A stretch of DNA of 64,000 bases from Haloprofundus salinisoli (GTDB lineage Archaea > Halobacteriota > Halobacteria > Halobacteriales > Haloferacaceae). The stretch is from contig NZ_CP083663.1 of assembly GCF_020097815.1 (NCBI RefSeq), positions 2,108,001 through 2,172,000 on the forward strand. The letters are read 5' to 3'. The notes beneath the pieces are model-generated. The model was not told where the DNA came from and made no database searches. It saw only the letters and a list, made by a program, of their open reading frames with translations. The position numbers were made by a program, and so were the translations under genes. Positions 1 to 64,000 of the stretch are shown here, piece by piece (the stretch's first letter is position 1; every line of letters starts with the position of its first letter).

Positions 1-2
1 CG

Positions 3-404
3 ACGCTCGAACGCGAGTTGCGCGACGTGGACGCTCCGCGCCCGCTGGTCGTCCGCGGTCCCGAGGACACCGAACGCGCCGACGCACCCATCCAGGTGAG
101 CATCGGCCTCGGCGGTAAACACGAGTTCGCCGAGGCGGTCCGCTCGCTCGCCCGCGAGGTCGAGGCGGGGGAACTCGACCCCGAGGACATCGACGGTGAC
201 GACATCGAGGGCCGTCTCGTCTTCCCCGACGAACCCGACCTGGTGCTCAAGACGGGTGCCGAACGGCTCTCTGACTTCATGATCTGGCAATCGGTGTACT
301 CGGAACTGTACTTCACCGACGTGAACTGGCGGGACTTCCGCAAGCGCGACTACCTCCGCGCGGTGCTGGATTATCAGGACCGAAAGCGGCGGTTTGGGCG
401 CTGA
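3..404 (+). CDS. uppS: cis-prenyltransferase (UppS family), 5'-truncated by window edge
   Basis: C-terminal part (about 133 residues) of a tritrans,polycis-polyprenyl diphosphate synthase, which condenses isopentenyl diphosphate into the long polyprenyl lipids used as glycan carriers at the membrane. The reading frame is open from base 3, so the true start lies upstream. The segment LKTGAERLSDFMIWQS near the middle corresponds to the family motif RTGGE-RLSNFLLWQ that binds the homoallylic substrate, and WRDF plus YLRAVLDYQDRKRRFG form the usual C-terminus. RTGG is altered to KTGA, so substrate handling may differ from the canonical paralogue at 1127-2056. The two paralogues are separated only by a pilin-like gene. 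The family assignment is firm; which polyprenol it makes cannot be told. Confidence 0.88.
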   Translation, partial: TLERELRDVDAPRPLVVRGPEDTERADAPIQVSIGLGGKHEFAEAVRSLAREVEAGELDPEDIDGDDIEGRLVFPDEPDLVLKTGAERLSDFMIWQSVYSELYFTDVNWRDFRKRDYLRAVLDYQDRKRRFGR

Positions 405-425
405 ACGTAGTGAAGCGCTCAAACG

Positions 426-495
426 CCGTCGGTCTGCTCACTCCGTTCGCTCCCCGACGGATGTTCGGGCGATAGCAGGTCGCCGCGTAGCGGCG
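426..495. other. two hairpins downstream of the first uppS
   Basis: CCGTCGG at 426-432 pairs with CCGACGG at 454-460 (7 bp, 21-nt loop), and CGCCGC at 481-486 pairs with GCGGCG at 490-495 (3-nt loop). Both lie in the 225-nt gap after uppS. They could mark 3' end processing or be remnants of haloarchaeal intergenic repeats. No T-tract follows, so I do not call a terminator. Confidence 0.35.
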
Positions 496-629
496 GAAGT
501 TTCGACACTAGCCCGAAGGTCACCGCGGTAGCTCTCCACTCTCTACACCAATCAAGTAGGTGACAATTACTCGCGGCACTGCAGCCGTAGTCCGCCTATT
601 ACGATGTACACACGTCGCTGAGGAGCGGT

Positions 630-1079
630 ATGGACATCTCGACGTTCGTCGACGCAGACGACGCCGTCTCGCCCGCCATCGGGGTCGTTCTGATGGCCGG
701 AATCACCGTGCTTCTGGCGGCGACTGCCGCCGGGCCGCTCCTGGAGTTCGGGGACTCGACCCTCTCGGCACCCGTCTACGCGACCGCCGACGCCGACGTC
801 TCCACCGACGAGGACCGTCTCACCGTCACGTGGCTTTCGCACGACGCGGCCGACTATCTCGACGTGGCCGTCGTCGTCGACGGCGACCATTACTCGACGG
901 CGCTGTCGGAACCCGGCGACGCACTCCGTCTCGACGGCGACGGCATCACGAAGACGGGCACGGAGAACTCCTACTCGGACGCCTTGGACATCGACGACGG
1001 CGACGAGATACACGTCACCGTCACTGCGGTCCGCGACGACGGTCGAACGGTCGTGCTACGGCGGACGCTCACCGTCTGA
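630..1079 (+). CDS. type IV pilin-like protein with archaeal pilin N-terminal domain
   Basis: 149-residue predicted pilin subunit or minor pilin, exported through the membrane and processed by the prepilin peptidase PibD. Residues 11-35 (DAVSPAIGVVLMAGITVLLA, then a further hydrophobic stretch) match the haloarchaeal pilin signature AVSPVIGVILMVAITV: a short charged leader, the processing site and the hydrophobic assembly helix. The rest is an acidic beta-rich head with DGD and DDG turns. The leader is short (MDISTFVDADD) and lacks the Arg/Lys usually seen just before the cleavage site, so processing should be checked. A monocistronic gene between two polyprenyl synthase genes; no pilus assembly ATPase is nearby. 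Adhesion, envelope sensing or a secretion accessory role are all possible. Confidence 0.75.
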   Translation: MDISTFVDADDAVSPAIGVVLMAGITVLLAATAAGPLLEFGDSTLSAPVYATADADVSTDEDRLTVTWLSHDAADYLDVAVVVDGDHYSTALSEPGDALRLDGDGITKTGTENSYSDALDIDDGDEIHVTVTAVRDDGRTVVLRRTLTV

Positions 1080-1126
1080 ATCGTCGGCCCGGCGTCGGTG
1101 GCGACGCCGGAATCTCCCCGACCGGC

Positions 1127-2056
1127 TCAGTCGGCCAGTTCGGTCTCGTGGTTCGCCAGCGCCTCGTCTATCTCGGCGGCACCGGCGCTCGTCAGTTGGT
1201 CGCGGAGTCGTTTGGCGACGGTCTTGGCCTCCGCCAGTTCCGCCTCGGCGAGCGAGCGGACCAACGCGACGGCCCGGTTGGTGCGGTGGCGCTGCCACGA
1301 CGCCTCCCGGGACTCGTACGTCCGGATGCCGCGGAGGAAATCGACTTTCGAGAACTCCGGCCAGTAGGGCGCACAGAAGAACACCGCAGCTTCGTTGCCG
1401 TTGGCGTGCCACGGTAGGAAGTTCGAGGTTCGCTCGTCGCCGCCGGTGCGGATGATGAGGTCGACGTCGCGGACCGGCCGGCGGTAGAGGCGACTCTCGA
1501 CCGCTTCCACGTCGATCTCGTCGGGCGAGAGGTCGCCGTCGTCGACGGCGCGGGCGACGTCGCGGGCCGCCTCCAGCAGTTCGGCGCGGCCGCCGTACGC
1601 CAGCGCGATGTTCAGCGTGAACTTGTCGTAGCCGCGGGTCCGGCGTTCGGCGTACTCGACGGCGTCTCTGACCCGCTCGGGGAGACGGTTTATCGCACCG
1701 ATGGCACGGATGCACACCTCGTTGTCGTGGACGCGGTCGGCGTCGGCGAACTCGTACAGTTTCGACTCGATGAGGTCGAACAGCGGTTCGCGTTCCTCGG
1801 GCGGGCGCTCGAAGTTCTCCGTCGAGAAGGTGTACAGCGTCAGTTCGGCGATGCCGAGCTCCTGACACCAGTCGAGGACGCGTTCCGTCGTCTCCGCACC
1901 CGCGTGGTGGCCGTCCGGCGCGTCCTCGCCGTTCCGCCTCGCGTACCGGCGGTTTCCATCCTGGATGATGGCGACGTGTGTGGGTCCCTCGCCGACTTCA
2001 CCGCGTAGCAACCGCTCGTATCCCGATGCGAACTCCTGGCGGACCCGCCGAAACAT
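1127..2056 (-). CDS. uppS: polyprenyl diphosphate synthase, UppS family
   Basis: 309-residue cis-prenyltransferase elongating an allylic diphosphate with isopentenyl diphosphate to make long-chain polyprenyl diphosphate, the lipid carrier precursor for S-layer N-glycosylation in haloarchaea. The catalytic Asp sits in HVAIIQDGNRRYA (about residues 27-39). The substrate motif is RTGGDERTSNFLPWH at about 215-229, and PYWPEFSKVDFLRGIRTYE follows, all canonical. I chose the start at 2056 (MFRRVRQ), where the family homology begins; an in-frame Met 18 codons upstream would add a non-homologous tail. The C-terminal 50 residues form a charged helical extension. Encoded opposite to the truncated paralogue at 3-404. 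Family certain; product chain length unknown. Confidence 0.93.
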   Translation of the reverse strand: MFRRVRQEFASGYERLLRGEVGEGPTHVAIIQDGNRRYARRNGEDAPDGHHAGAETTERVLDWCQELGIAELTLYTFSTENFERPPEEREPLFDLIESKLYEFADADRVHDNEVCIRAIGAINRLPERVRDAVEYAERRTRGYDKFTLNIALAYGGRAELLEAARDVARAVDDGDLSPDEIDVEAVESRLYRRPVRDVDLIIRTGGDERTSNFLPWHANGNEAAVFFCAPYWPEFSKVDFLRGIRTYESREASWQRHRTNRAVALVRSLAEAELAEAKTVAKRLRDQLTSAGAAEIDEALANHETELAD

Positions 2057-2256
2057 GTACGCACCGTCACGCTCGCACCACATGTGTCTTGTGTACTGGT
2101 TTCGACGCATTCGACCTCGTCACACCGACACACACCCCAGTCGACGGTTACTCACAGTCGGCGATTGCCCACGCGCGCCGCCGCGCCCGCGAACACGTCA
2201 TTGGTCCGCCTGCGCGAACCGTGAGGGGTTTATCCGGTCCCCCCGACGGTGTTTCC

Positions 2257-2655
2257 ATGAGCAAAACGCTCGACGACGACCTCTACAAGCGGACGAAAGC
2301 GCTGCTGGAACCCGGCGAGATTCAACTCAACGGTGTCATCGTCCACACCGACCTCTCGGGCCGCGAGGACCTGGAGATGCACGAACTCACCGTCGACCTG
2401 AACGACGTGATCGCCGAGCACGCCGGCAAGGGCGAGACGTACATCTACGCCGGAAACGACAACAGCGACTTCGCCTCCAATCAGTTCCAAGGGCTGACGC
2501 TGGAGGACGAGGAGTTCGTCTGGGAGTGTCAACAGCTCCTGCGAAACGGCGCGTTCAACCTCGTGTTCTACTACGAGGCCGACGCCGACCACGAGGCCAT
2601 CATCGAGGACATCGAGGAGATGGGCTACCGCGTGACCGGCGTCCGCGGCGACTGA
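2257..2655 (+). CDS. conserved haloarchaeal protein (DUF5778-like)
   Basis: 132-residue acidic soluble protein (MSKTLDDDLYKRTKALLEPGEIQLNGVIV...) with no signal or membrane segment. I recognise it as a small family conserved in Halobacteria, DUF5778 as far as I recall, without an assigned role. The pattern of alternating short strands and helices, with a C-terminal I-x(2)-EDIEEMGYRVTGVRGD, suggests a compact alpha/beta fold. The start at 2257 is chosen because the protein reads as conserved from this Met and the upstream open frame is Arg/His-rich non-coding sequence. TTTATCC at 2229-2235, about 27 nt before the ATG, fits a leaderless promoter. It is divergent from uppS at 1127-2056. Function unknown. 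Confidence 0.82.
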   Translation: MSKTLDDDLYKRTKALLEPGEIQLNGVIVHTDLSGREDLEMHELTVDLNDVIAEHAGKGETYIYAGNDNSDFASNQFQGLTLEDEEFVWECQQLLRNGAFNLVFYYEADADHEAIIEDIEEMGYRVTGVRGD

Positions 2656-2765
2656 CTCCGGCGACGAGCCGCGGTGACTGATTCGGCGTCGGTTCGTGGC
2701 GACTGATTCGGCGACTGACTCGATAACGGGCCGCGGCGACGGTTCGCGGCGACCGCCGCCGGCGG
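2650..2765. repeat. degenerate GGCGACTGATTCGGCG-like repeats
   Basis: Just after the DUF5778-like gene the sequence reiterates variants of GACTGATTCGGCG and GCCGCGGCGAC several times, without an open frame that looks like protein. It sits in the convergent gap before the rhodanese gene. It is probably slipped-strand repeat debris; no function is evident. Confidence 0.4.
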
Positions 2766-2784
2766 ACTGCCCGCTGCGGCCGAG

Positions 2785-3504
2785 TTATCCTTCGACGTTC
2801 GTGACGACGGTGCCCGCGAGTTCGCCGAGCGGTCGCTCGATGCGGTACTCGGGCGTCTCGACGACGATGGGCGAGGATTCGGTCACGTCGAGGAAGTGCA
2901 ACACGAGCTCGAAACTGCCGTCCTCGGCGATGGGGCCGGCCTCGCGCTGTCCGGACTCCTCGTGTCGCGCCCACGCGTTCTTGCCGGCGAGCGAGGCGTC
3001 GGTCCGCCCGCGAATCGTGTACGACGGCGGTTCCACGTCGACCTCCGCGCCCTGCAACGGATAGCCGCGGTCGCGCCACTCGAAGAAGCCCTCGTCGAGC
3101 GCGAACACCTCGGTGTAGCCCGAATCGATGAGCGACGCGGCGCGCATCGACGAGAGGTGGTGCGGACAGCCACAGTAGGTGACGATGCGCTGGGATTTGT
3201 CCCAAGCACCGGTAGGGTCGTTCGCCCGACCGTCCGGGGCGGGCGAGAGCACCGCCCCCTCGATGTGGGAGGCGTCGTACTGCCGCTGCCCGCGGGCGTC
3301 GGCGAACTTCGCCGAGTCGTCTTGGAACCACTGATAGACGTCGTCTATCGGGGCGAGCGGAACTTGGGCGTTCGACCCGTCGACAGAGATGGTCTCGTAG
3401 CCGTTGGTGCTGTTGTTCGTCGGCTCCGAGGACGAGTTCGAACAGCCAGCGAGTGCCGTGATGCCCGCGGCACCGGTGGCGGCGAGGAACGTGCGACGCT
3501 GCAT
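2785..3504 (-). CDS. Tat-exported rhodanese-domain lipoprotein
   Basis: 239 residues. The N-terminus MQRRTFLAATGAAGITALAGC combines a Tat motif (RRTFL) with a lipobox (LAGC, Cys21), so the protein should be exported folded and lipid-anchored outside the cell. Residues about 45-155 form a rhodanese fold (sulfur or redox transfer family): DARGQRQYDASHIEGAV, then an active-site loop in YCGCPHHLSSMRAASL, then ALDEGFFEWRDRGYPLQG. The loop holds two cysteines (CGC) and a His pair, unlike the usual C-x(4)-R-S loop, so thiosulfate sulfurtransferase activity is uncertain. The last 80 residues are a beta-rich extension. Convergent with the gene at 2257; divergent from the heme operon. The fold is clear; the substrate is not known. 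Confidence 0.85.
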   Translation of the reverse strand: MQRRTFLAATGAAGITALAGCSNSSSEPTNNSTNGYETISVDGSNAQVPLAPIDDVYQWFQDDSAKFADARGQRQYDASHIEGAVLSPAPDGRANDPTGAWDKSQRIVTYCGCPHHLSSMRAASLIDSGYTEVFALDEGFFEWRDRGYPLQGAEVDVEPPSYTIRGRTDASLAGKNAWARHEESGQREAGPIAEDGSFELVLHFLDVTESSPIVVETPEYRIERPLGELAGTVVTNVEG

Positions 3505-3575
3505 TTTCAGTTGGACGTAACTATCGGACGAATAAAACCGTATCGACGCAGCTGGCGCCGGCTCGTGGTTCGAAC

Positions 3576-3626
3576 GTCGAAGCCGGCGGCGTCGAAGCTG
3601 GCGGCGTCGAAGCCGGTGGCGTCGAG
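3576..3626. repeat. 15-bp tandem repeat upstream of the heme operon
   Basis: Three near-identical copies of GTCGAAGCYGGYGGC (3576-3590, 3591-3605, 3606-3620) and a partial fourth to 3626. They lie between the divergent rhodanese and ahbAB genes, about 30 bp upstream of the ahbAB TATA-like box. The variants differ by single transitions, which suggests recent slippage. Confidence 0.75.
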
Positions 3627-3656
3627 TCCGCCGCGACCGGCGCGGCTTCGAGACGC

Positions 3657-3662
3657 TTATTC
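3657..3662 (+). promoter_or_regulatory. TATA-like box of the ahbAB-sirC-hemA operon
   Basis: TTATTC centred about 27 nt before the ATG at 3686, the spacing expected for a haloarchaeal leaderless transcript. This supports the start at 3686 rather than the in-frame GTG at 3677. Confidence 0.5.
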
Positions 3663-3685
3663 ACCCTCCGTTCGGAGTGTCGCCC

Positions 3686-4756
3686 ATGAGACAGGCGGAT
3701 GCGGACGCGACGCTTTCGACGCTCGACCGCGCCATCATCAACGCGTTTCAGGGCGGATTTCCGGTCGTGGAGCGTCCGTTCGACCCGGCGGCGGCCGCGT
3801 TGCGCGAACGCGGCGTCGACGTGACGGCGGACGAACTTCTCGCGCGCGTGCAGACGCTCGACGAGGAGGGCGTCCTCACGCGCTTCGGCGCGCTCGTTAA
3901 CGCCGAGAAGATCGGCGGCGCAGCGACGCTCGTCGCCATGCACGCGCCGCCGGAACGCTTCGAGGAAGTCGCCGACCGGGTGAACGCCCACCGCGAAGTC
4001 GCGCACAACTACGAGCGCGAGCACCCGCACCTCAACATGTGGTTCGTCGTCAGCGTCGCCGACGAGGAACGAGTTGACGAAGTGCTCGCCGAAATCGAGG
4101 CCGAAACCGGGCAAGAAACGTACAACCTCCCCAAGATGAACGAGTTCCGCGTCGAGGCCAAGTTCATGCTCGACGGGCCGATCGCCGACGGCGACGTGGA
4201 CCTCTCGAACCTCGGCCCCGACGTCGAACCCGCCGACAGAACGACGCTCACGCCCGACGAACGCGACCTGGTCGTCGAAATTCAGGGCGGTCTGCCGATT
4301 ACGGAGACGCCCTACGCGGACGTGGCCGACGCGATCGGTGCGGAGACCGAGTGGGTCGTCGAGACCATAAAACGGTTCGACCTCGAAGGGAAGGTCCGTC
4401 GGGTCGGCGTCATCCCGAACCACTACGCGCTCGGGTACACCGAGAACGGGATGACCGTCTGGAACGTCCCCGATGAGGTGGTCGAGACGGTCGGCCCCGC
4501 CGTCGCCTCCCTCGACTTCGTCACCCACTGCTACCGCCGTCCGAGACACGAGGGCGTCTGGCCGTACAACTTCTTCGCGATGACCCACGGCCGAAACGAG
4601 GAGGAGAGCCAGCGCCGTATTCAGGAGGTCCGCGAGACGATGAGCGAGTACTGGGCGGTCGGCGACGACGACTGGGACTCGCTGTTCTCGACGCGTATCC
4701 TGAAGAAGACCGGCATCAGACTGGCCGAACGTGCGGAGGCGAACACCAGTGAGTGA
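3686..4756 (+). CDS. ahbAB: siroheme decarboxylase, fused AhbA-AhbB
   Basis: 356-residue fusion of two Lrp/AsnC-like halves. It decarboxylates siroheme to didecarboxysiroheme in the alternative archaeal heme b pathway. The N-half (about 1-170) has the HTH-like start LDRAIINAFQGGFPVVERPF and AHNYEREHPHLNMWFVV. The C-half (about 190-350) repeats it with ERDLVVEIQGGLPITETPY and THCYRRPRHEGVWPYNFFAMTHG, the His/Arg/Tyr positions used for siroheme binding in this family. In many organisms the two halves are separate ahbA and ahbB genes. It is the first gene of an operon with the siroheme-forming enzyme SirC and HemA, which fits the pathway. The halves derive from transcription regulators, but the context argues for the enzyme. 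The next gene starts about 70 nt downstream. Confidence 0.88.
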   Translation: MRQADADATLSTLDRAIINAFQGGFPVVERPFDPAAAALRERGVDVTADELLARVQTLDEEGVLTRFGALVNAEKIGGAATLVAMHAPPERFEEVADRVNAHREVAHNYEREHPHLNMWFVVSVADEERVDEVLAEIEAETGQETYNLPKMNEFRVEAKFMLDGPIADGDVDLSNLGPDVEPADRTTLTPDERDLVVEIQGGLPITETPYADVADAIGAETEWVVETIKRFDLEGKVRRVGVIPNHYALGYTENGMTVWNVPDEVVETVGPAVASLDFVTHCYRRPRHEGVWPYNFFAMTHGRNEEESQRRIQEVRETMSEYWAVGDDDWDSLFSTRILKKTGIRLAERAEANTSE

Positions 4757-4825
4757 GCAACTGACGAACGGATTCACTCGGTACGTGGTGTGCCGAGCGG
4801 ATCGACGGGAGCACGGTTACGCGAG

Positions 4826-5470
4826 ATGATTCCGCTGTTTCACGACTTCACCGACGAAACGGTTCTGGTCTTCGGCGGCGGGTCGGTAGGCGCGCGGAAG
4901 GCGCGGCGCTTCGCCGACGAGGCCCGCGTCGTCGTCGTCGGCCCGGAGTTCGGAGACCGCGAGTTCGGCGGCGCGGAACTGATTCGCGCCGCTCCCGCCC
5001 CCGACGAGATAGCCGAGTGGGTCAACCGGTTCCACCCGGCGCTCGTCGTCGCGGCGACGAACGACGGAGCGGTGAACGAAGCGGTCGAAACGGCGGCGCG
5101 CGAGGCCGGCACTCTCGTCAATCGAACCGACCTCGCGGGCGGCCGCGACGCCGGCAGCGTCGTCGTGCCCGCGACCGTCGACGACGACCCCGTCACCGTC
5201 GCCGTCTCGACGGGCGGGCGGAGTCCGGCGCTCTCGAAACACCTCCGCGAGCGAATCAAGACGGAACTGGAGGGGGCGGGCGCGATGGCCGAACTGACCG
5301 GCGAGATTCGCGCCGAGATGAAAGCCGAGGGCGTTCCCCCAAACGACCGACGCGAGGCGGTTCGGGCGGTTGTCGACTCGTCTCCTGTTTGGAAGGCTTT
5401 ACGTACGGGCGAATCTAACGCCCGAGAAGAGGCCCAGCGCGTGATACGTAACAGAGGCGAGTCCCCGTGA
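4826..5470 (+). CDS. sirC: precorrin-2 dehydrogenase / sirohydrochlorin ferrochelatase-like
   Basis: 214 residues, the CysG N-terminal/Met8p family: NAD+-dependent oxidation of precorrin-2 to sirohydrochlorin, in some members also iron insertion to siroheme. The start MIPLFHDFTDETVLVFGGGSVGARKARRF carries the Rossmann GGGxVGxRK motif. LVVAATNDGAVNEAV and LVNRTDLAGGRDAGSVVVPATV are typical of the NAD-binding core, and STGGRSPALSKHLRERIKTEL starts the dimerisation/helical part. No uroporphyrinogen methylase domain is fused, unlike CysG. The start at 4826 is preferred over an in-frame ATG at 4790, whose extra 12 residues are not family-like. It overlaps hemA by one base, so the two are probably translationally coupled. 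Whether it also chelates iron cannot be told. Confidence 0.87.
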   Translation: MIPLFHDFTDETVLVFGGGSVGARKARRFADEARVVVVGPEFGDREFGGAELIRAAPAPDEIAEWVNRFHPALVVAATNDGAVNEAVETAAREAGTLVNRTDLAGGRDAGSVVVPATVDDDPVTVAVSTGGRSPALSKHLRERIKTELEGAGAMAELTGEIRAEMKAEGVPPNDRREAVRAVVDSSPVWKALRTGESNAREEAQRVIRNRGESP

Positions 5471-6807
5471 TGGAGGAAACCGGCGTCATCTCAGGCGTGA
5501 GCGTCTCGCACGTCAACGCGACCGTCGACGAGATCGAGGCGGCCAGTCACGACGACGTCCGGACGACCATCTCGACCTTTCTCGCACGCGACGGCGTCGA
5601 GGAGGCGTTCGTCATCCAGACGTGCAACCGCGCGGAGGCGTACGTCGTCACCGAGCGACCCGCGCTCGGCGCGGCGGCGCTGGCCGACTTCGCCCCCGAC
5701 GTCCGCGACGGCGCGGTCGTCACGCTCGACCACGAGGAGAGCCTGCGCCACCTGATGCGCGTCGCCGCCGGACTGGAGTCGCTCGTCCTCGGCGAGGACC
5801 AGATTCTCGGCCAACTCCGCCGCGCCGAGGCCGAGGCCCGCGCCGTCGACGCCATCGGAACGATGCTCGAAGACGCGCTCCGGAAAGCGATTCACGTCGG
5901 CGAACGCGCACGCGCGGAGACGAAGATAAACGAGGGTGCGGTGTCGCTCGGCAGCGCCGCCGTCCGCCTCGTCGAGACCGAGACGGCCGTCGAGGGTTCG
6001 ACGGCGCTCGTCGTCGGCGCGGGCGAGATGGGGACGCTCGCGGCGCGCGCGCTCGATTCGGCGAACGTCGGGCGGATGCTCGTCGCCAACCGGACGGTCC
6101 CGCACGCCGAGCACATCGCCGCCGAGGTCGACGCCGACGCGTCTGCCGTCGCCCTCGACGCCACCGCCGCCGCCGCGAGCGAAGCCGACGTGGTTATCAC
6201 CGCGACCAGCAGCACCGACTACGTCCTCGACGTCGAGACGCTCGCCGACGCGGGCGAGACGGTGCTCATCGACATCGCTCAACCCCGCGACGTCGACCCG
6301 GCGGCCGACGGCCTCCCCGAGGTGGTCGTCCGCGACATCGACGCGCTCGAAACCGTCACCGCCGAGACGCGCGAACGCCGTCGCTCCGAGACCGACGTGG
6401 TCGAGGCGATGATAGACGACGAACTCGCGCGCCTGCTCGACGCCTACAAGCGCAAGCGCGCCGACGACGCCATCAGCGCCATGTACGAGAGCGCCGAGGC
6501 CGTCAAGCGCCGCGAGGTGCAGACGGCGCTGTCGAAACTCGACGCGCAGGGGGGGCTGACCGACGAACAGCGAGAGACGGTCGAAGCGCTCGCGGACGCC
6601 CTCGTCGGACAACTGCTCGCCGCGCCGACGAAGTCGCTGCGCGACGCCGCGGCCGACGACGACTGGACGACCATCCAGACGGCGATGCACCTGTTCAATC
6701 CGTCGTTCGGCGACGGCGCGACCCCCGACGCGTCGGCGTTCGAGACGGGCGAGGTGTCCGACGAGGAGGACGCGCCGCACGTCTTCGAGCAGTGCTCCGA
6801 CGACTGA
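5470..6807 (+). CDS. hemA: glutamyl-tRNA reductase
   Basis: 445 residues. NADPH-dependent reduction of glutamyl-tRNA(Glu) to glutamate-1-semialdehyde, the first committed step of C5-pathway tetrapyrrole synthesis. The N-terminal catalytic domain has IQTCNRAEAYV with the nucleophilic Cys near residue 49, and SLRHLMRVAAGLESLVLGEDQILGQLRRA. The NADPH-binding domain shows VVGAGEMGTLAARAL (about 180-195), and an elongated helical dimerisation domain ends the protein. Start: ATG at 5470 overlaps the sirC stop (TGATG); a GTG one codon upstream is possible. Last gene of the ahbAB-sirC-hemA operon, joining the first and late steps of heme/siroheme synthesis. The acidic C-terminal tail after about residue 400 is typical of haloarchaea. 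Confidence 0.95.
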   Translation: MEETGVISGVSVSHVNATVDEIEAASHDDVRTTISTFLARDGVEEAFVIQTCNRAEAYVVTERPALGAAALADFAPDVRDGAVVTLDHEESLRHLMRVAAGLESLVLGEDQILGQLRRAEAEARAVDAIGTMLEDALRKAIHVGERARAETKINEGAVSLGSAAVRLVETETAVEGSTALVVGAGEMGTLAARALDSANVGRMLVANRTVPHAEHIAAEVDADASAVALDATAAAASEADVVITATSSTDYVLDVETLADAGETVLIDIAQPRDVDPAADGLPEVVVRDIDALETVTAETRERRRSETDVVEAMIDDELARLLDAYKRKRADDAISAMYESAEAVKRREVQTALSKLDAQGGLTDEQRETVEALADALVGQLLAAPTKSLRDAAADDDWTTIQTAMHLFNPSFGDGATPDASAFETGEVSDEEDAPHVFEQCSDD

Positions 6808-6876
6808 CCCCCATCCGGAGTCCAATGGCTGCAAACGCGAGTAAACGTTAACCAGCCACCGTACGATTTTCAGCGC

Positions 6877-7152
6877 ATGGCCGAACGACTGGACGATGAC
6901 GAGATAGAACGCCAACTGCCCGACGGCTGGGAGCGCGACGACGACGAGATCGTGCGCGCCTACGAGTTCGAGGATTATCTCTCGGGCGTGCAGTTCGCCA
7001 CGCAGGTCGCTGAGGTCGCCGACGAGGAGTTCCACCACCCCGAGATGGTCATCCGCTACGACGAGGTGGAGGTCCGTCTGACCAGCCACGAGGCGGGCGG
7101 TATCACCGACCAGGATACGCGCCTCGCTTCGCTGTTCAACGACGAGTACTGA
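6877..7152 (+). CDS. pcbD: pterin-4a-carbinolamine dehydratase
   Basis: 91 residues, full family length. It dehydrates 4a-hydroxytetrahydropterin to quinonoid dihydropterin, supporting pterin-dependent hydroxylases; a role in pterin or molybdopterin side pathways has also been proposed for prokaryotic members. The motif EEFHHPEMVIRYDEVEVRLTSHEAGGIT (residues about 51-78) contains the active-site His-His-Pro and downstream His. The preceding FEDYLSGVQFATQVAEVADE is the long helix of the fold. Its stop overlaps the next gene's start by one base, indicating co-translation with the LWR-salt protein. No phenylalanine hydroxylase gene is nearby. Confidence 0.93.
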   Translation: MAERLDDDEIERQLPDGWERDDDEIVRAYEFEDYLSGVQFATQVAEVADEEFHHPEMVIRYDEVEVRLTSHEAGGITDQDTRLASLFNDEY

Positions 7153-7514
7153 TGGACGCGGCGTACGTGTTCCGGGTTCGGTTCCGCCTCGATCCGGCGC
7201 CGGTCACAGCGACCCCCGACGAGTTCGAGACGGTCGTTCGCAACCCCGCCGCCGCGCCCGGCGACGACGGCTGGCTGTTCTTCCTGCACAACCTGTGGCG
7301 CGGCGACGTCAACGACGACAGTCACGCCCAGTCGCTGGCCGAGTCGTGGCTCTCGGTGCCCGTCGTCGACGTCAGTTTCAGCGAACTCGACACCGACGAG
7401 GCGTACCTCGACGCGCTGAAGAGCGAAATCGCCGCCGACCTCGGCCGGTTCAACGCCGACAACGTGAGCGAAGTTCTGAACAAGTACTTCGGCAGTTCGA
7501 TTCGCGTTCGGTGA
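7152..7514 (+). CDS. LWR-salt protein
   Basis: 120-residue haloarchaeal protein, recognised by the central LWRGDVNDDSH segment (residues about 48-58) after WLFFLHN. It belongs to the group named LWR-salt protein, for which I know no function. It starts MDAAYVFRVRFRLDPAPV, reads as alternating strands, and ends NKYFGSSIRVR; no signal or membrane segment is visible. The ATG shares a base with the stop of the pterin dehydratase gene, so the two are translationally coupled, which suggests but does not prove a role near pterin metabolism. Confidence 0.8.
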   Translation: MDAAYVFRVRFRLDPAPVTATPDEFETVVRNPAAAPGDDGWLFFLHNLWRGDVNDDSHAQSLAESWLSVPVVDVSFSELDTDEAYLDALKSEIAADLGRFNADNVSEVLNKYFGSSIRVR

Positions 7515-7641
7515 GCCGCCGCGAACGACGGGACGTGTCGCCGCCGGCCGTCGTTTGAGGCCCGTTGAGGGCCGAACGTTCGGAACTGCTGACGCTCGCC
7601 GGAACCGTTTTATCCGCGAATCGAGTAGATATCCGTCCGAT

Positions 7642-8277
7642 ATGGTCTCCGATGGCTACGACTTCTGGTTGTTCGACCTCGACGGGACGCTCATCGACGC
7701 CGACTGGTCGTACACGCGACGGACGTTCGACTTGGTCGGCGAGCGTCTCGGGCGGAGGTTCTCCGACCGGGAGGCGGAGATCCTGTGGCACGGTCTCGGC
7801 GGCGCGCGCAACGTCCAACTCCGCGAGTGGGGCATCGACCCGGCGGAGTTCTGGCCCGCCTTCCACGCCGTCGAAGACCCTCTCGACCGCGCGGAGGCGA
7901 CGTACCTCCACCCCGACGCGGCGTTCGTCGCCGACCTCGACGCGCCGGTCGGACTGGTGACGCACTGCCAGCAGTTTCTCGCCGACCCGGTGTTGGACCA
8001 CCTCGACATCCGCGACTGGTTCGACGCCGTCGTCTGCTGTACCGACGACACGGGGTGGAAACCCGACCCCGGTCCGGTGACGCACGCGATGGCTGAACTC
8101 GGCGTCGGCGACTCCGACCGCGGCGTCCTCGCCGGCGACGGTGCCAACGACGTGGGCGCGGCCTGGAACGCCGGCCTCGACGGTATCCACGTCGAACGAC
8201 ACGACCCCGAACGTCGCGGACAGTGCGTGCTCGCCGATTATCGCATTCGCTCGTTCGAGGAGCTATCAGGTCGGTAG
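7642..8277 (+). CDS. HAD-superfamily phosphatase
   Basis: 211 residues, phosphoglycolate-phosphatase-like HAD hydrolase with an Asp-phosphoenzyme mechanism. Motif I is WLFDLDGTLID (residues about 8-18), motif II lies in VGLVTHCQQ, and motif III/IV are the Lys in GWKPDPGP and GVLAGDGANDVGAAWNAGLDGIHV. A helical cap (about 20-95) contains LWHGLGGARNVQLREWG. The start at 7642 places motif I at the usual distance from the N-terminus; an upstream in-frame start would add 29 unlike residues. The substrate is not deducible; a small phosphorylated metabolite is likely. Confidence 0.87.
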   Translation: MVSDGYDFWLFDLDGTLIDADWSYTRRTFDLVGERLGRRFSDREAEILWHGLGGARNVQLREWGIDPAEFWPAFHAVEDPLDRAEATYLHPDAAFVADLDAPVGLVTHCQQFLADPVLDHLDIRDWFDAVVCCTDDTGWKPDPGPVTHAMAELGVGDSDRGVLAGDGANDVGAAWNAGLDGIHVERHDPERRGQCVLADYRIRSFEELSGR

Positions 8278-8290
8278 CGCTGCGTCCAGA

Positions 8291-8938
8291 TTACTGGGGA
8301 CGGACGAGCACGCGTCCGTCGCCGAACAGCGCTAAAACGAGGTCTCGGTACACGAATCTGACCGACACCGATTCGCGGTGGGTGCCGTCGGCGGCGGGAC
8401 CGAGGAGGCCACCGAGCGCGTCGGGGTCGACGGCATCGAACAGCGGCACGCCCTCCGTTGCGACCACGCCGCTGTACGTCTCCAGCGCGGAGGCGATGGT
8501 CGTCACCAACTCCTGCGGTCCCGCCCAGTCGTGGTGCGCGAGCGGCTCCCAGCCGTCGTCGGCCAGCAGTATCGATTCGTCGACGACGCGTTCGAGACGC
8601 TCGAAGCTCTCCGTGCCGGACTTCCGGACGTAGCCGTTCGCGTCGGTCCGTCGCGCTTCGTCGAGAATCTCAGCGTTCGACTTCCCCGAGAACAGCACCA
8701 ACGGCAACGACGCGTCTTTCTCGCGGACGACGGAAGCGAACAGTCGCCCGTCCGGCAGCGTCACCGAGTCGCTGATGACGCAGTCGAACCCTCCATTTTC
8801 GAGCAGCTCCAACCCTTCCTCGCCGTTCTCGGTGTTCGTCAGCTCGAACCGGTCTCCTGCCGGGTCGAGCAACTGGTTCGTGAGATCTATGATATCCGGG
8901 TCGTCGTCGACGTGAAGCACCCTCGCCCCGCTTGACAT
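8291..8938 (-). CDS. response regulator with HalOD1 output domain
   Basis: 215 residues. The receiver domain (1-125) has the acidic pocket VLHVDDDPD (Asp11-13), the phospho-acceptor Asp57 in FDCVISDSVTLPDG, and the conserved Lys in GYVRKSG, so it looks competent for phosphorylation. After a linker, residues about 135-213 are a HalOD1 output domain (haloarchaeal output domain 1): ETYSGVVATEGVPLFDAVDPDALGGLLG and VSVRFVYRDLVLALFGDGRVLV. HalOD1 is thought to relay or sense signals; no DNA-binding domain is visible. Convergent with the HAD gene, only 13 nt apart. The partner kinase is not in the window. TTTGCCTCA stands where an upstream promoter could be. Confidence 0.88.
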   Translation of the reverse strand: MSSGARVLHVDDDPDIIDLTNQLLDPAGDRFELTNTENGEEGLELLENGGFDCVISDSVTLPDGRLFASVVREKDASLPLVLFSGKSNAEILDEARRTDANGYVRKSGTESFERLERVVDESILLADDGWEPLAHHDWAGPQELVTTIASALETYSGVVATEGVPLFDAVDPDALGGLLGPAADGTHRESVSVRFVYRDLVLALFGDGRVLVRPQ

Positions 8939-9056
8939 AGCCGCCTTTTCGGGAGTGAGGCAAAATACGTTCCTACTATTCTCACAGTTTGAACTATCGA
9001 CCTATCATGAAATGGAGAGATTCGGTGGGAAAATCTACCGAACGACGGCCTCGCGG

Positions 9057-10946
9057 CTACGAGGCGTCGTAGCCGGAGAGGCCCCCGAGACGGTCGCTCA
9101 CTTCGTCGAGCACCGTCCGGAAGGCGTCGACGCTCGGCTTCTCCGTTCGGTCGGGGTTGGCGCGGACGCGGACGTCCTGCCACCCCAGTGAGACGAATCC
9201 GAGGCCGAGGCGGTCGGCGGTCGCCCGGAGGCCGACGCCTACGTCCGCGTCGCCGGCGAGCACGCGTCGGGCCGGACTCTCCGAGGCCTTCACCGACCGG
9301 TCGAAGCCGTCGATCGCGGAGACGAGGTCGTGACGCGAGACGCCGCGGTCGTCGGCGAGGTCGTCGACGAGGCCGCTCAAGCTCGTCCGCAGCCCTGAGT
9401 TCGTGTCACGGTTGACGAAGCGGAGGTCGTCGTCGACGAGGCTCGAAACGCCCTCGACGCCCGACGGGTTGCCGTCGGGGACGACGAGGCCCCACTCGCG
9501 CCGCCACCCGCCGAGGTCCACGGAGTCGACGTCTCGCTCGACCCGACCGGCGACGACGGCGACGTCGGGGACGCCGTCGCGGAGGCGTCGAACTCCCTCT
9601 CTGCTGCCGACCGGGAGATACCGCGGCGTCCCGAGGCGGTCGAGCAGGCGGTTCAAAAGCGGGTCGTCCTCGCCGACGCCGAGTAGCGACGGCGGGCGGA
9701 CGTCCGGCGAGAACAGTATCACGTCCACCGCCTCGCCCTCGGCGAGATACTCGGTGTCGGGGTGAACCTCGACGATGCCGTCGGCCTCGACGAGACTCGT
9801 CGTCGCGCCGCTTCCCTTGTCGACGGGGTAGACGAGCGTCTCACCGGACTCGTCTTCCAGCAACCCGACCGGCATCAGTCGCATCCGCCCCTCGCCGTAA
9901 CGCTCGCGGACGGCCATCCTCCCGCTCACCGTCGCCGTCTGCGGTTCCGGGACGCCCGCCGCGCGGCGAACCGCGGGCGCGACGAACGTCCGGAAGATGG
10001 TGAGCGCCGAGACGGGGTACCCGGGGAGACCGACGTAGGCGCTGTTGTCGAGTCGCCCGACGAGCATCGGTTTCCCGGGTTTGACCGCGACGCCGTGGAG
10101 CAACAACTCGCCTCTGTCCTCGATGACGCGGTAGATGACGTCGACCGCAGACGCGGAGGTCGAACCAGACGAGAGCACGAGGTCACACTCCTCGGAGGCC
10201 CGCAAGAGCAACCGCTCCATCTCGTCGTAGTCGTCGCCGGCGTGCGGGTAGAGCACGGCTTCGCCGCCGGCCTCCTCGACGCCCGTAGCGATGGTGTAGC
10301 TGTTCACGTCGTAAATCTGGCCGCGGGCGCTGTGCAACGTCTCACCCGGGCGGACGAGTTCGTCTCCGGTCGAGACGATGCCCACTCGGGGACGACCCCG
10401 TACCGGCACCTCGTCTCGGCCGAGCGCCGACAGCAAGCCGATCTCACGCGGCGTCAGGAGGGTCCCCGGACCCAGCGCCCGCGCGCCGGCGGCGATGTCC
10501 GCCCCGGCGAACATCACGCTGTCGCCGGGGGCGACGGCCGTCCGAACTTCGATTTCGTTCTCTCCGCGCTCGTCCGTTCGCTCGACGATGACGACGGCGT
10601 CCGCACCCGGCGGCATCACCGCGCCCGTCGAGATCTCGGCGCACGTGCCGGGTTCGACGGTCACGTCGGGCTCCGCGCCGGCGTGGACTTCGCCGATTAG
10701 GTCGAGCGTCTCGGGGTCGGCCTCGTCCGCGCCGAAGGTGTCCTTCGCCCGGACCGCGTAGCCGTCCATCGATGCCCGGTCGAACCCCGGGACGTCGAGT
10801 TCGGCGTCGACGCGCTCGGCGAGCACCCGTCCGCGCGCCTCCGCCAGCGGCACCGATTCGGCTTCGGGTTCGAGGTCCAGCGACGCGATGGCGGCGTGTG
10901 CTTCCTCGGGGTCGGCGAGGTCGCGGAACTCCTTTCTCTCTCTCAT
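9057..10946 (-). CDS. moeA: molybdopterin molybdenumtransferase MoeA fused to a substrate-binding-like domain
   Basis: 629 residues. Residues 1-about 405 are MoeA, which inserts molybdate or tungstate into adenylated molybdopterin: ARGRVLAERVDAELDVPGFDRASMDGYAVRA, GTCAEISTGAVMPPGADAVV, RPRVGIVSTGDELV and HGVAVKPGKPMLVG are canonical. The usual SGGxSxGxxD active-site loop reads SSGSTSASAVD. Residues about 410-629 resemble a PBP/LysR-substrate type module (DPLLNRLLDRLG, DVAVVAG, EWGLVVPDGNP, DLRFVNRDTNSGLRTSL, HDLVSAIDGFDRSVKASESP, GDADVGVGLRATADRLGLGFV), perhaps sensing oxyanion. The start at 10946 overlaps the stop of the upstream moeA (ATGA, 4 nt), so the tandem genes are coupled; an in-frame Met three codons upstream is less likely. 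Confidence 0.92.
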   Translation of the reverse strand: MRERKEFRDLADPEEAHAAIASLDLEPEAESVPLAEARGRVLAERVDAELDVPGFDRASMDGYAVRAKDTFGADEADPETLDLIGEVHAGAEPDVTVEPGTCAEISTGAVMPPGADAVVIVERTDERGENEIEVRTAVAPGDSVMFAGADIAAGARALGPGTLLTPREIGLLSALGRDEVPVRGRPRVGIVSTGDELVRPGETLHSARGQIYDVNSYTIATGVEEAGGEAVLYPHAGDDYDEMERLLLRASEECDLVLSSGSTSASAVDVIYRVIEDRGELLLHGVAVKPGKPMLVGRLDNSAYVGLPGYPVSALTIFRTFVAPAVRRAAGVPEPQTATVSGRMAVRERYGEGRMRLMPVGLLEDESGETLVYPVDKGSGATTSLVEADGIVEVHPDTEYLAEGEAVDVILFSPDVRPPSLLGVGEDDPLLNRLLDRLGTPRYLPVGSREGVRRLRDGVPDVAVVAGRVERDVDSVDLGGWRREWGLVVPDGNPSGVEGVSSLVDDDLRFVNRDTNSGLRTSLSGLVDDLADDRGVSRHDLVSAIDGFDRSVKASESPARRVLAGDADVGVGLRATADRLGLGFVSLGWQDVRVRANPDRTEKPSVDAFRTVLDEVSDRLGGLSGYDAS

Positions 10947-12202
10947 GCGGACCACTCCCAGTTCTCGACGGCGACGGTCGCGCCCTCTTCTATTCCTTCG
11001 CGCTCCTCGGGGACGACGACCCAGCCGTCGGCGAGCGCGACGCTCGACAGGATGCCGGAACCGCTGGCGCGCGTCGGCGTCGCTTCGAGTCCCTCTCCGT
11101 CCTCACCCGGTTCCGTGCGAACGCGGGCGAACGTCCGAACGCCGGGTTCGCTCGGAATCTTTCTGGTCAGCGTCGCCTCCCGGGTCGGGAAGGGTTCAGA
11201 CGGGAGGTGGCCCGCGCGCTTGAGCGCCGGGCGGAGGAACTGCACGGCGTTGATGACGCAGGCGACGGGGTAGCCGGGGAGCATCACGACCGCCGTGCCG
11301 TCGACGTCGCCGAGCGCGACGGGGTGGCCGGGTTTCAGCGCGACGCCGTGGACGAACACCTCGCCGAGGTCGTCGACGACCTCGTACGTCAGGTCCCGTT
11401 CGCCGACCGACGAGCCGCCCGTGGTCACCACCACGTCGTGGTCGAGGTTCGACTCGACGGCCTCGCGGAGCGCGTCTTCGTCGTCGGTCACGACGTCCCG
11501 ATAGCTGGCGTCGCCGCCCCATCGTTCGACGAGTTTCGAGACTGTGAGGCCGTTCGTTTCGACGACTTCACCGGGTTCGGGGTCGCGCTGGACGAGCTCC
11601 TCGCCGGTCGGAATCACGGCCACTCGGGGTCGTTCGTACGCCTCGACTTCGCGGACGCCGACCGATTTCAACAGCCCGAGGTCCGACGGCCGGAGGCGGT
11701 GACCGGGGTCGTACAGCGACTGGCCGTCTCGCACGTCTTCGTCGGCGTCGCCGACGTTCTCGCCCTCGGCGAGGGCGTCGAACACCTCGACTTCGTCGCC
11801 GAACTGCTCGGTGTGTTCGACCATCACGACGGCGTCGGCACCGTCGGGCAGTTCGCTCCCGGTGTGGACGCGAGCGGCCTCGCCGGGGTTCACGGCCGCC
11901 TCGTCGCTTTCGCCGTCCCCGTCGTCGTCCGCCGCGGCGAGTCGGAGGACGGCGGGAGAGCGTCCGGACGCGCCGAAGGTGTCCTCGGCGCGGACCGCGT
12001 AGCCGTCCATCGCCGCCCGGTCGTAGCCGGGAACGTCGCGGGCGGCGGCGACCGTCTCGGCGAGCGCTCGGCCGTCGGCGTCGACCAGCGGGAGGCGTCC
12101 CGTTCGGTCGTGGGGCGTGACCGCCGCGAGCAGTCGCTCGCGGGCGTCGGCGACGCGGGTCCGGTCTTTGAATCCGGCGCGTCGCAGGTCGTCGTGGCTC
12201 AT
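10943..12202 (-). CDS. moeA: molybdopterin molybdenumtransferase MoeA
   Basis: 419 residues, stand-alone MoeA that ligates molybdenum (or tungsten) to molybdopterin in cofactor maturation. Recognisable segments: DVPGYDRAAMDGYAVRAEDTFGA, GEAARVHTGSELPDGADAVVMVEHTE, RPRVAVIPTGEELV, the complete active-site loop TTGGSSVGERDL, and VFVHGVALKPGHPVALG with MLPGYPVACV. The start at 12202 (MSHDDLRRAGFKDRTRV) is chosen; upstream residues in frame are not family-like. Coupled to the second moeA by a 4-nt overlap. The pair differs in the active-site loop: this one is canonical, the downstream one degenerate. The two may be specialised for Mo and W, or one may have a regulatory role. No other moa/mob genes are in the window. 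Confidence 0.93.
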   Translation of the reverse strand: MSHDDLRRAGFKDRTRVADARERLLAAVTPHDRTGRLPLVDADGRALAETVAAARDVPGYDRAAMDGYAVRAEDTFGASGRSPAVLRLAAADDDGDGESDEAAVNPGEAARVHTGSELPDGADAVVMVEHTEQFGDEVEVFDALAEGENVGDADEDVRDGQSLYDPGHRLRPSDLGLLKSVGVREVEAYERPRVAVIPTGEELVQRDPEPGEVVETNGLTVSKLVERWGGDASYRDVVTDDEDALREAVESNLDHDVVVTTGGSSVGERDLTYEVVDDLGEVFVHGVALKPGHPVALGDVDGTAVVMLPGYPVACVINAVQFLRPALKRAGHLPSEPFPTREATLTRKIPSEPGVRTFARVRTEPGEDGEGLEATPTRASGSGILSSVALADGWVVVPEEREGIEEGATVAVENWEWSA

Positions 12203-12454
12203 ACGTCTCGTTGTAACCGGGGGGACAAAAGCCTCCACCTACGGGCGGTCAGCGGTCAACACCTCCCGGTGACCCGACCGAGCGCCCGCGACGCCGTTCT
12301 GTCGTCTGCACGCTGTCTCGCCGTCTCCGCGCCGTCCTGTGGTCTCCGCGCCGCCCTGTCGTCTGTCGCGCCCGTCGACTGTCGCACCCGTCGTCTGTCG
12401 TGCCCCGGGGTTTCGACCGCCGGGTTTTTCGACCCCCAACCCGTAGCTACGTCC

Positions 12455-12820
12455 ATGTCAGCGCTGCGCGACGCGTTGCGGGAACTGCCGAAAGCGGTGT
12501 TCGCCGACCTGTTGGAGAGCGACGACGCGTACCTGCTCGTCGTAGACTTACCCGGCGTGACCGCCGAGACGGCTGACGTGCGTTTCGAGGAGGGTCGCCT
12601 CGTCATCGAAGCCCGACGCGAGAAGAGTCTTCCACAGGAGTTCCGCTACCTCCGCGAAGACCGCTCGCTGTTCCTCGACGCGGAACTCCCCCTGCCGCCG
12701 GACGCCTCCGGCGACGGTGCCGAGGCGTCGATGGACCGCGGCGTCCTCGAACTTCACCTCCCCAAGCGGACAGCCACCCCCGAGCGGTCGATCCCGATAA
12801 CGGACGACTCCGCGGAGTAG
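12455..12820 (+). CDS. small heat-shock protein, Hsp20/alpha-crystallin family
   Basis: 121 residues, ATP-independent holdase chaperone. The alpha-crystallin core reads YLLVVDLPGVTAETADVRFEEGRLVIEARRE, then a beta-sandwich ending in the MDRGVLELHLPKRTATPERSIPI tail (variant of the G-V-L-x-L/I-x-x-P motif). It is shorter than many Hsp20s because the N-terminal arm is only about 25 residues. The start at 12455 is supported by a TTTTTC element 27-30 nt upstream (leaderless). The stop abuts the GTG start of the ABC1 kinase gene with no gap, so the two are co-transcribed. Heat or salt regulation cannot be seen in the sequence. Confidence 0.85.
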   Translation: MSALRDALRELPKAVFADLLESDDAYLLVVDLPGVTAETADVRFEEGRLVIEARREKSLPQEFRYLREDRSLFLDAELPLPPDASGDGAEASMDRGVLELHLPKRTATPERSIPITDDSAE

Positions 12821-14497
12821 GTGGTCACACTGGTCAATCTGCGGGCGTACTGGCGATTCCTCGTCGTCTTTCGCCGATTCCTCCCGCTCATCGTCGCCTA
12901 CACGAGAGACCGAAATCGGTTTCTCCTGTTCGGTCGGTCACGACGGGTCACCACCGAGAAGCAGATCGAGCGGGCGGAGCTACTGCTCGACACGCTGTTG
13001 ACGCTCGGGCCGACGTTCATCAAACTCGGGCAACTGCTGTCGACGCGACCCGACATCCTCCCGCCCGCCTACATCGACGTGCTGTCGAGTCTGCAAGACG
13101 ACGTGCCGCCCGCCCCCTGGGAGAAGTCCCGAGTCGTCATCGAGGACGAACTCGGTCCCGTCGACGAGGCGTTCGACGCCTTCGACCGCGACTCCATCAG
13201 CGGCGCGAGTCTCGGACAGGTGTACCTCGCCGAGTACGAGGGCGAACGCGTCGCCGTCAAGATTCGCCGCCCCGGCATCGAGGACCTGGTCAACGCCGAC
13301 CTTCGGGTCATCAAGTGGTCGATTCCGTTCGCCTCGCGGTTCGTCGGCGAGGGCCAGGCGTTCTCGCTCGACAGCCTCGCCGACGAGTTCGCCAAGACCA
13401 TCCGCGAGGAGATGGACTACGGCCGGGAACGCGACATGCTCGTCCGGATTCGCTCGAACTTCGAGGACAACCGCGACATCGTCATCCCGCGGCCGATAGA
13501 CGACGTGTCGGGGCGGCGCGTACTCACGATGGAGTACGAACCGGGCGTGAAAATCAGCAACGTAGAGACGCTCGACGAGATGGGTATCGACCGCCACGAC
13601 CTGGCGGTGACGCTCCAGGAGGTGTACCTCCAGATGATAATCGAGGACGGCGTCTTCCACGCCGACCCCCACCCGGGGAATCTCGCGGTCGACGAGAACG
13701 GCTCGATTATCTTCTACGACTTCGGGATGAGCGGCACCGTCGACCCGTTCGTCCAGGACAAGATCGTCGAGTTCTACATCGCCGTCGCCAACCAGAACAT
13801 CGACGGCATCCTCGACTCGCTCGTCGAGATGGGGACGCTCTCGCCGGAGGCCGACCGCGAGGTGATGGCGAGCGTGATGGAGTTAGCCATCGCCGACGTC
13901 CGCGGCGAAGACATCGAACAGTACCGCGTCCAGCAGGTCATCCAGCAGGTCGAGGACACCATCTACGAGTTCCCGCTTCGTCTTCCCCAGAACATGGCAC
14001 TCGTCCTCCGGGTCGCCACCGTCGTCGAGGGCGTCTGCGTGACGCTCGACCCCGACTTCGACTTCATCGAGGTCGCTACGAACTACCTCTCGGAGACCGG
14101 ATATCGAGAAGAGACGGCCAAACAGTTCGTCCAGGACGCCGGACGGCAACTCCAGCGGACGTCGGAGGCGCTCGTCACCGTCCCGCCGAAGCTCGACCGG
14201 ACGCTCGACAAACTCGAACGCGAGAACGTCACGGTCAACATTCGCATCGAGGACAAAAACGACGTGTTCGACCAGCTATCGCGGCGTATCGCCTACAGCA
14301 TGCTGTTCTCCGTCGGATTGCTGTCGGCGTCTATCCTCTACTCGTTCGGCAACGACTGGCGCTTCGCCGCCGCCGCCATCGGTGTCACGATTCCGATGGG
14401 GTTGCTGCTTTATCGGTCGCTTCGAAAGCGGCGAAAGGGTATCCGCGCCCGTCCGCAGTTCACCCGACAGAGCATGCGCGAACGCCGCGGTGACTGA
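12821..14497 (+). CDS. ABC1/UbiB-family atypical kinase, membrane-anchored
   Basis: 558 residues of the AarF/UbiB/ADCK family, atypical protein-kinase-like ATPases linked to isoprenoid quinone and lipid metabolism. LGPTFIKLGQLLSTRPDILPPAYI (about 64-87) is the KxGQ signature. ISGASLGQVYLAEYEGERVAVKIRRPG gives the family's alanine-rich loop variant (GASLGQV) and the ATP-binding Lys. The catalytic core FHADPHPGNLAVD and DFGMSGTV supply Asp and Asn ligands. Two C-terminal hydrophobic helices (about 485-530) should anchor it in the membrane. It starts with GTG immediately after the hsp20 stop. Haloarchaea contain menaquinone, so a role in quinone biosynthesis or homeostasis is plausible but not shown. 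Confidence 0.9.
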   Translation: MVTLVNLRAYWRFLVVFRRFLPLIVAYTRDRNRFLLFGRSRRVTTEKQIERAELLLDTLLTLGPTFIKLGQLLSTRPDILPPAYIDVLSSLQDDVPPAPWEKSRVVIEDELGPVDEAFDAFDRDSISGASLGQVYLAEYEGERVAVKIRRPGIEDLVNADLRVIKWSIPFASRFVGEGQAFSLDSLADEFAKTIREEMDYGRERDMLVRIRSNFEDNRDIVIPRPIDDVSGRRVLTMEYEPGVKISNVETLDEMGIDRHDLAVTLQEVYLQMIIEDGVFHADPHPGNLAVDENGSIIFYDFGMSGTVDPFVQDKIVEFYIAVANQNIDGILDSLVEMGTLSPEADREVMASVMELAIADVRGEDIEQYRVQQVIQQVEDTIYEFPLRLPQNMALVLRVATVVEGVCVTLDPDFDFIEVATNYLSETGYREETAKQFVQDAGRQLQRTSEALVTVPPKLDRTLDKLERENVTVNIRIEDKNDVFDQLSRRIAYSMLFSVGLLSASILYSFGNDWRFAAAAIGVTIPMGLLLYRSLRKRRKGIRARPQFTRQSMRERRGD

Positions 14498-14589
14498 CGT
14501 CGTCGGGTCACTACTACGCCGCGAGTACCGTTTCGCCGAACCACTTATATCGGCGGGGAGACGCGCCCTCACGACTCGTTTCCAAACCG

Positions 14590-14595
14590 TTTATA
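14590..14595 (+). promoter_or_regulatory. TATA box of eif5A-speB
   Basis: TTTATA preceded by a purine-rich AAACCG BRE-like element. It lies 25-30 nt before the eif5A ATG at 14620, consistent with a leaderless transcript. Confidence 0.6.
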
Positions 14596-14619
14596 CCGCC
14601 GCCTCGGTAAGTCGCTGGT

Positions 14620-14994
14620 ATGGCGAAACAGCAGAAGCAGGTTCGCGAACTGCAGGAAGGCAGCTACGTCATGATGGACGACGCCCCGTGTAAGATCAAT
14701 CATTACAGCACCGCCAAACCCGGCAAACACGGCAGCGCGAAGGCCCGCGTCGAGGGACGCGGCGTCTTCGACGGGAAGAAGCGCAGCCTCAGCCAGCCTG
14801 TCGACGCCAAAGTGTGGGTCCCGATCATCGATCGAAAGCAGGGCCAGGTCGTCTCGGTCACCGGCGACGACGCGCAGGTGATGGACCTCGACACCTACGA
14901 GACGTTCACGATGCGTATCCCCGACGGCGAGGACTTCTCCCCCGAGAGCGAAATCGAGTACCTCGAGTACGAGGGCAACCGAAAGGTCGTGTAA
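14620..14994 (+). CDS. eif5A: translation factor aIF5A
   Basis: 124 residues, full archaeal length. It binds the ribosome E site and relieves stalling, for example at polyproline. The SH3-like N-domain carries the modification loop [16 protein letters not shown] with the target Lys near residue 36, which receives deoxyhypusine (hypusine in eukaryotes). The C-domain is an OB fold. The stop shares its last A with the ATG of the agmatinase-like gene (TAATG), so the two are coupled; deoxyhypusine synthase is encoded at 18911-19975. In haloarchaea agmatine has been proposed as the donor for this modification, followed by agmatinase processing, so this linkage is meaningful. Confidence 0.97.
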
Positions 14995-15803
14995 TGTTCC
15001 CCGGGGCGACTGCCGAACGCTGTGACGCGAACTTCGTCATCCTCGGTGCGCCCCTGGACATCTCCACGAGTTTTCAACCGGGGGCCCGTTTCGGCCCCGA
15101 CCGCATCAGACGGTTCGCCGAAACGTTCGACGACTACGACCGTCGAACCGACCAGTTCTTTTCCGATCTCTCAGTGCACGACGCGGGCGACCTCCACGCC
15201 TGGAGCGACGCCGCCGAGTACGTCGAGTTCCTGAGCGGCGAACTCGGCGACGCCGTCCGCGACGACGCCGTTCCCATCACCCTCGGCGGCGAACACACCG
15301 TCACCGCCGCCGGCGTCCGCGCCGTCGACCCGGACGTCTTCGTCTGCCTCGACGCCCACCTCGACCTCAGACGCGAGTACGCCGGCGACGAGTGGAGCCA
15401 CGCCTGCGTCACCAGACGCGTCCTCGACACCGCAGACGAGGCGATTATCCTCGGCGCACGCACCGGATCACCCGACGAGTGGGAACGCGCAGAAAGCGAC
15501 GACGTGACCGTCGTCGCGCCCAAAGACGTCGCCGACTGGGAACCCGCGTTCGACGCCGACGATTCGGTCTACCTGAGCGTCGACATCGACGGGGCGGACC
15601 CCGGCTTCGCGCCCGGGACGGGGACGATGGAGCCGTTCGGACTGACGCCGCGGGAGATGCGCGACGTCGTTCGGGCCGTCGCTCCGACCGCCGACGGCTT
15701 CGACGTCGTCGAGGTGAACGACCGAGACGATGGCCAAGCCGCGTCGCTCGCCGGGAAACTTCTCAAGGAGTTCGTCTACGAGCGCGCGGCGACGGACGAG
15801 TAG
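14994..15803 (+). CDS. speB: agmatinase-like ureohydrolase linked to aIF5A
   Basis: 269 residues, arginase/agmatinase family with a binuclear Mn site. Ligand motifs are present: GGEHTVTAAG (His), VCLDAHLDLR (Asp-His-Asp), and SVDIDGADPGFAPGTGTMEP (Asp-x-Asp and the catalytic Glu region). HACVTRR replaces the agmatinase SHGTMFRR segment and FGLT follows the E-P, so substrate specificity may be shifted, for instance to agmatinyl-modified eIF5A rather than free agmatine. The ATG at 14994 overlaps the eif5A stop by one base. Haloferax work proposed that the homologue trims an agmatine adduct on eIF5A; the fused gene order here agrees. It could also simply make putrescine. Confidence 0.9.
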   Translation: MFPGATAERCDANFVILGAPLDISTSFQPGARFGPDRIRRFAETFDDYDRRTDQFFSDLSVHDAGDLHAWSDAAEYVEFLSGELGDAVRDDAVPITLGGEHTVTAAGVRAVDPDVFVCLDAHLDLRREYAGDEWSHACVTRRVLDTADEAIILGARTGSPDEWERAESDDVTVVAPKDVADWEPAFDADDSVYLSVDIDGADPGFAPGTGTMEPFGLTPREMRDVVRAVAPTADGFDVVEVNDRDDGQAASLAGKLLKEFVYERAATDE

Positions 15804-15872
15804 CCGTCGCTCACTCCCTCCGTCGGAGTCGTTTTTCGTCGACTTCGTAGAAACGCGAGCGACGCCGCCTGC

Positions 15873-15971
15873 TCAGCGGCGAAGCACGCGTCGCATCTTG
15901 CGCGTGATACTGCGTTTGGTTCGACGCGGTAATCGACGCCAGACGCGAAGCGCACTGCGGAACTTACCCAT
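15873..15971 (-). CDS. 32-residue very basic micro-protein
   Basis: ATG...TGA ORF encoding MGKFRSALRVWRRLPRRTKR followed by SITRKMRRVLRR: about half Arg/Lys and no acidic residue. This is opposite to the acid-rich proteome of a salt-in halophile. Translation is well supported: GAGGTGA (15984-15978) lies six bases before the ATG and matches the anti-Shine-Dalgarno core over seven bases, rare in this window, where most genes look leaderless. A TTATA element at 16025-16021 could drive it. The helix would be amphipathic and cationic, fitting an RNA/ribosome- or membrane-binding peptide, but I recognise no family. Located downstream of the eIF5A/agmatinase genes on the opposite strand. Confidence 0.55.
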   Translation of the reverse strand: MGKFRSALRVWRRLPRRTKRSITRKMRRVLRR

Positions 15972-15977
15972 AGTAAG

Positions 15978-15984
15978 TCACCTC
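15978..15984 (-). promoter_or_regulatory. strong Shine-Dalgarno of the 32-aa ORF
   Basis: GAGGTGA read on the minus strand, six bases from the ATG at 15971. It is complementary to the 16S 3' end and decides the start of the micro-ORF. Confidence 0.6.
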
Positions 15985-16244
15985 GTTTTCGCTCGCGTCA
16001 CACTGTTCGTGAGACAGACGTATAATCGCGGTGGCTGCATTCGCAAGTCGAACTGTGTCTGTCGCCGTCGAGTTACGAGCGCCGACACTCGGTCGCCGAT
16101 AGAGTATACGAACCGCCGCAGGCGACGGTTCGGCGAGCGGTCACAAACGCGACCCGTCGAACGACGAGCGCGACTGGTGGGCGCCGTCGGAGCGGTTCAC
16201 CGACGGCAGCAGTGCGTGCGCCGAACGCGCCGAACGGGACGGAT

Positions 16245-16511
16245 ATGAGGAACGTGACGGACATGACAAACGCGACGAGTACAACGAACCCCACGGCCCT
16301 CGGTGACCGCGCATCGCCCGAGACTCTTGCTCAGAACCGGACGGGGAACGGTTCGAGTAGCGCGGCCCTACTCGGACGAACACAGTCGCGTTGGTCGGGT
16401 CTTTTCGCCGCTACGCGCGCTGCGCTCGTCGCCGTCGGAGCGAGTATCTACGGCCTCGGGATGCTAGCGCAAAGCGACGTCAGAGCGCGACTGCAGGCGG
16501 CGCTCCCGTAG
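16245..16511 (+). CDS. small hypothetical membrane protein
   Basis: 88 residues if started at the ATG at 16245 (a GTG at 16212 would add 11). The N-terminal half is Asn/Thr/Ser-rich (MRNVTDMTNATSTTNPTALG), the C-terminal part contains one hydrophobic segment LFAATRAALVAVGASIYGLG flanked by Arg residues and the tail SDVRARLQAALP. No family recognised. It lies 37 nt upstream of the Nif3 gene on the same strand. Moderate codon bias and a membrane segment support coding, but it could be a spurious frame in a GC-rich gap. Confidence 0.4.
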   Translation: MRNVTDMTNATSTTNPTALGDRASPETLAQNRTGNGSSSAALLGRTQSRWSGLFAATRAALVAVGASIYGLGMLAQSDVRARLQAALP

Positions 16512-16548
16512 CGAGGGTTACAAGCGACCGGCCGTTCTCGGTTCGGAT

Positions 16549-17316
16549 ATGCGCCTCTCGAAGCTGACCGACCGACTCGACGAGACCCTTCGAACCGACG
16601 CCTACGCGGATATCGACGCGAGCGCGAACGGCCTACAGGTCGGCCCCGACGACGCCGAGATAACTCGGGTCGCCGTCGCCGTAGACGCCGCCGTCGCCAC
16701 CGTCGACGCCGCGGCGGCGGCAGATGCCGACCTCCTCGTCACCCACCACGGACTCTCGTGGGGCGGCATCGAGCGCGTGACCGGCAAGCAGTACCGACGA
16801 ATCGCGCCGCTCGTCGAGAACGACCTGGCGCTGTACGTCTCGCACCTCCCGCTCGACGGTCACCAGGAACTCGGCAACGCCGCCGGAATCGGCGACCTCC
16901 TCGACCTCTCCGAGCGCGAACCGTTCGGAAGCCTCGGGCCCGAGTACATCGGCCAGCGCGGGCGCGCGAGCGAGCCTTTCGACGCGACGGAACTGGCGAC
17001 GACGCTCGACGCCGAACTGGACACGGGCGGCCGCGGCGTCCAGGTGCTCGAGTTCGGCCCCGACGAAATCGAAGACGTCGCCGTCGTCACCGGCAGCGGC
17101 GTCGACTGGCTGGACGAAGCCGTCGACGCCGGTGTCGACGCGCTGGTGACCGGCGAAGGAAAGCAGAAGGCGTACCACGAGGCGCGGGAGGCCGGAATCC
17201 ACGTCTTCTTGGCCGGTCACTACGCGACGGAGACGTTCGGCGTGCGGGCTCTCTCGTCGCGACTCGCCGACTGGGGCGTCGAGACGACGTTCGTCGACCA
17301 CCCGACGGGGCTGTGA
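16549..17316 (+). CDS. Nif3-like dinuclear metal-centre protein
   Basis: 255 residues of the NIF3/YbgI (GTP cyclohydrolase I type 2-like) family, which form toroidal hexamers with a di-metal site on the inner face. Family motifs are visible: ANGLQVGPDD near the start, LLVTHHGLSWGG (two His ligands), SHLPLDGHQELGNAAGIGDLL (His, Asp), and the C-terminal LVTGEGKQKAYHEAREAGIHVFLAGHYATETFGV (His, Glu). It lacks the PII-like insert of longer homologues. Biochemical role in archaea is unsettled; nucleotide or pterin-related hydrolysis has been proposed for relatives. Confidence 0.9.
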   Translation: MRLSKLTDRLDETLRTDAYADIDASANGLQVGPDDAEITRVAVAVDAAVATVDAAAAADADLLVTHHGLSWGGIERVTGKQYRRIAPLVENDLALYVSHLPLDGHQELGNAAGIGDLLDLSEREPFGSLGPEYIGQRGRASEPFDATELATTLDAELDTGGRGVQVLEFGPDEIEDVAVVTGSGVDWLDEAVDAGVDALVTGEGKQKAYHEAREAGIHVFLAGHYATETFGVRALSSRLADWGVETTFVDHPTGL

Positions 17317-17507
17317 GGGTAGAACTGGAGGAGCGGAACCGTAGATTCGGCGTGAATGGCGAACAGACGACGCGCTGCGAGGCGCGGCCGGGTCGTCGTA
17401 CACCCGCGCTGCCCTGACCGCGTCGATGGCTCAGGTCACGCGGCGAAGTGGCCGCGTTCCGGGTGATAAACGTTCGTCTCCCCGTTCGGTGCCCGCTCGC
17501 ACGACGT

Positions 17508-18218
17508 TCACTCGTACGTCGTCGTGAGATACGTCAGTAGTTCGTCGACGAGTTCCTCGTCGTAGGTCCAGAAGCCCCGAAACCGTCCCGCTTCGACTTC
17601 CTCGGCGATGAGCGCGCAGGCGGCCATCGTGTACGTACTGCCGTCGTAGACGACGAGCCACGTCCGTCCGATTTCGTCACTCGACTCGACGTGGGCGGTG
17701 ACGCCGTCGACCGGCCACTCCCCTTGCTCGTCGGCGAGGTAGACGTGAACGTCGAGATCGGTCTCTTCGACCAACCGCGAGTAAACCGACCGCTGTTTCC
17801 GGAGCGCCTCCAACGACTGAAATCCGCATCTGAGCGTTCCGTGACCGACGCGCCACGCTCGTTCCTCGATCTCCCGCGACATCGCAACCATCTGTTTCTT
17901 CTCGAACGACGTGAAAACCGTATTGTCGAGAATCTCGAACAGGGCCCGGTAGCTCGTCTCGCCCCCGTCGGACCAAGGACGGCGAATCGGCGGCGTCACC
18001 AGGTGACGGAGTTCGTCGAGACTCAGCGAGCCTGCGAACCCGTCGTCGTCGCGGATGACGACGAACCCCGGCGGTCCATCGCGGGGGAGTTTACGCCGTT
18101 TGACGGTCACGTTGCGCGTTTCGAACTGTTCGACCGGCACCGGCTCGTCGTCGGCCGCGTACGCGATAATCTGCTTTCGCTTCACCGCCACCGCAGAGAT
18201 GAACTGTCTGAGTGTCAT
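17508..18218 (-). CDS. DICT sensory-domain protein
   Basis: 236 residues. From about residue 85 the sequence SYRALFEILDNTVFTSFEKKQMVAMSREIEERAW and later TWLVVYDGSTYTMAACALIAEEVEAGRFRGFWTYDEELVDELL matches the DICT sensory domain found next to haloarchaeal regulators and kinases. The N-terminal 80 residues (MTLRQFISAVAVKRKQIIAYA..., DELRHLVTPP) are a family-specific extension. The start at 18218 is used because upstream residues are non-family. It is downstream of, and co-oriented with, the DUF7344 protein, a common haloarchaeal pairing. Probably a signal-sensing partner; ligand unknown. Confidence 0.75.
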   Translation of the reverse strand: MTLRQFISAVAVKRKQIIAYAADDEPVPVEQFETRNVTVKRRKLPRDGPPGFVVIRDDDGFAGSLSLDELRHLVTPPIRRPWSDGGETSYRALFEILDNTVFTSFEKKQMVAMSREIEERAWRVGHGTLRCGFQSLEALRKQRSVYSRLVEETDLDVHVYLADEQGEWPVDGVTAHVESSDEIGRTWLVVYDGSTYTMAACALIAEEVEAGRFRGFWTYDEELVDELLTYLTTTYE

Positions 18219-18268
18219 CGAAATCTCCGTTTCGGGGCGGAGCGTCGGCCACAGTCGGTCCACCGTGG

Positions 18269-18778
18269 TTACGTTTCGCCGTTGCCGTTGTCGCCGTTAC
18301 CGTCGTCACGTTCGTCGCCTACGACATCGCTGACATCGTCCGCCTCGGAACCGTCGCCGTTGTTCTCCGTCGAATCGCGTCGCTCCCGCTCCCCGTCGTT
18401 TTTGCGTTCGTGTCGCCGAGCGTACGTCACGAGGTCGTACAACGACGCCGGGAGCGCGGCGAGCGACAGTTCCTTAGTGTCGGTATCGTACTCGACGTAG
18501 CCCGCGTCTTCGAGCATCGGGACGTGGTTGTGATAGAGCATCGAGAGGACGGTGTCCCGCTCGTCGGACGTGACGCCCCGCCAACCGTCGGCGTTCGTCC
18601 ACCCGGTGACGATATCCGTCAACTCCTCGATCGTCAACCGCTGGAACTGCAGGAGCGCGTAGAGCGCGAACCGTCGGTGCTCGTCCGAGAGGACGGCGAA
18701 CATCTCGTCGTCGACAGTCGTTGCTTCCGAGATGAGCGTAACGTCCGACTCTCCGTGACTATTTTCGACTCTACCCAC
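18269..18778 (-). CDS. DUF7344-type winged-helix regulator-like protein
   Basis: 169 residues. EMFAVLSDEHRRFALYALLQFQRLTIEELTDIVTGW and SMLYHNHVPMLEDAGYVEYDTDTKEL form the winged-helix-like DUF7344 module of haloarchaea, related to ArsR-type HTH. The C-terminal 45 residues are an Asp/Glu/Asn/Gly-rich tail (ENNGDGSEADD..., GDERDDGNGDNGNGET), probably disordered. GTG start at 18778 with TTAACT about 25 nt upstream on the minus strand suggests a leaderless transcript; an internal Met is absent from the N-terminus. Upstream partner of the DICT gene, divergent from deoxyhypusine synthase. Likely DNA-binding or scaffold regulator; target unknown. Confidence 0.72.
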   Translation of the reverse strand: MGRVENSHGESDVTLISEATTVDDEMFAVLSDEHRRFALYALLQFQRLTIEELTDIVTGWTNADGWRGVTSDERDTVLSMLYHNHVPMLEDAGYVEYDTDTKELSLAALPASLYDLVTYARRHERKNDGERERRDSTENNGDGSEADDVSDVVGDERDDGNGDNGNGET

Positions 18779-18910
18779 AAGCGATGGTAGCCGGAGTACA
18801 GTTAAGTCTCTTTAGTGTCGAATAACAGACATTCAACGGCGGTGACTAACCGCGTCGTCGCCCGTCGACGGACCGCGTTATTGAAACGACTTCCCGACGC
18901 ATCGAGAGAT

Positions 18911-19975
18911 ATGAGCGACGACGGACGCGACCACGGAAGCGACGACGGAGATGGCGACGGCCACGCCGAGTACCACCCACCGCACCGCGAGGAGTTCGAC
19001 CACGACCCCGTGGGTCACACCGACGTCCGCGCCGGGATGACCGTCTCGGAACTCGTCGACGAGTACGGGAAGGCGGGTATCGGCGCGGCGGCGGTCCACG
19101 AGGCCGTCGACGTGTACGCCGAGATGTTGGCCGACGACGACTGCACCGTCTTTCTCTCGCTCGCGGGGGCGATGGTGCCGACCGGGATGCGGAAGGTCGT
19201 CTCCGACCTCATCCGCGACGGCCACGTCGACGCGCTGGTGACGACGGGCGCGAACCTCACTCACGACTCCATCGAGGCCATCGGCGGCAAACACCACCAC
19301 GGAACCGAACACGCCGAGGGGAAGACGCCCCGCGAGCACGACGAGACGCTGCGCGACGAGGAGGTCGACCGTATCTACAACGTCTACCTCCCCCAAGAAC
19401 ACTTCGCGCTGTTCGAGTCGCACCTCCGCGCGGAGGTGTTCCCGCCGCTGGAGGAGGAAGGCTCGGTCGGTATCGAACGCCTCTGCCGGGAACTCGGCCG
19501 CGCGAACAGCGAGGTGAACGAGCGCGAGGGTATCGAGGAGGACGCGGGCGTCGCCGCCGCCGCCTACGAGTCGGACGTGCCGATCTACTGCCCGGCCGTC
19601 CAGGACTCGGTGTTCGGCCTGCAGGCGTGGATGTACTCGCAAACGTCGGCGTTCACGCTCGACGCGCTGAAGGACATGACGCCGCTGACGGACCTCGCCT
19701 ACCACGCCGACAGAGCGGGCTGTCTGCTCGTCGGCGGCGGCGTCCCGAAGAACTTCACGCTCCAGACGATGCTCGTCACCCCCGGCGCGTACGACTACGC
19801 GGTCCAGATTACGATGGACCCCGCTTCGACGGGCGGACTCTCGGGCGCGACGCTCGACGAGGCGCGCTCGTGGGGGAAGTTGACGAAGGAAGCGCAGAAC
19901 GTCACCGTGCAGGGCGACGCGACAGTGTACCTGCCGCTGCTCGTCGCGGCGGCGAGAGAGCGAATCGGGAACTGA
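18911..19975 (+). CDS. dys: deoxyhypusine synthase
   Basis: 354 residues. In eukaryotes it transfers the aminobutyl group of spermidine to eIF5A lysine using NAD+; in haloarchaea agmatine has been proposed as donor. Landmarks: VFLSLAGAMVPTGMRKVVSDLIRDGHVDALVTTGANLTHD (NAD-binding), YCPAVQDSVFGLQ, LLVGGGVPKNFTLQ, and the catalytic Lys in SWGKLTKEAQNVTVQGDATVYLPLLVAA. The N-terminus is an acidic His/Asp-rich tail (about 30 residues) before DHDPVGHTDVRAGMTVSELV. The start at 18911 has TTATTG 28-33 nt upstream, fitting leaderless transcription. Encoded 4 kb from its substrate eIF5A and the agmatinase-like gene. Confidence 0.95.
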   Translation: MSDDGRDHGSDDGDGDGHAEYHPPHREEFDHDPVGHTDVRAGMTVSELVDEYGKAGIGAAAVHEAVDVYAEMLADDDCTVFLSLAGAMVPTGMRKVVSDLIRDGHVDALVTTGANLTHDSIEAIGGKHHHGTEHAEGKTPREHDETLRDEEVDRIYNVYLPQEHFALFESHLRAEVFPPLEEEGSVGIERLCRELGRANSEVNEREGIEEDAGVAAAAYESDVPIYCPAVQDSVFGLQAWMYSQTSAFTLDALKDMTPLTDLAYHADRAGCLLVGGGVPKNFTLQTMLVTPGAYDYAVQITMDPASTGGLSGATLDEARSWGKLTKEAQNVTVQGDATVYLPLLVAAARERIGN

Positions 19976-20004
19976 GTTCGGTGACACCCGCCGGTCGCGC
20001 CGCT

Positions 20005-21579
20005 TTACGGCAGGAACGACGAGGTGACGGTCAGGCAGTCGTGGTAGCCCTGCTGGTCGTAGCGTTTGACGTGACCTCCCGCAACGTACAGCCGACCGTC
20101 GATGACGCCGTCGACGCAGCCGACTCGCGGCGTGTCTTCGTCGGGTAACGACGTATCGAACTCGTCGGCCTCGGGATCGTAGCGGTGACAGAACGACCGG
20201 AACGAGTCGACCGAGAGCGACTCTCCCTCCTCGCGGAACAGGCCGTGCGAGAGATAAACCTGATTGTCGATGACGGGGTCGTCGGTGGTCGCATAGTGAC
20301 CCGGGATGGGCGTCGGCGTCGCCGCTTCCCACTCGTCGTCGACGGGGTCGTAGCGGAAGTTCGTGTCCGTCGACCCCGCCGTGCTGCGGACGCCGCCTAT
20401 CGCGTGAATCTTCGTCCGGCCGTCGACGACGACGCGTGCGACGGCGGGCCAGCGCTTGGCCTCGGGTATCAGCGCGAGGTTCGCGTCGACGACCTCCTCG
20501 GCGTCGGGGTCGAACGACCACAGTCGGCGCTCGTCGAACGCCCAGTGGGTCGTGCCACCGGTGCCGTGGTTTGTCGCCGTCTCCGAATCCGTGTCGCCAG
20601 TGCCGCCGGCGACGCAGTAGACGAGTCTGCTCTCGGGGTCGTAGACACCGCCCATCCCCCAGTTCGTGTACGGGCAGCTGACGCCCGTCTCGGCGGTGAG
20701 GTTGCGCCAGCCCTCGTCGGCTTCGTAGACGAAGATGTCGTCGGTGGGCACGTTGTCGCCGCCCTCGGAAGTGAGCACCCCGCCGAAACTGTACACCCGG
20801 TCGTCGACGGCGACGCCGCACGGTCCCCACACCGCCTTCGGCATGTCTTCGGCGCGGGTCCACGTTCCCTCGCCCTCCTCGGCGGGTTCGTACGTGAAGG
20901 TCTGGGCGACCGCGCTCGTGTCGACGCCGGAGTCGAAGCCGCCGAAGTACAGTAGTTTACCGTCGACGACGCCACCGCCGGCATCGCTGTGCGCCAGCGG
21001 GAGGGAGGTCTCGCTGCGCCACTGTGACTCCGGCCCTGTCGGGGTCTCGGTGTCGGTCACCGTCGGCGTGTCGGTCCCTCTCGGTGTGCTGGTCTCAGGC
21101 GGTGCGTCGGTCGTTGTCGTCGTCTCCGGCGACGTTACGCTCTCCGTGCCAGTCTCCGTCTCGGTTTCGGTGCCGGTGGCCGTTCCGGTTCCCGACGACG
21201 TGTCGGTCTCCGTCGACGTTCCCGATTCCGTCGCGTCGCCGGTCTGCGCCGGCGTGTCGGTCGTCTCGGTCTCGGTGAGGCCGGACGTCGTGGCCGTGGT
21301 CGCCGACGGTTCGTCCGTTCCGGTCGTCTCCGGCGATTCGTCCGTTTCGGACGCGGAGGTTCCTTCGGAGCGCTCGTCGGTTCCCGTTCCCGGCGGTGAC
21401 ATCGGGATCTCCATCTCGCCGTCGGACCGTTCGTTGAGGATGGCTACACCGAGTCCGGTCCCGACAGTTCCGGCCGCGAGCAACGCCAACACGCCCCGGC
21501 GAGAGCGACCCCCGGAGGACTGCCCGTCTTCCGTCGCCCCCTCACCGTGTTCGTCGACCTGGTCGTCGTTTTCTCTCAC
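20005..21579 (-). CDS. exported kelch-repeat protein with Ser/Thr-rich stalk
   Basis: 524 residues. A twin-Arg region RSRRGVLALLAAGTVGTGLG (about 25-45) should direct Tat export or membrane anchoring. Residues about 55-195 are a low-complexity Thr/Ser/Glu stretch (many TET, TGT, SGT), typical of an O-glycosylated stalk. Residues about 200-524 contain five or six kelch motifs (GGVVDGKLLYFGGF, CGVAVDDRVYSFGGV, GGVYDPESRLVYCVAGG, VVVDGRTKIHAIGGV, DGVIDGRLYVAGGH), forming a beta-propeller. GTG start at 21579. It may bind extracellular glycans or proteins; enzyme activity such as galactose-oxidase chemistry is not indicated. Convergent with dys. Confidence 0.82.
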   Translation of the reverse strand: MRENDDQVDEHGEGATEDGQSSGGRSRRGVLALLAAGTVGTGLGVAILNERSDGEMEIPMSPPGTGTDERSEGTSASETDESPETTGTDEPSATTATTSGLTETETTDTPAQTGDATESGTSTETDTSSGTGTATGTETETETGTESVTSPETTTTTDAPPETSTPRGTDTPTVTDTETPTGPESQWRSETSLPLAHSDAGGGVVDGKLLYFGGFDSGVDTSAVAQTFTYEPAEEGEGTWTRAEDMPKAVWGPCGVAVDDRVYSFGGVLTSEGGDNVPTDDIFVYEADEGWRNLTAETGVSCPYTNWGMGGVYDPESRLVYCVAGGTGDTDSETATNHGTGGTTHWAFDERRLWSFDPDAEEVVDANLALIPEAKRWPAVARVVVDGRTKIHAIGGVRSTAGSTDTNFRYDPVDDEWEAATPTPIPGHYATTDDPVIDNQVYLSHGLFREEGESLSVDSFRSFCHRYDPEADEFDTSLPDEDTPRVGCVDGVIDGRLYVAGGHVKRYDQQGYHDCLTVTSSFLP

Positions 21580-21819
21580 AGGGAACAGTAGCGTTTCTGA
21601 ATCACTATGAGCTTGTCCGTATTTCGATTGTCAACTTCGAAATAAACTTCCAAAACGGTGAATTTCTGCGCAGAAAACACGATTCGACGCTTTCCGCCGA
21701 GTCGGTCAGGTCGGTCGGGACGGTCGCTTTCGTCACGCCGGCGGTTCGGTCGCTCGGTGGGTGTGCATCGTCGCCACCGTACTCGGAATGCCTATACGTG
21801 CCTGGGCACTCGAACGTGT

Positions 21820-22425
21820 ATGAACTACGAGTCATCTCTGGACCGGGCGATGGACGCCACCGACTCACGGACGACCGAAGACAAGCGACTTCGATTCCCC
21901 GACCCCGTCGGCGAGACCGACGGCGCGTTCACGCGCCTGACGAACCTCGGCGACATCGCCGACGCGCTCTCGCGGGACCCCGAACATCTCCACAGCGCGA
22001 TTCAACGCCAGTTCGCGACGAACGGGCAGTTCGACGGCCAGCGCGCCCGCTACAACGGGTCGTTCAGCGTCGCCGACTTCGACACGGCCATCCGCGAGTA
22101 CGCCGACGAGTTCGTCATCTGCTCGGAGTGCGGCCTGCCGGACACCGTCCTCCGCACCGAGGACGGCGTCGAGATGCTGCGATGTGAAGCCTGCGGTGCG
22201 TTCCGCCCCGTCCAGAAGCGTACCTCCTCGCGCTCGCGCAACGCGCCGACGCTCGAAAAGGGGAAGACGTACGAGTTCGAGATCACCGGCACCGGCCGCA
22301 AGGGCGACGGCGTCGCCGAACGCGGCAAATACACCGTCTTCGTCTCCGGCGCACAGGAGGGCCAGACCGTGGAAGCCTCCGTCTACAACATCAGCGGCTC
22401 GCTCGCGTTCGCCCGTCCCGTCTGA
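21820..22425 (+). CDS. eif2b: translation initiation factor aIF-2 beta with TRAM domain
   Basis: 201 residues. The beta subunit of aIF2, which delivers Met-tRNAi. The core has the N-terminal helix and LSRDPEHLHSAIQRQFATNGQFDGQRARYNGSF (alpha-beta core), and the C4 zinc ribbon CSECGLPDT...LRCEACGAF (about 105-130). The last 60 residues form a TRAM RNA-binding domain (GKTYEFEITGTGRKGDGVAERGKYTVFVSGAQEGQTVEASV), a haloarchaeal addition absent from most archaeal homologues. The start at 21820 is the first Met compatible with the family. Convergent with the nucleoside hydrolase gene. Confidence 0.94.
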   Translation: MNYESSLDRAMDATDSRTTEDKRLRFPDPVGETDGAFTRLTNLGDIADALSRDPEHLHSAIQRQFATNGQFDGQRARYNGSFSVADFDTAIREYADEFVICSECGLPDTVLRTEDGVEMLRCEACGAFRPVQKRTSSRSRNAPTLEKGKTYEFEITGTGRKGDGVAERGKYTVFVSGAQEGQTVEASVYNISGSLAFARPV

Positions 22426-22482
22426 GTCGCGTTCCGGTTCGACGTTTTCCACCGTTTTCTGCCGTTTTCACCGGTTCGCCGA

Positions 22483-23439
22483 CTACAGCGACCGCTCCGG
22501 ATTCCCGTGTAAGAGCATATCTGAGAACATCCGCTTGAACCCCGCTTCGTCGATGGTTTCGACGACTCGCGTCCGCGGTTCGCCGTCGGTGATGCCGAGT
22601 TCGTCGACGAGGCTGTAGCCGCGGGTCATCCCCTCCCGCTCGTCGACGTCGACGAAGTGCGTCTCCGCCTCGGTCACGAGGTCCGGATTCAGAAAGCAGG
22701 CGAGCGCCAGCGAGTCCGGTTGGGTCGTCGCGTCGACGCCGAGACGTTCCTTCGAGAACTCGCGGGCGTGGCGCGTGATCGTCGTGAAGAAATCGGCGTA
22801 GGGGGTGTCGGCCGCCTCGAACGCTTCCAGTTCGTCGGCCTCGAACGACCCCTGTCGAATCGTCAGTCCCCAGTCGACGAGATTCACGTCGAGTTCGTGC
22901 ATCACGATCTTCGCCGCGTCGGGGTCGACCCAGAAGTTGAACTCCGCGGAGGGCGTGTCGTTGCCGAGCGTGTTCACCGCGCCGCCCATCACCCACACCT
23001 CGTCGAGCAGGTCGTTCAACTCGGGTTCGCGGCGGACCGCCAGCGCGACGTTCGTCAGCGGGCCGATACAGGCGAGGCTCACCTCGCCGGGCGACTCGCG
23101 CGCCGTCTCGACGATCTTGTCGACGGCGTGGCCGTCGGCGGAGGGAATTCCGGTGTCCGGGTAGAGCTCGCCGCCCAGTCCCCCATCACCGTGGACGTGG
23201 TCGACGTGTTCGAACTCCTTGACGAGCGGCCGGCGCGACCCCTCGTACACCGGCACCTCGTCGGCGGCGTCCGCAAGGTCGAGGGTGTGTTTGGCGTTCT
23301 CGACTTCGTAGTCGAACTCGACGTTTCCGGCGACGATAGTGAGCGCCTCCAGTTCGATAGAGTCGGCCAGCGCGGCCATGAGGATGGCCTGCGTGTCGTC
23401 ACCTGCGGTGTCCGTGTCGACGATGAGTCTGCGTGCCAT
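22483..23439 (-). CDS. inosine-uridine-type nucleoside hydrolase
   Basis: 318 residues of the IUNH family, hydrolysing the N-glycosidic bond of ribonucleosides with a Ca2+ site. The signature DTDTAGDDTQAILMAAL (residues about 7-23) supplies DxDxxxDD, GNVEFDYEVENAKHTLDLA follows, LACIGPLTNVALAVRREPEL is typical, and EFNFWVDPDAAKIV supplies metal and ribose ligands. DALAL-like C-terminal SLALACFLNPDLV supplies the distal Asp region. The start at 23439 (MARRLIVDTD) is preferred over MGAMARR three codons upstream because the motif spacing fits. Base preference cannot be told; a purine or pyrimidine salvage role. Confidence 0.9.
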   Translation of the reverse strand: MARRLIVDTDTAGDDTQAILMAALADSIELEALTIVAGNVEFDYEVENAKHTLDLADAADEVPVYEGSRRPLVKEFEHVDHVHGDGGLGGELYPDTGIPSADGHAVDKIVETARESPGEVSLACIGPLTNVALAVRREPELNDLLDEVWVMGGAVNTLGNDTPSAEFNFWVDPDAAKIVMHELDVNLVDWGLTIRQGSFEADELEAFEAADTPYADFFTTITRHAREFSKERLGVDATTQPDSLALACFLNPDLVTEAETHFVDVDEREGMTRGYSLVDELGITDGEPRTRVVETIDEAGFKRMFSDMLLHGNPERSL

Positions 23440-23548
23440 GGCTCCCACGTCACGCGGTACGTGCTTAACAGTCTTGCCCGCTGAGACCCCGATGAATCCT
23501 GCCGTCTTTATGATAGACTTTATTACTGATATGTGTATCGTGTCTTGT

Positions 23549-24310
23549 ATGCCGTCGTGGAGCGTCTACAATTTCGAGTGCGAATCCGTTGCCGACCGTG
23601 AGGCGCTGATGGAGTGGTTCGAGACGAATCATCCCGTCGCGTTTCCCCAGAACCGTTACTCCGTCTTCGCTGAAATCGAAACCGACTCCGGGACCGCTGG
23701 CGCGGATTACGCGTGGGTCGACCGGTACCTGTACATCACGGTGATGGGTGAGCCGGAGAACCTCGTCCATGAGACGGCGGACCGGTTCGAACGTGTCGCC
23801 GTCGCAGAGTTCGATAGCCGAACCGAGACGGCGACAGACGTGACCTTCGTCGTCGACAGCGACGCGGGTGGCGAGGGTGAAGTCGCGGGAGTCCGGTTCG
23901 AGGGTATCGAAGGATTCGGTGGGAACGACGTGATGTACGTGCTGGCGATGGTTCATCGGTTCCGCTTCCGGTCGTACTCGGCACAGTCACCGACGAATCA
24001 GATTACGCCACACCCGCACGCATTCACCGTCGTAGGCGACATCGACGCCTTCATCGACGACTTAGAAGGTCCTACCGGCGTCGCCCCTACTGAGGAAGGG
24101 CTCGCGCTCCTTCGGGACGACCCCGCGGACGACGACAAGTACGTTTACGGCGAGACGTACGGACCTGTCGACTCCGACGAAGACGATGCCATCGACGGCG
24201 TGACCGTCGTGGACGCCGAGACGGGCGAAACGCAGTCGTTCAACGACCCGAGCGAAGTGGAAGACGACGGCGGTCTGATGACACGGATTCGCGGACTCTT
24301 CGGGGGGTAA
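23549..24310 (+). CDS. hypothetical acidic soluble protein
   Basis: 253 residues with no family I recognise. It starts MPSWSVYNFECESVADREALMEWFE; the centre (VMYVLAMVHRFRFRSYSAQSPTN) is followed by TPHPHAFTVVGDIDAFIDDLEGP, and the C-terminus is highly acidic, ending GGLMTRIRGLFGG. The last Gly/Arg-rich helix could be a membrane-associating amphipathic segment. The start at 23549 is suggested by TTTATTAC 25-32 nt upstream (leaderless); a Met at 23531 is an alternative. It lies next to the nucleoside hydrolase, transcribed divergently. Slightly lower GC at its 5' side than its neighbours. Confidence 0.65.
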   Translation: MPSWSVYNFECESVADREALMEWFETNHPVAFPQNRYSVFAEIETDSGTAGADYAWVDRYLYITVMGEPENLVHETADRFERVAVAEFDSRTETATDVTFVVDSDAGGEGEVAGVRFEGIEGFGGNDVMYVLAMVHRFRFRSYSAQSPTNQITPHPHAFTVVGDIDAFIDDLEGPTGVAPTEEGLALLRDDPADDDKYVYGETYGPVDSDEDDAIDGVTVVDAETGETQSFNDPSEVEDDGGLMTRIRGLFGG

Positions 24311-24433
24311 GCGACTGCAGAGGGGTGAGAGCAATGCGCCGAGAGGCGGTCACACACCGGTTCTCGATTCCAGTGCCGAAGATGCCCGCGATGCCACCGT
24401 TTAAGCGGACTCGCAAGGAGTCAACTGTGAGAG

Positions 24434-25291
24434 ATGCTCGGAGACCACTCCGCACGCGTCGCCGCTGCCCTCAACGTCGACACCAGCGCCATCACCGAGG
24501 TGACCGAACTCGACGGCGGGATGATCGGCTCGGTGTACCGTGTCGGGATCGACGACGGCCGAACGGTAGTTGCGAAAGTTGGCGACACGCCACTGGAGGT
24601 AGAGGCGTTCATGCTCCGCTATCTCGCCGACGAGAGCGACCTCCCGGTTCCCGCCGTCTTGTACGCCGACCCCGAACTGCTCGTTCTCTCGCACGTCGAC
24701 GGCGAGTCGACGTTTTCGGCGACGGCCGAACGCGACGCCGCCGAGCACCTCTGCCGCCTCCACGACGTGAACGCCGACGCATTCGGCTTTCCGCGCGACA
24801 CGCTCACCGGCCCGGTTCGCCAACCGAACCCGTGGACCGACTCGTGGCCCGAGTTCTTCGGCGAACATCGGCTTCGGTACGTCGCCGATCTCGCCGTCGA
24901 AGGCGAGACGCTCTCGGCGGCGTTGCACCGGCGCGTCGACGCCGTCGCCACCGACCTCGACTCGTTGCTGACGGAACCGGACGCACCCTCGCTGATCCAC
25001 GGCGACGTGTGGGCGACGAACCTCCTCGCCCGCGACGACGAGATTCGAGCGTTCCTCGACCCGGCGTGCTACTACGCGCACCCGGAGGTCGAGTTGGCCT
25101 ACGTCGATTGGACCGACACCTTCGACGAGCCGTTTTTCACTCGGTATCGGGAGTCTCGCGGCATCGAATCGGGATTCTTCGAGCGCCGACGGTTCGTCTA
25201 CCGGCTGTATCCGCTGTTGGTCCACGTCCACCTGTTCGGCGGGGAGTATCCGGCGGAGTTGGACGAAACGCTTGAGCGAGTGGGATACTGA
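24434..25291 (+). CDS. fructosamine kinase-family protein
   Basis: 285 residues, FN3K/ketosamine-3-kinase family, which phosphorylates ketosamines on glycated proteins or free sugars so they decompose. The kinase-like fold shows DGGMIGSVYRVGIDDGRTVVAKV (nucleotide-binding), EAFMLRYLADESDLPVPAVLY, and the catalytic SLIHGDVWATNLLARDD with Asp, followed by FLDPACYYAHPEVELAYVDW, where Asp binds metal. Complete length. TTTAAG at 24401-24406 could serve as a TATA element about 28-33 nt before the ATG at 24434. Protein deglycation would make sense for a halophile with high cytosolic amine chemistry, but the substrate is inferred. Confidence 0.87.
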   Translation: MLGDHSARVAAALNVDTSAITEVTELDGGMIGSVYRVGIDDGRTVVAKVGDTPLEVEAFMLRYLADESDLPVPAVLYADPELLVLSHVDGESTFSATAERDAAEHLCRLHDVNADAFGFPRDTLTGPVRQPNPWTDSWPEFFGEHRLRYVADLAVEGETLSAALHRRVDAVATDLDSLLTEPDAPSLIHGDVWATNLLARDDEIRAFLDPACYYAHPEVELAYVDWTDTFDEPFFTRYRESRGIESGFFERRRFVYRLYPLLVHVHLFGGEYPAELDETLERVGY

Positions 25292-25574
25292 GTGGATGGA
25301 AGGGAACTGACTTCTATCGCCGTTGGGTAGTCTCGGACGGCCGATGACGACGGCACCGTTCCGAGTCGGGGTGGCACCCGACGGTGACGAACCCTATGAG
25401 TGCCGAGGCCTTCGATTCGTGTGTCTGTTCTCCTTCGTCTCCCCTCCCCACGCCTAGGGGCACGCAACGGTTTTATCTCGTCAACAACATTTTTCGATGT
25501 GGCCTCCCTCTAGTTTACAAGCATACATGAAACGCCCAACGCTCAGAAGTTCATCCGGCTCTTCGGAGACCAGC

Positions 25575-26195
25575 ATGGACGAGGAGATTCAGCAAGCAGT
25601 GGTAGATGTCATCAAAGACTCAAATAACAAGACAGTCGAAATCAGACCGGCGGACGAGTCGAAAGGTTTCGCGACGATCCCGAGGATGCTGCTCATCGGC
25701 GGCGCCCTCGCGGTCGGCTACTGGATGGCGAGGTCCAAGAACGCGACGAAGGATCTCAAGAGCATGATGAGTAAGACCGCCGATCGGACCGAGAAGATGT
25801 CCAAGCGGACCGCCGAGACCATCAAGAAAAGCGGCGAGACGGCGGCCGAACGCGTCGAGAAGGAGTCGCAGAGGACCGGCGAACAGGTCCAGAAGATGGG
25901 CGAGAAGGCCGCCGAAAAGACCCAGAAGGCTAGCGAACAAGCTGCCGATAAGACCGAAAAGGCAGGCGAGAAAGCCGCCGAAAAGACCCAGAAGGCTAGC
26001 GAACAAGCTGCCGATAAGACCGAAAAGGCAGGCGAGAAAGCCGCCGAAAAGACCGAAGAAGCTAGCGAACAAGCTGCCGATAAGACCGAAAAGGCAGGCG
26101 AGAAAGCCGCCGAAAAGACCGAAGAAGCTAGCGAAAAGGTGGACGGAGATAGCAGTTCGTTCGGTAGCTCGTCCGGCAGTTCGTCGGATAGCTAA
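25575..26195 (+). CDS. membrane-anchored Lys/Glu/Ala coiled-coil protein built from 22-residue repeats
   Basis: 206 residues. A short head (MDEEIQQAVVDVIKDSNNKTVEIRP), one hydrophobic segment MLLIGGALAVGYWMA (about 37-52), then a long coiled coil rich in Lys, Glu, Ala and Thr, ending in a Ser-rich acidic tail (SSSFGSSSGSSSDS). The coiled coil contains three exact or near-exact 22-residue units beginning GEKAAEKT and a partial fourth (25899-26135). It is unusually Lys-rich for a haloarchaeal protein, resembling LEA/apolipoprotein-like repeats (KT, KA). GGAG at 25565-25568, six bases before ATG 25575, decides the start; an in-frame ATG at 25497 lies about 25 nt after a TTTTAT element and could be a leaderless alternative. 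Function unknown; membrane or surface scaffolding, or desiccation protection, are speculations. Confidence 0.75.
   Translation: MDEEIQQAVVDVIKDSNNKTVEIRPADESKGFATIPRMLLIGGALAVGYWMARSKNATKDLKSMMSKTADRTEKMSKRTAETIKKSGETAAERVEKESQRTGEQVQKMGEKAAEKTQKASEQAADKTEKAGEKAAEKTQKASEQAADKTEKAGEKAAEKTEEASEQAADKTEKAGEKAAEKTEEASEKVDGDSSSFGSSSGSSSDS
25899..26135 (+). repeat. 66-bp in-frame tandem repeat
   Basis: Three full 66-bp units (25899-25964, 25965-26030, 26031-26096) and a 39-bp partial unit (26097-26135) lie within the coiled-coil gene. Units 1 and 2 differ by one visible base (AAGGCC versus AAAGCC at the start). Units 3 and 4 share the CAGAAG to GAAGAA change (QKA to EEA). The near-identity at DNA level, including third positions, means the copies arose recently or are homogenised. 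Confidence 0.93.
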
Positions 26196-26400
26196 TCCGA
26201 CGGCTCACCCCTGACGGCGTGACAGAGCGGCCATCTGCGCCTCGTCTCCGAACGGGGCTTCGCCGTGAATATGCCAGCATGAACCGCTCGTGTCGCCTGT
26301 CGATGGATTTCGAAGCGAGAATCGGGGATACGACGGAACCTGTCGCTCGTTGTGCCGAACCGGACACCATATCGGTCGCTATCCACATTTATAGCCGATT

Positions 26401-26450
26401 GATTACGAAAATATACCGGTGTTGGATATTCGTAATCCAAATTTGGATAT
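26401..26450. promoter_or_regulatory. dyad-rich operator candidate upstream of cspA
   Basis: ATCCAAATTTGGAT (26435-26448) is a perfect 14-bp palindrome. GATTACGAA (26401-26409) and TTCGTAATC (26429-26437) are perfect 9-bp inverted arms. TTGGATAT occurs directly repeated at 26423-26430-like spacing and 26443-26450. The palindrome ends about 22 bp before the TTATCC element. Such a cluster fits a regulator site, but no protein is known to bind it. Confidence 0.5.
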
Positions 26451-26470
26451 TTAGATACGAATGACAACCC

Positions 26471-26476
26471 TTATCC
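26471..26476 (+). promoter_or_regulatory. TATA-like box of the cold-shock gene
   Basis: TTATCC 27-32 nt before the ATG at 26503, the leaderless spacing used across this window. Confidence 0.4.
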
Positions 26477-26502
26477 CTACGCATCGGTTGGGTTTAGTTG
26501 CA

Positions 26503-26697
26503 ATGGCAAACGGTAAGGTTGATTTCTTCAACGACACTGGCGGCTACGGTTTCATTTCGACGGACGACTCTGACGATGACGTGTTCTTCCACATGGAAGA
26601 CGTCGGCGGCGAGGATCTGACGGAAGGTACCGAGATCGAATTCGACATCGAACAGGCCCCGAAGGGCCCGCGCGCGACGAACGTCGTCCGCAACTAA
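26503..26697 (+). CDS. cspA: cold-shock protein (CspA family)
   Basis: 64 residues, a single cold-shock OB fold that binds single-stranded nucleic acid and loosens RNA structure. RNP1 is GGYGFIST (residues 12-19) and RNP2 is DVFFHME (25-31); the C-terminal APKGPRATNVV is typical. It is acidic overall, adapted to high salt, and has no extra domain. The start at 26503 begins the family sequence MANGKVDFFND. Preceded by the dyad-rich control region at 26401-26450. Small size and RNP motifs make the assignment secure. Confidence 0.95.
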   Translation: MANGKVDFFNDTGGYGFISTDDSDDDVFFHMEDVGGEDLTEGTEIEFDIEQAPKGPRATNVVRN

Positions 26698-26850
26698 CGA
26701 AGTTCTCACACCGTCGAGAGACGGTACGACGTGAGTTCATTTCTTCCGACGCTACTCTTCGAGAGCGACTGCTCCGCCGGAGTCGGCGTGCTTCGGCGCA
26801 TCCCGACCCTCAGTACGGAGTCTTTTGGGCGAGCGACGCCAACGAAGACC

Positions 26851-27132
26851 ATGAGTGACGCGAGCGACGAACCGGAGTTCGAGCGTGTGAAACAACGAGC
26901 CGCCGACGCCGTGAGCGGGACCGACGCCGTCTCGCTTTACGTCGGTCTCGTCGGCGACAGCGGTGACAACGAGTTCTACTTCGCCAACGACGTCGACGAG
27001 GAGCGACTACAGGAGATGGCCAGCCAGCAGCTCGGGATGCTGACGCGCGTCCTCGCCGAACAGTCGGACGCGAGCATCGACCAGATCACGGAACACGCCG
27101 CCGAGACGGCGAGACAGATGAACCTTCGCTGA
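26851..27132 (+). CDS. conserved haloarchaeal hypothetical protein
   Basis: 93 residues, acidic and soluble. Pattern: helix (EPEFERVKQRAADAVS), strand-turn region (VSLYVGLVGDSGDNEFYFANDVDEER), then helices EMASQQLGMLTRVLAEQSD and IDQITEHAAETARQM. I recognise no named domain. The start at 26851 has TTTTGG about 27 nt upstream, consistent with leaderless transcription. Convergent with the spermidine-synthase-like gene. Confidence 0.7.
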   Translation: MSDASDEPEFERVKQRAADAVSGTDAVSLYVGLVGDSGDNEFYFANDVDEERLQEMASQQLGMLTRVLAEQSDASIDQITEHAAETARQMNLR

Positions 27133-27166
27133 GAAGTCGAAGCCACCGCTGCGTTTCGGCACCGAC

Positions 27167-28822
27167 CTACCGCTCTCGAACCGGGGCGGCGACCGGTGGT
27201 GTCGGTGTGGTCTGAGCGCCGACCGCGTACGGTCCCGAGTCACCCGGCGCGACCAGAGACCCCGTCGCGTTCGAGGGTCCCGACCCGTTCGACTGCTGAA
27301 TCACGTACCGCTGGCCGACCATCGGGTCCAGCAGGCTGTCGACGGGCGCGCGGTCGTCGCGCAACACGGGCACGTCGTCGGTCTCGGTCGTCCGCTGGTA
27401 GTTACGAATCTCGTGGTCGAGGTCGATACCGATGTCTCGGCGGTCGTTCCGCGCGAGCAGTTGTTCTTCGGTGACCACCGACTCGTTCTTCGTGGCGACG
27501 ACCTCGATGTTCTGTACGACCCCGCCGCCTGCCGTCGGGAAACTGTACAGTTGCGGGAACACCTGTGACATCGTTTTGTACTCCGCGCGGTAGAACCTCG
27601 ACGCCGGACCGGTGGGTGCGGAGATGACGTTGGCGAACAGGATACCGTCCTCCGAGAGCCGACTGTCGGCGAGTCGCATGAACTCCTCGGTGGTCAGCTC
27701 GAACGGCACCTTGTCCTTCTGGTAGGCGTCGAGGACGATGAGGTCGTACGTCTGGTTCGTCTCCTGGAGGAACTGTCGTCCACCGGTGTTGTAGATATTC
27801 AGGTTCTCGGACTCCTCGACTCGGAAGTACTGCTCGGCCGTATCGATGACCACGGGGTCGATCTCGGCGACGTCGACGGTGACGTCGTAGTCTTCGGCGA
27901 ACCGCTTCGGCCCCGTGAAGCCGCCGCCGCCGATGAACAGCACGCGGTCGACGTCGTCGGTCATCAGGAGCGGGAGGTGGAAGTAGCGGGTGTAGTCGAA
28001 GACGTGGCGGTCGGGGTCGCTCTTATCCATCGCGCTGTGTCGCTGGCCGTCGAGGTACAGCGTCCGCGTGTCGCCGAGGTCGACGACCTGCAGTTCCTGA
28101 TACGGCGTCTGCGTCTCGTAGACGACACGACCTTCGACGGAGAGCCCGGCCGCCCCGCTTCCGACCGCGGCGACGAGGACCGCGACGACGAGCACGCTGG
28201 CTACCGTCTGGTCACGGGCGATACCAGGGCGAGCGAGAACGAACGCGGTCACCACCGACAGGAGGCCGAAGACGAACGCAATCTGTTCGACGCCGAGCGA
28301 GGGGATGAGAAGGTACGTCGTCGCAAACGCGCCGACGATGCTCCCGATGGTTCCGAGCGCGTAGACGTGGCCCGAGGCTTCGCCCAGACCCTCTTTCGTG
28401 GAGAGTTCGGCCGCATAGGGACTGATGTAGCCGAGGAAGTACGTCGGCGGGCCGAAAAGCAACGTGATAGCCGGCAGCGAGGCGAATCGGCTCGGTAGCG
28501 GAAAGCCGGATGTCGCCCGCAACAGCAGGTCACCGAGGAAGATGAGACCGGCGACGTACGCCGCCGTCAGGAGGAACACCCGCGCCATGCGGTCGTTCGT
28601 CGCCCGCCGGGCCGCGAGTTTGCCGCCGCGGTAGTAGCCGTAGCTGAGCGCGGCGAGAAAGACGCCGATAATGCCGCCCCACGTGTAGATACTGCTGCCG
28701 AACTGCGGCGCGATCATGCGTCCGGCGAGGATCTCCAGCCCCATACTGGCGACCCCGGAGACGAACACCGCCAGTTCCGGCTTCGAGAGTCGGAGGGCGT
28801 CGAAGGAGCGAGACGTGCTCAT
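27167..28822 (-). CDS. membrane protein fused to a spermidine-synthase-like methyltransferase domain
   Basis: 551 residues. Residues about 12-230 hold six or seven membrane helices (LAVFVSGVASMGLEILAGRM, TYLLIPSLGVEQIAFVFGLL, LVVAVLVAAVGSG). Residues about 235-500 are a spermidine-synthase fold: YQELQVVDLGDTRTLYLDGQRHSAMD, VLFIGGGGFTGPKRF (cofactor loop), VAEIDPVVIDTAEQYF, DLIVLDAYQKDKVPFELT. The aminopropyltransferase GGGDG and catalytic Asp segment are altered (GGGGFTG, LDAYQK), so polyamine synthesis is doubtful. The C-terminal tail is Gly/Pro/Thr-rich. The start at 28822 (MSTSRSF) is at the first membrane-protein-like Met; the open frame upstream is Arg-rich and divergent from the next gene. 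Such fused MFS/SpeE proteins are widespread with unknown substrates. Confidence 0.85.
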   Translation of the reverse strand: MSTSRSFDALRLSKPELAVFVSGVASMGLEILAGRMIAPQFGSSIYTWGGIIGVFLAALSYGYYRGGKLAARRATNDRMARVFLLTAAYVAGLIFLGDLLLRATSGFPLPSRFASLPAITLLFGPPTYFLGYISPYAAELSTKEGLGEASGHVYALGTIGSIVGAFATTYLLIPSLGVEQIAFVFGLLSVVTAFVLARPGIARDQTVASVLVVAVLVAAVGSGAAGLSVEGRVVYETQTPYQELQVVDLGDTRTLYLDGQRHSAMDKSDPDRHVFDYTRYFHLPLLMTDDVDRVLFIGGGGFTGPKRFAEDYDVTVDVAEIDPVVIDTAEQYFRVEESENLNIYNTGGRQFLQETNQTYDLIVLDAYQKDKVPFELTTEEFMRLADSRLSEDGILFANVISAPTGPASRFYRAEYKTMSQVFPQLYSFPTAGGGVVQNIEVVATKNESVVTEEQLLARNDRRDIGIDLDHEIRNYQRTTETDDVPVLRDDRAPVDSLLDPMVGQRYVIQQSNGSGPSNATGSLVAPGDSGPYAVGAQTTPTPPVAAPVRER

Positions 28823-28975
28823 GACACAGCGAAAGGGGCGCGTCGCCATAACTGTTTGACGAGTCGGCTTTCGGGTGGTCAAGGGCCGAAGGCCGTAGGT
28901 CGTAGGCAGTCGAACGCGGTCGCCCGGGTTCGTGCGACCCTCGCGCTTACCTCCCGCGAGACTGTACACACCACG

Positions 28976-30013
28976 ATGACCGACACCACGCCACTGGAGA
29001 CGATTTCGACGCTGCTCGGCGGGCTCTCCGAAGACCGCCGCAAGGCGGTCGACGACGCGATAAAACAGTCGACCGACGTCGCCGACCTCCGGGGTCGGCT
29101 CGTCGAACTCTCCATCCAGCGAGGGGAGCGACCCGGCATCTCCGAACTCGGCGACGACGAGGAGGTCGTCCCGGTGACGACCGAGCTCGCCGACGGCGGC
29201 GCGGTCGACCGCCTCCAGTCGACCGTCGGCGGCCTTCGAGACCGGGTCGCGAGTGGACTCGGCACCATCGGGTCCTCGACGCCGTCGCTCGACCGAGACG
29301 ACGCCGCGACCACGGAGACGACCGAGGAGACGGTCGACCCCGACGACGAGGTACCTCTCCCAGCGCGGCGCGCCGAACCGAACGGTCGACCGCTCGCTCG
29401 CGTCCGAGGGCGCGCCCGATCGGGGGTGGCAGAGCTGAAGTACACCGCTCGGAACGCCGACCCGAAACAGGCGGCGCTGTGGGGGTTGGCGACGGGCGTG
29501 ACGCTCGCAAACCCCGCGATCGCCGCCGGCTACTCGACGGCCGTCCTGCTCTCGGGTGCGGTGTTGAGTGGTGGCGCGGTCGGCGCGTACGCGAGTAGTC
29601 ACGAGAACACCGTCTTCGACGACGTCGACCCCTTGGAGATGGCTCGTCGCTCCCGCGGGATGGCGGCGGCGAACGCGCATCGGACGAATCTCAACGGTGC
29701 CGCGCTCGGAAGCCTCCTCGGCGCGTCGACGTATCTCGCCGAGACGGTGACGCCCGAGGAGTACGCCCACTGGCTCGCCGGCGTCGACGCGGACCTCGTC
29801 GCCCGCGGGGCCGAACTGGGGGCGGGTCGCGCGACAGACGAGGAACTCGGCCTCGGAAGTGCCCGGACCGGCGCGCTTCTGGGCGGCGGGCTCGGCCTCG
29901 CGTACGGGCTGACAGGAGGACCCGACGGAGCGGACGAGGGAGCGCTGCGGGAACTGCTCGACGACGACCTGTACGAGGAGTATCGCCGTGCGCTCGACGA
30001 GACGGAGAAGTGA
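28976..30013 (+). CDS. hypothetical protein with central Gly/Ala-rich segment
   Basis: 345 residues, haloarchaeal-type, no domain recognised. The N-terminal third is soluble and acidic (SEDRRKAVDDAIKQSTDVADLRGRL). Residues about 150-215 include hydrophobic stretches (ALWGLATGVTLANPAIAAGYSTAVLLSGAVLSGGAVGAYA) that may be membrane-associated. The C-half (SLLGASTYLAETVTPEEYAHWLAGVDADLVARGAELGAG, LGGGLGLAYGLTGG) is helical and Gly-rich. The start at 28976 is the Met where the protein-like sequence begins. Divergent from the spermidine-synthase-like gene, about 150 nt apart. Confidence 0.7.
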   Translation: MTDTTPLETISTLLGGLSEDRRKAVDDAIKQSTDVADLRGRLVELSIQRGERPGISELGDDEEVVPVTTELADGGAVDRLQSTVGGLRDRVASGLGTIGSSTPSLDRDDAATTETTEETVDPDDEVPLPARRAEPNGRPLARVRGRARSGVAELKYTARNADPKQAALWGLATGVTLANPAIAAGYSTAVLLSGAVLSGGAVGAYASSHENTVFDDVDPLEMARRSRGMAAANAHRTNLNGAALGSLLGASTYLAETVTPEEYAHWLAGVDADLVARGAELGAGRATDEELGLGSARTGALLGGGLGLAYGLTGGPDGADEGALRELLDDDLYEEYRRALDETEK

Positions 30014-30034
30014 CTCGAAACGCCGTAATCGGAT

Positions 30035-31003
30035 TCAGTCGCCGGCCTGTTCGACCGACGATTGCTCGGGAGTCGAGCCGAGCAACCCCGCAGCCGCACC
30101 GTACAGTTCGATATCCTCGCCGAGGGTAGTGAGTCTCACCGACGGAGGGTCGGCGGCGAGCACGTAGTCGTCGAGGTGTCGGCGGATCCCCGTGAGCATC
30201 CACTCGGCGTTTTCGAGCGCAACCGACCCGCCGAGCGTCACCACGCCCGGGTCGTACGCGTTGACGAGCGTGCCGATTCCCGCAGCGTTGTAGCGGGCGA
30301 TTCGGTCGAGCAGCGTCCGGGCCACGTCGTCGTCGTCGTCGTCGGCGGCGAACACGTCGGGTGCGGTTATCTCGTCGAGTTCGCGCAACGGCGACGCCTG
30401 CTCGGTTTCGGCGAGCAGTTGCCGAGCGAAGTTCGGAATCCCGCGCCCCGAGCAGTACGCTTCCCACGCGCCGCGGACGCCCGTGCTCGACAACTCACCG
30501 TCGGCGAGAATGGAGAACAGCCCGACTTCGGCGGCGTAGCCGCGCTCGCCGCGGATCGGCTGACCGTCTTCGACGACGCCCGCGCCGATGCCGGTTCCGA
30601 AGGTGACGTGTGCGACGGAGTCGTAACCGCGGCCCTCGCCAAAGCGGTACTCGCCCAACGCGGCGGCGGTGCAGTCGTTCTGGATAGTCGTCGGCAGGCC
30701 GAACGCGTCCTCCACGGCCTCGGCCAGCGGAATATCGTACCGTCTCGTACCGTCGTCGGCGTCGAACTCGGCGATGACGCCGCGCTCGGCGTCGACCAGT
30801 CCCGTCGTCGAGACCGACACTCCCTGAATCGGTCCCGGCGACCGAGCGCGGACATCCTCGACGGCGTTTAGCAACTGCTCGGCCAGCGCGTCGGCGCGGG
30901 TCGGTTCCGCGCGAACCGCTACGGGACCTCTCTCGGTTCCCCTGCCGTATCGCAGACGGGTGCTCCCGATGTCGACGACGACGGCGTTGGTCGCTGAACT
31001 CAC
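30035..31003 (-). CDS. ROK-family sugar kinase without the usual zinc motif
   Basis: 322 residues. ROK fold with phosphate loop VVVDIGSTRLRYGRG and the catalytic QNDCTAAALGEYRFGEGRG (Asp base), then SVAHVTFGTGIGAGVVEDGQPIRGERGYAAEVG. The ROK consensus CxCGxxGCxE, which binds zinc in most members, is replaced by a segment GVRGAWEAYCSGRG with a single Cys, so zinc is probably not bound. GTG start at 31003 (VSSATNAVVVDIG). A glucokinase or related hexokinase role is the default; ROK proteins that act as repressors carry an HTH, absent here. Convergent with the gene at 28976. Confidence 0.85.
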   Translation of the reverse strand: MSSATNAVVVDIGSTRLRYGRGTERGPVAVRAEPTRADALAEQLLNAVEDVRARSPGPIQGVSVSTTGLVDAERGVIAEFDADDGTRRYDIPLAEAVEDAFGLPTTIQNDCTAAALGEYRFGEGRGYDSVAHVTFGTGIGAGVVEDGQPIRGERGYAAEVGLFSILADGELSSTGVRGAWEAYCSGRGIPNFARQLLAETEQASPLRELDEITAPDVFAADDDDDDVARTLLDRIARYNAAGIGTLVNAYDPGVVTLGGSVALENAEWMLTGIRRHLDDYVLAADPPSVRLTTLGEDIELYGAAAGLLGSTPEQSSVEQAGD

Positions 31004-31277
31004 TGCTTCGACTGCAACCTACGCCCGTTTCAGTATGCGCAACTTATCGACGGGAAGGCAGTGGTTTCTCCGGTCGGAGATGGGTTCGCTCCGTCCTCGC
31101 CGAGTGTGTACGGTGCGGTCGGCTCTGGAAGGTCACAGCTGAATTTAGTATCGCAGAATGAAATATATGGGAAATGTCACCGCGTGTTACGTACACTTCA
31201 TCGGGGGTCAGCACCGTTACGTCCGGACATCGGTTAATCGCACGCACGTTACCGCTCTGACGAGTGTTCTGCCCAGC

Positions 31278-32513
31278 ATGAACTGTTATCACCCGTTGCC
31301 GGGTAGGAATCTCATGCGCGTTCACTTCTCGGACCCGACGTTCGACTACCAGACACTCCGCACGATGGCGTACGCGACGTACCGAGGGGCCGAGCCCGGC
31401 GAGTGTCTGGCGACCGTCGAGCGCATCGACGACGGCGACTTCGAGGCGTGGTACTCCGAGTGGCGACGGACCGCAGACCGGGTCGCCGTCGTCGGTGAGT
31501 ACGCCGATGCGCAGGACCGCGACGAGACGGCCCGAGACGCGTTTTTGCGAGCGCACAACTACTATCGGACGGCCGAGTTCTTTCTGGACGGCGACGACGC
31601 CCGGCGCGTTCCGACGTACGAACGCAGCCGGAAGACGTTCCGACGCGCCCTCCGCTATCTCGACGCATCTGTCGAACAGGTCGAAGTGCCGTACGAAGAG
31701 ACGACACTGCCGGGCTACCTCTTCACGCCGGCGGATTCGACGGACGAGGCCGAACGGCCGACCGTCGTCTGTCTCGGCGGGTTCGACTCGCTCGCCGAGG
31801 AACTGTACTCTCTCTGCGGCGTCCCGGCGGCGCTCGAACGCGGGTACGCCTGTTTCACCTTCGACGGACCGGGGCAGGGCGCGCCGCTCCGTCTCGAATC
31901 GCTGAAGGCACGACCCGACTGGGAGAACGTCCTCGGCCCGGTGCTCGACGCGCTCGTCGACGACCCGCGCGTCGCCGCCGACCGAATCGGCGTCGTCGGC
32001 GCGAGCATGGGTGGGTACTACGCGCCGCGGGCGGCGGCGTTCGACGACCGGATCGCCGCGGTAGTCGCGTTCGACCACTGTTTCGACCTCTGGGCGGCGG
32101 CGGCGGACGGCCAAGAACGGCTCGCCGCGCTCGTCGACCGGGCACCCGCCGTCGCCGTAAACGCCCTCGCCGCGCTCGGAGCGCGTTTCGACGCCGGGTC
32201 GCGCTGGCGGATGGAGAACTCCCGGTGGGTGTTCGGCACCGACGCCGCGAACCTCCGGCGGACACTCCGGGAGTACTCGCTACGCGATGTGGCCGACCGA
32301 ATCACCTGTCCGACGCTCGCGCTCGCGGGTGAGGACGACCACCTGATACCGCTCTCGCTCGTCTGCGAGTTCGCCGACGCCGTCGCCGGACCGACGACGA
32401 CTCGGGTGTTCACGACCGAGGAAGGCGCGGGCGAGCACTGTCAGGTCGGGAACCTCTCTTTGGCGCACGGCGAACTGTACGATTGGCTTGACGAGACGCT
32501 CGATACCGAGTGA
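31278..32513 (+). CDS. alpha/beta hydrolase (FrsA/DUF1100-like)
   Basis: 411 residues. An N-terminal helical module (about 15-140; RAHNYYRTAEFFLDGDDARRV) precedes an alpha/beta-hydrolase domain with PTVVCLGGFDSLAEELY (oxyanion region), FTFDGPGQGAPL, nucleophile elbow IGVVGASMGGYYAPRAA, Asp in LALAGEDDHLIP and His in EEGAGEHCQVGN. Such architecture occurs in 2,6-dihydropseudooxynicotine hydrolase-like and FrsA-like proteins. Start at 31278 is tentative; a Met at 31314 also begins a plausible sequence. No signal peptide, so cytosolic. Substrate unknown. Divergent from the ROK kinase across a 274-nt gap. Confidence 0.82.
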   Translation: MNCYHPLPGRNLMRVHFSDPTFDYQTLRTMAYATYRGAEPGECLATVERIDDGDFEAWYSEWRRTADRVAVVGEYADAQDRDETARDAFLRAHNYYRTAEFFLDGDDARRVPTYERSRKTFRRALRYLDASVEQVEVPYEETTLPGYLFTPADSTDEAERPTVVCLGGFDSLAEELYSLCGVPAALERGYACFTFDGPGQGAPLRLESLKARPDWENVLGPVLDALVDDPRVAADRIGVVGASMGGYYAPRAAAFDDRIAAVVAFDHCFDLWAAAADGQERLAALVDRAPAVAVNALAALGARFDAGSRWRMENSRWVFGTDAANLRRTLREYSLRDVADRITCPTLALAGEDDHLIPLSLVCEFADAVAGPTTTRVFTTEEGAGEHCQVGNLSLAHGELYDWLDETLDTE

Positions 32514-32543
32514 CTCTCGCGTGTTCGGGTCGCCGACGTCGTC

Positions 32544-32936
32544 TCACTCGTACGACTCGTACGTCGCCGTCCCGACGTCGACGCGGACGAGGCTGTTCTC
32601 GGGCCACGCGTCCGGTTCCGCGCCGTACTTCGGATTGACACGACGCGCGGCGGCGGCGGTCTCCTCGTCGTCGTCGACTACCGTCGCCGTTCCGAGCAGC
32701 GTGACGCGCCACTTCGCCTCGCCGGCGTCGTCTTCCTGTACCGAGACGGCGACGCGCGGATTTCGCCGGACGTTTTCGAGTTTCTTCCCCGTCGTCAGGA
32801 GTTCGAGCGTCCCGTCGTCGTAGTGGTACCAGACGGGTGCGACGTGCGGCCGTCCGTCGACGCAGGTCGCAAAGTGCGCCATCATCGGCTTCGCGGTGAT
32901 TCGCTCCTCGACTGCCGGCGGAACCGTCTCGCTCAT
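32544..32936 (-). CDS. pyridoxamine 5'-phosphate oxidase-family flavin-binding protein
   Basis: 130 residues, PNPOx-like split-barrel of the small archaeal type. AHFATCVDGRPHVAPVWYHYDDGTLELLTTGKKLENVRRNPRVAVSVQ is the characteristic FMN- or F420-binding half-barrel. Such small members often bind F420 or FMN rather than making pyridoxal phosphate. The start at 32936 (MSETVPPAVEERI) fits the family. Convergent with the hydrolase gene; the beta-helix gene lies 51 nt upstream. Confidence 0.8.
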   Translation of the reverse strand: MSETVPPAVEERITAKPMMAHFATCVDGRPHVAPVWYHYDDGTLELLTTGKKLENVRRNPRVAVSVQEDDAGEAKWRVTLLGTATVVDDDEETAAAARRVNPKYGAEPDAWPENSLVRVDVGTATYESYE

Positions 32937-32987
32937 ACCGGAGATAGGTGTGCCGACGGGAAAACAGTCCTCCATCGCGTGCCGGGC

Positions 32988-34049
32988 TCAGTTGGCCGCG
33001 ACCGTGACGTTTCGACTTCCGCGTCGAACGGCGACTCCTCGTTCGTTGCCGGCCAGCGAGCTCTCCACAACGCGGCCGTCGTCGGACGACAGAAGCGTGA
33101 CGGCGCGCCCGTTGTTCCGCAGGTCGTTGCGCGCGACGAGCGCGCCGTTGCTCTCGATGAGGAGGACGCCGTCGCGGTTGTCTCGGACGTCGTTGTCCAG
33201 AACCCGGTTACCGTCGCTGTCGCGGAGTCGAACGCCGACGGCGTTGCCGACGACGGTGTTACCGTCGAGCGTCGTCTCGGTGGTTCCGTCGGCCAACGCG
33301 ACGCCGTACAGTCGGTTCGTCAGCGTCGTGTTCGTCACGCGCGTCCCGCGCGCGGCGGAACTCCAGACACCGGCGACGCGGTTCGAGACGGCGCGACTGT
33401 CCCGAACCGTGGTGTTTCGACTCCCGACGAGCGCAATACCGTGGTCGTTTCGGGCCGCCAGCACGCCCGTGAGCGTCGTGTTCGTCGCGTCGCCGACGAG
33501 GTGGACGCCGAACAGCGCGTTCTCGGTCGCGGTGACGTTTCGCAGGCGGTTCGAGCGACTTCGGTCCGACAGCGAGACGCCGTAGACGCTGTTTCGCGTC
33601 GCCGTCGCGGACGCGACGACGCTCTGATTGACCGCTCGGAGCGCGAGGCCGACCCGACTCTCCCGCGTCACGACTCCGTCGACGCGCAGGTTCGAGACCC
33701 GAGTCGCGCGCACCGAGTCGTCCCAGTTCGCAACGGTGAGATTACGTACGGTGACGTTTCTCGTCTGTCGCTCCCAGGATCCGACGACGACGCCCGCGGT
33801 ACCGAACCGGCCCTCGCCGCGCACCGCGTGACCGCCGCCGTCGACGACGACGTCGTTCGCACTGACGACGAGACACTGTCCGGCGTCGGTCGTGAGGTCC
33901 TGTGTCAGTTCGTACCGTCCCGGTTCGTCGAGTTCGGTACAGTCGCCGACGGGCGTGGCTCCCGCGTCGACCTGCGTCGGGCCGACGCCGAGACACGCCT
34001 GTGAGAGGCAGACGGCGGCGACGACGAGAGCGAGTTTGATGCCCGTCAT
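32988..34049 (-). CDS. exported parallel beta-helix (NosD-like) protein
   Basis: 353 residues. The N-terminus MTGIKLALVVAAVCLSQACLG is a signal peptide; the Cys could be a lipobox. From about residue 35 (ELTQDLTTDAGQCLVVSANDVVVDGGGHAVRGEG) the protein repeats about 22-residue units with N-x-x-x-x-N-x-x-G pattern (for example LFGVHLVGDATNTTLTGVLAARNDHGIALVGSRNTTVRDSRA), forming a right-handed parallel beta-helix of roughly ten turns. No catalytic residues of a pectate lyase are evident. Likely extracellular or membrane-associated, perhaps polysaccharide- or metal-handling. Many Asn-x-Ser/Thr sequons suggest N-glycosylation. Confidence 0.85.
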   Translation of the reverse strand: MTGIKLALVVAAVCLSQACLGVGPTQVDAGATPVGDCTELDEPGRYELTQDLTTDAGQCLVVSANDVVVDGGGHAVRGEGRFGTAGVVVGSWERQTRNVTVRNLTVANWDDSVRATRVSNLRVDGVVTRESRVGLALRAVNQSVVASATATRNSVYGVSLSDRSRSNRLRNVTATENALFGVHLVGDATNTTLTGVLAARNDHGIALVGSRNTTVRDSRAVSNRVAGVWSSAARGTRVTNTTLTNRLYGVALADGTTETTLDGNTVVGNAVGVRLRDSDGNRVLDNDVRDNRDGVLLIESNGALVARNDLRNNGRAVTLLSSDDGRVVESSLAGNERGVAVRRGSRNVTVAAN

Positions 34050-34169
34050 TTCAGCCGCGACCCCCGTTCATACGCTCTGGTCCACGAGGGGGAAAAAGAG
34101 CGTTTGCCCGCCGTCGGCGAGCCGTTCTGTCGTCGATACCGACCCCGTCACCGGTGGCCGAATCTGTCG

Positions 34170-34493
34170 TCAGTGGCCCGCACCGGTCGCCTGCAGGCCG
34201 ACGACGCCGAGGACGATGAGCCCGACGAAGCCGACGCGCGCGGCGGTGAACGGTTCGTCGAACAGGTAGATGCCCGCGATGGCGGTGCCGGCCGCGCCGA
34301 TGCCGGTCCAGACGGCGTACGCCGTGCCGACGGGGAGGTCCTCGACGGCCAGCGAGAGCAGGTAGACGCTCACCGCCATCGCCGCGAGGGTGCCGACGCT
34401 CGGCCAGAAGTTCGTGAACCCGTCGGTGTACTTCAGTCCGAGCGCCCACACCATCTCGAACGCGCCCGCGACGAGGAGGAGTAACCACGACAT
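34170..34493 (-). CDS. sugE: small multidrug resistance protein, SugE/Gdx guanidinium exporter type
   Basis: 107 residues with four membrane helices, the SMR dual-topology exporter family. [32 protein letters not shown] carries the essential Glu13 and the GLKYTxGF motif of the SugE/Gdx subgroup; [22 protein letters not shown] is the matching loop, which separates Gdx from EmrE. Gdx proteins export guanidinium with proton antiport. The start at 34493 is the first Met of the family. In a window with an agmatinase-like gene, guanidino-compound efflux is plausible but no link is shown. No guanidine riboswitch is recognised upstream. Confidence 0.9.
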
Positions 34494-34622
34494 GGCTCTC
34501 TCTCGGACCGTGTGGCACAAGACGCTGGTGTTCGCGTCCCGGCGCTCGCGCTCGACGCTTCGGTCGTCGACCCGACCACTTCGACGGTAGTGGCTTGCCG
34601 CTCGCGGTGGACGCTCTCAGCG

Positions 34623-35240
34623 ATGGCCCGACACGACGCACCCGACGCGAGAGGTCGAATCGACGCACTGAGCGACGGTCTGTTCGCCATTGTCCTCACG
34701 CTGCTCGTCCTCCAGTTCGAGGTACCGGCCGCCCCTCGCGGGCGGAGCGAGGCGGAGGTGTTGGCGACTCTGTGGGAGATGCGCTCGCTCGTCTTCAGCT
34801 ACCTCCTGAGTTTCTTCAGCGTCAGCCTCTACTGGCTCGTCCACCACGACCTCTTTCGCCACGTCGTCGACTACGACCGACGCCTCCTCTACCTGAACTT
34901 CGTCTACCTGCTCTTCGTCTCGTTTCTCCCGTTTCCCACGGAACTGCTCGGCACCTACGGCGGGGTAGTTGCATGGACGCTCTACGCGCTCAACCTGGCC
35001 GTAATCGGCCTGCTCACGACGGTTCTGTGGTGGTACACGGCTTCGCGCGACCTGCTCGAACCCGAACTCCGCCCCCGCGCGGCCAGATTCGTCGTCCTCC
35101 GTACGCTTATCGCGCCGACCGTGTTCATACTCTCCATCGGCGTCGCCGCCGTCGACGTCACCTTCGCCTACGCCACGCCGTTTCTCATCGGCCCCCTCCA
35201 GTCGCTGTGGACGCGGTGGTTCGACCTCTCCGGCTACTGA
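34623..35240 (+). CDS. TMEM175-like potassium channel
   Basis: 205 residues with about six membrane helices. The N-terminal signature RIDALSDGLFAIVLTLLVLQFEVP matches the prokaryotic TMEM175 family motif R-x3-F-S-D-G, with Leu in place of Phe. FSVSLYWLVHHDLFRHVVDYDRRLLYLNFVYLLFVSFLPFPTELLGTY is the second conserved block. Prokaryotic TMEM175 proteins are tetrameric, non-canonical K+ channels, a fitting role in a K+-accumulating halophile. The start at 34623 is the first Met before the signature. The adjacent sugE is divergent. Confidence 0.82.
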   Translation: MARHDAPDARGRIDALSDGLFAIVLTLLVLQFEVPAAPRGRSEAEVLATLWEMRSLVFSYLLSFFSVSLYWLVHHDLFRHVVDYDRRLLYLNFVYLLFVSFLPFPTELLGTYGGVVAWTLYALNLAVIGLLTTVLWWYTASRDLLEPELRPRAARFVVLRTLIAPTVFILSIGVAAVDVTFAYATPFLIGPLQSLWTRWFDLSGY

Positions 35241-35323
35241 GGCCTCGCTGATTCGCCGCACTCGGCCGCGTCGAGGACGTCTCCGACGCGCGGACTGTCT
35301 CCCCCGCGTTTGCGCTCGTCTCG

Positions 35324-36100
35324 TCAGTTCATCGCGGCCGGAATCCGTTCGATGATGTCGGTCGCGAGCAAGCCGTCTCCGTACTCCTCGTCGGCGAGCT
35401 CGCCCGCCTGGCCGACGAGCCAGGTTCCCAGTTTCGCCGCCTCGACGCGGTCGAACCCCCGTCCGAGAAGCGACCCGACGATACCGCAGAGCACGTCGCC
35501 GGTTCCGGCGACGGTCATCGCGGGCGTCCCCGTCTCGTTCGTCCAGTGGACGCCCTCGGCGAACACCTCGTCCGTCTCGCCGGTCAGTACGACCGTCGCG
35601 CTCGTCTCCGTCGCGAACTCGTCGAGCGAACCGTACTGGTCCTCGATGCGGTCGGTCTCGTCGGTGTCGGGGGTGAAAATCGTCCCGTCGAGGTCCGCAT
35701 CGGTCGCCGGGCGGATGGCGTCGGCGTCGACGACGACGGGGACGTCCGCGTCGGAGACGAGTCGCTGTACCGTCTCGGGGTCCGGGTCGTACAATCCCGG
35801 TCCGATGACGAGCGCGTCGCTCCAGTCGGCCAGCGTCTGCGCGGCGTCCAGCGACATCTCCGAGAAACGGTCGCTGGCGTACCGACTGACGAGCAGGTTC
35901 TTCGAGTGCCCGGCGACGATGGGGAATATCTCTTCGGGGGTGAGCGCCCGGACGACGTCAGACCCGGTCCGCAGCGCCGCCTCGCCGACGAGTGCGGGCT
36001 GATTCGTGAAGTCGATACTCCCGGCGATGACGCCGACTCTCCCGTTTTCTCCCTTGTCGGCTCCCGAGCCCTCGGTCAGTCGCTGCAAGAGTTCGTCCAT
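35324..36100 (-). CDS. nnrD: ADP/ATP-dependent NAD(P)H-hydrate dehydratase
   Basis: 258 residues, the ribokinase-like C-terminal domain of the YjeF family, which dehydrates the damaged cofactor NAD(P)HX back to NAD(P)H. Present: KGENGRVGVIAGSIDFTNQPALVGEAALRTGSD, VIGPGLYDPDPETV, DADAIRP, and the anion-hole motif TVAGTGDVLCGIVGSLL. The epimerase (NnrE) domain fused in many archaea is missing, so the epimerase must be encoded elsewhere. The start at 36100 is a natural N-terminus (MDELLQRLTEGSGADKGENGRV). Metabolite repair enzyme; cytosolic. Confidence 0.9.
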   Translation of the reverse strand: MDELLQRLTEGSGADKGENGRVGVIAGSIDFTNQPALVGEAALRTGSDVVRALTPEEIFPIVAGHSKNLLVSRYASDRFSEMSLDAAQTLADWSDALVIGPGLYDPDPETVQRLVSDADVPVVVDADAIRPATDADLDGTIFTPDTDETDRIEDQYGSLDEFATETSATVVLTGETDEVFAEGVHWTNETGTPAMTVAGTGDVLCGIVGSLLGRGFDRVEAAKLGTWLVGQAGELADEEYGDGLLATDIIERIPAAMN

Positions 36101-36292
36101 ACCGACGGAACGACGAGACGCCGTAAAGGCAGTGGGCCTGCAGAGTCATGTTCGTGGGTGTTCGCTTCGACGGGTTCGCTTTGGGGTTCGATGCTACGGT
36201 CGCCGTTGCCGTCGCTCTCCTGCCGCTGTCGCTGCTACCGTCGTTGCCGTCGCCGCAGATGACGCCGATGCTGCGGATGAGTGATTCGGGAT

Positions 36293-36685
36293 TCAGCTCT
36301 CGAGCGGATGTGAGACGTACACGTCCCGAGTGTCGACGATGGTGACTTCTCTGCCGTAGGCGCGGAACGAAAGCAGTCGGTCGTCGGCGACCTCCTCCCT
36401 CGGCAGTCTGAACACGGCGTCGAGCGCATCCAGATCTATCCAGTTGTACATCGGTTCGTCGAGTTCGTGCGGCGAACACCCCTCGGCTTGGGCGATGGCA
36501 AATACGACCGCTTCGCTCACTGGCTGGTCGTCGTTTACGCTATACCTGACGGCGGTCGTCGGCGGGTCGTCGTTCACGGCTGTGCTGTAGTCGGACTCGC
36601 CGAGGGGACCGTTCGACGGACCGTCGCTCCCGTCGTCTCCCCCGGAGGACCGCGTACGACTGAAATCGTCGTCGGTTGGCGTCAT
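36293..36685 (-). CDS. HalOD1-domain protein
   Basis: 130 residues. After a Gly/Ser/Asp-rich disordered N-terminus (first about 45 residues) comes a HalOD1 module: VRYSVNDDQPVSEAVVFAIAQAEGCSPHELDEPMYNWIDLDALDAVF and LLSFRAYGREVTIVDTRDVYV. It is stand-alone, without receiver or kinase. HalOD1 is inferred to be an output or protein-interaction domain in haloarchaeal signalling. Same strand as the bat-like regulator immediately upstream, 95 nt away, with which it may be co-expressed. Confidence 0.83.
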   Translation of the reverse strand: MTPTDDDFSRTRSSGGDDGSDGPSNGPLGESDYSTAVNDDPPTTAVRYSVNDDQPVSEAVVFAIAQAEGCSPHELDEPMYNWIDLDALDAVFRLPREEVADDRLLSFRAYGREVTIVDTRDVYVSHPLES

Positions 36686-36780
36686 CGTCGTTCGGTAGTT
36701 AGTGACGAGTCCGGTTGTGTTCGGCCATTCACCGGTGAAGACGTTTATACGGAAGGCCGATAGAAGCCTCGAATCACCGA

Positions 36781-37446
36781 TTACGCGCGTTTCGGCTGAA
36801 TGATGTCGGCGAGTCCCGTAGCTTCGATGAGCTTGGCTTGGCCGCGTCGAAGGCGTCCGGCGACGGCGCGCGGCGAAATATCGAAATTCGAGGCGAGTTC
36901 GTCAAGTGTGGTTCGGCGGGGTTCGTCGAAGTAACCGGCGCGGTACGCGACGGCTATCGTTTCGCGCTGCTCGGGCGTCATGCCGCCGAGCGGATCGTTC
37001 CGCCGGTCGGCGGACGGAGAGACGCGCGTGAGCGAGATGGGGACGTCGTTCTCGCGGCAGAACTGCGTGAACGCCGTCGCCCTGTCGCCGCCGGCGAACC
37101 GGACCGAAAAGTGCCACTCGACGGGGGTGGCTCGTGCCTCGAGAAGCGTTCCGTCGTTCCGTACGATACCGCGGAGCGTCCCGGCGGCCCCGTGGTTCCA
37201 CCGCGCGCTGAGGAGTGCCCCGTTGTCCACTCGGTCGATGATGCTGATGCGGTCGATGGCCGGTTCGCGCCGCGCCGCCGATACGAAGGCGTCCAACTCG
37301 CCGTCGAGCAGCCAGAAGAAGGGCATCACCGTGTCACCCGTGGGAACGATTCTGTCGATTTCGATACGTGTCTGCGGGTCGTCGCCGATCGATCGACCCA
37401 ACGCGCAGGCCTGCGTCGGGACGGTGAACGTGACGTTGACACTCAT
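36781..37446 (-). CDS. bacterio-opsin-activator-like HTH regulator
   Basis: 221 residues. The C-terminal 60 residues contain the HTH-10 type domain: MTPEQRETIAVAYRAGYFDEPRRTTLDELASNFDISPRAVAGRLRRGQAKLIEATGL, which matches the bat-like regulators of Halobacteria. The N-terminal 150 residues form the associated sensor-like region (IVRNDGTLLEARATPVEWHFSVRFAGGD). Probably a one-component transcription activator. The start MSVNVTFTVPTQACALG at 37446 fits. It stands directly upstream of a HalOD1 gene on the same strand. The ligand and regulon are unknown. Confidence 0.86.
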   Translation of the reverse strand: MSVNVTFTVPTQACALGRSIGDDPQTRIEIDRIVPTGDTVMPFFWLLDGELDAFVSAARREPAIDRISIIDRVDNGALLSARWNHGAAGTLRGIVRNDGTLLEARATPVEWHFSVRFAGGDRATAFTQFCRENDVPISLTRVSPSADRRNDPLGGMTPEQRETIAVAYRAGYFDEPRRTTLDELASNFDISPRAVAGRLRRGQAKLIEATGLADIIQPKRA

Positions 37447-37571
37447 ACTCGTGGGGTGAACCCCCGAGTAGATACCACTATCTGTTCTCTCTGTTTTCTG
37501 ACGCTCTCTGGCGGAGACTAAACCGGCGGTCAGGGCGACGTTTGACGGGTCTCGGCGCTGGCGTCCAACGT

Positions 37572-37919
37572 ATGAAAGCGGTGACGAAGGACGGACGCGA
37601 AGTAGAGTGCGCCGAGGTACGCGAACACGACCACGGGGTGATGCTGTACGACGGCGACGACCGGCAGGTCGGGTACGTCCCGTACGAGAGCCTCGAACAC
37701 GTCGTGCGGACCCGGTTGCCGGTCAGTTCCAGCAGTCTTCGGAGCGTCGGTTACGACGAAGACGAGGAAACGCTCGAACTCGAGTTCCACAGCGGCGGCG
37801 TCTACGAGTACGAGGGCGTCGCCGAGGAGACGTACGAAGAACTCCTCCACGCGTCCTCTCGCGGACGATACTTCCACGAAAACGTTCGCGGCGAGCACGA
37901 CTACCGACGGATTCTGTAG
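37572..37919 (+). CDS. KTSC-domain protein
   Basis: 115 residues. The C-terminal half (about 52-113), SSSLRSVGYDEDEETLELEFHSGGVYEYEGVAEETYEELLHASSRGRYFHENVRGEHDYRRIL, is a KTSC domain: the family's Lys-Thr-Ser-Cys-like cue is here RSVGYDE followed by the F/Y-x-S-G-x-x-Y-x-Y motif. The N-terminal half is a small beta-rich head (MKAVTKDGREVECAEVREHDHGVMLYDGDDRQVGYVPY). KTSC domains associate with RNA or lysyl-tRNA synthetase-related proteins in some bacteria; role here unknown. The start at 37572 (MKAVTKDG) is preferred. Confidence 0.82.
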   Translation: MKAVTKDGREVECAEVREHDHGVMLYDGDDRQVGYVPYESLEHVVRTRLPVSSSSLRSVGYDEDEETLELEFHSGGVYEYEGVAEETYEELLHASSRGRYFHENVRGEHDYRRIL

Positions 37920-38025
37920 GCGGTTCGGGGTCGGCGGCCGTCTCACCAACTCGGTCGGCGCTCGGCGGCAGGCGGTTCGCAGCGGACGGAACATTCGTGG
38001 CGGTGGCGGCCGTAGCTATCGGCGA

Positions 38026-38730
38026 ATGCAGGTGTCGATTTCGGTCGACGACAGGGAGCCGTCGACGCTCGTCTCGGCAGTCCGTGCACACGAGGACGTC
38101 GCGGCAGTGAACGTCTCACGACTCGCCTCGGGCGACATCGTCGTCGGCGACGCCCGCGAGACGCCGGTCCGCGCCGACGGGTCGCTCGACTCCGACGCGG
38201 CGGTCCTCGTGGCGTTCGAGCGAAAGACGGTGCGCGACTACGCCAGCTCGGTGTTTCGGCGCTCCGGAACTACGCTGGGTGACCAAGTCGAGCACATGAA
38301 CGCGGCCTACCCGCACTCGTACGTCCTGCTCGAGGGGAACCTCACCGACGTGGACGCGCTCGGCGACCGCGCCAGCGCGGTTCGCGGGTCGATGGCCTCC
38401 ATCACCGCCCGCGACGCGACGCCCGTGATTCCGTGCGGGACGCAGCGACTCCTCGTCGACGTCGCGGTTCGAATCGGGCGCAAGCACCTCGAATCGCCGT
38501 CGACTCGGCCGCTCCGCGCCGGCGCGGTGGCGAATCTGAACGAACCGGTGACGAAGCGGATGTACGGCTGTATCGCCGGGGTCGGCACCGAGACGGCGGC
38601 GGCGCTGTACGACGCCTACCCAACGGTCGAATCGGTTCTCTCGGCGACCGTCTCGGACCTCCAGCGAATCGAGGGTGTCGGCGAGGTGCGGGCGCGAGCC
38701 ATCCACGAGGCGTTTCGAAGCCGCGAGTAG
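38026..38730 (+). CDS. ERCC4-type (XPF-like) nuclease with C-terminal HhH
   Basis: 234 residues. The ERCC4 nuclease domain starts SISVDDREPSTLVSAVR, then VAFERKTVRDYASSVF supplies the ERKxxxD catalytic motif, with LLEGNL and GTQRLLVDVAVRIGR following. The C-terminus has tandem helix-hairpin-helix motifs (GCIAGVGTETAAALYDAYPTVESVLSATVSDLQRIEGVGEVRARAIHEAF). Such short archaeal proteins lack the helicase part of Hef; they cut branched or flap DNA and take part in repair. The start at 38026 is natural. Likely a dimer. Confidence 0.9.
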   Translation: MQVSISVDDREPSTLVSAVRAHEDVAAVNVSRLASGDIVVGDARETPVRADGSLDSDAAVLVAFERKTVRDYASSVFRRSGTTLGDQVEHMNAAYPHSYVLLEGNLTDVDALGDRASAVRGSMASITARDATPVIPCGTQRLLVDVAVRIGRKHLESPSTRPLRAGAVANLNEPVTKRMYGCIAGVGTETAAALYDAYPTVESVLSATVSDLQRIEGVGEVRARAIHEAFRSRE

Positions 38731-38815
38731 CCGTACCCAGCGCGCCACTCGACTCCGGTGAACACCGCCGGCGAACCCTACCTATACGGGACTGACCGTC
38801 GGTCCCTCCCACGCC

Positions 38816-39067
38816 ATGTCGACAGACCTGACCGACGACGACGAGGGGAAACCGCTTCTCGACGGATCGGGAGAGCACGTCGGCTTCGTGGCCGACGTGG
38901 AGGACGGAACCGCCCACGTCGACCCCGACCGCGACCTCGACGACGAGCTGAAGCAACGACTGGGGTGGGGACCCTCGGAGTCGGAGACGTACTCGCTCCG
39001 ACACGACGCTATCGACCGAGTGACCGAAGAGGTGATACGCCTGCGCGCCGACTACGGCGGCGAGTAG
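38816..39067 (+). CDS. small acidic haloarchaeal protein, PRC-barrel-like
   Basis: 83 residues, very acidic. MSTDLTDDDEGKPLLDGSGEHVGFVADVEDGTAHVDPDRDLDDELKQRLGWG reads like a PRC-barrel module (LLDGSGEHVGFVADVEDGTAHV), followed by DAIDRVTEEVIRLRADYGGE. PRC-barrel proteins bind RNA or act in ribosome biogenesis and cell division in archaea. The start at 38816 follows a short spacer after the ERCC4 gene. Tentative assignment by pattern only. Confidence 0.62.
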   Translation: MSTDLTDDDEGKPLLDGSGEHVGFVADVEDGTAHVDPDRDLDDELKQRLGWGPSESETYSLRHDAIDRVTEEVIRLRADYGGE

Positions 39068-39198
39068 AGACCGGTCACTAGGCCCTCGGAAACGGGTCTC
39101 GCGCTCGTCACACCCTTCGGGTCGGAAGACGACGCGCAAGCCCCGAAACGCGACTCGACGAACCGCCCGTTTGACCGCCGCTAGAGAGTTCACCCCTG

Positions 39199-39861
39199 AT
39201 GCTCGTTCTCGGAGACGCCCACGCCGACGACGCGGCGAACCGCCGCGCGCTGTTAGCCGCGTACCGTGCGGCCCAGGAAAATCCCGACGTAGACGCCGGA
39301 ACGGCGCTGCAACTCGGCGACTTGCACCACTACGACCTCCCGGTTCCGACCTGGTTCGTCGTCGGGAACAACGAGGCGTTCGACGTCGTCGAATCGATCC
39401 GTCGCGGCGACGCCTCGCTCACCGCGTCGCGGCCGCACCTACTGGCGAGTACCGCGGTCGAACTCGATGGCCTGCGCGTCGTCGGCCTCTCAGGGACGTA
39501 CGCGCCGACGCAGTACGCGAAACCGCGGGCCGAACTGCGCGGCGAGCGCCGCCGCCACTTCGTCCGAGAGGACGTAGCGCGCGCGAAAGCGCTCGGCGAC
39601 GCGGACGTCCTGCTCTGCCACCAAGCGCCGCACGGCCTCCTCAAAATCGGTGGCCGCGACGCCGGCTGCGACCCCGTCGACGAGGTGCTGCGAGCGCTCT
39701 CGCCGGAGCTCTGTCTCGTCGGCCACTACCACCGCCACGCCGAGGAGTCGCTCGGCGACACGCGGGTCGTCAGCCTCGCACCCGCGTGGCGACGGTACTA
39801 TTCGCTCGACCCCGAGACGCTGGCGCTCACGGCGTACGAGACCCTCGGCTCGGACGCGTAG
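39199..39861 (+). CDS. calcineurin-like metallophosphoesterase
   Basis: 220 residues, compact YfcE/MJ0936-like phosphoesterase. The five metal-binding blocks are present: LGDAHADDAANR (D-x-H), QLGDLHHYD (GD), VVGNNEAFD (GNxE), LLCHQAPHGLL (H), and LVGHYHRHAEE (GHxH). A di-metal phosphodiesterase or phosphatase. No signal peptide, so cytosolic. The start MLVLGDAHADD at 39199 places the first block at the N-terminus. Substrate unknown; nucleotide second messengers are possible. Confidence 0.88.
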   Translation: MLVLGDAHADDAANRRALLAAYRAAQENPDVDAGTALQLGDLHHYDLPVPTWFVVGNNEAFDVVESIRRGDASLTASRPHLLASTAVELDGLRVVGLSGTYAPTQYAKPRAELRGERRRHFVREDVARAKALGDADVLLCHQAPHGLLKIGGRDAGCDPVDEVLRALSPELCLVGHYHRHAEESLGDTRVVSLAPAWRRYYSLDPETLALTAYETLGSDA

Positions 39862-39957
39862 CGGACCGAGCGAGAGGACGAATTTCGCTCGTAGTGACTG
39901 TCCGTCGAACGCGACGTTCGCCGAGCGACTTTGCCGTCTCGGGTCGTCCGCCGACAC

Positions 39958-41049
39958 GTGTTTCGACGGACACTGCTTCGGAAGGGCGCTGCGGCGCTCG
40001 CCGCCGCGCAGATAGCGGTTCCGGGTCGCCGCGCCGGGACCGACGGCGTCGACGCCGACGCCATCGTCGGCAGCGCTACCGCAGACACCGTCGACGGCGC
40101 GCAGCCGACGTACCGAAACCCCGTCCACGACCGCGTTTTCGCCGACCCGGCGGTCGTCCGCGGCGACGACGGCGGCTTCTACGCCTACGGGACGTACAAC
40201 GACTGGGGAAGCGCTCGTCCGCGGCGACTGATTCCGATTCTTCGCTCCGAGAACCTCGTCCGCTGGACGTACGTCGGCGAGGCGCTCCGGCGCATTCCGG
40301 CGTGGCGAGGCTCCCGAGAGCTCGGACTCTGGGCGCCGGACGTGCGGCGAATCGGCGGACGGTACGTTCTCTACTACTCGCTCACGCGCTTCGGCGACGA
40401 CAACCCCGCCATCGGTGCCGCCGTCGCAGAGACGCCCGGCGGTCCGTTCGAGGACCGCGGGAGAGTGCTGCAGAGCGACGGCGTCGGTCTCCCGAACACC
40501 ATCGACCCGTGTCCGTACGTCGAGGACGGGACGCCGTACCTCCTCTTCGGGAGCCACCGGGGTATCTACGGCGTCCGCCTGACACCGAACGGACTGTCGG
40601 TCGCGGGCGATCCCTTCCAAATCACGGGCGACGGGGTCGAGGCGGCGTACGTCGTCCGGCGGAACGGCCGGTACTACCTGTTCGGCTCGCGCGGAACGTG
40701 TTGCGACGGGCTCGCGAGCACGTACCATCTCGTCGTCGGCCGCGCGGACTCACTACGGGGGCCGTATCGTAATCGGGCTGGAAATCGGCTGCTCGACGCG
40801 CCGGGAACGACGATTCTCCGCGGCGACGACACGTTCGCCGCACCCGGCCACAACGCCGTCGTCGTCGACGACAGCGGCGACTGGTGGCTCGTTTACCACG
40901 CCTACAAGCGGTCGAACCCGTGGGCGTGGTCGGGCGAAGTGCCGCGACGGGTGCTGATGCTCGACCAACTGGCGTGGAACGGCGGGTGGCCGACCGTCCC
41001 GACGGAGACGCCGAGTCGCGTCGCACCGGCACCGACTGTCGACCGGTGA
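39958..41049 (+). CDS. Tat-exported GH43-family glycoside hydrolase
   Basis: 363 residues from the GTG at 39958. The N-terminus VFRRTLLRKGAAALAAAQIAVPG is a Tat signal. The mature part is a GH43 five-bladed propeller: RNPVHDRVFADPAVVRGDDGGFYAYGTYNDW (base Asp), TIDPCPYVEDGTPYLLFGSH (pKa modulator Asp), GDGVEAAYVVRRNGRYYLFGS (acid Glu in VEAAY), and a C-terminal blade with VYHAYKRSN. Typical substrates are arabinan or xylan side chains. A TTG start at 39931 would add a short Arg-rich tail and is less likely. Secreted polysaccharide degradation is implied; companion sugar transporters are not in the window. Confidence 0.87.
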   Translation: MFRRTLLRKGAAALAAAQIAVPGRRAGTDGVDADAIVGSATADTVDGAQPTYRNPVHDRVFADPAVVRGDDGGFYAYGTYNDWGSARPRRLIPILRSENLVRWTYVGEALRRIPAWRGSRELGLWAPDVRRIGGRYVLYYSLTRFGDDNPAIGAAVAETPGGPFEDRGRVLQSDGVGLPNTIDPCPYVEDGTPYLLFGSHRGIYGVRLTPNGLSVAGDPFQITGDGVEAAYVVRRNGRYYLFGSRGTCCDGLASTYHLVVGRADSLRGPYRNRAGNRLLDAPGTTILRGDDTFAAPGHNAVVVDDSGDWWLVYHAYKRSNPWAWSGEVPRRVLMLDQLAWNGGWPTVPTETPSRVAPAPTVDR

Positions 41050-41077
41050 CCGCGGGCGGGTCAGTCGTCACCTGCCT

Positions 41078-41533
41078 TCACTTGTCGTCTCGCCACCGTC
41101 GAACCGCACTGGCGAGCGCGTCGACCGCTTCGTCGATGCCGAGTTCGTCGGTATCGAGCGCCAGGTCTGCGCGCGCTCCGGGGTCGTCGAACTCGCCGTG
41201 GACGACGTAGACCCCCCGTTCGTCGATGCCGTTCTCGCGGGCGCGGTTGCGCTCCAGACACGTCTCCAGCGATGCGGTCACGTGAACGAGATGGACGTCC
41301 GGAAGCCGCAGAAACCGCTCCTGCCACTCACGGCGGTAGAAGGTACCGTCGAGCAGCCAATCGTCGTCGGGCCGCTCGGCGACGCGGTCGTACAGTCGCT
41401 CGTACGTCCGCCGCGAGAAGTCGTCCGAGTGCAGCACCTCGAACGGCGTACCCACCGCAGCCAGTCGCTCGGCGGCCCGCGCCGAGACGGTCGTCTTACC
41501 CGCCCCCGGCGGTCCGCAGACGATGAGAATCAC
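41078..41533 (-). CDS. P-loop kinase-like ATPase
   Basis: 151 residues. Walker A is MILIVCGPPGAGKTTVSARAAERL at the very N-terminus. LHSDDFSRRTYERLYDRV gives the substrate-region Asp pair, LLDGTFYRREWQERFLRL matches the kinase lid, and HVTASLETCLERNRAREN is a typical Arg-rich lid of the adenylylsulfate- or RNA/tRNA-kinase-like group (PSTK relatives). The C-terminus LALDTDELGIDEAVDALASAVRRWRDDK is canonical. A small-molecule or tRNA kinase; substrate unknown. It lies 28 nt from the GH43 stop on the opposite strand. Confidence 0.82.
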   Translation of the reverse strand: MILIVCGPPGAGKTTVSARAAERLAAVGTPFEVLHSDDFSRRTYERLYDRVAERPDDDWLLDGTFYRREWQERFLRLPDVHLVHVTASLETCLERNRARENGIDERGVYVVHGEFDDPGARADLALDTDELGIDEAVDALASAVRRWRDDK

Positions 41534-41568
41534 TCCGAACTCCGGTGCTCGACTCTCTCGCTCCGTCG

Positions 41569-41793
41569 CTACTTCATTCGTTTGCGGAGGCTATCGAGCG
41601 TCAGCGCTCCCTGTATCGCGTACGAGAGCTTCCGGCTCTTCCGCGCGATGGTGGCGGCACCCAGGAGCAACCCCGCGCGCTTTTTGTCGCCGCGCTTCCA
41701 CGCCATTCCTGCCTGCGTGAGCAGCGACAGCAGGTTGAGTCGGTCGAGCGTGCTTCCGTCTTTCTTTCCGCCGCTCGTGTTCTCGTTCGTCAT
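41569..41793 (-). CDS. small hypothetical basic protein
   Basis: 74 residues with an unusually basic C-terminus: RLNLLSLLTQAGMAWKRGDKKRAGLLLGAATIARKSRKLSYAIQGALTLDSLRKRMK. It has no membrane segment but an amphipathic helix. I recognise no family. The start is MTNENTSGGKKDG at 41793. It lies 35 nt upstream of the P-loop kinase gene on the same strand, so they may be co-transcribed. Its basic composition contrasts with the acidic average here. Confidence 0.62.
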   Translation of the reverse strand: MTNENTSGGKKDGSTLDRLNLLSLLTQAGMAWKRGDKKRAGLLLGAATIARKSRKLSYAIQGALTLDSLRKRMK

Positions 41794-41863
41794 ACGACAG
41801 GATACGGCTTCCAGCCACGTAAGCGACGGGGCTGAACGGCTCGAACTGGGTACTCGCGACCCC

Positions 41864-43168
41864 TCAGACGGGTCCCTCTTCGGCGTGCGAACTGCGGTTG
41901 CGGGCCGCGATGCGGTCCGACACCCAGTCGACGGCCGGCGTCGCCGTCACGCCGTGGACGGCCACGGAGATGAGCACGATACAGCCGACGAGCGCCCACA
42001 GCCTCGGCTCGCCGGGGAACGTGGCGCTTTCCATCGCGTACGCGAGGTAGTAGAACGACCCGATGCCGCGGATGCCGAAGAACGCGATGACGGCACGCTC
42101 ACGCCAGTCGCGGTCGAAGCCGAGGAGTCCGACGACGCCGGCCAGCGGGCGGACGAGGAAGACGATAGCCAGCGCGACGGCTACGTCGACGAGCGTGAGT
42201 GGGTCGAGCAGTCCCGTGACGAGCGCGCCGCCGAACAGCACCATCATGATCGTCATCAGCGACTGTTCGCCCTTCTCGGCGACGCTGTGGAGCGTCTCGT
42301 TGTAGTCGTGGCGGCGCTCGACTCCTCTGAGCACCAGCGCCGCAACGAAGACGGCGAGGAATCCGTATCCGCCGACCAACTCCGTCGCTCCGTAGGCGAT
42401 GAACGTCCCGGCGAGCGCTTCGAGTCCCTCGACGCTCTGGGCGAGTCGCGTCTCGGCGGTGACGCGGAAGACGAGCGTCGCGAGCAGATAACCGATGACC
42501 ACGCCGCAGACCAGCCCCACGACGATTCGGTAGGCGACGTCGACGGCGAACCAATCTGCGACCCAGTTCTCGGGTGCGAGACCCTTCGCGGCGAGGGCGA
42601 TGGCGAGGTAGGTGAAGGGGAACGCGAGGCTGTCGTTGAGGCCCGCCTCGGAGGTGAGCGCGAACCGAACCTCGTCGGCTTTCCCCGGTTGTCCTTCCGC
42701 CATCTCGGCCTCGTCGCCCTCGCCGGGCGGTTCGACCTGTATCTCCGACGCGAGCACGGGGTCCGTCGGCGCGATGACCGCCCCGAGCAGCGCGGCCGTC
42801 GGGATAGCGAGGCCGACGACGCCCCACCCGAGCAACGCGGCGGCCGCGATGGACAGCGGCATCGTGACGGCGAGCAGTCGCCACGTCGATGACCAGCCGC
42901 CGAGCGTCGGGGCGCGGTCGAGTTTCAGGCCGGCGCTCATCAGCGCGATGATGACGCCGAGTTCGGCGAGTTTCTCCGCGACGCTGCCGTACTCCAGCGG
43001 GTCCGGCGTGGGCAACCCGACCGGAAGCGAGAACACGACCGCACCTAAGACGACGTAGAATATCGGCAACGAGATCGGTTGCTCGGAGATGATTCTGGGC
43101 AGAACGGCGACACCGAGCAGCGCAACACCGAGGACGGTGAGTGCGACGACGTAGGGTTCGACGGCCAT
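41864..43168 (-). CDS. Na+/H+ antiporter-like cation:proton antiporter (CPA1/NhaP type)
   Basis: 434 residues, about 12 membrane helices. The exchanger core has LGVIIALMSAGLKLD, GAVIAPTDPVLASEIQV (Asp-containing half-helix of the ion site), FALTSEAGLNDSLAFPFTYLAIALA (Asn-Asp pair of the electrogenic/neutral ion-binding motif, here ND), and HSVAEKGEQSLMTIMMVLFGG and IAFFGIRGIGSFYYLAYA. Likely exchanges Na+ or K+ for H+, central for a salt-in organism. A soluble loop (EPPGEGDEAEMAEGQPGKADE) interrupts the core and is acidic. The start at 43168 (MAVEPYVVALTV) is chosen; upstream frame is Arg-rich. Start agrees with an N-terminal membrane helix. Confidence 0.9.
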   Translation of the reverse strand: MAVEPYVVALTVLGVALLGVAVLPRIISEQPISLPIFYVVLGAVVFSLPVGLPTPDPLEYGSVAEKLAELGVIIALMSAGLKLDRAPTLGGWSSTWRLLAVTMPLSIAAAALLGWGVVGLAIPTAALLGAVIAPTDPVLASEIQVEPPGEGDEAEMAEGQPGKADEVRFALTSEAGLNDSLAFPFTYLAIALAAKGLAPENWVADWFAVDVAYRIVVGLVCGVVIGYLLATLVFRVTAETRLAQSVEGLEALAGTFIAYGATELVGGYGFLAVFVAALVLRGVERRHDYNETLHSVAEKGEQSLMTIMMVLFGGALVTGLLDPLTLVDVAVALAIVFLVRPLAGVVGLLGFDRDWRERAVIAFFGIRGIGSFYYLAYAMESATFPGEPRLWALVGCIVLISVAVHGVTATPAVDWVSDRIAARNRSSHAEEGPV

Positions 43169-43369
43169 ACGGGGACGTACCGGAGCCAAGTCGAAATAGC
43201 TGGTCCGGCCTGACGAAATTCTAACACGACGCGACCGAGCCGCGAGTGTACCTGCGACTCCCCCGCCGACTACGGCCCGTCGATGTTCCGGCGGCGTTCG
43301 GACGGGCTGCGTCACCGGCGTTCTCGGCACGTATCTCCCGTGCTCGCTCTCGGCTCACGTCTCCCCGAG

Positions 43370-44509
43370 TCACTCTCCGCTCGCCTCCCCTCCGGTCTCC
43401 GGACTCGACCCGAGTGATTCCATCGTCGTCTCGGGAGACACCGACTCCCCGTGGAGCAGTTCGGCGAAGGCGATTCGAATCAACTGCAACGACAGCACCA
43501 GCACGAGCGGCCCGAGGAACAGTCCGTACCACCCGAACAGCAGCGTCCCCATGATGTACGAGAACATCACGAGACCGGTGTGAATCTTCCGTCCGGAGAT
43601 GTACGGCCGCAGAACCGTCTGCGGGAGGATGTCGAGGAGCAGAAAGCAGACCACGAGGAGGCCGAGCGGGTAGACGACGAGACTGCCGGAGGCCTGAAAC
43701 GCCCGGGCGAGAAGCATCAGTACGAGCGGGATGTAGACGAGTTTGCCGACGACGATGGGAACGAGCGTCGCCAGCCCGGTCAGGAGCGCGAGAAGCGCGG
43801 CGAGCGGAACCGTGACGGGATCCGGCGCGACGAGGTTGTAGGCGTGGTAGACGGCTGTCGCCAGCACCGCGACGACGAAGATGAGCAGGATGTTGCCGAA
43901 GTACAGCGTCTCCAAATCCTTGTCGACGGCGGTCACGTAGCCGTACGCCGCCGTTCCGGGTTCGGCGACGTCCGAGCGGAACCAGTCGGCGACCCGGTCG
44001 CCGTCGCGGAGCAGAAAGTAGCCGATGGCGAAGGAGAGCGAGAGATGCAACAACCCGTTCGCAATCGCGCCCAGTACGCCGACACCCGCGGTGAGCATCC
44101 CCTGCACCTGTCCGCCGCGGGCGGCGTCGACGACCTGGCTCGGCTGGTCGAGAATCGACTGCAACTGCTCCGGATTCTGACTCCCCGGCAACGCCCCCAG
44201 CAGCGCTTGCATCTGCCCGCCAGCGACCGAACTGAGTTCGTTGAGTCCGACGACGGCGACGACGACGACGACGAGAAACAGGGGCAGCAGCGTGAGCAGC
44301 AGCGTCGAGATGGCCGCGAGGCCGTCCGACGGCGTCACCGCCCGAACGCGCCGATACAGCGGACGCGTCCCGTAGTACGCGAACAGGCCGAGAACGAGCG
44401 TTCCGACGAACGAGTACGCGACGAACGCCAGCGTCGCCGCGAGTACGAGCGTGAGCAGCCACCACCCGGCGGTGGTCCGCGAGAGTGACGTGTCGGTGTC
44501 GGCGAACAT
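43370..44509 (-). CDS. AI-2E family transporter (PerM/YdiK-like)
   Basis: 379 residues with eight or so membrane helices: TTAGWWLLTLVLAATLAFVAYSF, ISTLLLTLLPLFLVVVVVAVVGL, VPLAALLALLTGLATLVPIVVGKLVYIP and LFGWYGLFLGPLVLVLSLQL. The family motif LATLVPIVVGKLVYIP corresponds to the AI-2E signature with a conserved Pro. Family members transport varied solutes or act as Na+(Li+)/H+ antiporters; AI-2 export is named only for a few bacteria. The Gly/Glu-rich C-terminus (SLGSSPETGGEASGE) is cytosolic. Start at 44509 (MFADTDTSLSRTTAGWW) is the first Met before the first helix; divergent from the GH5-like gene. Confidence 0.85.
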   Translation of the reverse strand: MFADTDTSLSRTTAGWWLLTLVLAATLAFVAYSFVGTLVLGLFAYYGTRPLYRRVRAVTPSDGLAAISTLLLTLLPLFLVVVVVAVVGLNELSSVAGGQMQALLGALPGSQNPEQLQSILDQPSQVVDAARGGQVQGMLTAGVGVLGAIANGLLHLSLSFAIGYFLLRDGDRVADWFRSDVAEPGTAAYGYVTAVDKDLETLYFGNILLIFVVAVLATAVYHAYNLVAPDPVTVPLAALLALLTGLATLVPIVVGKLVYIPLVLMLLARAFQASGSLVVYPLGLLVVCFLLLDILPQTVLRPYISGRKIHTGLVMFSYIMGTLLFGWYGLFLGPLVLVLSLQLIRIAFAELLHGESVSPETTMESLGSSPETGGEASGE

Positions 44510-44581
44510 ACACCGAGTACGACGCCGAGCGTGAAACCGGTGGGGGTGAAATTTTACCCTCTCGCCCCCAACGACCTCCCG

Positions 44582-45598
44582 ATGGTATCGTTGACGGCCG
44601 TCCGTGGCGCGATCTACTTTCCGACGCACTCGCACAACCATTACCAGTCGTGGGCCGCCTACGACCCACAGGCCGCCGCGAACGACCTCGACTACGCGAA
44701 ACGGCTGAACCTCAACGCCGTTCGCGTCATCCTCAGCTACCACTGGTGGCGGGAGAACCGCCGCGCCTTCGCGGACGCGTTCGACGACTTCCTCCTCAAG
44801 GCGGAGAACCGCGGCATCCGAGTGCTTCCGGTCCTCTTCGAGAGCATCGGCGAGCAACCGACGAAAGCTCGGCGACGGCCGACCGGGGACGCGCCGGCGC
44901 TGAAATCCCCCTCGGGCGCGACGATTCGACGACCGTGGCGGTGGGACGGTCCCCGAAAGTTCACTCGCTGGGTCGCAAACCGCTGTATCGACCCCGACGT
45001 CGTGCTCGCGCTCGAAATCATGAACGAACCCGGCGAGTACGAACCGCGAGTGAACTTCGTCCGCGAGATGCTACAGGTCGCAAACCAAGCGGCCCCCGTC
45101 GTTCCGCTCACCGTCGGCTGTAAGGACATCCGACTCAACACGCAGTTTTCGGACCCGGAACTCGACGTCTACCAGTTCCACATGAACCTGCCGCCGACCG
45201 AGAAACAGGCGCGCAGAGAGATTCGAGACGCCGTGACGTTCGCCCGAGCGCACGGCAAGCCCGTCTGGCTCACCGAGTGGCAGCGACTCCGGCAGAGTCC
45301 GCGCTCGAACCTCCGCCCGAACTACGCCTCGCTCGCGCCGATAATCGGCGAGAGCGCGCTCGACGGAGACTTCTTCTGGCAGTTGATGCTCAAACCGGCG
45401 TACATGCGAAAGCAGCGGAAGAAGGGTCGTATCAACGGGCTGTTTCACGCCGACGGCGCGGTGTTCTCGGCCGCGGACGCGAACGCGCTCGCAGACTCCG
45501 CACGGACGGAGTCACGGGGGGAGACGGCCGACCGGTCGGTCGAGTGGACCGAGCGCCAGCGACCGCCGGAGGAATTCGACGTAGGCGGCGGAAACTAA
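44582..45598 (+). CDS. GH5-like glycoside hydrolase, no signal peptide
   Basis: 338 residues, (beta/alpha)8-barrel of the cellulase-like GH5 clan. RGAIYFPTHSHNHYQSWAAYDPQAAANDLDYAKRLNLNAVRVILSYHWW is the first blade, LALEIMNEPGEYEPRV carries the acid/base Glu (NEP motif), VYQFHMNLPP and WLTEWQRL carry the catalytic nucleophile Glu. The catalytic pair is therefore intact. The start at 44582 (MVSLTAVRGAIYF) gives the usual N-terminus; a GTG at 44531 would add 17 residues. There is no export signal, so a cytosolic or family-specific role such as glycan remodelling is suggested, unlike the exported GH43 at 39958. Confidence 0.83.
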   Translation: MVSLTAVRGAIYFPTHSHNHYQSWAAYDPQAAANDLDYAKRLNLNAVRVILSYHWWRENRRAFADAFDDFLLKAENRGIRVLPVLFESIGEQPTKARRRPTGDAPALKSPSGATIRRPWRWDGPRKFTRWVANRCIDPDVVLALEIMNEPGEYEPRVNFVREMLQVANQAAPVVPLTVGCKDIRLNTQFSDPELDVYQFHMNLPPTEKQARREIRDAVTFARAHGKPVWLTEWQRLRQSPRSNLRPNYASLAPIIGESALDGDFFWQLMLKPAYMRKQRKKGRINGLFHADGAVFSAADANALADSARTESRGETADRSVEWTERQRPPEEFDVGGGN

Positions 45599-45611
45599 AC
45601 GGCCGAATCGC

Positions 45612-46016
45612 TCAGTCGCTCTCCTCGAAGTCGAGGGCGACGGAGTTGATGCAGAACCGCTTTCCAGTTGGCTGGGGGCCGTCCGAGAAGACGTGGCCGA
45701 GGTGGCCGTCGCAGTTCGCACACCGAACCTCGATGCGGCGCATCCCGTGGCTGTTGTCCTCCAACTTCGTGATCTTCTCCTCGTCCGCGGCGTAAAAACT
45801 CGGCCACCCGCAGGACGAGTCGTACTTCGTCTCCGAGTCGAACAGCACCTCGCCACAGCCGGCGCATTTGTACACGCCGTCGTCGTCGCGGTCGACGTGT
45901 TCGCCGCTGAATCGCGGTTCAGTGCCGCTCTCGCGGAGGATCTGGTACTCCTCGTCGGTGAGTCGCTCGCGCCACTCGGCGTCGGATTTCGGGAGGTCGG
46001 ACTGTTGTTCGCTCAT
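45612..46016 (-). CDS. msrB: peptide-methionine (R)-S-oxide reductase
   Basis: 134 residues, full MsrB length. Zinc-binding pairs are CAGCG (about residues 48-52) and CANCD (about 97-101). The catalytic Cys lies in RFCINSVAL near the C-terminus. GHLGHVFSDGPQPTGKR and SSCGWPSFYA are also canonical. It reduces the R form of methionine sulfoxide in proteins, defending against oxidants. The start at 46016 (MSEQQSDLPKSDAEW) fits the family. Ends 13 nt from the stop of the GH5-like gene (convergent). Confidence 0.94.
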   Translation of the reverse strand: MSEQQSDLPKSDAEWRERLTDEEYQILRESGTEPRFSGEHVDRDDDGVYKCAGCGEVLFDSETKYDSSCGWPSFYAADEEKITKLEDNSHGMRRIEVRCANCDGHLGHVFSDGPQPTGKRFCINSVALDFEESD

Positions 46017-46302
46017 GGCTCGGAGTAAGGGACGACGCCGGTTAGGGGTTCTGTTCGCGGGCGTCAGCCTCGGTCTCGGCACCATTGCCGCCGGCGCGCT
46101 CCAGCACGGTTCCGTTCTCGAACCCATCGCGCGCCTCGCGTTTCTCGCGCCGCAGGCGTTCCAGTCCGTCGGCGTGGACGTACGTCACGAGACGTTCACC
46201 GCTCCCGCGGATTCTCTCGGGAACGTCGTCACGGACGAGTGTGTCGTACTCGCGTCTCCCGGAGCCGCTTCCCTCGTCTTCCGCGCGCTCGCCGCTCGTC
46301 GC
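46017..46302. other. 286-nt gap, no confident gene
   Basis: Between msrB and the aldo/keto reductase. A plus-strand frame from the ATG at 46015 starts MARSKGRRRLGVLFAGVSLG and would give a short hydrophobic helix, but it has no stop until well inside the reductase gene on the other strand. I therefore do not annotate a gene here. The region may hold the msrB promoter. Confidence 0.4.
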
Positions 46303-47091
46303 TCACTCCGGGAACAGTTCCTCCTCGCGTTCGACGGACTCGATTTTCGCCACGTCCTCGTCGTCCAGTTCGAGATCGGCCGCCGCGAGGTTCGCCCGTA
46401 TGTGGTCCTCGCCGCTCGCTTTCGGGATGGTGACGACGTTCTCCTTGCCCGCCAGCCACGCGATGCTGACGCTCGCCTCGTCGGTGTCGTGCTTCTCCGC
46501 TACTTCGGTCAGTTCCGGCAGGTCGAACACCTTCCCGGCGGCCAGCGGCGAGTAGGCGACGAGGTGGTAGCCGTGCTCTTGCGCGTGGGAGACGAGCTCC
46601 GGCTCGTAGAACAGCGGGTGCAACTCTGTCTGGTGGGCGAAAAGCGGCGCGCCCAGCAGGTCGCGCGCCTCGTCGAGTTCCGAGAGCGAAAAGTTGCTCA
46701 CGCCGACGTGTCGAACCCGACCCGCGTCGACGAGTTCGTCGAACGCCGCGAGCGTCCGCTCGGGGTCGTACGCGTCGATGGGTCGGTGGACGTACAGCAG
46801 GTCTGCGTAGTCGATCTGTAGTCGTTCGAGGCTCTCGGTCGTACTCGACAGCACGTCGTCGTAGCCGAGTTTGTCGGCCCACACTTTCGTGGCGACGACG
46901 ACGTCCTCGCGCGACACACCGCTCTCGGCGAGACCCCGGCCGACGACCTCCTCGTTGTCGTAAATCTGGGCGGTGTCGAGGTGGCGGTAGCCGACGTCGA
47001 GGGCGGTGTGGACGCTCTCGACGCCCGGTTCGCCGTCGAGGCCCATCGTGCCGAGGCCCACCGCCGGAAGCGTCGTCTCGCGGTCGCTCAC
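46303..47091 (-). CDS. aldo/keto reductase
   Basis: 262 residues, AKR family, NADPH-linked (beta/alpha)8 barrel. Catalytic tetrad landmarks: GYRHLDTAQIYDNEE (Asp and Tyr), VVVATKVWADKLGYDDV (Lys), LLYVHRPIDAY (His) and HVGVSNFSLSELDEA. The C-terminal IPKASGEDHIRANLAAADLELDDEDVAKIESVE binds the coenzyme phosphate. GTG start at 47091 overlaps the HAD gene's stop by 4 nt (GTGA), so it is translated together with that gene. The pair could act on a sugar phosphate, or a HAD could dephosphorylate a polyol; inference only. Confidence 0.92.
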   Translation of the reverse strand: MSDRETTLPAVGLGTMGLDGEPGVESVHTALDVGYRHLDTAQIYDNEEVVGRGLAESGVSREDVVVATKVWADKLGYDDVLSSTTESLERLQIDYADLLYVHRPIDAYDPERTLAAFDELVDAGRVRHVGVSNFSLSELDEARDLLGAPLFAHQTELHPLFYEPELVSHAQEHGYHLVAYSPLAAGKVFDLPELTEVAEKHDTDEASVSIAWLAGKENVVTIPKASGEDHIRANLAAADLELDDEDVAKIESVEREEELFPE

Positions 47092-47798
47092 GCGCCGGTA
47101 CCTCTCTCGGGAGTCGAAGCCCCCGAGGTCGGCTCGCGGACCTCGACGCCGTCGATGTCGAGCAGTCCGGCGAGCGTCTCGATCTCGTACGTCGGTTCGA
47201 CGTCGAGGGGGTACTCCGCGCGGTGTTCGCGGCAGATGAACGCCGAGTCGAGTCCGGCGTTGTGCGCCGCCAGTACGTCCGTGTCGCTGTCGCCGACGAA
47301 CAGCGCGCGTTCGGCGTCGAGGTCGGCGAGTGCTCTGTCGACGTAGTAGGTGCTCGGCTTCTTCCGCGTCACGCTCTCGGGGATGGGTTCGCGGCCGTAC
47401 GCCGTCTCGAACAGGTCGGTCACCCCGAAGTGCGAGAGGACGAAGTCGACCGTCTCCTGCTGGTTCGAGGAGACGATGCCGAGCGGGTGGTCGAGCGAGC
47501 GCACCGTGTCGAAGTCGTCGTACAGCGCCTTCCGACCGGCGCGAATCTCGGCCTGCTGGGCGCGGGAGGCGAATCGGTCGCGGGCGGCGAAGAACGTCTC
47601 GGCGTCGAAGCCGTACGCGTCGGTGACGCTCGTCAGGCTCTCCGGCGTCACGCCGAGGGTCATCGCGTCCACGTGGTCGTCGTGGGGGTCGTCGACGCCG
47701 CAGTCGACGAACGCCTCGCGGGCGGCGCGTTCGAGCACGGCGACCTCGACGAGGCTCACCAGCACGCCGTCGTTGTCGAAGATGATTGCGTCGTACAC
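47088..47798 (-). CDS. HAD-superfamily hydrolase
   Basis: 236 residues, HAD subfamily IA, phosphoglycolate-phosphatase-like. Motif I AIIFDNDGVLVS (residues 4-15), motif II LGIVSSNQQE, motif III/IV KKPSTYY and ALFVGDSDTDVLAAHNAGLDSAFI. A helical cap is present (about 20-85). Its Asn-Asp in FDNDG replaces FDxDG canonical Leu/Met only. It is the upstream gene of the coupled pair with the aldo/keto reductase. Substrate unknown. Start at 47798 is natural. Confidence 0.88.
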   Translation of the reverse strand: MYDAIIFDNDGVLVSLVEVAVLERAAREAFVDCGVDDPHDDHVDAMTLGVTPESLTSVTDAYGFDAETFFAARDRFASRAQQAEIRAGRKALYDDFDTVRSLDHPLGIVSSNQQETVDFVLSHFGVTDLFETAYGREPIPESVTRKKPSTYYVDRALADLDAERALFVGDSDTDVLAAHNAGLDSAFICREHRAEYPLDVEPTYEIETLAGLLDIDGVEVREPTSGASTPERGTGA

Positions 47799-47960
47799 TG
47801 CCGTGAACTGACGAGCGAGATGTCAAAAAGCACTCGCCGTCCGGAGGGCGTAAAACGGCCCGCCGTCGAACTCACCGTCAAACGAATCTTTTAGCGCCTC
47901 GCGGCCAACCGTTTTGGCGATGGCGAAGTCCACAACGGTCGACACCGACTGGGAGGGACG

Positions 47961-49025
47961 ATGACCCGAACCGTCGGCATCGTCGGCGCGGGTGCGGCGG
48001 GGGTCGGCGCTGCGTACGCGCTCCGAGACACCGACTTCGGCGTGACGATTCTGGAGAAGAGCCGCGGCGTCTGCGGCCGCGCGGCGACGCGTCGCCGCGG
48101 CGACTGTCTGTACGACCACGGCGCGAACTATCTGAAAGACGCCGACGACCGCACCGTCGAACTCGTCGAGGAGCTCGGTGACGACGGACTCGTCGCCTTC
48201 GACGACCCGGTGTGGACGTTCGACGCCGACGGCGAGATCGCCGAATCCGACCGCGACACGGAGACGAAGTACAGCTGGGAAGACGGCCTCACGCAACTCG
48301 CGAAACGCCTCCTCGCGCGAACCGACGCGGCAGTCTACCGGGAGACGTGCGTCGAACGCATCCAGCGCGGCAGCGGACGCGAACACGTCGACGAGGACGC
48401 CAGCGGCGACCGCTGGTACCTCGTCGACACCGACGGCGAGTCGTACGGTCCCTTCGATGCGGTCGTACTGACGCCGCCCGCGCCGCAGACCGCCGGGCTC
48501 CTCGCGGAGACGAAGTGGCACAGCGAACACCTCCCCGCGCTGCGCGAGGTCGTCGGCGCGGTTCGCTACCGGCCGATCCGCTCGGTGATACTGCACTACC
48601 CCTTCGAGGTGGACGTCCCCTACTACGCGCTCGTCAACACCGACAAGGAACACGACGTCGGGTGGGCGTCGCGCGAGGAGTGCAAGCGCGGGCACGTCCC
48701 CGACGACGAGAGTCTCTTCGTGGTCCAGATGGCCCCCGACTGGTCCGAGGAGCACTACGACGACCCCTTGGACGAAGCGGCCGGTGTCGTCGCCACGAAG
48801 GTGGCGAAACTGCTGGACGACGACCGACTCACCGAATTCGACTGGACCGACGACCAAGGATGGCGCTACGCACAACCGAACGGAGGCGCGAACGAGGAGA
48901 TTTTGCGCCGCGGCGAGGACGACGGCCTCTACTTCGCGGGCGACTGGGTCGCCGGCGAGGGCCGTGTTCACTCGGCGCTGTGGAACGGCGTCGAGGCGGG
49001 CGAGCGGATTTCGGAGGCGTTCTAA
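47961..49025 (+). CDS. FAD-dependent oxidoreductase, renalase-like
   Basis: 354 residues. Dinucleotide-binding TVGIVGAGAAGVGAAYALRDTDFGVTILEKSRGVCGRAATRRRGDCLYDHGANYL at the N-terminus is characteristic of the NAD(P)/FAD renalase-like amine-oxidoreductase group (GxGxxG, E, GGR-like with C-GRAATRR). The C-terminal FAD segment is DDGLYFAGDWVAGEGRVHSALWNGVEAGERISE. Cytosolic. Bacterial renalase oxidises isomeric dihydronicotinamides; the exact substrate here is unknown. GTG-free ATG start at 47961. Confidence 0.87.
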   Translation: MTRTVGIVGAGAAGVGAAYALRDTDFGVTILEKSRGVCGRAATRRRGDCLYDHGANYLKDADDRTVELVEELGDDGLVAFDDPVWTFDADGEIAESDRDTETKYSWEDGLTQLAKRLLARTDAAVYRETCVERIQRGSGREHVDEDASGDRWYLVDTDGESYGPFDAVVLTPPAPQTAGLLAETKWHSEHLPALREVVGAVRYRPIRSVILHYPFEVDVPYYALVNTDKEHDVGWASREECKRGHVPDDESLFVVQMAPDWSEEHYDDPLDEAAGVVATKVAKLLDDDRLTEFDWTDDQGWRYAQPNGGANEEILRRGEDDGLYFAGDWVAGEGRVHSALWNGVEAGERISEAF

Positions 49026-49235
49026 CGCCCGTCGGCTCCGTTTCGCCGCTTCGATGACTCGACAGCATGCACTGTCGGATATTCGGAGAACCCCCTCAAT
49101 AGCGGTACAGGGGAGTATATTACTCACTTGCAGCAGACTTAACAAATCCGGCGGACACGCAACAATCGTAATGCGTCCTGTTCAGTTCGGCGGGTCGAGC
49201 CCCCTCGACTGACAGGACCATTCGTCACCCTACCA

Positions 49236-49661
49236 ATGTCTCAGACAGACCGACCGACTCCGACGGACGAGGCGGACTCGATACGCGAAGAGTACATTCT
49301 GGGCGTTCGAATCGTCGAACGTTCGACTGCCGACGGCGACACCCGATATCGATTCGAGGCACCCCACCACGAAGGCGTCGAGTTCGAAGACCCGGAGATG
49401 GCGACACTGTACGCGGATATCTACTTCGACGTGAACGGCTTCGAGGAGGCGGGAACCGGCGAGCGCGGCGTGCCGCCCGAAATCATTCAAGCGGGACGGG
49501 ACACGCTCGCGGCGTACTTCCTCACGCAACCCGGAACGGACGTCAACTGGGTGGCCTCGTTCTACGGCGTCAAGACGAGCAAAGTCGAACGCTACGTCAG
49601 CTGGGTCCGCGAACGCGCCGAGAAGATTCGCGAGGGCGCGGCGGAGCGAGGCGTGGAGTAG
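49236..49661 (+). CDS. haloarchaeal hypothetical protein with HTH-like C-terminus
   Basis: 141 residues. The N-half is acidic with EEYILGVRIVERSTADGDTRYRFEAPHHEGVEF (beta-rich). The C-half YFLTQPGTDVNWVASFYGVKTSKVERYVSWVRERAEKIREGA resembles a short winged- or simple HTH. No named family. The start MSQTDRPTPTDEADSI at 49236 fits. GTATATTACT upstream at about 49113-49122 is a weak TATA candidate. Possibly a DNA-binding or regulatory small protein. Confidence 0.65.
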   Translation: MSQTDRPTPTDEADSIREEYILGVRIVERSTADGDTRYRFEAPHHEGVEFEDPEMATLYADIYFDVNGFEEAGTGERGVPPEIIQAGRDTLAAYFLTQPGTDVNWVASFYGVKTSKVERYVSWVRERAEKIREGAAERGVE

Positions 49662-49937
49662 CAGTCCAGAACGCTGCTTTTCCTGCTACACTGGTCGTCG
49701 CATTTCGTTACAGGATGACGAAAGGGAAAGTCGCGTCTCAGCAGAACAGCTCCCTGTAATCGACGACGTCGAGTGCGGGTCGGTCTCGGATACTCCTTCT
49801 CGCTTGAGAGCGTTGTCTGATGCGAGTTCAGGGAGGTCTCTGCAGTGCAACCCAACCGTCTATGAGACACTGGCGTAGTCGGCGAAAGAGCTATCTCGAA
49901 ATGAGACAAGTATCAATACACCCTCATATTTTAACCA

Positions 49938-49957
49938 ATTATGCGCATAATACGTAT
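49938..49957. promoter_or_regulatory. palindromic operator candidate upstream of phoX
   Basis: ATTATGCGCATAAT (49938-49951) is a perfect 14-bp palindrome, followed by the 8-bp palindrome ATACGTAT (49950-49957). An imperfect dyad GTATCAATAC sits further upstream, near 49910. They lie 50-100 nt before the TATA box. A phosphate-responsive regulator would be the natural candidate because the gene encodes a phosphatase, but no regulator is shown. Confidence 0.5.
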
Positions 49958-50005
49958 ATATCACACAGTACCACCACACACAGTATATTTGCTATCATCT
50001 CACTA

Positions 50006-50013
50006 TTATAAAA
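50006..50013 (+). promoter_or_regulatory. TATA box of phoX
   Basis: TTATAAAA, the strongest TATA match of the window. Transcription should start about 27 nt downstream (about 50035), giving a 5' leader of around 10 nt before the ATG at 50047. Confidence 0.6.
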
Positions 50014-50046
50014 TTACATCTAATAACCGGGTAACGATACATCTGG

Positions 50047-52242
50047 ATGGTAGAATTCACCAGACGGCAACTGATGGCAACGTCGCTGGCGGCATCGCTG
50101 GGCGCGAGCGTCACGGGCGTCGTGAGCGCGGCCGACGAGGACACAGACAGCCCGATGGCACCGATGGTCGACGGGCAAATAGAGCGGTTCGCGACGACGG
50201 CGCTCGGAGCGGAGGTCACCGGGCCGGAGGTCACGAAGAGCGGGACGCTGTTCTTCAGCCTCCAGCACCCGAGCAGAAAGAATCCGGAACCGTTCAACAG
50301 CGGCGGTATCGGCTACGTGAGCGGCTACAACATCGTCGAGGAGACGGAGTTCGACGAACTGGGTATCCCCTCGACCGACGAGCAGCAGGGGCGAGTGAGA
50401 GTCGCGAACGGCGAGTACGTGCTGCTCGCCCGCGAGGGCGACAACATCGGGGACAACGCCGACCTCGGCGTCCCGACCACACCCGACGGCCTGGGACTCG
50501 ACGAGTATCCCGGTCCGCGCTACGGCAACCTGGGCTACAACCCCGACTGCAACCGCTTCATCCCGCTGAACGAGAAGGAGACCGAGGGCTACCTCTTTAC
50601 GAACTTCGAGCAGAGCCCCGGCGAGATCAGTCGGATCCCGATCTGTCAGGACGACGACGGCGAGTGGGAGGCCGACCTCGACGGCGCGGCGAACCTCGCG
50701 AGCACCGAGGCGTTCCGCGAAATCGGCGGCACCCGAATCAACTGCTACGGCGATATCAGCCCGTGGAACACCTACCTATCGGCGGAAGAGGAGTACTCGC
50801 ACACGCGGCTCTCGCTCACCGCGACGACGAGCGACATCGTCGAGGCCGGTAGCGGCGTCGGCCTCCGCGGGGCGTCGCAGTTCTACAACCGACCGAACCC
50901 CACCGAAGTCGGCAGCACCGAGTGGGCCGAGGAGTACAACGACGGCGCGTACCTGCAGGGAGCGTTCGCGCTCGCCGGTCTCGAACTGCAAGCGTACTAT
51001 CTCGGAGCAGACGCGGTCGACCAGAACGACAGCCTCAGCGACGACGTCGACATCGAACTCGGGCGGACGCCCATCGACAGCCCCTACCCGAACCCGTACC
51101 GCTACGGCTACATCGTGGACATCTGCGGCTCCGACGGCGAGGAGCCGACGCCGATAAAGTACTACGTCGGCGGCCGCGCGTCCTGGGAGTGTCCGGACGT
51201 TCAGTCCGACGAGAAGACGATGTACCTCAGTTCCGACGGCGACAACAAGGGCTTCTACAAGTTCGTCGCCGACGAGCCGATTCCGAGCTACGACGACCCG
51301 ATGGACGTTCGGGGGACGCTGTACGCGGTCGAGGTGACGAACGAGGAGGCGGCGAAGAGGAAGCCGCCGGCGGAGGTCGCCCTCGAACTCGACTGGATTC
51401 CGCTGGGCCACGCGAAAAACGGGGAAGTCGAGTCCTGGATCGCCGAGTACGACGACGTCAGCCAGGTCGACTACCTCGAATCCCACTCGGAGACCGACTG
51501 GGAGGAGGACCTCGAAGCCGCGCTCGCGGAGGCCGACCGCGAAGTCGTCGAGAACGGAAACAGCGACTACATCTCCGACGAGGAGATCGTCGCGTGGGCC
51601 GAGCAGTACGACGAACACGGTCCCGACGGCGTCGACGAGGAACTCAGGCGAGTCCCGTTCCTCGAAACCCGGGCGGCAGCGAAGGAGGTAGGCGCGACCG
51701 TCGAGTTCAGAAAGAGCGAAGGAATCGACAGCAAGGACGACGCCGGACCCGGCGACTACATCTACCTCGGCATCTCGGAGGTCAACGACGGCATGACCGA
51801 CGACGAAGGGCACCTTCAACTCGACCGCGTCGACGGCGGGATGGTCTACCGCGCCGAAATCGAAGACGACTACGACATCTCGACGCTCGAACCGGTCATT
51901 GTCGGCGCCGACGCCACCGACCCGACGAACGTCGCAAACGACGCGCTCCTGAACATCGACAACGTGTTCGTCCTCAACGACGGCCGCGTGCTCTGCTGTG
52001 AGGACGCCGACCAGTTCAGTCGCTCCTACCCCAACGACTGTCTGTACGTCTACACGCCGGAGGGCTGGACGCCCGACGACGGAGACAGCGAGAACGGAGA
52101 CGACCGAGGTCACGGGAACGACGCCGACGGCGACGACGAGGACAACCCCGGGAAAGGACGCGGCAAGGAGAAAGGTCGTGGTCGCGGACGCGGCGACGAC
52201 GAAGACGGTGAAGACCACAAAGACGACGAAGACGACGAGTAG
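50047..52242 (+). CDS. phoX: Tat-exported PhoX-family alkaline phosphatase
   Basis: 731 residues, PhoX/DUF839 family, beta-propeller phosphatases that use Ca2+ and Fe. The Tat signal is FTRRQLMATSLAASLGASVTGVVSA (residues 4-28). Family segments: PTTPDGLGLDEYPGPRYGNLGYNPDCNRFIPLNEKETEGYLFTNFE, INCYGDISPWNTYLSAEEEY, YGYIVDICG and KMYLSSDGDNKGFYKFVA-like MYLSSDGDNKGFYKFVAD. It releases phosphate outside the cell under starvation. The C-terminus has an unusual acidic and Gly/Arg tail (PGKGRGKEKGRGRGRGDDEDG), perhaps for surface retention. Preceded by an AT-rich palindromic region, and convergent with the Rieske gene. Confidence 0.88.
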   Translation: MVEFTRRQLMATSLAASLGASVTGVVSAADEDTDSPMAPMVDGQIERFATTALGAEVTGPEVTKSGTLFFSLQHPSRKNPEPFNSGGIGYVSGYNIVEETEFDELGIPSTDEQQGRVRVANGEYVLLAREGDNIGDNADLGVPTTPDGLGLDEYPGPRYGNLGYNPDCNRFIPLNEKETEGYLFTNFEQSPGEISRIPICQDDDGEWEADLDGAANLASTEAFREIGGTRINCYGDISPWNTYLSAEEEYSHTRLSLTATTSDIVEAGSGVGLRGASQFYNRPNPTEVGSTEWAEEYNDGAYLQGAFALAGLELQAYYLGADAVDQNDSLSDDVDIELGRTPIDSPYPNPYRYGYIVDICGSDGEEPTPIKYYVGGRASWECPDVQSDEKTMYLSSDGDNKGFYKFVADEPIPSYDDPMDVRGTLYAVEVTNEEAAKRKPPAEVALELDWIPLGHAKNGEVESWIAEYDDVSQVDYLESHSETDWEEDLEAALAEADREVVENGNSDYISDEEIVAWAEQYDEHGPDGVDEELRRVPFLETRAAAKEVGATVEFRKSEGIDSKDDAGPGDYIYLGISEVNDGMTDDEGHLQLDRVDGGMVYRAEIEDDYDISTLEPVIVGADATDPTNVANDALLNIDNVFVLNDGRVLCCEDADQFSRSYPNDCLYVYTPEGWTPDDGDSENGDDRGHGNDADGDDEDNPGKGRGKEKGRGRGRGDDEDGEDHKDDEDDE

Positions 52243-52360
52243 AACGAACGCGTCGCCTCCTGGCCGTTCCCCCGGCTGGCGGATTTCTCTCACCGCTCCA
52301 TTTTTCCACTGACGCGCGATGCGCGTCGAAACGTCGACACATCGACGTTGGGAGTTCGAA

Positions 52361-54127
52361 CTACTCGTTTCCGACCCCTTCGTGAATCTTCTCGCCGCGC
52401 TGTAACCGCGAGGCGATGGTGAACGTCTGCTCGCGTTCGCGGCGCGTCGGGAAGTGCGCCGCCAGATACCGGGCGACGGCGACGGCGAGCGTGCGAACCT
52501 CCTCGTCGTCGTCGCGCTCGTCCATCTGGGCGAACCCAGCCTCCAACGCCTGGTACGTGTGGAACCCCGAATCTTCGCGGAGCAGCGCCTCGCCCAGTCG
52601 CTCCCGGAGTGTCGCCAGTTCGCCGTCGGCGTCGAGATAGTGCGCCGCGGCGCGTCCGGCGTCGTTCACCCCGCCCTCCATCTCGAACGTCATCCGGAGG
52701 TTGCCGAGCAGTTCGTCGGGGTCGGCGCTCTCGCGTCCGCGCTCGGGAATCGGCGCGGCGGGCGTGTTGAGAAAGCGGTCGAGGTAGACGTTGACCGCCG
52801 CGTCGAACACTCCCCGATAGAGTTCCGGCGCGTCGGTCCGCTGACTCGCCTGGTGAACCGCGTTCGCGTAGGTGAACGTGTGGTGGACGGTGTTCCAGTC
52901 AGAGAACTCGTTGGCCGTCGAGAACTGCGCCACGCGCGTTCCGGCGGCGTAGGCAACTGACCGTGCCAGTTGTTCGACGGTCGCACCGCCGCGAATCGCG
53001 TCTTCGAGCGACGAGACGATGCGCTCGGGGTCGTCGCTGCGCAGCGTCTCGGTGAACTCGTCAGGTTCGGTCCACGCCCTCCCCTCGCCTTCGGCGCGCA
53101 GCTCGTCTAGACGGGCGAAGGAGTCGTCGAGCATCCCCGCGAGGTCGACCGGCTGTCGCCACGAGGAGCGTTCCTCGCTCCGCGCGGCGGTGGCGAGGCC
53201 GTCGACCAGACTCGGGAGCACGTGTTCGGCGTGCTCCCATCCGATGGCGTCGAGCGACTCGCAGGCCTTGTTGACGAAGTCCATCGTGTGCCCCGTGTCG
53301 AGGTAGCGGTGGTCCGTCGCCGCCGAGACGAGCATGTCGGTGAGCTCCGCTTGCGACGCCCCGGAGGCGATAGCCGTCCGGAGACAGCGCTCCGCGCCGT
53401 CGGCGTCGCGCACCTCGATGCAGTCGCGGAACCACGATTTCAGCCGCGAGTGCGAGAGATCCCGCGCCTCGAACGACTCCTGGTCGAACTTCGGCGGTTG
53501 GTCCGCGCAGTCGGCGGCGACGTGGACGAGGCCCTGATACAGCGCGCGCTTCTCGTCCTCGTCGCGGAGGCTCGGGAGCACGTTCGCCAACGCCGTCAGA
53601 ATCGTGAGTCCGGAACTCCACCCGCCCTCGCGGTAGCGCGTGCCGAACAGGACCCCCGTCCGGACCTGCTCTGCGGGATCGACGTCCGCGTCGACGAGGC
53701 CGATAGCGGATTTTGCGAGCACGAGGCGGAGGTTCTGTTCGAGGCCGTCTTCGAGCCTGTTCGCCCAGCGCTCGGCCGGGGGTTCGTCGCGTCTTGGTCG
53801 GGGATCGACGTAAACGGTGCCGTCGCGCAGTTCGACGGGGTAGCTCTCGACATCGTCGGCCCACGGGTCGAACGTGTCGCCGCAGGAGAGTTCGAACCGC
53901 GCGTGGTGCCAGTGGCAGGTGAGGATGCCGTCGTCGACGCTGCCCTCGGTCAACGGGAAGCCCATGTGCGGACAGCGGTTGTCGACGGCGCGCACCTCGC
54001 CCTCGTGGTGAAACAGCGCGATGGCTCGGCCCCGCACGTTCACCAGTTTTCGACCCGCATCGACCAGTTCGCGTTCGCTTCCGACTTCGACGAGTTCGGA
54101 CCCGGCATCCGGCGTGTCGGTGCTCAT
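52361..54127 (-). CDS. Rieske [2Fe-2S] domain fused to a large duplicated helical domain
   Basis: 588 residues. Residues 8-110 are a Rieske ferredoxin-like domain with Cys52, His54, Cys71 and His74 (CPHMGFPL ... CHWHHARFEL), binding a [2Fe-2S] cluster. The remaining 470 residues are mostly helical, without a recognised name. Inside it two similar stretches can be seen: ASGASQAELTDMLVSAATDHRYLDTGHTMDFVNKACE (about 254-290; His273, His280) and RGGATVEQLARSVAYAA followed by DWNTVHHTFTYANAVHQA (about 379-427; His415, His416, His425). The paired His motifs resemble metal ligands. No membrane segment. The Rieske part could feed electrons to a metal oxygenase, speculatively questin-oxidase-like. Convergent with phoX. 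Confidence 0.8.
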   Translation of the reverse strand: MSTDTPDAGSELVEVGSERELVDAGRKLVNVRGRAIALFHHEGEVRAVDNRCPHMGFPLTEGSVDDGILTCHWHHARFELSCGDTFDPWADDVESYPVELRDGTVYVDPRPRRDEPPAERWANRLEDGLEQNLRLVLAKSAIGLVDADVDPAEQVRTGVLFGTRYREGGWSSGLTILTALANVLPSLRDEDEKRALYQGLVHVAADCADQPPKFDQESFEARDLSHSRLKSWFRDCIEVRDADGAERCLRTAIASGASQAELTDMLVSAATDHRYLDTGHTMDFVNKACESLDAIGWEHAEHVLPSLVDGLATAARSEERSSWRQPVDLAGMLDDSFARLDELRAEGEGRAWTEPDEFTETLRSDDPERIVSSLEDAIRGGATVEQLARSVAYAAGTRVAQFSTANEFSDWNTVHHTFTYANAVHQASQRTDAPELYRGVFDAAVNVYLDRFLNTPAAPIPERGRESADPDELLGNLRMTFEMEGGVNDAGRAAAHYLDADGELATLRERLGEALLREDSGFHTYQALEAGFAQMDERDDDEEVRTLAVAVARYLAAHFPTRREREQTFTIASRLQRGEKIHEGVGNE

Positions 54128-54282
54128 GTGAGACGGTGACGAGTAGCAGACACAAAACCGTTCGCTGGAGCGAATTTTTGCAACGAGTCTGTCACGAATG
54201 TGGTAGCGGCGAAGCGGACCGAGAGGCTGTTTAGCGCGCCGCAGACCGGTTCGGTGTCAAAGACAGTTCGGCGACGCGATGA

Positions 54283-54289
54283 TTTATAT
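54283..54289 (+). promoter_or_regulatory. TATA box of the PHP gene
   Basis: TTTATAT 26-32 nt before GTG 54315. It coincides with the first in-frame ATGs (54279, 54288), which argues that translation starts at the downstream GTG as a leaderless mRNA. Confidence 0.5.
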
Positions 54290-54314
54290 GGCAGGACGCG
54301 TAGTTCCTATAACC

Positions 54315-55307
54315 GTGTCGCTAACCCTCCACATCGACCCGCACGTCCACTCCGAGGCGTCGTACGACGCGACCGATCCGGTCGAGCTCATCCTGGAGCA
54401 GGCGGCCGAGATCGGCCTCGACGCAGTGGTCATCACCGACCACGACACTATCGAGGAGTCGCTTCGCGCGGCCGAGCTCGCGCCGTTGTACGGCCTCGTC
54501 GGCATCCCCGGCGTCGAGGTTTCGACCGCCGAGGGCCACCTGTTGGCTATCGGCGTCGAGGAGATGCCGCCGAAACGTCGATCCTACGGCGAGACCATCG
54601 AGTGGGTCCACGACCGCGGCGGCGTCGCCATCGTCCCGCATCCGTTCCAGCGCAGTCGCCACGGCGTCAGAAAACGGGTTCTCGACACCCTCCTCGTCGA
54701 CGACGACGAACCGGGGACGTCCATCGAGGCGGGCGACCCCGCCGACGCCGGTGCTGTCACCGCCGACGGTGGCGTCGACGAAGAGATGGCGGCAGCTCAG
54801 ACGCCCGACGCCGTCGAGGTGTACAACTCGTGGCTGTTCACGGGGTACAAGAACCGACGCGCGCGCCGGTTCGCGGACGTCCACGGCTACCCCGGCGTCG
54901 CCGCCAGCGACGCGCACTCGCTGTCGCTCGTCGGCCGAGCGTACACCGAGCTCACGATTCCCGACGCGACGCGCGCGGACCTCGACGCGTCGTTGATTCT
55001 CGACGCCATTCGCGGTGGGTCGACGGAGGTTCAGGGGCGGCGGACGCCGATTTCCATCTCCGCGCGCCACTACGCCATCGGCGCGGCCAGACAGAGCGGC
55101 TACTACGCCAAGATCGGTGCGCTTCGCAGCGGCAAAGCGGCGAAGGCGGGCGCGATCATCAGTGGGAAGGCGGCGAAGACCGGTGCGCTGCTCGGCGGCC
55201 GAGCGGCCAAGACGAGCGCCTCCCTCGGGCGGCGCTACGCCGTGCTCGGAGCGATGCGGGGCGCGCGCCTGCTCTCGAACCTCTCGCCGCTGTCGCGTTC
55301 GCTGTGA
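54315..55307 (+). CDS. PHP-domain phosphoesterase with basic repeat tail
   Basis: 330 residues from GTG at 54315. PHP catalytic blocks: DPHVHSEASYD (H-x-H), VVITDHDT (Asp-His), IPGVEVSTAEGHLLAI (Glu), IVPHPFQR (His) and VAASDAHS (Asp-x-His), a trinuclear metal site. The family includes DNA-polymerase exonucleases and histidinol phosphatases; nucleotide phosphodiesterase activity is possible. After about residue 265 the tail repeats an 11-12-residue pattern with SGKAAK/GGRAAK: IGALRSGKAAKAGAIISGKAAKTG, then ALLGGRAAKTSASLGRRY, a basic stretch atypical for a halophile. A 48-codon HalOD1 gene follows within 20 nt. Confidence 0.85.
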   Translation: MSLTLHIDPHVHSEASYDATDPVELILEQAAEIGLDAVVITDHDTIEESLRAAELAPLYGLVGIPGVEVSTAEGHLLAIGVEEMPPKRRSYGETIEWVHDRGGVAIVPHPFQRSRHGVRKRVLDTLLVDDDEPGTSIEAGDPADAGAVTADGGVDEEMAAAQTPDAVEVYNSWLFTGYKNRRARRFADVHGYPGVAASDAHSLSLVGRAYTELTIPDATRADLDASLILDAIRGGSTEVQGRRTPISISARHYAIGAARQSGYYAKIGALRSGKAAKAGAIISGKAAKTGALLGGRAAKTSASLGRRYAVLGAMRGARLLSNLSPLSRSL

Positions 55308-55326
55308 CTGTCCCGCCGAAGTTTCG

Positions 55327-55473
55327 TTGACTACGCCTCCGCTGTACGAAGTTCTCGACCCGGACGCGTTGGACGCTCTCGTCGCCGGTCGCGGACGCGG
55401 CGTGTCGCTCACGTTCGAGTACGCCGGCTACGAAATAACCGTCAGTAGAGACGCCATCGTCATCGTCGACTGA
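55327..55473 (+). CDS. short HalOD1-domain protein
   Basis: 48 residues, TTG start at 55327, directly downstream of the PHP gene. PPLYEVLDPDALDALVAGRG and VSLTFEYAGYEITVSRDAIVIVD are the C-terminal two thirds of a HalOD1 domain; the N-terminal helix (SEAVVEAVAE-like) is missing. Either a remnant of a longer gene or a minimal form. The start is uncertain (no ATG or GTG in frame). It may be co-transcribed with the PHP gene. Confidence 0.6.
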   Translation: MTTPPLYEVLDPDALDALVAGRGRGVSLTFEYAGYEITVSRDAIVIVD

Positions 55474-55489
55474 CCGGGCGCGTCGACGC

Positions 55490-55759
55490 TTACGACTCTA
55501 TCTTTTCGACGATTCGTTTCGCCTCGTCGCGCGCCGTCTCCTCGCCGGCCTGTTTCTTGATGAGGACGCTTTCGACCTCCCACTCGTCGCTGTTCTCTCG
55601 TTTACCGGTCCGGACTTCGCTGCCCTCTGCGACCGACTGAGCGGCGTTCGCGGCCCAGTCGGGCGTTCGGATCTCGTCGAACTCGTCGGGGTCGCGGAAA
55701 CGGACGTGATAGTAGTCGTCGCCCGCTTCGACGGTTTGGATATCGGGTACGTCGGCCAT
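55490..55759 (-). CDS. conserved haloarchaeal hypothetical protein
   Basis: 89 residues, acidic. MADVPDIQTVEAGDDYYHVRFRDPDEFDEIRTPDWAANAAQSVAEGSEVRTGKRENSDEWEVESVLIKKQ shows a small beta-rich fold with a helix, reminiscent of the DUF-type small proteins of Halobacteria. I recognise the overall pattern but no named domain or function. Convergent with the HalOD1 gene. Complete, with natural start at 55759. Confidence 0.68.
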   Translation of the reverse strand: MADVPDIQTVEAGDDYYHVRFRDPDEFDEIRTPDWAANAAQSVAEGSEVRTGKRENSDEWEVESVLIKKQAGEETARDEAKRIVEKIES

Positions 55760-55869
55760 CGGCGTGGATACCGCGACGAGCGGCTAAAAAGAACCCCCTG
55801 AATTGACGTGTGTGATACGTCCCTGTCCGTTCGGGGGCGAAAGAAGAAGGCGTCGGATCCGGTCTGGCC

Positions 55870-56940
55870 TCAGTCCGCGACGAGGTGACGTTTTCCGGCC
55901 GTCTCGCCGAGTTCGAGCACGTCATCGAAGAACTCCAGGGAGTCGTTCGGGCCGGGGTTCGCCTCGGGGTGGTACTGGCGGGTGATGACGCTCAGTTCCT
56001 CGTTCGCCAACCCTTCGGCGGTGTCGTCGTTGACGTTCACCTGCGTCACGTCGAGGTCGCCGGGGTCGGCGACGGTGTAGCCGTGGTTCTGGGTCGTCAT
56101 CACGACCGTTCCGCTCTCGAGGTCGCGGACGGGCTGGTTGACGCCGCGGTGACCGAACGCCATCTTCTCGGTGTCGCCGCCGAGCGCGCGGGCGACGATC
56201 TGCTGGCCGAGACAGATTCCCGCGACGGCGACGTCGTCGGCCTCGACGAACGCTTCGACGAGCGACTGCGCGTTCGAGAAGTTCGCGGGGTCACCCGGAC
56301 CGTTTGAGATGAACAGCACGTCCGGGTCGATGTCCGCGACGGTACTCTCGGAGGCGTCGTAGGGGAGCACGTGGACGTCCGCGCCGCGTTCGCGCAGCGA
56401 GGAGACGATGGAGCCTTTCGCCCCGCAGTCGACGAGTGCGACGGTCGGTCCGTCACCCTCGTAGTGGCGGGCTTCGGAAACTGTCACCTGCGAGCCGATA
56501 TCGGTGTGCTCGCTCATGCCCTTGCAGTTCTCCAGTTCCGCGCGGGCGTCCTCGGGCGTGGCGTCGGGGCCGACGGCGATACCGCACTTCATCGCTCCCT
56601 CCTCACGGACCGTCGTGACGAGGTCGCGCGTGTCGAGGTGGTCGATGGCGGGCACGCCCTCGGCGGTGAGCCACTTCGCAACGTCGTCGGTGAGCTCCCG
56701 GGCGAGCGCCGCGCACGGGTGAACGCGAGAGGATTCGAATCGCTCTCGCCGGACGCCGTAGTTTCCGATGAGGGGGTACGAGAAAGTGAGAACCTGCTCC
56801 TCGTAGGAGGGGTCGGTGAGGCTCTCCTCGTATCCTGTGTAGGCGGTCGTGAACACCAGTTCTCCGCGGGCGCGTCCTGGCGCACGACCGCGTCCTTTCA
56901 CGACGCGTCCGTCAGCCAGCGCGATGTAGGCGTCCGACAT
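55870..56940 (-). CDS. carA: carbamoyl-phosphate synthase small subunit (glutaminase)
   Basis: 356 residues. It hydrolyses glutamine and supplies ammonia to CarB for carbamoyl phosphate, used for pyrimidines and arginine. The N-terminal domain has SDAYIALADGRVVKGRGRAPGRARGELVFTTAYTGYEESLTDPSYEEQVLTFSYPLIGNYG. The class I amidotransferase part has FISNGPGDPANFS, the nucleophile Cys in VAGICLGQQIVARALGGDTEKM, and HisGlu in QYHPEANPGPNDS. The start at 56940 (MSDAYIALADG) is supported by a TATA-like element at 56966-56971. carB is not in the window. Divergent from lrp across a 97-nt operator region. Confidence 0.95.
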   Translation of the reverse strand: MSDAYIALADGRVVKGRGRAPGRARGELVFTTAYTGYEESLTDPSYEEQVLTFSYPLIGNYGVRRERFESSRVHPCAALARELTDDVAKWLTAEGVPAIDHLDTRDLVTTVREEGAMKCGIAVGPDATPEDARAELENCKGMSEHTDIGSQVTVSEARHYEGDGPTVALVDCGAKGSIVSSLRERGADVHVLPYDASESTVADIDPDVLFISNGPGDPANFSNAQSLVEAFVEADDVAVAGICLGQQIVARALGGDTEKMAFGHRGVNQPVRDLESGTVVMTTQNHGYTVADPGDLDVTQVNVNDDTAEGLANEELSVITRQYHPEANPGPNDSLEFFDDVLELGETAGKRHLVAD

Positions 56941-56965
56941 TACGAGAAACACATGGGAGCCGGGG

Positions 56966-56971
56966 TAATAA
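56966..56971 (-). promoter_or_regulatory. TATA-like box of carA
   Basis: On the minus strand TTATTA, about 25-30 nt before the carA ATG at 56940, consistent with a leaderless transcript. Confidence 0.45.
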
Positions 56972-56979
56972 GTGCTTCT

Positions 56980-57005
56980 TTCGTAGCGAGACTACGAATT
57001 TCGTA
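56980..57005. promoter_or_regulatory. triple half-site operator between carA and lrp
   Basis: TTCGTAG (56980-56986) and CTACGAA (56992-56998) form a perfect 7-bp inverted repeat with a 5-nt spacer, and TTCGTA (57000-57005) repeats the half-site again, so TACGAA-T-TTCGTA is a second overlapping dyad. It sits between the two divergent TATA elements. This spacing fits an Lrp-family dimer array that could control both genes. Confidence 0.65.
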
Positions 57006-57010
57006 ATCGG

Positions 57011-57015
57011 TATAA
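57011..57015 (+). promoter_or_regulatory. TATA box of lrp
   Basis: TATAA 23-27 nt before the lrp ATG at 57038, suggesting a leaderless transcript. The operator half-site at 57000-57005 abuts its upstream BRE position. Confidence 0.5.
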
Positions 57016-57037
57016 CCCCACCAGTACACGTCCGTGT

Positions 57038-57457
57038 ATGGACGACCTGGACCGCCGCATCCTCAACGTCCTTCGACGGGATGCACGAACGCCCTACACT
57101 GAGATCGCCGAGCGGGTGGGCACCTCCGAAGGGACGATTCGAAACCGCGTCGAGCGGATGACCACCGAGGGGGTCATCGAACGCTTCACCATCTCCACCC
57201 GGACGGGCAACATCAAGGCGATGGTCGAGATTTCCGTCGAGATGAACGTCAACACGAGCGAGGTGTCCGAACAGCTCGCCGACTGGGAGACGGTCGACTT
57301 CGTCTGGCAGGTCTCCGGCGAGGAGGACATCGTCCTCATCGTCGACGCCGCCGACACGCGCGCGGTGAACGACCTCATCACGCGGGCGCGCGAGATGGAA
57401 GTGATAAAGGGCACGAAGACGCGACTCATCCTCGACGAACGCCTCGGGCAGGGATAA
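57038..57457 (+). CDS. lrp: Lrp/AsnC-family transcription regulator
   Basis: 139 residues. Winged HTH: LDRRILNVLRRDARTPYTEIAERVGTSEGTIRNRVERMTTEGVIERF (about 3-50), then a RAM (amino acid-binding) domain with KAMVEISVEMNVNTSEVSEQLADWETVDFVWQVSGEEDIVLIVDAADTRAVNDLI. Full length for the family; forms dimers and octamers. It probably controls itself and the adjacent carA through the TTCGTA half-sites at 56980-57005. The effector may be an amino acid such as glutamine, but that is not shown. Confidence 0.93.
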   Translation: MDDLDRRILNVLRRDARTPYTEIAERVGTSEGTIRNRVERMTTEGVIERFTISTRTGNIKAMVEISVEMNVNTSEVSEQLADWETVDFVWQVSGEEDIVLIVDAADTRAVNDLITRAREMEVIKGTKTRLILDERLGQG

Positions 57458-57505
57458 CGGCCCCTAACGTTTTCGCGCTCGCTGACGTATCCCCGAGCGA
57501 ACTGC

Positions 57506-58714
57506 ATGCCGTCCTCAGAGAACTCTATCCCGGATACGTCGACGACCACGACCCGAGCCAGTGACCGACGCGTCCGCACGGACGGCGATGAGCCGAACGA
57601 AGTGAGGCGAATCTCATCACAAGGGAAGCGAAGTGCTGGTGATGAGCCGAACGAAGTGAGGCGAGCCTCGTCGCAAGCAGCGCGCAGCGACGGTGGTCAC
57701 CCCGCACACAGCGACCGGACGCTCGTCCTCCACCCCGGCAGCGGGAACGGGGAACACGCCCACGAAGTTCGCCGTCTCGCCGTCGAACACGGGTTCTCCG
57801 TGCGCGAGACCGACGAAGCGGACGACGCGATTCGTCTCGCAAGCGACGCCGTCGAGAGCGGGGCCGAGTTCGTCGCCGCCGCCGGGGGCGACGGCACCCT
57901 CAACGAGGTCATCGAGGGCGTCCGCCGCGCCGACGGGTTCGAGCAGGTCACCTTCGGCGTCGTGCCCTGCGGGACGGGTAACAACTTCGCCGAGAACGTC
58001 GGAATCGAGAGCATCGAACACGCCTTCGAGCTGTTCGAGTCGGGCGAACGACGGCGAATCGACCTCGGTATCGTCGAGTGGGGAGGCGACGAGCCGTCGT
58101 GGGCGACGGAGGCGAAAGAGCCCTCGGCGGCCCGCGGAGACGTCGTCGAGAGCGACGGTACCGACGAAGTCGACGAACAGAGCGGAACCCGAGCGTTCCT
58201 CAACTCCTGCGTCGGCGGGTTCACCGCCGAGGCCAGCGGCGAAACCTCCTCGGAGATGAAAGAGCGGTTCGGCGTCGCCGCCTACGTCGTCAGCACGCTC
58301 CGGGTGATGACGGAGTTCGACGGCGTCCGCATGCACCTCGACACTCACGGTCGACACGAGCCGTGGTCCGGCGACGCCGTCTCGGTGCTCATCGGCAACG
58401 GTCGTCGCTTCCCCGTCGAAGGGCGAACCCAGGCCAACATGGAGGACGGCCAACTCGACGTCACCGTCGTCGAAGAGCGGCCGACGGTCGACCTGATGGG
58501 GGAGGCGGCCGTCTCCAGGCTGTTCGGCCGCGACACCGAACATATCGACCGCTTCAAAACGCCCGCGATGCATCTCGACGTTCTCTCCGGGGAGACGCTG
58601 CGGTTCAGCCTCGACGGCGAGATGATAGAAACGGCGTCGCTGACGGTCGAGACGGTGGAAAGTGCCGTCGAGCTGCCGGTCGGCGACGCCTACCAACCGG
58701 ACCCGGACGACTAA
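57506..58714 (+). CDS. diacylglycerol-kinase-family lipid kinase
   Basis: 402 residues, DgkB/YegS-like lipid kinase fold. RTLVLHPGSGNGEHAHEVRRLAVEHGFSVRETDEADDAIRLA is the N-domain, FVAAAGGDGTLNEVIEGV the nucleotide motif GGDGT, and FGVVPCGTGNNFAENVGIESIEHAFELFESGERRRIDLGIVEW the second core, then LNSCVGGFTAEASGE and LDVTVVEERP with a C-terminal beta domain. It phosphorylates a lipid such as diacylglycerol or archaeal diether lipids. The first about 70 residues are atypical: they contain two copies of GDEPNEVRR-SSQ that correspond to a 24-nt DNA repeat (57587-57610 and 57641-57664). The start is therefore uncertain, but no other start lies between 57506 and the core. Confidence 0.82.
   Translation: MPSSENSIPDTSTTTTRASDRRVRTDGDEPNEVRRISSQGKRSAGDEPNEVRRASSQAARSDGGHPAHSDRTLVLHPGSGNGEHAHEVRRLAVEHGFSVRETDEADDAIRLASDAVESGAEFVAAAGGDGTLNEVIEGVRRADGFEQVTFGVVPCGTGNNFAENVGIESIEHAFELFESGERRRIDLGIVEWGGDEPSWATEAKEPSAARGDVVESDGTDEVDEQSGTRAFLNSCVGGFTAEASGETSSEMKERFGVAAYVVSTLRVMTEFDGVRMHLDTHGRHEPWSGDAVSVLIGNGRRFPVEGRTQANMEDGQLDVTVVEERPTVDLMGEAAVSRLFGRDTEHIDRFKTPAMHLDVLSGETLRFSLDGEMIETASLTVETVESAVELPVGDAYQPDPDD
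57587..57664 (+). repeat. 24-bp direct repeat at the start of the lipid kinase gene
   Basis: Identical 24-nt copies at 57587-57610 and 57641-57664 (54 nt apart), containing GATGAGCCGAACGAAGTGAG. Between them CTCATCAC (57613-57620) is the inverted complement of GTGATGAG (57639-57646), an 8-bp hairpin with an 18-nt loop. This GAACGAAGTGAG-type sequence resembles repeated intergenic sequence of haloarchaea; the gene reads through it in frame. Confidence 0.8.
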
Positions 58715-58742
58715 GGGCGGTCCGTAGCAGTCGAACGCGGCG

Positions 58743-59429
58743 TCAGTCGTCGGCTCTGCGGCCGCTCGTCGGCGGCGTTGGTTCGAGCCACTTTTTGCGC
58801 GCGTGAATGCGGGTGTACGCTTCGGCCAGCAGTTTGTCGAGCGGACTCAGTTTCACGACCGGTTCGACTCGTCCGTCGCGGATGGCGGCCGCGACCGACT
58901 CCGGCGAGAGGTCGGGGGCGTCGATCTCGGTGTACGCCCGTCCGACCTCGATGGGGTAGTGCGCGTCGCTGCCGCCGACCAGCGGCAGGTCGAGCTCCTC
59001 TGCGAGTCGGCGCGTCCGCGCGATGTGCTCGGTGTTCTTCCCGTTGAGTTCGACCGCGTCGAACTCGGCACCGGAGTCGCGCGCGGAACTGTTGCGGAAC
59101 GGGTGCGCGAGAATCGTCGCACAGCCGCGGTCGTGAGCCAAGTCGACCAGTTCACCCGGCGTGAGTGCGTTCGGCTCGGTCCGACTCGGCGGGTTCGGGC
59201 CGACGACGAGGACGTGGCCTTCCGTCGTCGTCACCTCGTTTCCGGGTATCGTCGGAAAGCCGCCCTCCGCGGAGTAGGTGTAGTCGTGGTTCGTCACGGC
59301 GAACCCGTCGAGTCCCCGGAGTCGAGCGAACATCGCGTGTAGTTTCAGCCCGAGCGGGTCGTAGCGAGTCGCGCGTCCGCGCCACCCGTGGAAAAACCGG
59401 CTGTGTGAGTGCAGGTCGACGGAGAACAC
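58743..59429 (-). CDS. PHP-domain phosphoesterase
   Basis: 228 residues, second PHP protein of the window. Metal blocks: VDLHSHSRFFHG (H-x-H), AVTNHDYTYS, IPGNEVTTTEGHVLVVG (Glu), ILAHPFRN, and LVGGSDAHYPIEVG (Asp-x-His). No repeat tail, unlike the paralogue at 54315. Cytosolic; a small phosphodiesterase or phosphatase. Start MFSVDLHSHSRFF at 59429 places the first block at the N-terminus. Convergent with the lipid kinase gene. Confidence 0.87.
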   Translation of the reverse strand: MFSVDLHSHSRFFHGWRGRATRYDPLGLKLHAMFARLRGLDGFAVTNHDYTYSAEGGFPTIPGNEVTTTEGHVLVVGPNPPSRTEPNALTPGELVDLAHDRGCATILAHPFRNSSARDSGAEFDAVELNGKNTEHIARTRRLAEELDLPLVGGSDAHYPIEVGRAYTEIDAPDLSPESVAAAIRDGRVEPVVKLSPLDKLLAEAYTRIHARKKWLEPTPPTSGRRADD

Positions 59430-59601
59430 ACTGTATAACGTCGCTACAAACTCTTTGTTCTTCCCCCGATTCGAGTCTGCTGTCGATCAACTGCCACGAT
59501 TCGGCCCCGTCATCCGCCGGCAGTTGGGGTGTGGTGCGTGCTGTGTGCGGGTGTCCGAGCGCATCGAAGAGTCCTTGACCCCCGTCGCAGATGGGACACG
59601 T

Positions 59602-60204
59602 ATGAGTACGAATCCGAGTGGTACGGGGTCGGAAGCGACCACCGCCAAGGACGAGGTTCACAAGAACGCTCGCCAGAACGTCGTCGCCGTCGACGAGAAC
59701 GACGAGAGAGAGGAAGTCGTCAACCGTCTCACTGCACACACCGGTGACGGCGTCCGCCACCGGGCGTTCACCGCACTCGTCTTCGACCACCAGGGCCGCA
59801 TCCTCCTCGGTCAGCGCGCACCCACCAAACGCCTCTGGGATACCCACTGGGACGGCACCGTCGCCTCCCACCCCGAGGACGGCCAGAGCCAGGAGGAAGC
59901 GACCCGCCAACGCCTCGAAGAGGAACTCGGCGTCACGCCCGACCAGTACTCGGACCTCCGCGTGACGGACAAGTTCGAGTACAAACGCTACTACCCCTCG
60001 GTCTCCGGTGCCGACGGCGTCGAGTGGGAGGTCTGCTCGGTGCTGAAAGTGACGCTCGACGACGTCTCGCTCGACCCCGACGAGGACGAGATCGCCGGCC
60101 TGCTCTGGGTGGACTACGAGCACCTCCACGACCACCCCGACTGGTACCGCCAACTCCGCCTCTGTCCCTGGTTCGAAATCGCGATGCGCCGCGACCTCGA
60201 CTGA
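59602..60204 (+). CDS. idi: isopentenyl-diphosphate isomerase type 1-like, catalytic Cys position changed
   Basis: 200 residues, Nudix-fold IDI interconverting IPP and DMAPP for isoprenoid lipids. HRAFTALVFDHQGRILLGQRAPTKRLWDTHWDGTVASHP and QSQEEATRQRLEEELG form the Nudix motif. The catalytic Glu block EWEVCSVLKV is kept. Aligned to E. coli Idi, the catalytic Cys position (TNSVCGHP) reads GTVASHP, with Ala88, so the active-site Cys is apparently absent. Possibly another residue substitutes, or a type 2 enzyme carries the activity. Start at 59602 is the first Met consistent with the family. Coupled with the JAMM gene 6 nt downstream. Confidence 0.87.
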   Translation: MSTNPSGTGSEATTAKDEVHKNARQNVVAVDENDEREEVVNRLTAHTGDGVRHRAFTALVFDHQGRILLGQRAPTKRLWDTHWDGTVASHPEDGQSQEEATRQRLEEELGVTPDQYSDLRVTDKFEYKRYYPSVSGADGVEWEVCSVLKVTLDDVSLDPDEDEIAGLLWVDYEHLHDHPDWYRQLRLCPWFEIAMRRDLD

Positions 60205-60210
60205 GCGACG

Positions 60211-60648
60211 ATGCCGTCGACGCGACTCTCTCTGACGACGACGGCATCCGACGCGATACGCTCGCACGCCCGCGAGGGCGTACACCACGACGACGGACCC
60301 CGAGAAGTGTGCGGCGTGCTAATCGGCGAGCGAGGGGAAGAGACGAGCCCCCACACCGTAACCGGCGTTCGTCGGGTGGCGAACGTCGCCGCCGACCCGC
60401 GAACGAGCTACGAACTCGACCCAGAAGCGACGCTCGAAGCCGTCGAATCGGCCGAGGCCGCGGGTGACGACGTAGTCGGCTTCTATCACTCCCATCCCGA
60501 GAGTCCGGCGCATCCGAGCGAGACCGACCGCCGCGAGGCGACGTGGGAGGGGTACGTCTACCTCATCGTCTCGCCGGCGTTCGACGAACTGCGCGCGTGG
60601 CGCTGGACCGGCGAGCGGTTCGACCCCCTCGACGTCGAAATCGGTTAA
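60211..60648 (+). CDS. jamm1: JAMM/MPN+ metalloprotease (desampylase-like)
   Basis: 145 residues, JAB1/MPN+ zinc isopeptidase. The active-site Glu lies in PREVCGVLIGE; the zinc motif GFYHSHPESPAHPSETD satisfies HxHPx(7)SxxD. In Haloferax volcanii the homologue HvJAMM1 cleaves SAMP ubiquitin-like modifiers from proteins and releases MoaD-type SAMPs for cofactor synthesis. It follows idi by 6 nt, the same order I recall in Haloferax. The gene's last 4 nt overlap those of the opposing HAD gene. Confidence 0.9.
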   Translation: MPSTRLSLTTTASDAIRSHAREGVHHDDGPREVCGVLIGERGEETSPHTVTGVRRVANVAADPRTSYELDPEATLEAVESAEAAGDDVVGFYHSHPESPAHPSETDRREATWEGYVYLIVSPAFDELRAWRWTGERFDPLDVEIG

Positions 60649-61319
60649 TCGGCCAAAATCGACTCGATTCGACCGAACCCGTCAGGGGCGATGCGGTGGT
60701 CGGCGGACTCGGTCTCGCCGTTCGTAACCTCACCGCTCTCCCGCATCGGGTCGCCGACGAGTATCGTCCGAAAGCCCGCCTCGTTCGCGGGCGCGATGTC
60801 GTCCTCGGGGTCGTCGGCGACGTAGACGTGCTCGTCGCCGGGAAGTCGGTCGCGGGCCATCTCGAAGATTCGCCGGTCGGGTTTCGTCACGCCCACGTCG
60901 TGCGAGACGAGCACCTCGTCGAACAGCGGAGAGAGTCCGTGTCGGTCGAGTTTCGCGCGCTGGACGTCGCCGACGCCGTTCGAGAGCACCCCGAGCCGGT
61001 GCTCGGCGGCGAGTGATTCGAGTGCGTCGACGGCACTCGGGGCGACGACGGACGCACGAAGTTCGGCTTCGATGCGCGCTTCCGCGAACGCTTCGGGGTT
61101 GGCCTCGGGGGCATACTCCGCACAGAGCTCTCTCGCGGCGGCGAGATACGGATCGTCGTCGAACGCGGCGAACTGCTCGAAGAACCGTTCGGTGTAGTAC
61201 GCTTCCGCCGCCTCACCGGCTGGGACGCCGGTCGACTCGGCGGCCGAAGCGAACATATCCGCGAAGGAGCGGTCGTACCGGACGAGCGTGCCGTCGAGGT
61301 CGACGTAGACCACAGCCAT
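60645..61319 (-). CDS. HAD-superfamily hydrolase
   Basis: 224 residues. Motif I VVYVDLDGTLVRYD, motif II LGVLSNGVGDVQ, motif III/IV TKPDRRIF and HVYVADDPEDDIAPANEAGFRTILVGD. It is subfamily IA with a helical cap (SFADMFASAAESTGVPAG ...). The motif IV Asp pair is DDPEDD. Substrate unknown. Tail-to-tail overlap of 4 nt with the JAMM gene. Confidence 0.87.
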   Translation of the reverse strand: MAVVYVDLDGTLVRYDRSFADMFASAAESTGVPAGEAAEAYYTERFFEQFAAFDDDPYLAAARELCAEYAPEANPEAFAEARIEAELRASVVAPSAVDALESLAAEHRLGVLSNGVGDVQRAKLDRHGLSPLFDEVLVSHDVGVTKPDRRIFEMARDRLPGDEHVYVADDPEDDIAPANEAGFRTILVGDPMRESGEVTNGETESADHRIAPDGFGRIESILAD

Positions 61320-61381
61320 ACCGGAGCGGCGCGGCGGAGATTCAAAAACCCCTAACCACGGGCGCGACCAAGCGGCGATAG

Positions 61382-62086
61382 ATGACCCCCGACCCCGAGT
61401 TGTACGACTCGCTGGACGGACAGGTAGCGCTCGTCACCGGCGCGAACCGCGGCATCGGCCGGGAACTCGCCGCCCGACTGACCGACCTCGGCGCGACGGT
61501 GTACGCCGGCGTTCGGAGCGTCGGCCACGAGATACCCGACGACCAGCGGCGTGTGCTGTTGGACGTGACCCAGGAGGGCGACGTTCACGAGGCGATGGCG
61601 ACTATCGACGACGAGGAAGGCGGACTCGATATCCTCGTGAACAACGCCGGAATCATCGGTCCGAGCGACTCGCTGGCGGCGTCGCGGACGCCCGAACTCG
61701 ACCGGACGCTCGCGACGAACCTCCGCGGGCCGATGCTCGTCACGAAGTACGCGCTGCCGGCGCTCACCGCCGAACCCGGCGGCCGCGTCGTCAACCTCTC
61801 CTCGGGGATGGGCGCGCTCGGCGAACCGCAGTCGGGCGGGTCGGCGGCGTATCGAATCTCGAAAACAGGACTGAACGGGCTAACGGCGTACCTCCACGGC
61901 GAGTACGGCGACGACGGACTGCTGGCGAACTCGGTGTGTCCCGGGTGGGTCCGGACGGAGATGGGCGGCGAGAACGCGAATCGGCCGGTCGAGAAGGGCG
62001 CGGAGACGCCGCTGTGGCTCTGTCGCTTCCGCCCGGGGAGTCCCGCCGGGAAGTTCTGGCGCGACAGAGATGTCATCGGCTGGTAA
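61382..62086 (+). CDS. short-chain dehydrogenase/reductase
   Basis: 234 residues, SDR Rossmann fold. VALVTGANRGIGRELAARLTDLGATVYAG (TGxxxGIG), DILVNNAGIIGPSD (NNAG), VVNLSSGMGALGEPQ (catalytic Ser), SAAYRISKTGLNGLT (YxxxK). Catalytic Asn appears in LATNLRGPML. The C-terminus VRTEMGGENANRPVEKGAETPLWL with FWRDRDVIGW is typical of carbonyl-reductase-like members. Substrate not deducible. Confidence 0.93.
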   Translation: MTPDPELYDSLDGQVALVTGANRGIGRELAARLTDLGATVYAGVRSVGHEIPDDQRRVLLDVTQEGDVHEAMATIDDEEGGLDILVNNAGIIGPSDSLAASRTPELDRTLATNLRGPMLVTKYALPALTAEPGGRVVNLSSGMGALGEPQSGGSAAYRISKTGLNGLTAYLHGEYGDDGLLANSVCPGWVRTEMGGENANRPVEKGAETPLWLCRFRPGSPAGKFWRDRDVIGW

Positions 62087-62112
62087 CAGGCGGCAAAACA
62101 GCAACCGACAGC

Positions 62113-63009
62113 CTACTCGGCGAGGAACTCCTTGAGCAGCTCGCTGACGCGGACGGGTTCTTCGTGCTGCACCCAGTGGGTCGCGTCGTCGAGCATCACC
62201 AACCGTCCGTGCTCGCACATGTCGACGCTCTCACGGGCCATCGACTTCTTGAGGAACTGGTCTTTCGCCCCCCAGATGACGAGCGTCGGCGGTTTGACGT
62301 GACCGTTTTCGGGCGTGGGCCGCGACCGGGCGACGGCGCGATACCAGTTTACCATGCCGGTGAACGCGCCGGGTTGGCCCCACGCCCGTCGATAGCGCTC
62401 GAAATCCGACGGCGAGAACGTCCCCGGTTCGCTCGACTGGCGCATCGTCCGGACGAGCAGCCGCCAGTCGCCCGCCTTCGACAACCGTTCGGGGACGAAC
62501 GGCACTTGGAAGAAACCGACGTACCAACTTCGGAGTTTCTGCCCGAAGCTCCGCTTGAGCGTCCGGCGGAACACCGTCGGATGCGGGACGTTGAGGATGC
62601 CCAGGTGGTCGACCCTGTCGGGGTAGTGAAGCGCCACCCACCACGCCACGGCCGCGCCCCAGTCGTGGCCGACGATGGCGGCCGTCTCGCGCCCCGCGTC
62701 GTCGAGGATACCGACCACGTCGGCGGCGAGTTCCTCGATTCGGTACGCCGAGAGGTCGTCGGGCTTGTCGCTGAGGTTGTAGCCGCGCTGGTCGGGGACG
62801 ACGACGCGGTAGCCGGCGTTCGCCAGCGGCCGAATCTGATCGCACCAGCCGTACCAGAACTCCGGGAAACCGTGGAGTAAGACGACGAGTGGCCCGTCTT
62901 CCGGTCCTGCTTGAATCGTGTGCAACCGGACGCCGTTGGCCTCGACGTAGACGGAGTCGCCGGGTATCTCGGTCACAGGTGCGCTCTCGATGTCTGCGTT
63001 GCCTGTCAT
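62113..63009 (-). CDS. alpha/beta hydrolase, epoxide-hydrolase-like
   Basis: 298 residues. The oxyanion motif HGFPEFWYGW, nucleophile elbow VGHDWGAAVAWW with Asp (epoxide/haloalkane dehalogenase type), an acid in WGAKDQFLKKS and His in DATHWVQHEEP fit the Asp-His-Asp triad. A lid with two Tyr candidates (YRRAWGQPGAF, NWYRAVARS) suggests epoxide hydrolase. GGAG with a 5-nt spacer supports the ATG at 63009. A GTG at 63015 that overlaps the stop of the 49-aa gene is an alternative. Cytosolic. Confidence 0.9.
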   Translation of the reverse strand: MTGNADIESAPVTEIPGDSVYVEANGVRLHTIQAGPEDGPLVVLLHGFPEFWYGWCDQIRPLANAGYRVVVPDQRGYNLSDKPDDLSAYRIEELAADVVGILDDAGRETAAIVGHDWGAAVAWWVALHYPDRVDHLGILNVPHPTVFRRTLKRSFGQKLRSWYVGFFQVPFVPERLSKAGDWRLLVRTMRQSSEPGTFSPSDFERYRRAWGQPGAFTGMVNWYRAVARSRPTPENGHVKPPTLVIWGAKDQFLKKSMARESVDMCEHGRLVMLDDATHWVQHEEPVRVSELLKEFLAE

Positions 63010-63011
63010 CC

Positions 63012-63161
63012 TCACTCCATCGGGACGATATCGTCGGTCAACCAGCAGCCATCGCGTTCGCCGCCGCGCTGGCGCGAGAGGTGGGACTCGTAGCGGACCT
63101 CCTCGGGCGAGAATCGGGGCGTCGGTTGCGGGAGTCCGTGGCGTCGATACTGCTCGTTCAT
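63012..63161 (-). CDS. 49-residue conserved-looking small protein
   Basis: ATG at 63161 to TGA at 63012: MNEQYRRHGLPQPTPRFSPE, then EVRYESHLSRQRGGERDGCWLTDDIVPME. No signal, membrane segment or recognised domain; one Cys beside Trp in GCWLTDD. The hydrolase ATG starts two bases after this stop, so translation of the two is likely coupled. The reading frame has GC-rich third positions like coding DNA of the window. Unknown function; family not recognised. Confidence 0.62.
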   Translation of the reverse strand: MNEQYRRHGLPQPTPRFSPEEVRYESHLSRQRGGERDGCWLTDDIVPME

Positions 63162-63207
63162 GGACTACGTACGGCGCACGCCTCCAAATAGCTGCTTGCC
63201 GCGAGCG

Positions 63208-63561
63208 TCAGTTCTCGCCGCGCGTGGCGGCCGTCATCGACCAGACCGCCGTCAACCCCAAGATGACCGCCGGTGCCAGCGGCAGCGCGAGCATCGCGGC
63301 GAAAAACGAGAGACCCAGTTCGCCCGGCGCGCTGGGGACCAGGTAGATGACGCCGGGCACCACGAGAAACGAGAGGACCACGGCGGCGACGAGCGCCCAC
63401 CCGCGGTCGCCGAACCCCGCCGGCTCGGGTTCCGCGCTGGGTTCGCCGTTCGGCCGGTGGACGTACCCGCGCTCGGACGTGGTCCGACCGACCTTCGACT
63501 CCTCAGAGTCACGAACCCCGTCGGGTTCTCTCTCCGCTGGACCTTCGTTACTCGTACTCAC
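63208..63561 (-). CDS. small membrane protein with two helices
   Basis: 117 residues. A disordered acidic N-terminal half (MSTSNEGPAEREPDGVRDSEESKVGRTTS) then two hydrophobic helices: WALVAAVVLSFLVVPGVIYLV and SFFAAMLALPLAPAVILGLTAVW. No family recognised. Its 5' end overlaps by 14 nt the 3' end of the upstream quinone oxidoreductase gene, implying coupling. Integral membrane, function unknown. Confidence 0.72.
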   Translation of the reverse strand: MSTSNEGPAEREPDGVRDSEESKVGRTTSERGYVHRPNGEPSAEPEPAGFGDRGWALVAAVVLSFLVVPGVIYLVPSAPGELGLSFFAAMLALPLAPAVILGLTAVWSMTAATRGEN

Positions 63562-64000
63562 TGTCGGGTATTACGACCACCTTGCCAAAGCCCTCACGGT
63601 TCTCTATCATCTCGTGAGCGCGTTCGGCCTCGCTCATCGGCAGCGTCTCCCGGATGCGCGGTTCGAACGTGCCGTCCCAGACGAGTTCGAGCACGTCGTC
63701 GACCTGCCCGGGCGTCGCCATCGTTGACCCGATGACCGACAGCTGGTTCCAGAAGATGCGGTTCAGTCCCGCCCCCGGATTGCCGCCCGTCGTCGCCCCG
63801 CAGGTGACGATGCGGCCCCCTTTGGCGAGGCTCTTCAACGAGTCGGGGTAGGTCGCCTCGCCGACGTGGTCGACGACCATGTCGACGCCGCGCTTGCCGG
63901 TCAACTCGCGGATTTCGGACGCGAAATCCTCCTCCTCGTAGTTGATGACGTGGTCTGCGCCGCACTCCTTCGCGTACCCCAGTTTCTCCTCGCTCGAGGC
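63548..64000 (-). CDS. zinc-type alcohol dehydrogenase/quinone oxidoreductase-like, 5' end outside window
   Basis: C-terminal 150 residues of a medium-chain dehydrogenase of the quinone oxidoreductase group. ASSEEKLGYAKECGADHVINYEEEDF (Rossmann domain), TGKRGVDMVVDHVGEATYPDSLKSLAKGGRIVTCGATTGG, and the C-terminal EAERAHEMIENREGFGKVVVIPDSEYE. NAD(P)H-dependent reduction of quinones or enones. The N-terminal catalytic half lies beyond base 64000. Structural zinc cannot be judged from this part. Confidence 0.92.
   Translation of the reverse strand, partial: ASSEEKLGYAKECGADHVINYEEEDFASEIRELTGKRGVDMVVDHVGEATYPDSLKSLAKGGRIVTCGATTGGNPGAGLNRIFWNQLSVIGSTMATPGQVDDVLELVWDGTFEPRIRETLPMSEAERAHEMIENREGFGKVVVIPDSEYE

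Follow-up and report, generated by a model that had tools for sequence, protein, structure and literature searches.

Analysis of a 64,000-nucleotide stretch of the Haloprofundus salinisoli genome (the window, meaning throughout the whole stretch of DNA analysed) revealed a reading frame for a very small, strongly basic protein, and its conservation makes it almost certainly a real gene, one belonging to an accessory haloarchaeal microprotein family. The coding sequence, identified by its open frame and its conservation, lies on the minus strand at 15971..15873, with the ATG at 15971 and the stop ending at 15873, and encodes 32 aa followed by the stop. Its translation, MGKFRSALRVWRRLPRRTKRSITRKMRRVLRR, contains 12 Arg and 3 Lys, so that 15 of 32 residues are basic, and no Asp or Glu, as the first-pass annotation had described for an Arg-rich ORF of this length. 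The check proposed there, conservation with a bias toward synonymous changes, came out clearly positive, with a pN/pS of 0.07 within the genus, and close relatives showed neither a lack of conservation nor stops or frameshifts, the observations that would have spoken against a gene. The frame is short, and 50 ORFs of at least 25 aa overlap these 5 kb, as might be expected of a spurious ORF in GC-rich intergenic DNA, but this highly improbable reading is already refuted by sequence evidence, namely homologues in six families, 22 of 22 frames intact from ATG to stop, and a pN/pS below 1 in all 12 groups. The annotated ORF is therefore a conserved gene with a conserved Shine-Dalgarno (SD) sequence, while the binding of its predicted cationic product to RNA, ribosome or membrane is an expectation that we infer from the sequence.

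The family proved widespread and patchy in its distribution. Matches to the microprotein at E ≤ 4.8e-4 were found in 22 of 99 genomes, the window's own included (next best match, 0.018); these comprised all five genomes of the window's genus, and in every one of the 22 the ATG was at the same place and a stop followed after 31–42 codons. A profile search of the order (391 genomes) gave matches in at least 54 genomes at E ≤ 0.01, with at least 47 strong matches (E ≤ 1.9e-8) in at least 46 of the 391 genomes, distributed over six families (f1, f4, f5, f7, f14 and f17); because up to 19 candidates per genome were scored, these genome counts are lower bounds. Weak profile matches occurred in eight of the 391 genomes, and the two of these eight that were inspected, L229 and L230, were not family members and were both dropped. 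The match in L229 is a long ORF (L229:323-700) with a microprotein-like N-terminus, MGKFGAAWRTIERRLPNRIRKRYVRKFLVV, followed by a membrane-helix-like stretch and a weak, sub-threshold match to a Cache domain; the window's genome (G000) contained no match to the chemoreceptor signalling domain PF00015. A DNA pattern search returned 20 stretches in named records, including Haladaptatus, Halomarina, Halogeometricum, Halegenticoccus, Halalkalicoccus and a Haloarcula, and two of 196 genomes drawn from the whole phylum, order included, gave a match, both from the window's genus. Diverged copies were sought with filters off at 20 loci (16 agmatinase-NIF3 gaps and three agmatinase flanks, all without the gene, and one gap of genome G030), yielding nothing better than E 0.53, and the consensus peptide had no match among 72,556 plasmid and 50,697 phage records.

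Members of the family are 30–42 aa long and share the pattern MGKxRKAxxxWRRLPRxxxRRIxxK. Across 47 distinct peptides the net charge ranged from +11 to +18, and M1, K3, A7, W11, L14, P15 and I22 were constant, the constancy of the Trp and of the Leu-Pro being partly a product of selection by the DNA pattern and peptide filter, which demanded them (59 of 60 loci passed the filter). The ten members recovered only by profile kept W11, P15 and I22, and varied at L14 (Met in L108, Ile in L227) and A7 (Ile in L223 and L225, Val in L228, Thr in L231). Cysteine was absent from the window peptide and from the residues listed at positions 1–30 of the 47 peptides. Among the five members in the window's genus, 51 synonymous versus 10 nonsynonymous differences were counted, summed over the ten pairs, giving the low pN/pS cited above, and the pooled value for the 12 groups was 0.23 (range 0.07–0.53); these comparisons indicate that selection acts at the peptide level. 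Genome G340 carries one Lys-rich peptide, MSKFKTARRLWNRLPSSVKRRIIKKGRKLIRRK, in identical form on two contigs (L116 and L117), in both cases without a SD and away from the aIF5A genes.

Structure prediction with AlphaFold2 gave two helices, spanning residues 3–13 and 16–31 and joined at the Leu-Pro turn, with a pLDDT of 86 and a pTM of 0.38. The two predicted helices are credible; at this pTM any packing of one against the other would be tentative. Hydrophobic moments for the two helices were 0.75 and 0.75 over the 47 distinct peptides, versus 0.40 and 0.37 in shuffles, and hydrophobic residues account for no more than about one in three helix positions.

Comparison with known families returned no convincing relative. 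None of the 20 members searched against Pfam, nor of the four searched against NCBIfam, came near a curated cut-off, and the Pfam search gave no toxin or DUF1127 match. The PDB had no match to the sequence profile at E ≤ 10 and none in a fold search, and the best hit of a single peptide, at E 1, was to the mitochondrial protein mL78. No convincing relative was found among the PHROGs, where PHROG 1213, a RelE-like toxin, was matched by 5 of 20 members with a best E of 0.0024 over 23 residues, corresponding to one helical hairpin at positions 9–31 of 88. Among the open PMC papers listed by literature searches, no title or abstract opening described such a family. Zinc-finger micro-proteins such as HVO_0758 are likewise very small haloarchaeal proteins (PMC10716476, PMC6562870), of less than 70 aa in PMC10716476, but they are built around CxxC motifs, whereas the microprotein has Arg-rich helices and no cysteine. 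The small proteins of the DUF1127 family (PMC12501420) resemble the microprotein in being Arg-rich and often under 50 aa; in contrast to it, they are bacterial, and the Pfam results for the 20 members contained no DUF1127 match.

The leader of the microgene carries the signals that the first-pass annotation had pointed to. Its near-ideal SD, GAGGTGA at 15978..15984 on the minus strand, six bases before the ATG, is present and is a conserved trait of the microgene and not a chance occurrence. This heptamer presumably pairs with the 3′ end of 16S rRNA, for which we take the anti-SD complement to be AGGAGGTGATCC. Matches of at least six bases to this sequence, no more than 22 bases from the start, preceded 35 of 52 members. 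The figure was zero for the 44 NIF3, 35 agmatinase and 40 aIF5A starts in the microgene loci (those alignable to the corresponding protein of the window), and among other ATGs it was 164 of 5445. The Lys-rich members L116–L119 had no SD. The TATA-like element was also located, as TTATA 54 bases before the ATG (16021..16025, minus strand), and it is a probable element of the microgene promoter given the conservation of TTA[A/T]: 33 of 51 members carry it between −46 and −81, and it is absent between −120 and about −82. The stretch from −75 to −45 contained it in 25 of 51 members versus 4.4 in shuffles (maximum 12 over 500 shuffles). Since the element keeps a much steadier distance to the microgene than to NIF3, it most likely serves the microgene.

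Two further features of the leader were considered. A possible stem-loop, GTCTCAC-GAACA-GTGTGAC at 15997..16015 on the minus strand, is uncertain and may in part precede the transcription start; over 34 rows, which are related to one another, the mean z was −0.80 versus +0.12 in control windows (t-test P 0.002), and the window's own z was only −0.36. In addition, ten leader bases of the window, ACGCGAGCGA, have their complement beyond the stop, and across the 52 members own pairs scored 6.87 versus 6.10 for swapped pairs (sd 0.18). This complementarity was dropped as a family trait, the swap test on 24 group representatives giving P values of 0.03, 0.21 and 0.28 for three alternative stretches. 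One locus, L063, has eleven leader bases, AGCCGTTCGCT, exactly complementary to those just after the stop, a feature that is not general in the family.

The microgene is embedded, in the opposite orientation, among plus-strand genes of aIF5A and its modification. The aIF5A gene (14620..14994) directly precedes an agmatinase-like gene of the arginase family (14994..15803), which is the convergent neighbor of the microgene; its divergent neighbor is the NIF3/DUF34 gene (16549..17316), and the deoxyhypusine synthase gene lies beyond (18815..19975 when taken as the longest ORF, though translation may begin at an internal start). Between the microgene and NIF3, on the plus strand at positions 16212–16511 of the window, is an ORF of 99 aa that has a hydrophobic segment close to its C-terminus. 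The annotation was right to place the microgene antisense beside a translation-factor operon, and this orientation holds across families: the microgene usually sits between agmatinase and NIF3, and wherever these are found agmatinase is convergent and NIF3 divergent. Of 52 distinct members, 47 lie no more than 6 kb from at least one of the four genes (NIF3, 42; agmatinase, 40; aIF5A, 39; deoxyhypusine synthase, 38), counted over the available sequence, as some loci are truncated. The same neighbor genes form the Haloferax volcanii cluster HVO_2300, HVO_2299 and HVO_2297, encoding aIF5A, an agmatinase-like protein and deoxyhypusine synthase (PMC5178350), and we infer that HVO_2298, drawn between agmatinase and deoxyhypusine synthase in a figure legend of that paper, is NIF3. 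The passages of that paper on the cluster name no microprotein there. Most of the searched genomes of the order had no match.

Agmatinase and NIF3 positions could be compared for 89 of the 99 genomes, and in 54 of these the two genes were at most 5 kb apart on the same strand. This arrangement was found in 20 of 22 genomes with the microgene versus 34 of 67 without it, one of the two exceptions having an insertion of 16.7 kb and the other a break in the contig. The gap between the two genes was at least 231 bases in all 20 genomes with the microgene and at most 152 bases, that is, mostly closed, in 26 of the 34 without it; G030, which is one of these 20, carries its copy outside the gap, about 5.5 kb past NIF3. 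In G025, G035, G036, G038 and G059 the agmatinase match found by tblastn was split into two query-overlapping pieces around residues 145–171, which suggests, from the alignments, an in-frame insert. Mapping presence and absence onto an 80-row NIF3 tree called for about ten events of gain or loss (9–11 in bootstraps, 19 with shuffled labels). An old gene at one site that was often lost and sometimes moved fits these data best, and spread of the microgene by recombination over its flanks is an admissible alternative history.

How strongly this location ties the peptide to the pathway is limited by two observations. The microgene shares no operon with these translation genes, and five of the 52 copies (L064, L116, L117, L118 and L120) have none of the four genes within 6 kb, which together weaken the link to the aIF5A pathway. 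When nine loci with displaced copies were viewed by eye, L110 and L120, from one genus, shared two neighbors, and otherwise no gene recurred.

For a peptide of this kind, with two charge-rich helices and a constant hydrophobic face, the binding partner could be RNA, an anionic membrane or an acidic protein. Tentatively, we favor an accessory factor that binds RNA or the ribosome, a reading that draws on charge, predicted helices and location, and the translation-factor gene neighborhood is what makes it preferable to the membrane and pathway-partner readings. By this mechanism, the microgene would probably have a promoter of its own, giving a transcript with a short leader, and its translation would probably be initiated at the SD, as the conserved positions of these signals suggest. 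The product would most likely form two short helices meeting at the Leu-Pro turn, strongly basic except for a narrow conserved hydrophobic face on each; the hydrophobic faces would pack together or against a partner, and the Arg/Lys surface would bind structured RNA, most likely on the ribosome. Its role would be that of a dispensable translation accessory in lineages keeping the aIF5A – agmatinase – NIF3 – deoxyhypusine synthase neighborhood. Against this mechanism stand the low pTM, the lack of a shared operon, the five displaced copies, and the lack of a ribosomal relative in the PDB by profile or fold. One protein for comparison is eL41, a tiny basic ribosomal protein that is likewise very short and Arg/Lys-rich; however, the near-universal presence in the clade expected of an eL41-like protein contrasts with the patchy presence observed, and the profile matched no solved ribosome in the PDB. 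The ten or so gains and losses on the NIF3 tree therefore argue that the microprotein is no core part of the ribosome.

A somewhat less probable reading is that the amphipathic, Trp/Arg-rich helices sit along the membrane's inner face, tethering or modulating something there. Haloarchaeal membrane lipids are anionic, W11 is constant, and the weak profile match in L229 (E 1.2e-4) falls on the N-terminus of an ORF in which a basic stretch runs straight into the membrane-helix-like one. That similarity may nevertheless be coincidental, L229 not being a family member, and the sparse hydrophobic positions of the helices include no segment long enough to span a membrane. It is unlikely, though still to be weighed, that the cationic peptide instead binds an acidic neighbor product (agmatinase, deoxyhypusine synthase, aIF5A or NIF3) and modulates the formation of deoxyhypusine, for which basic antizyme-like proteins offer an analogy. 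The proximity of 47 of 52 members to these genes and the closer pairing of agmatinase and NIF3 in genomes with the microgene are consistent with such a regulator, but the transcription units are separate, copies such as L064, L116–L118 and L120 are displaced, most genomes carry the aIF5A-pathway genes without the peptide, and the synteny may mark only the ancestral site.

The last two readings are very improbable. A leader-peptide-like sensor, in which translation of Arg codons reports charged Arg-tRNA and controls a neighboring gene, would suit the 12 Arg in 32 residues and a neighbor acting in arginine-derived agmatine metabolism, but it is already disfavored, as the usual arrangement, with agmatinase convergent and NIF3 divergent, leaves no same-strand downstream target, the most constant positions (K3, W11, P15 and I22) are not Arg, and Lys replaces Arg in L116–L119. 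A ribosome-targeting small toxin, or a RelE-like element in trimmed form, would account for the PHROG 1213 matches, but these cover a single hairpin, the microprotein is too short to hold the rest of the RelE domain, Pfam toxins and PDB profiles gave no match, and the gene occupies a stable chromosomal site with no plasmid or phage copies of the consensus peptide.

In sum, these results describe a conserved family of proteins of about 30 residues beside the essential, still unsettled haloarchaeal pathway of deoxyhypusination from agmatine (PMC5178350). For Haloferax volcanii, PMC3986360 reports that the SD of a native leader failed to drive translation and that long SD motifs are rarer than expected. 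The microgene provides a natural case in which the SD is kept over several families while the neighboring genes have none, making the use of 5′-leader SD sites by haloarchaea directly testable. It is a bolder and rather doubtful proposal that this new family serves aIF5A (deoxyhypusine) modification, or else the ribosome, as a dedicated accessory whose translation is SD-initiated, residing in the aIF5A-modification neighborhood of some lineages, and that haloarchaea may use SD-led initiation from 5′ leaders after all.
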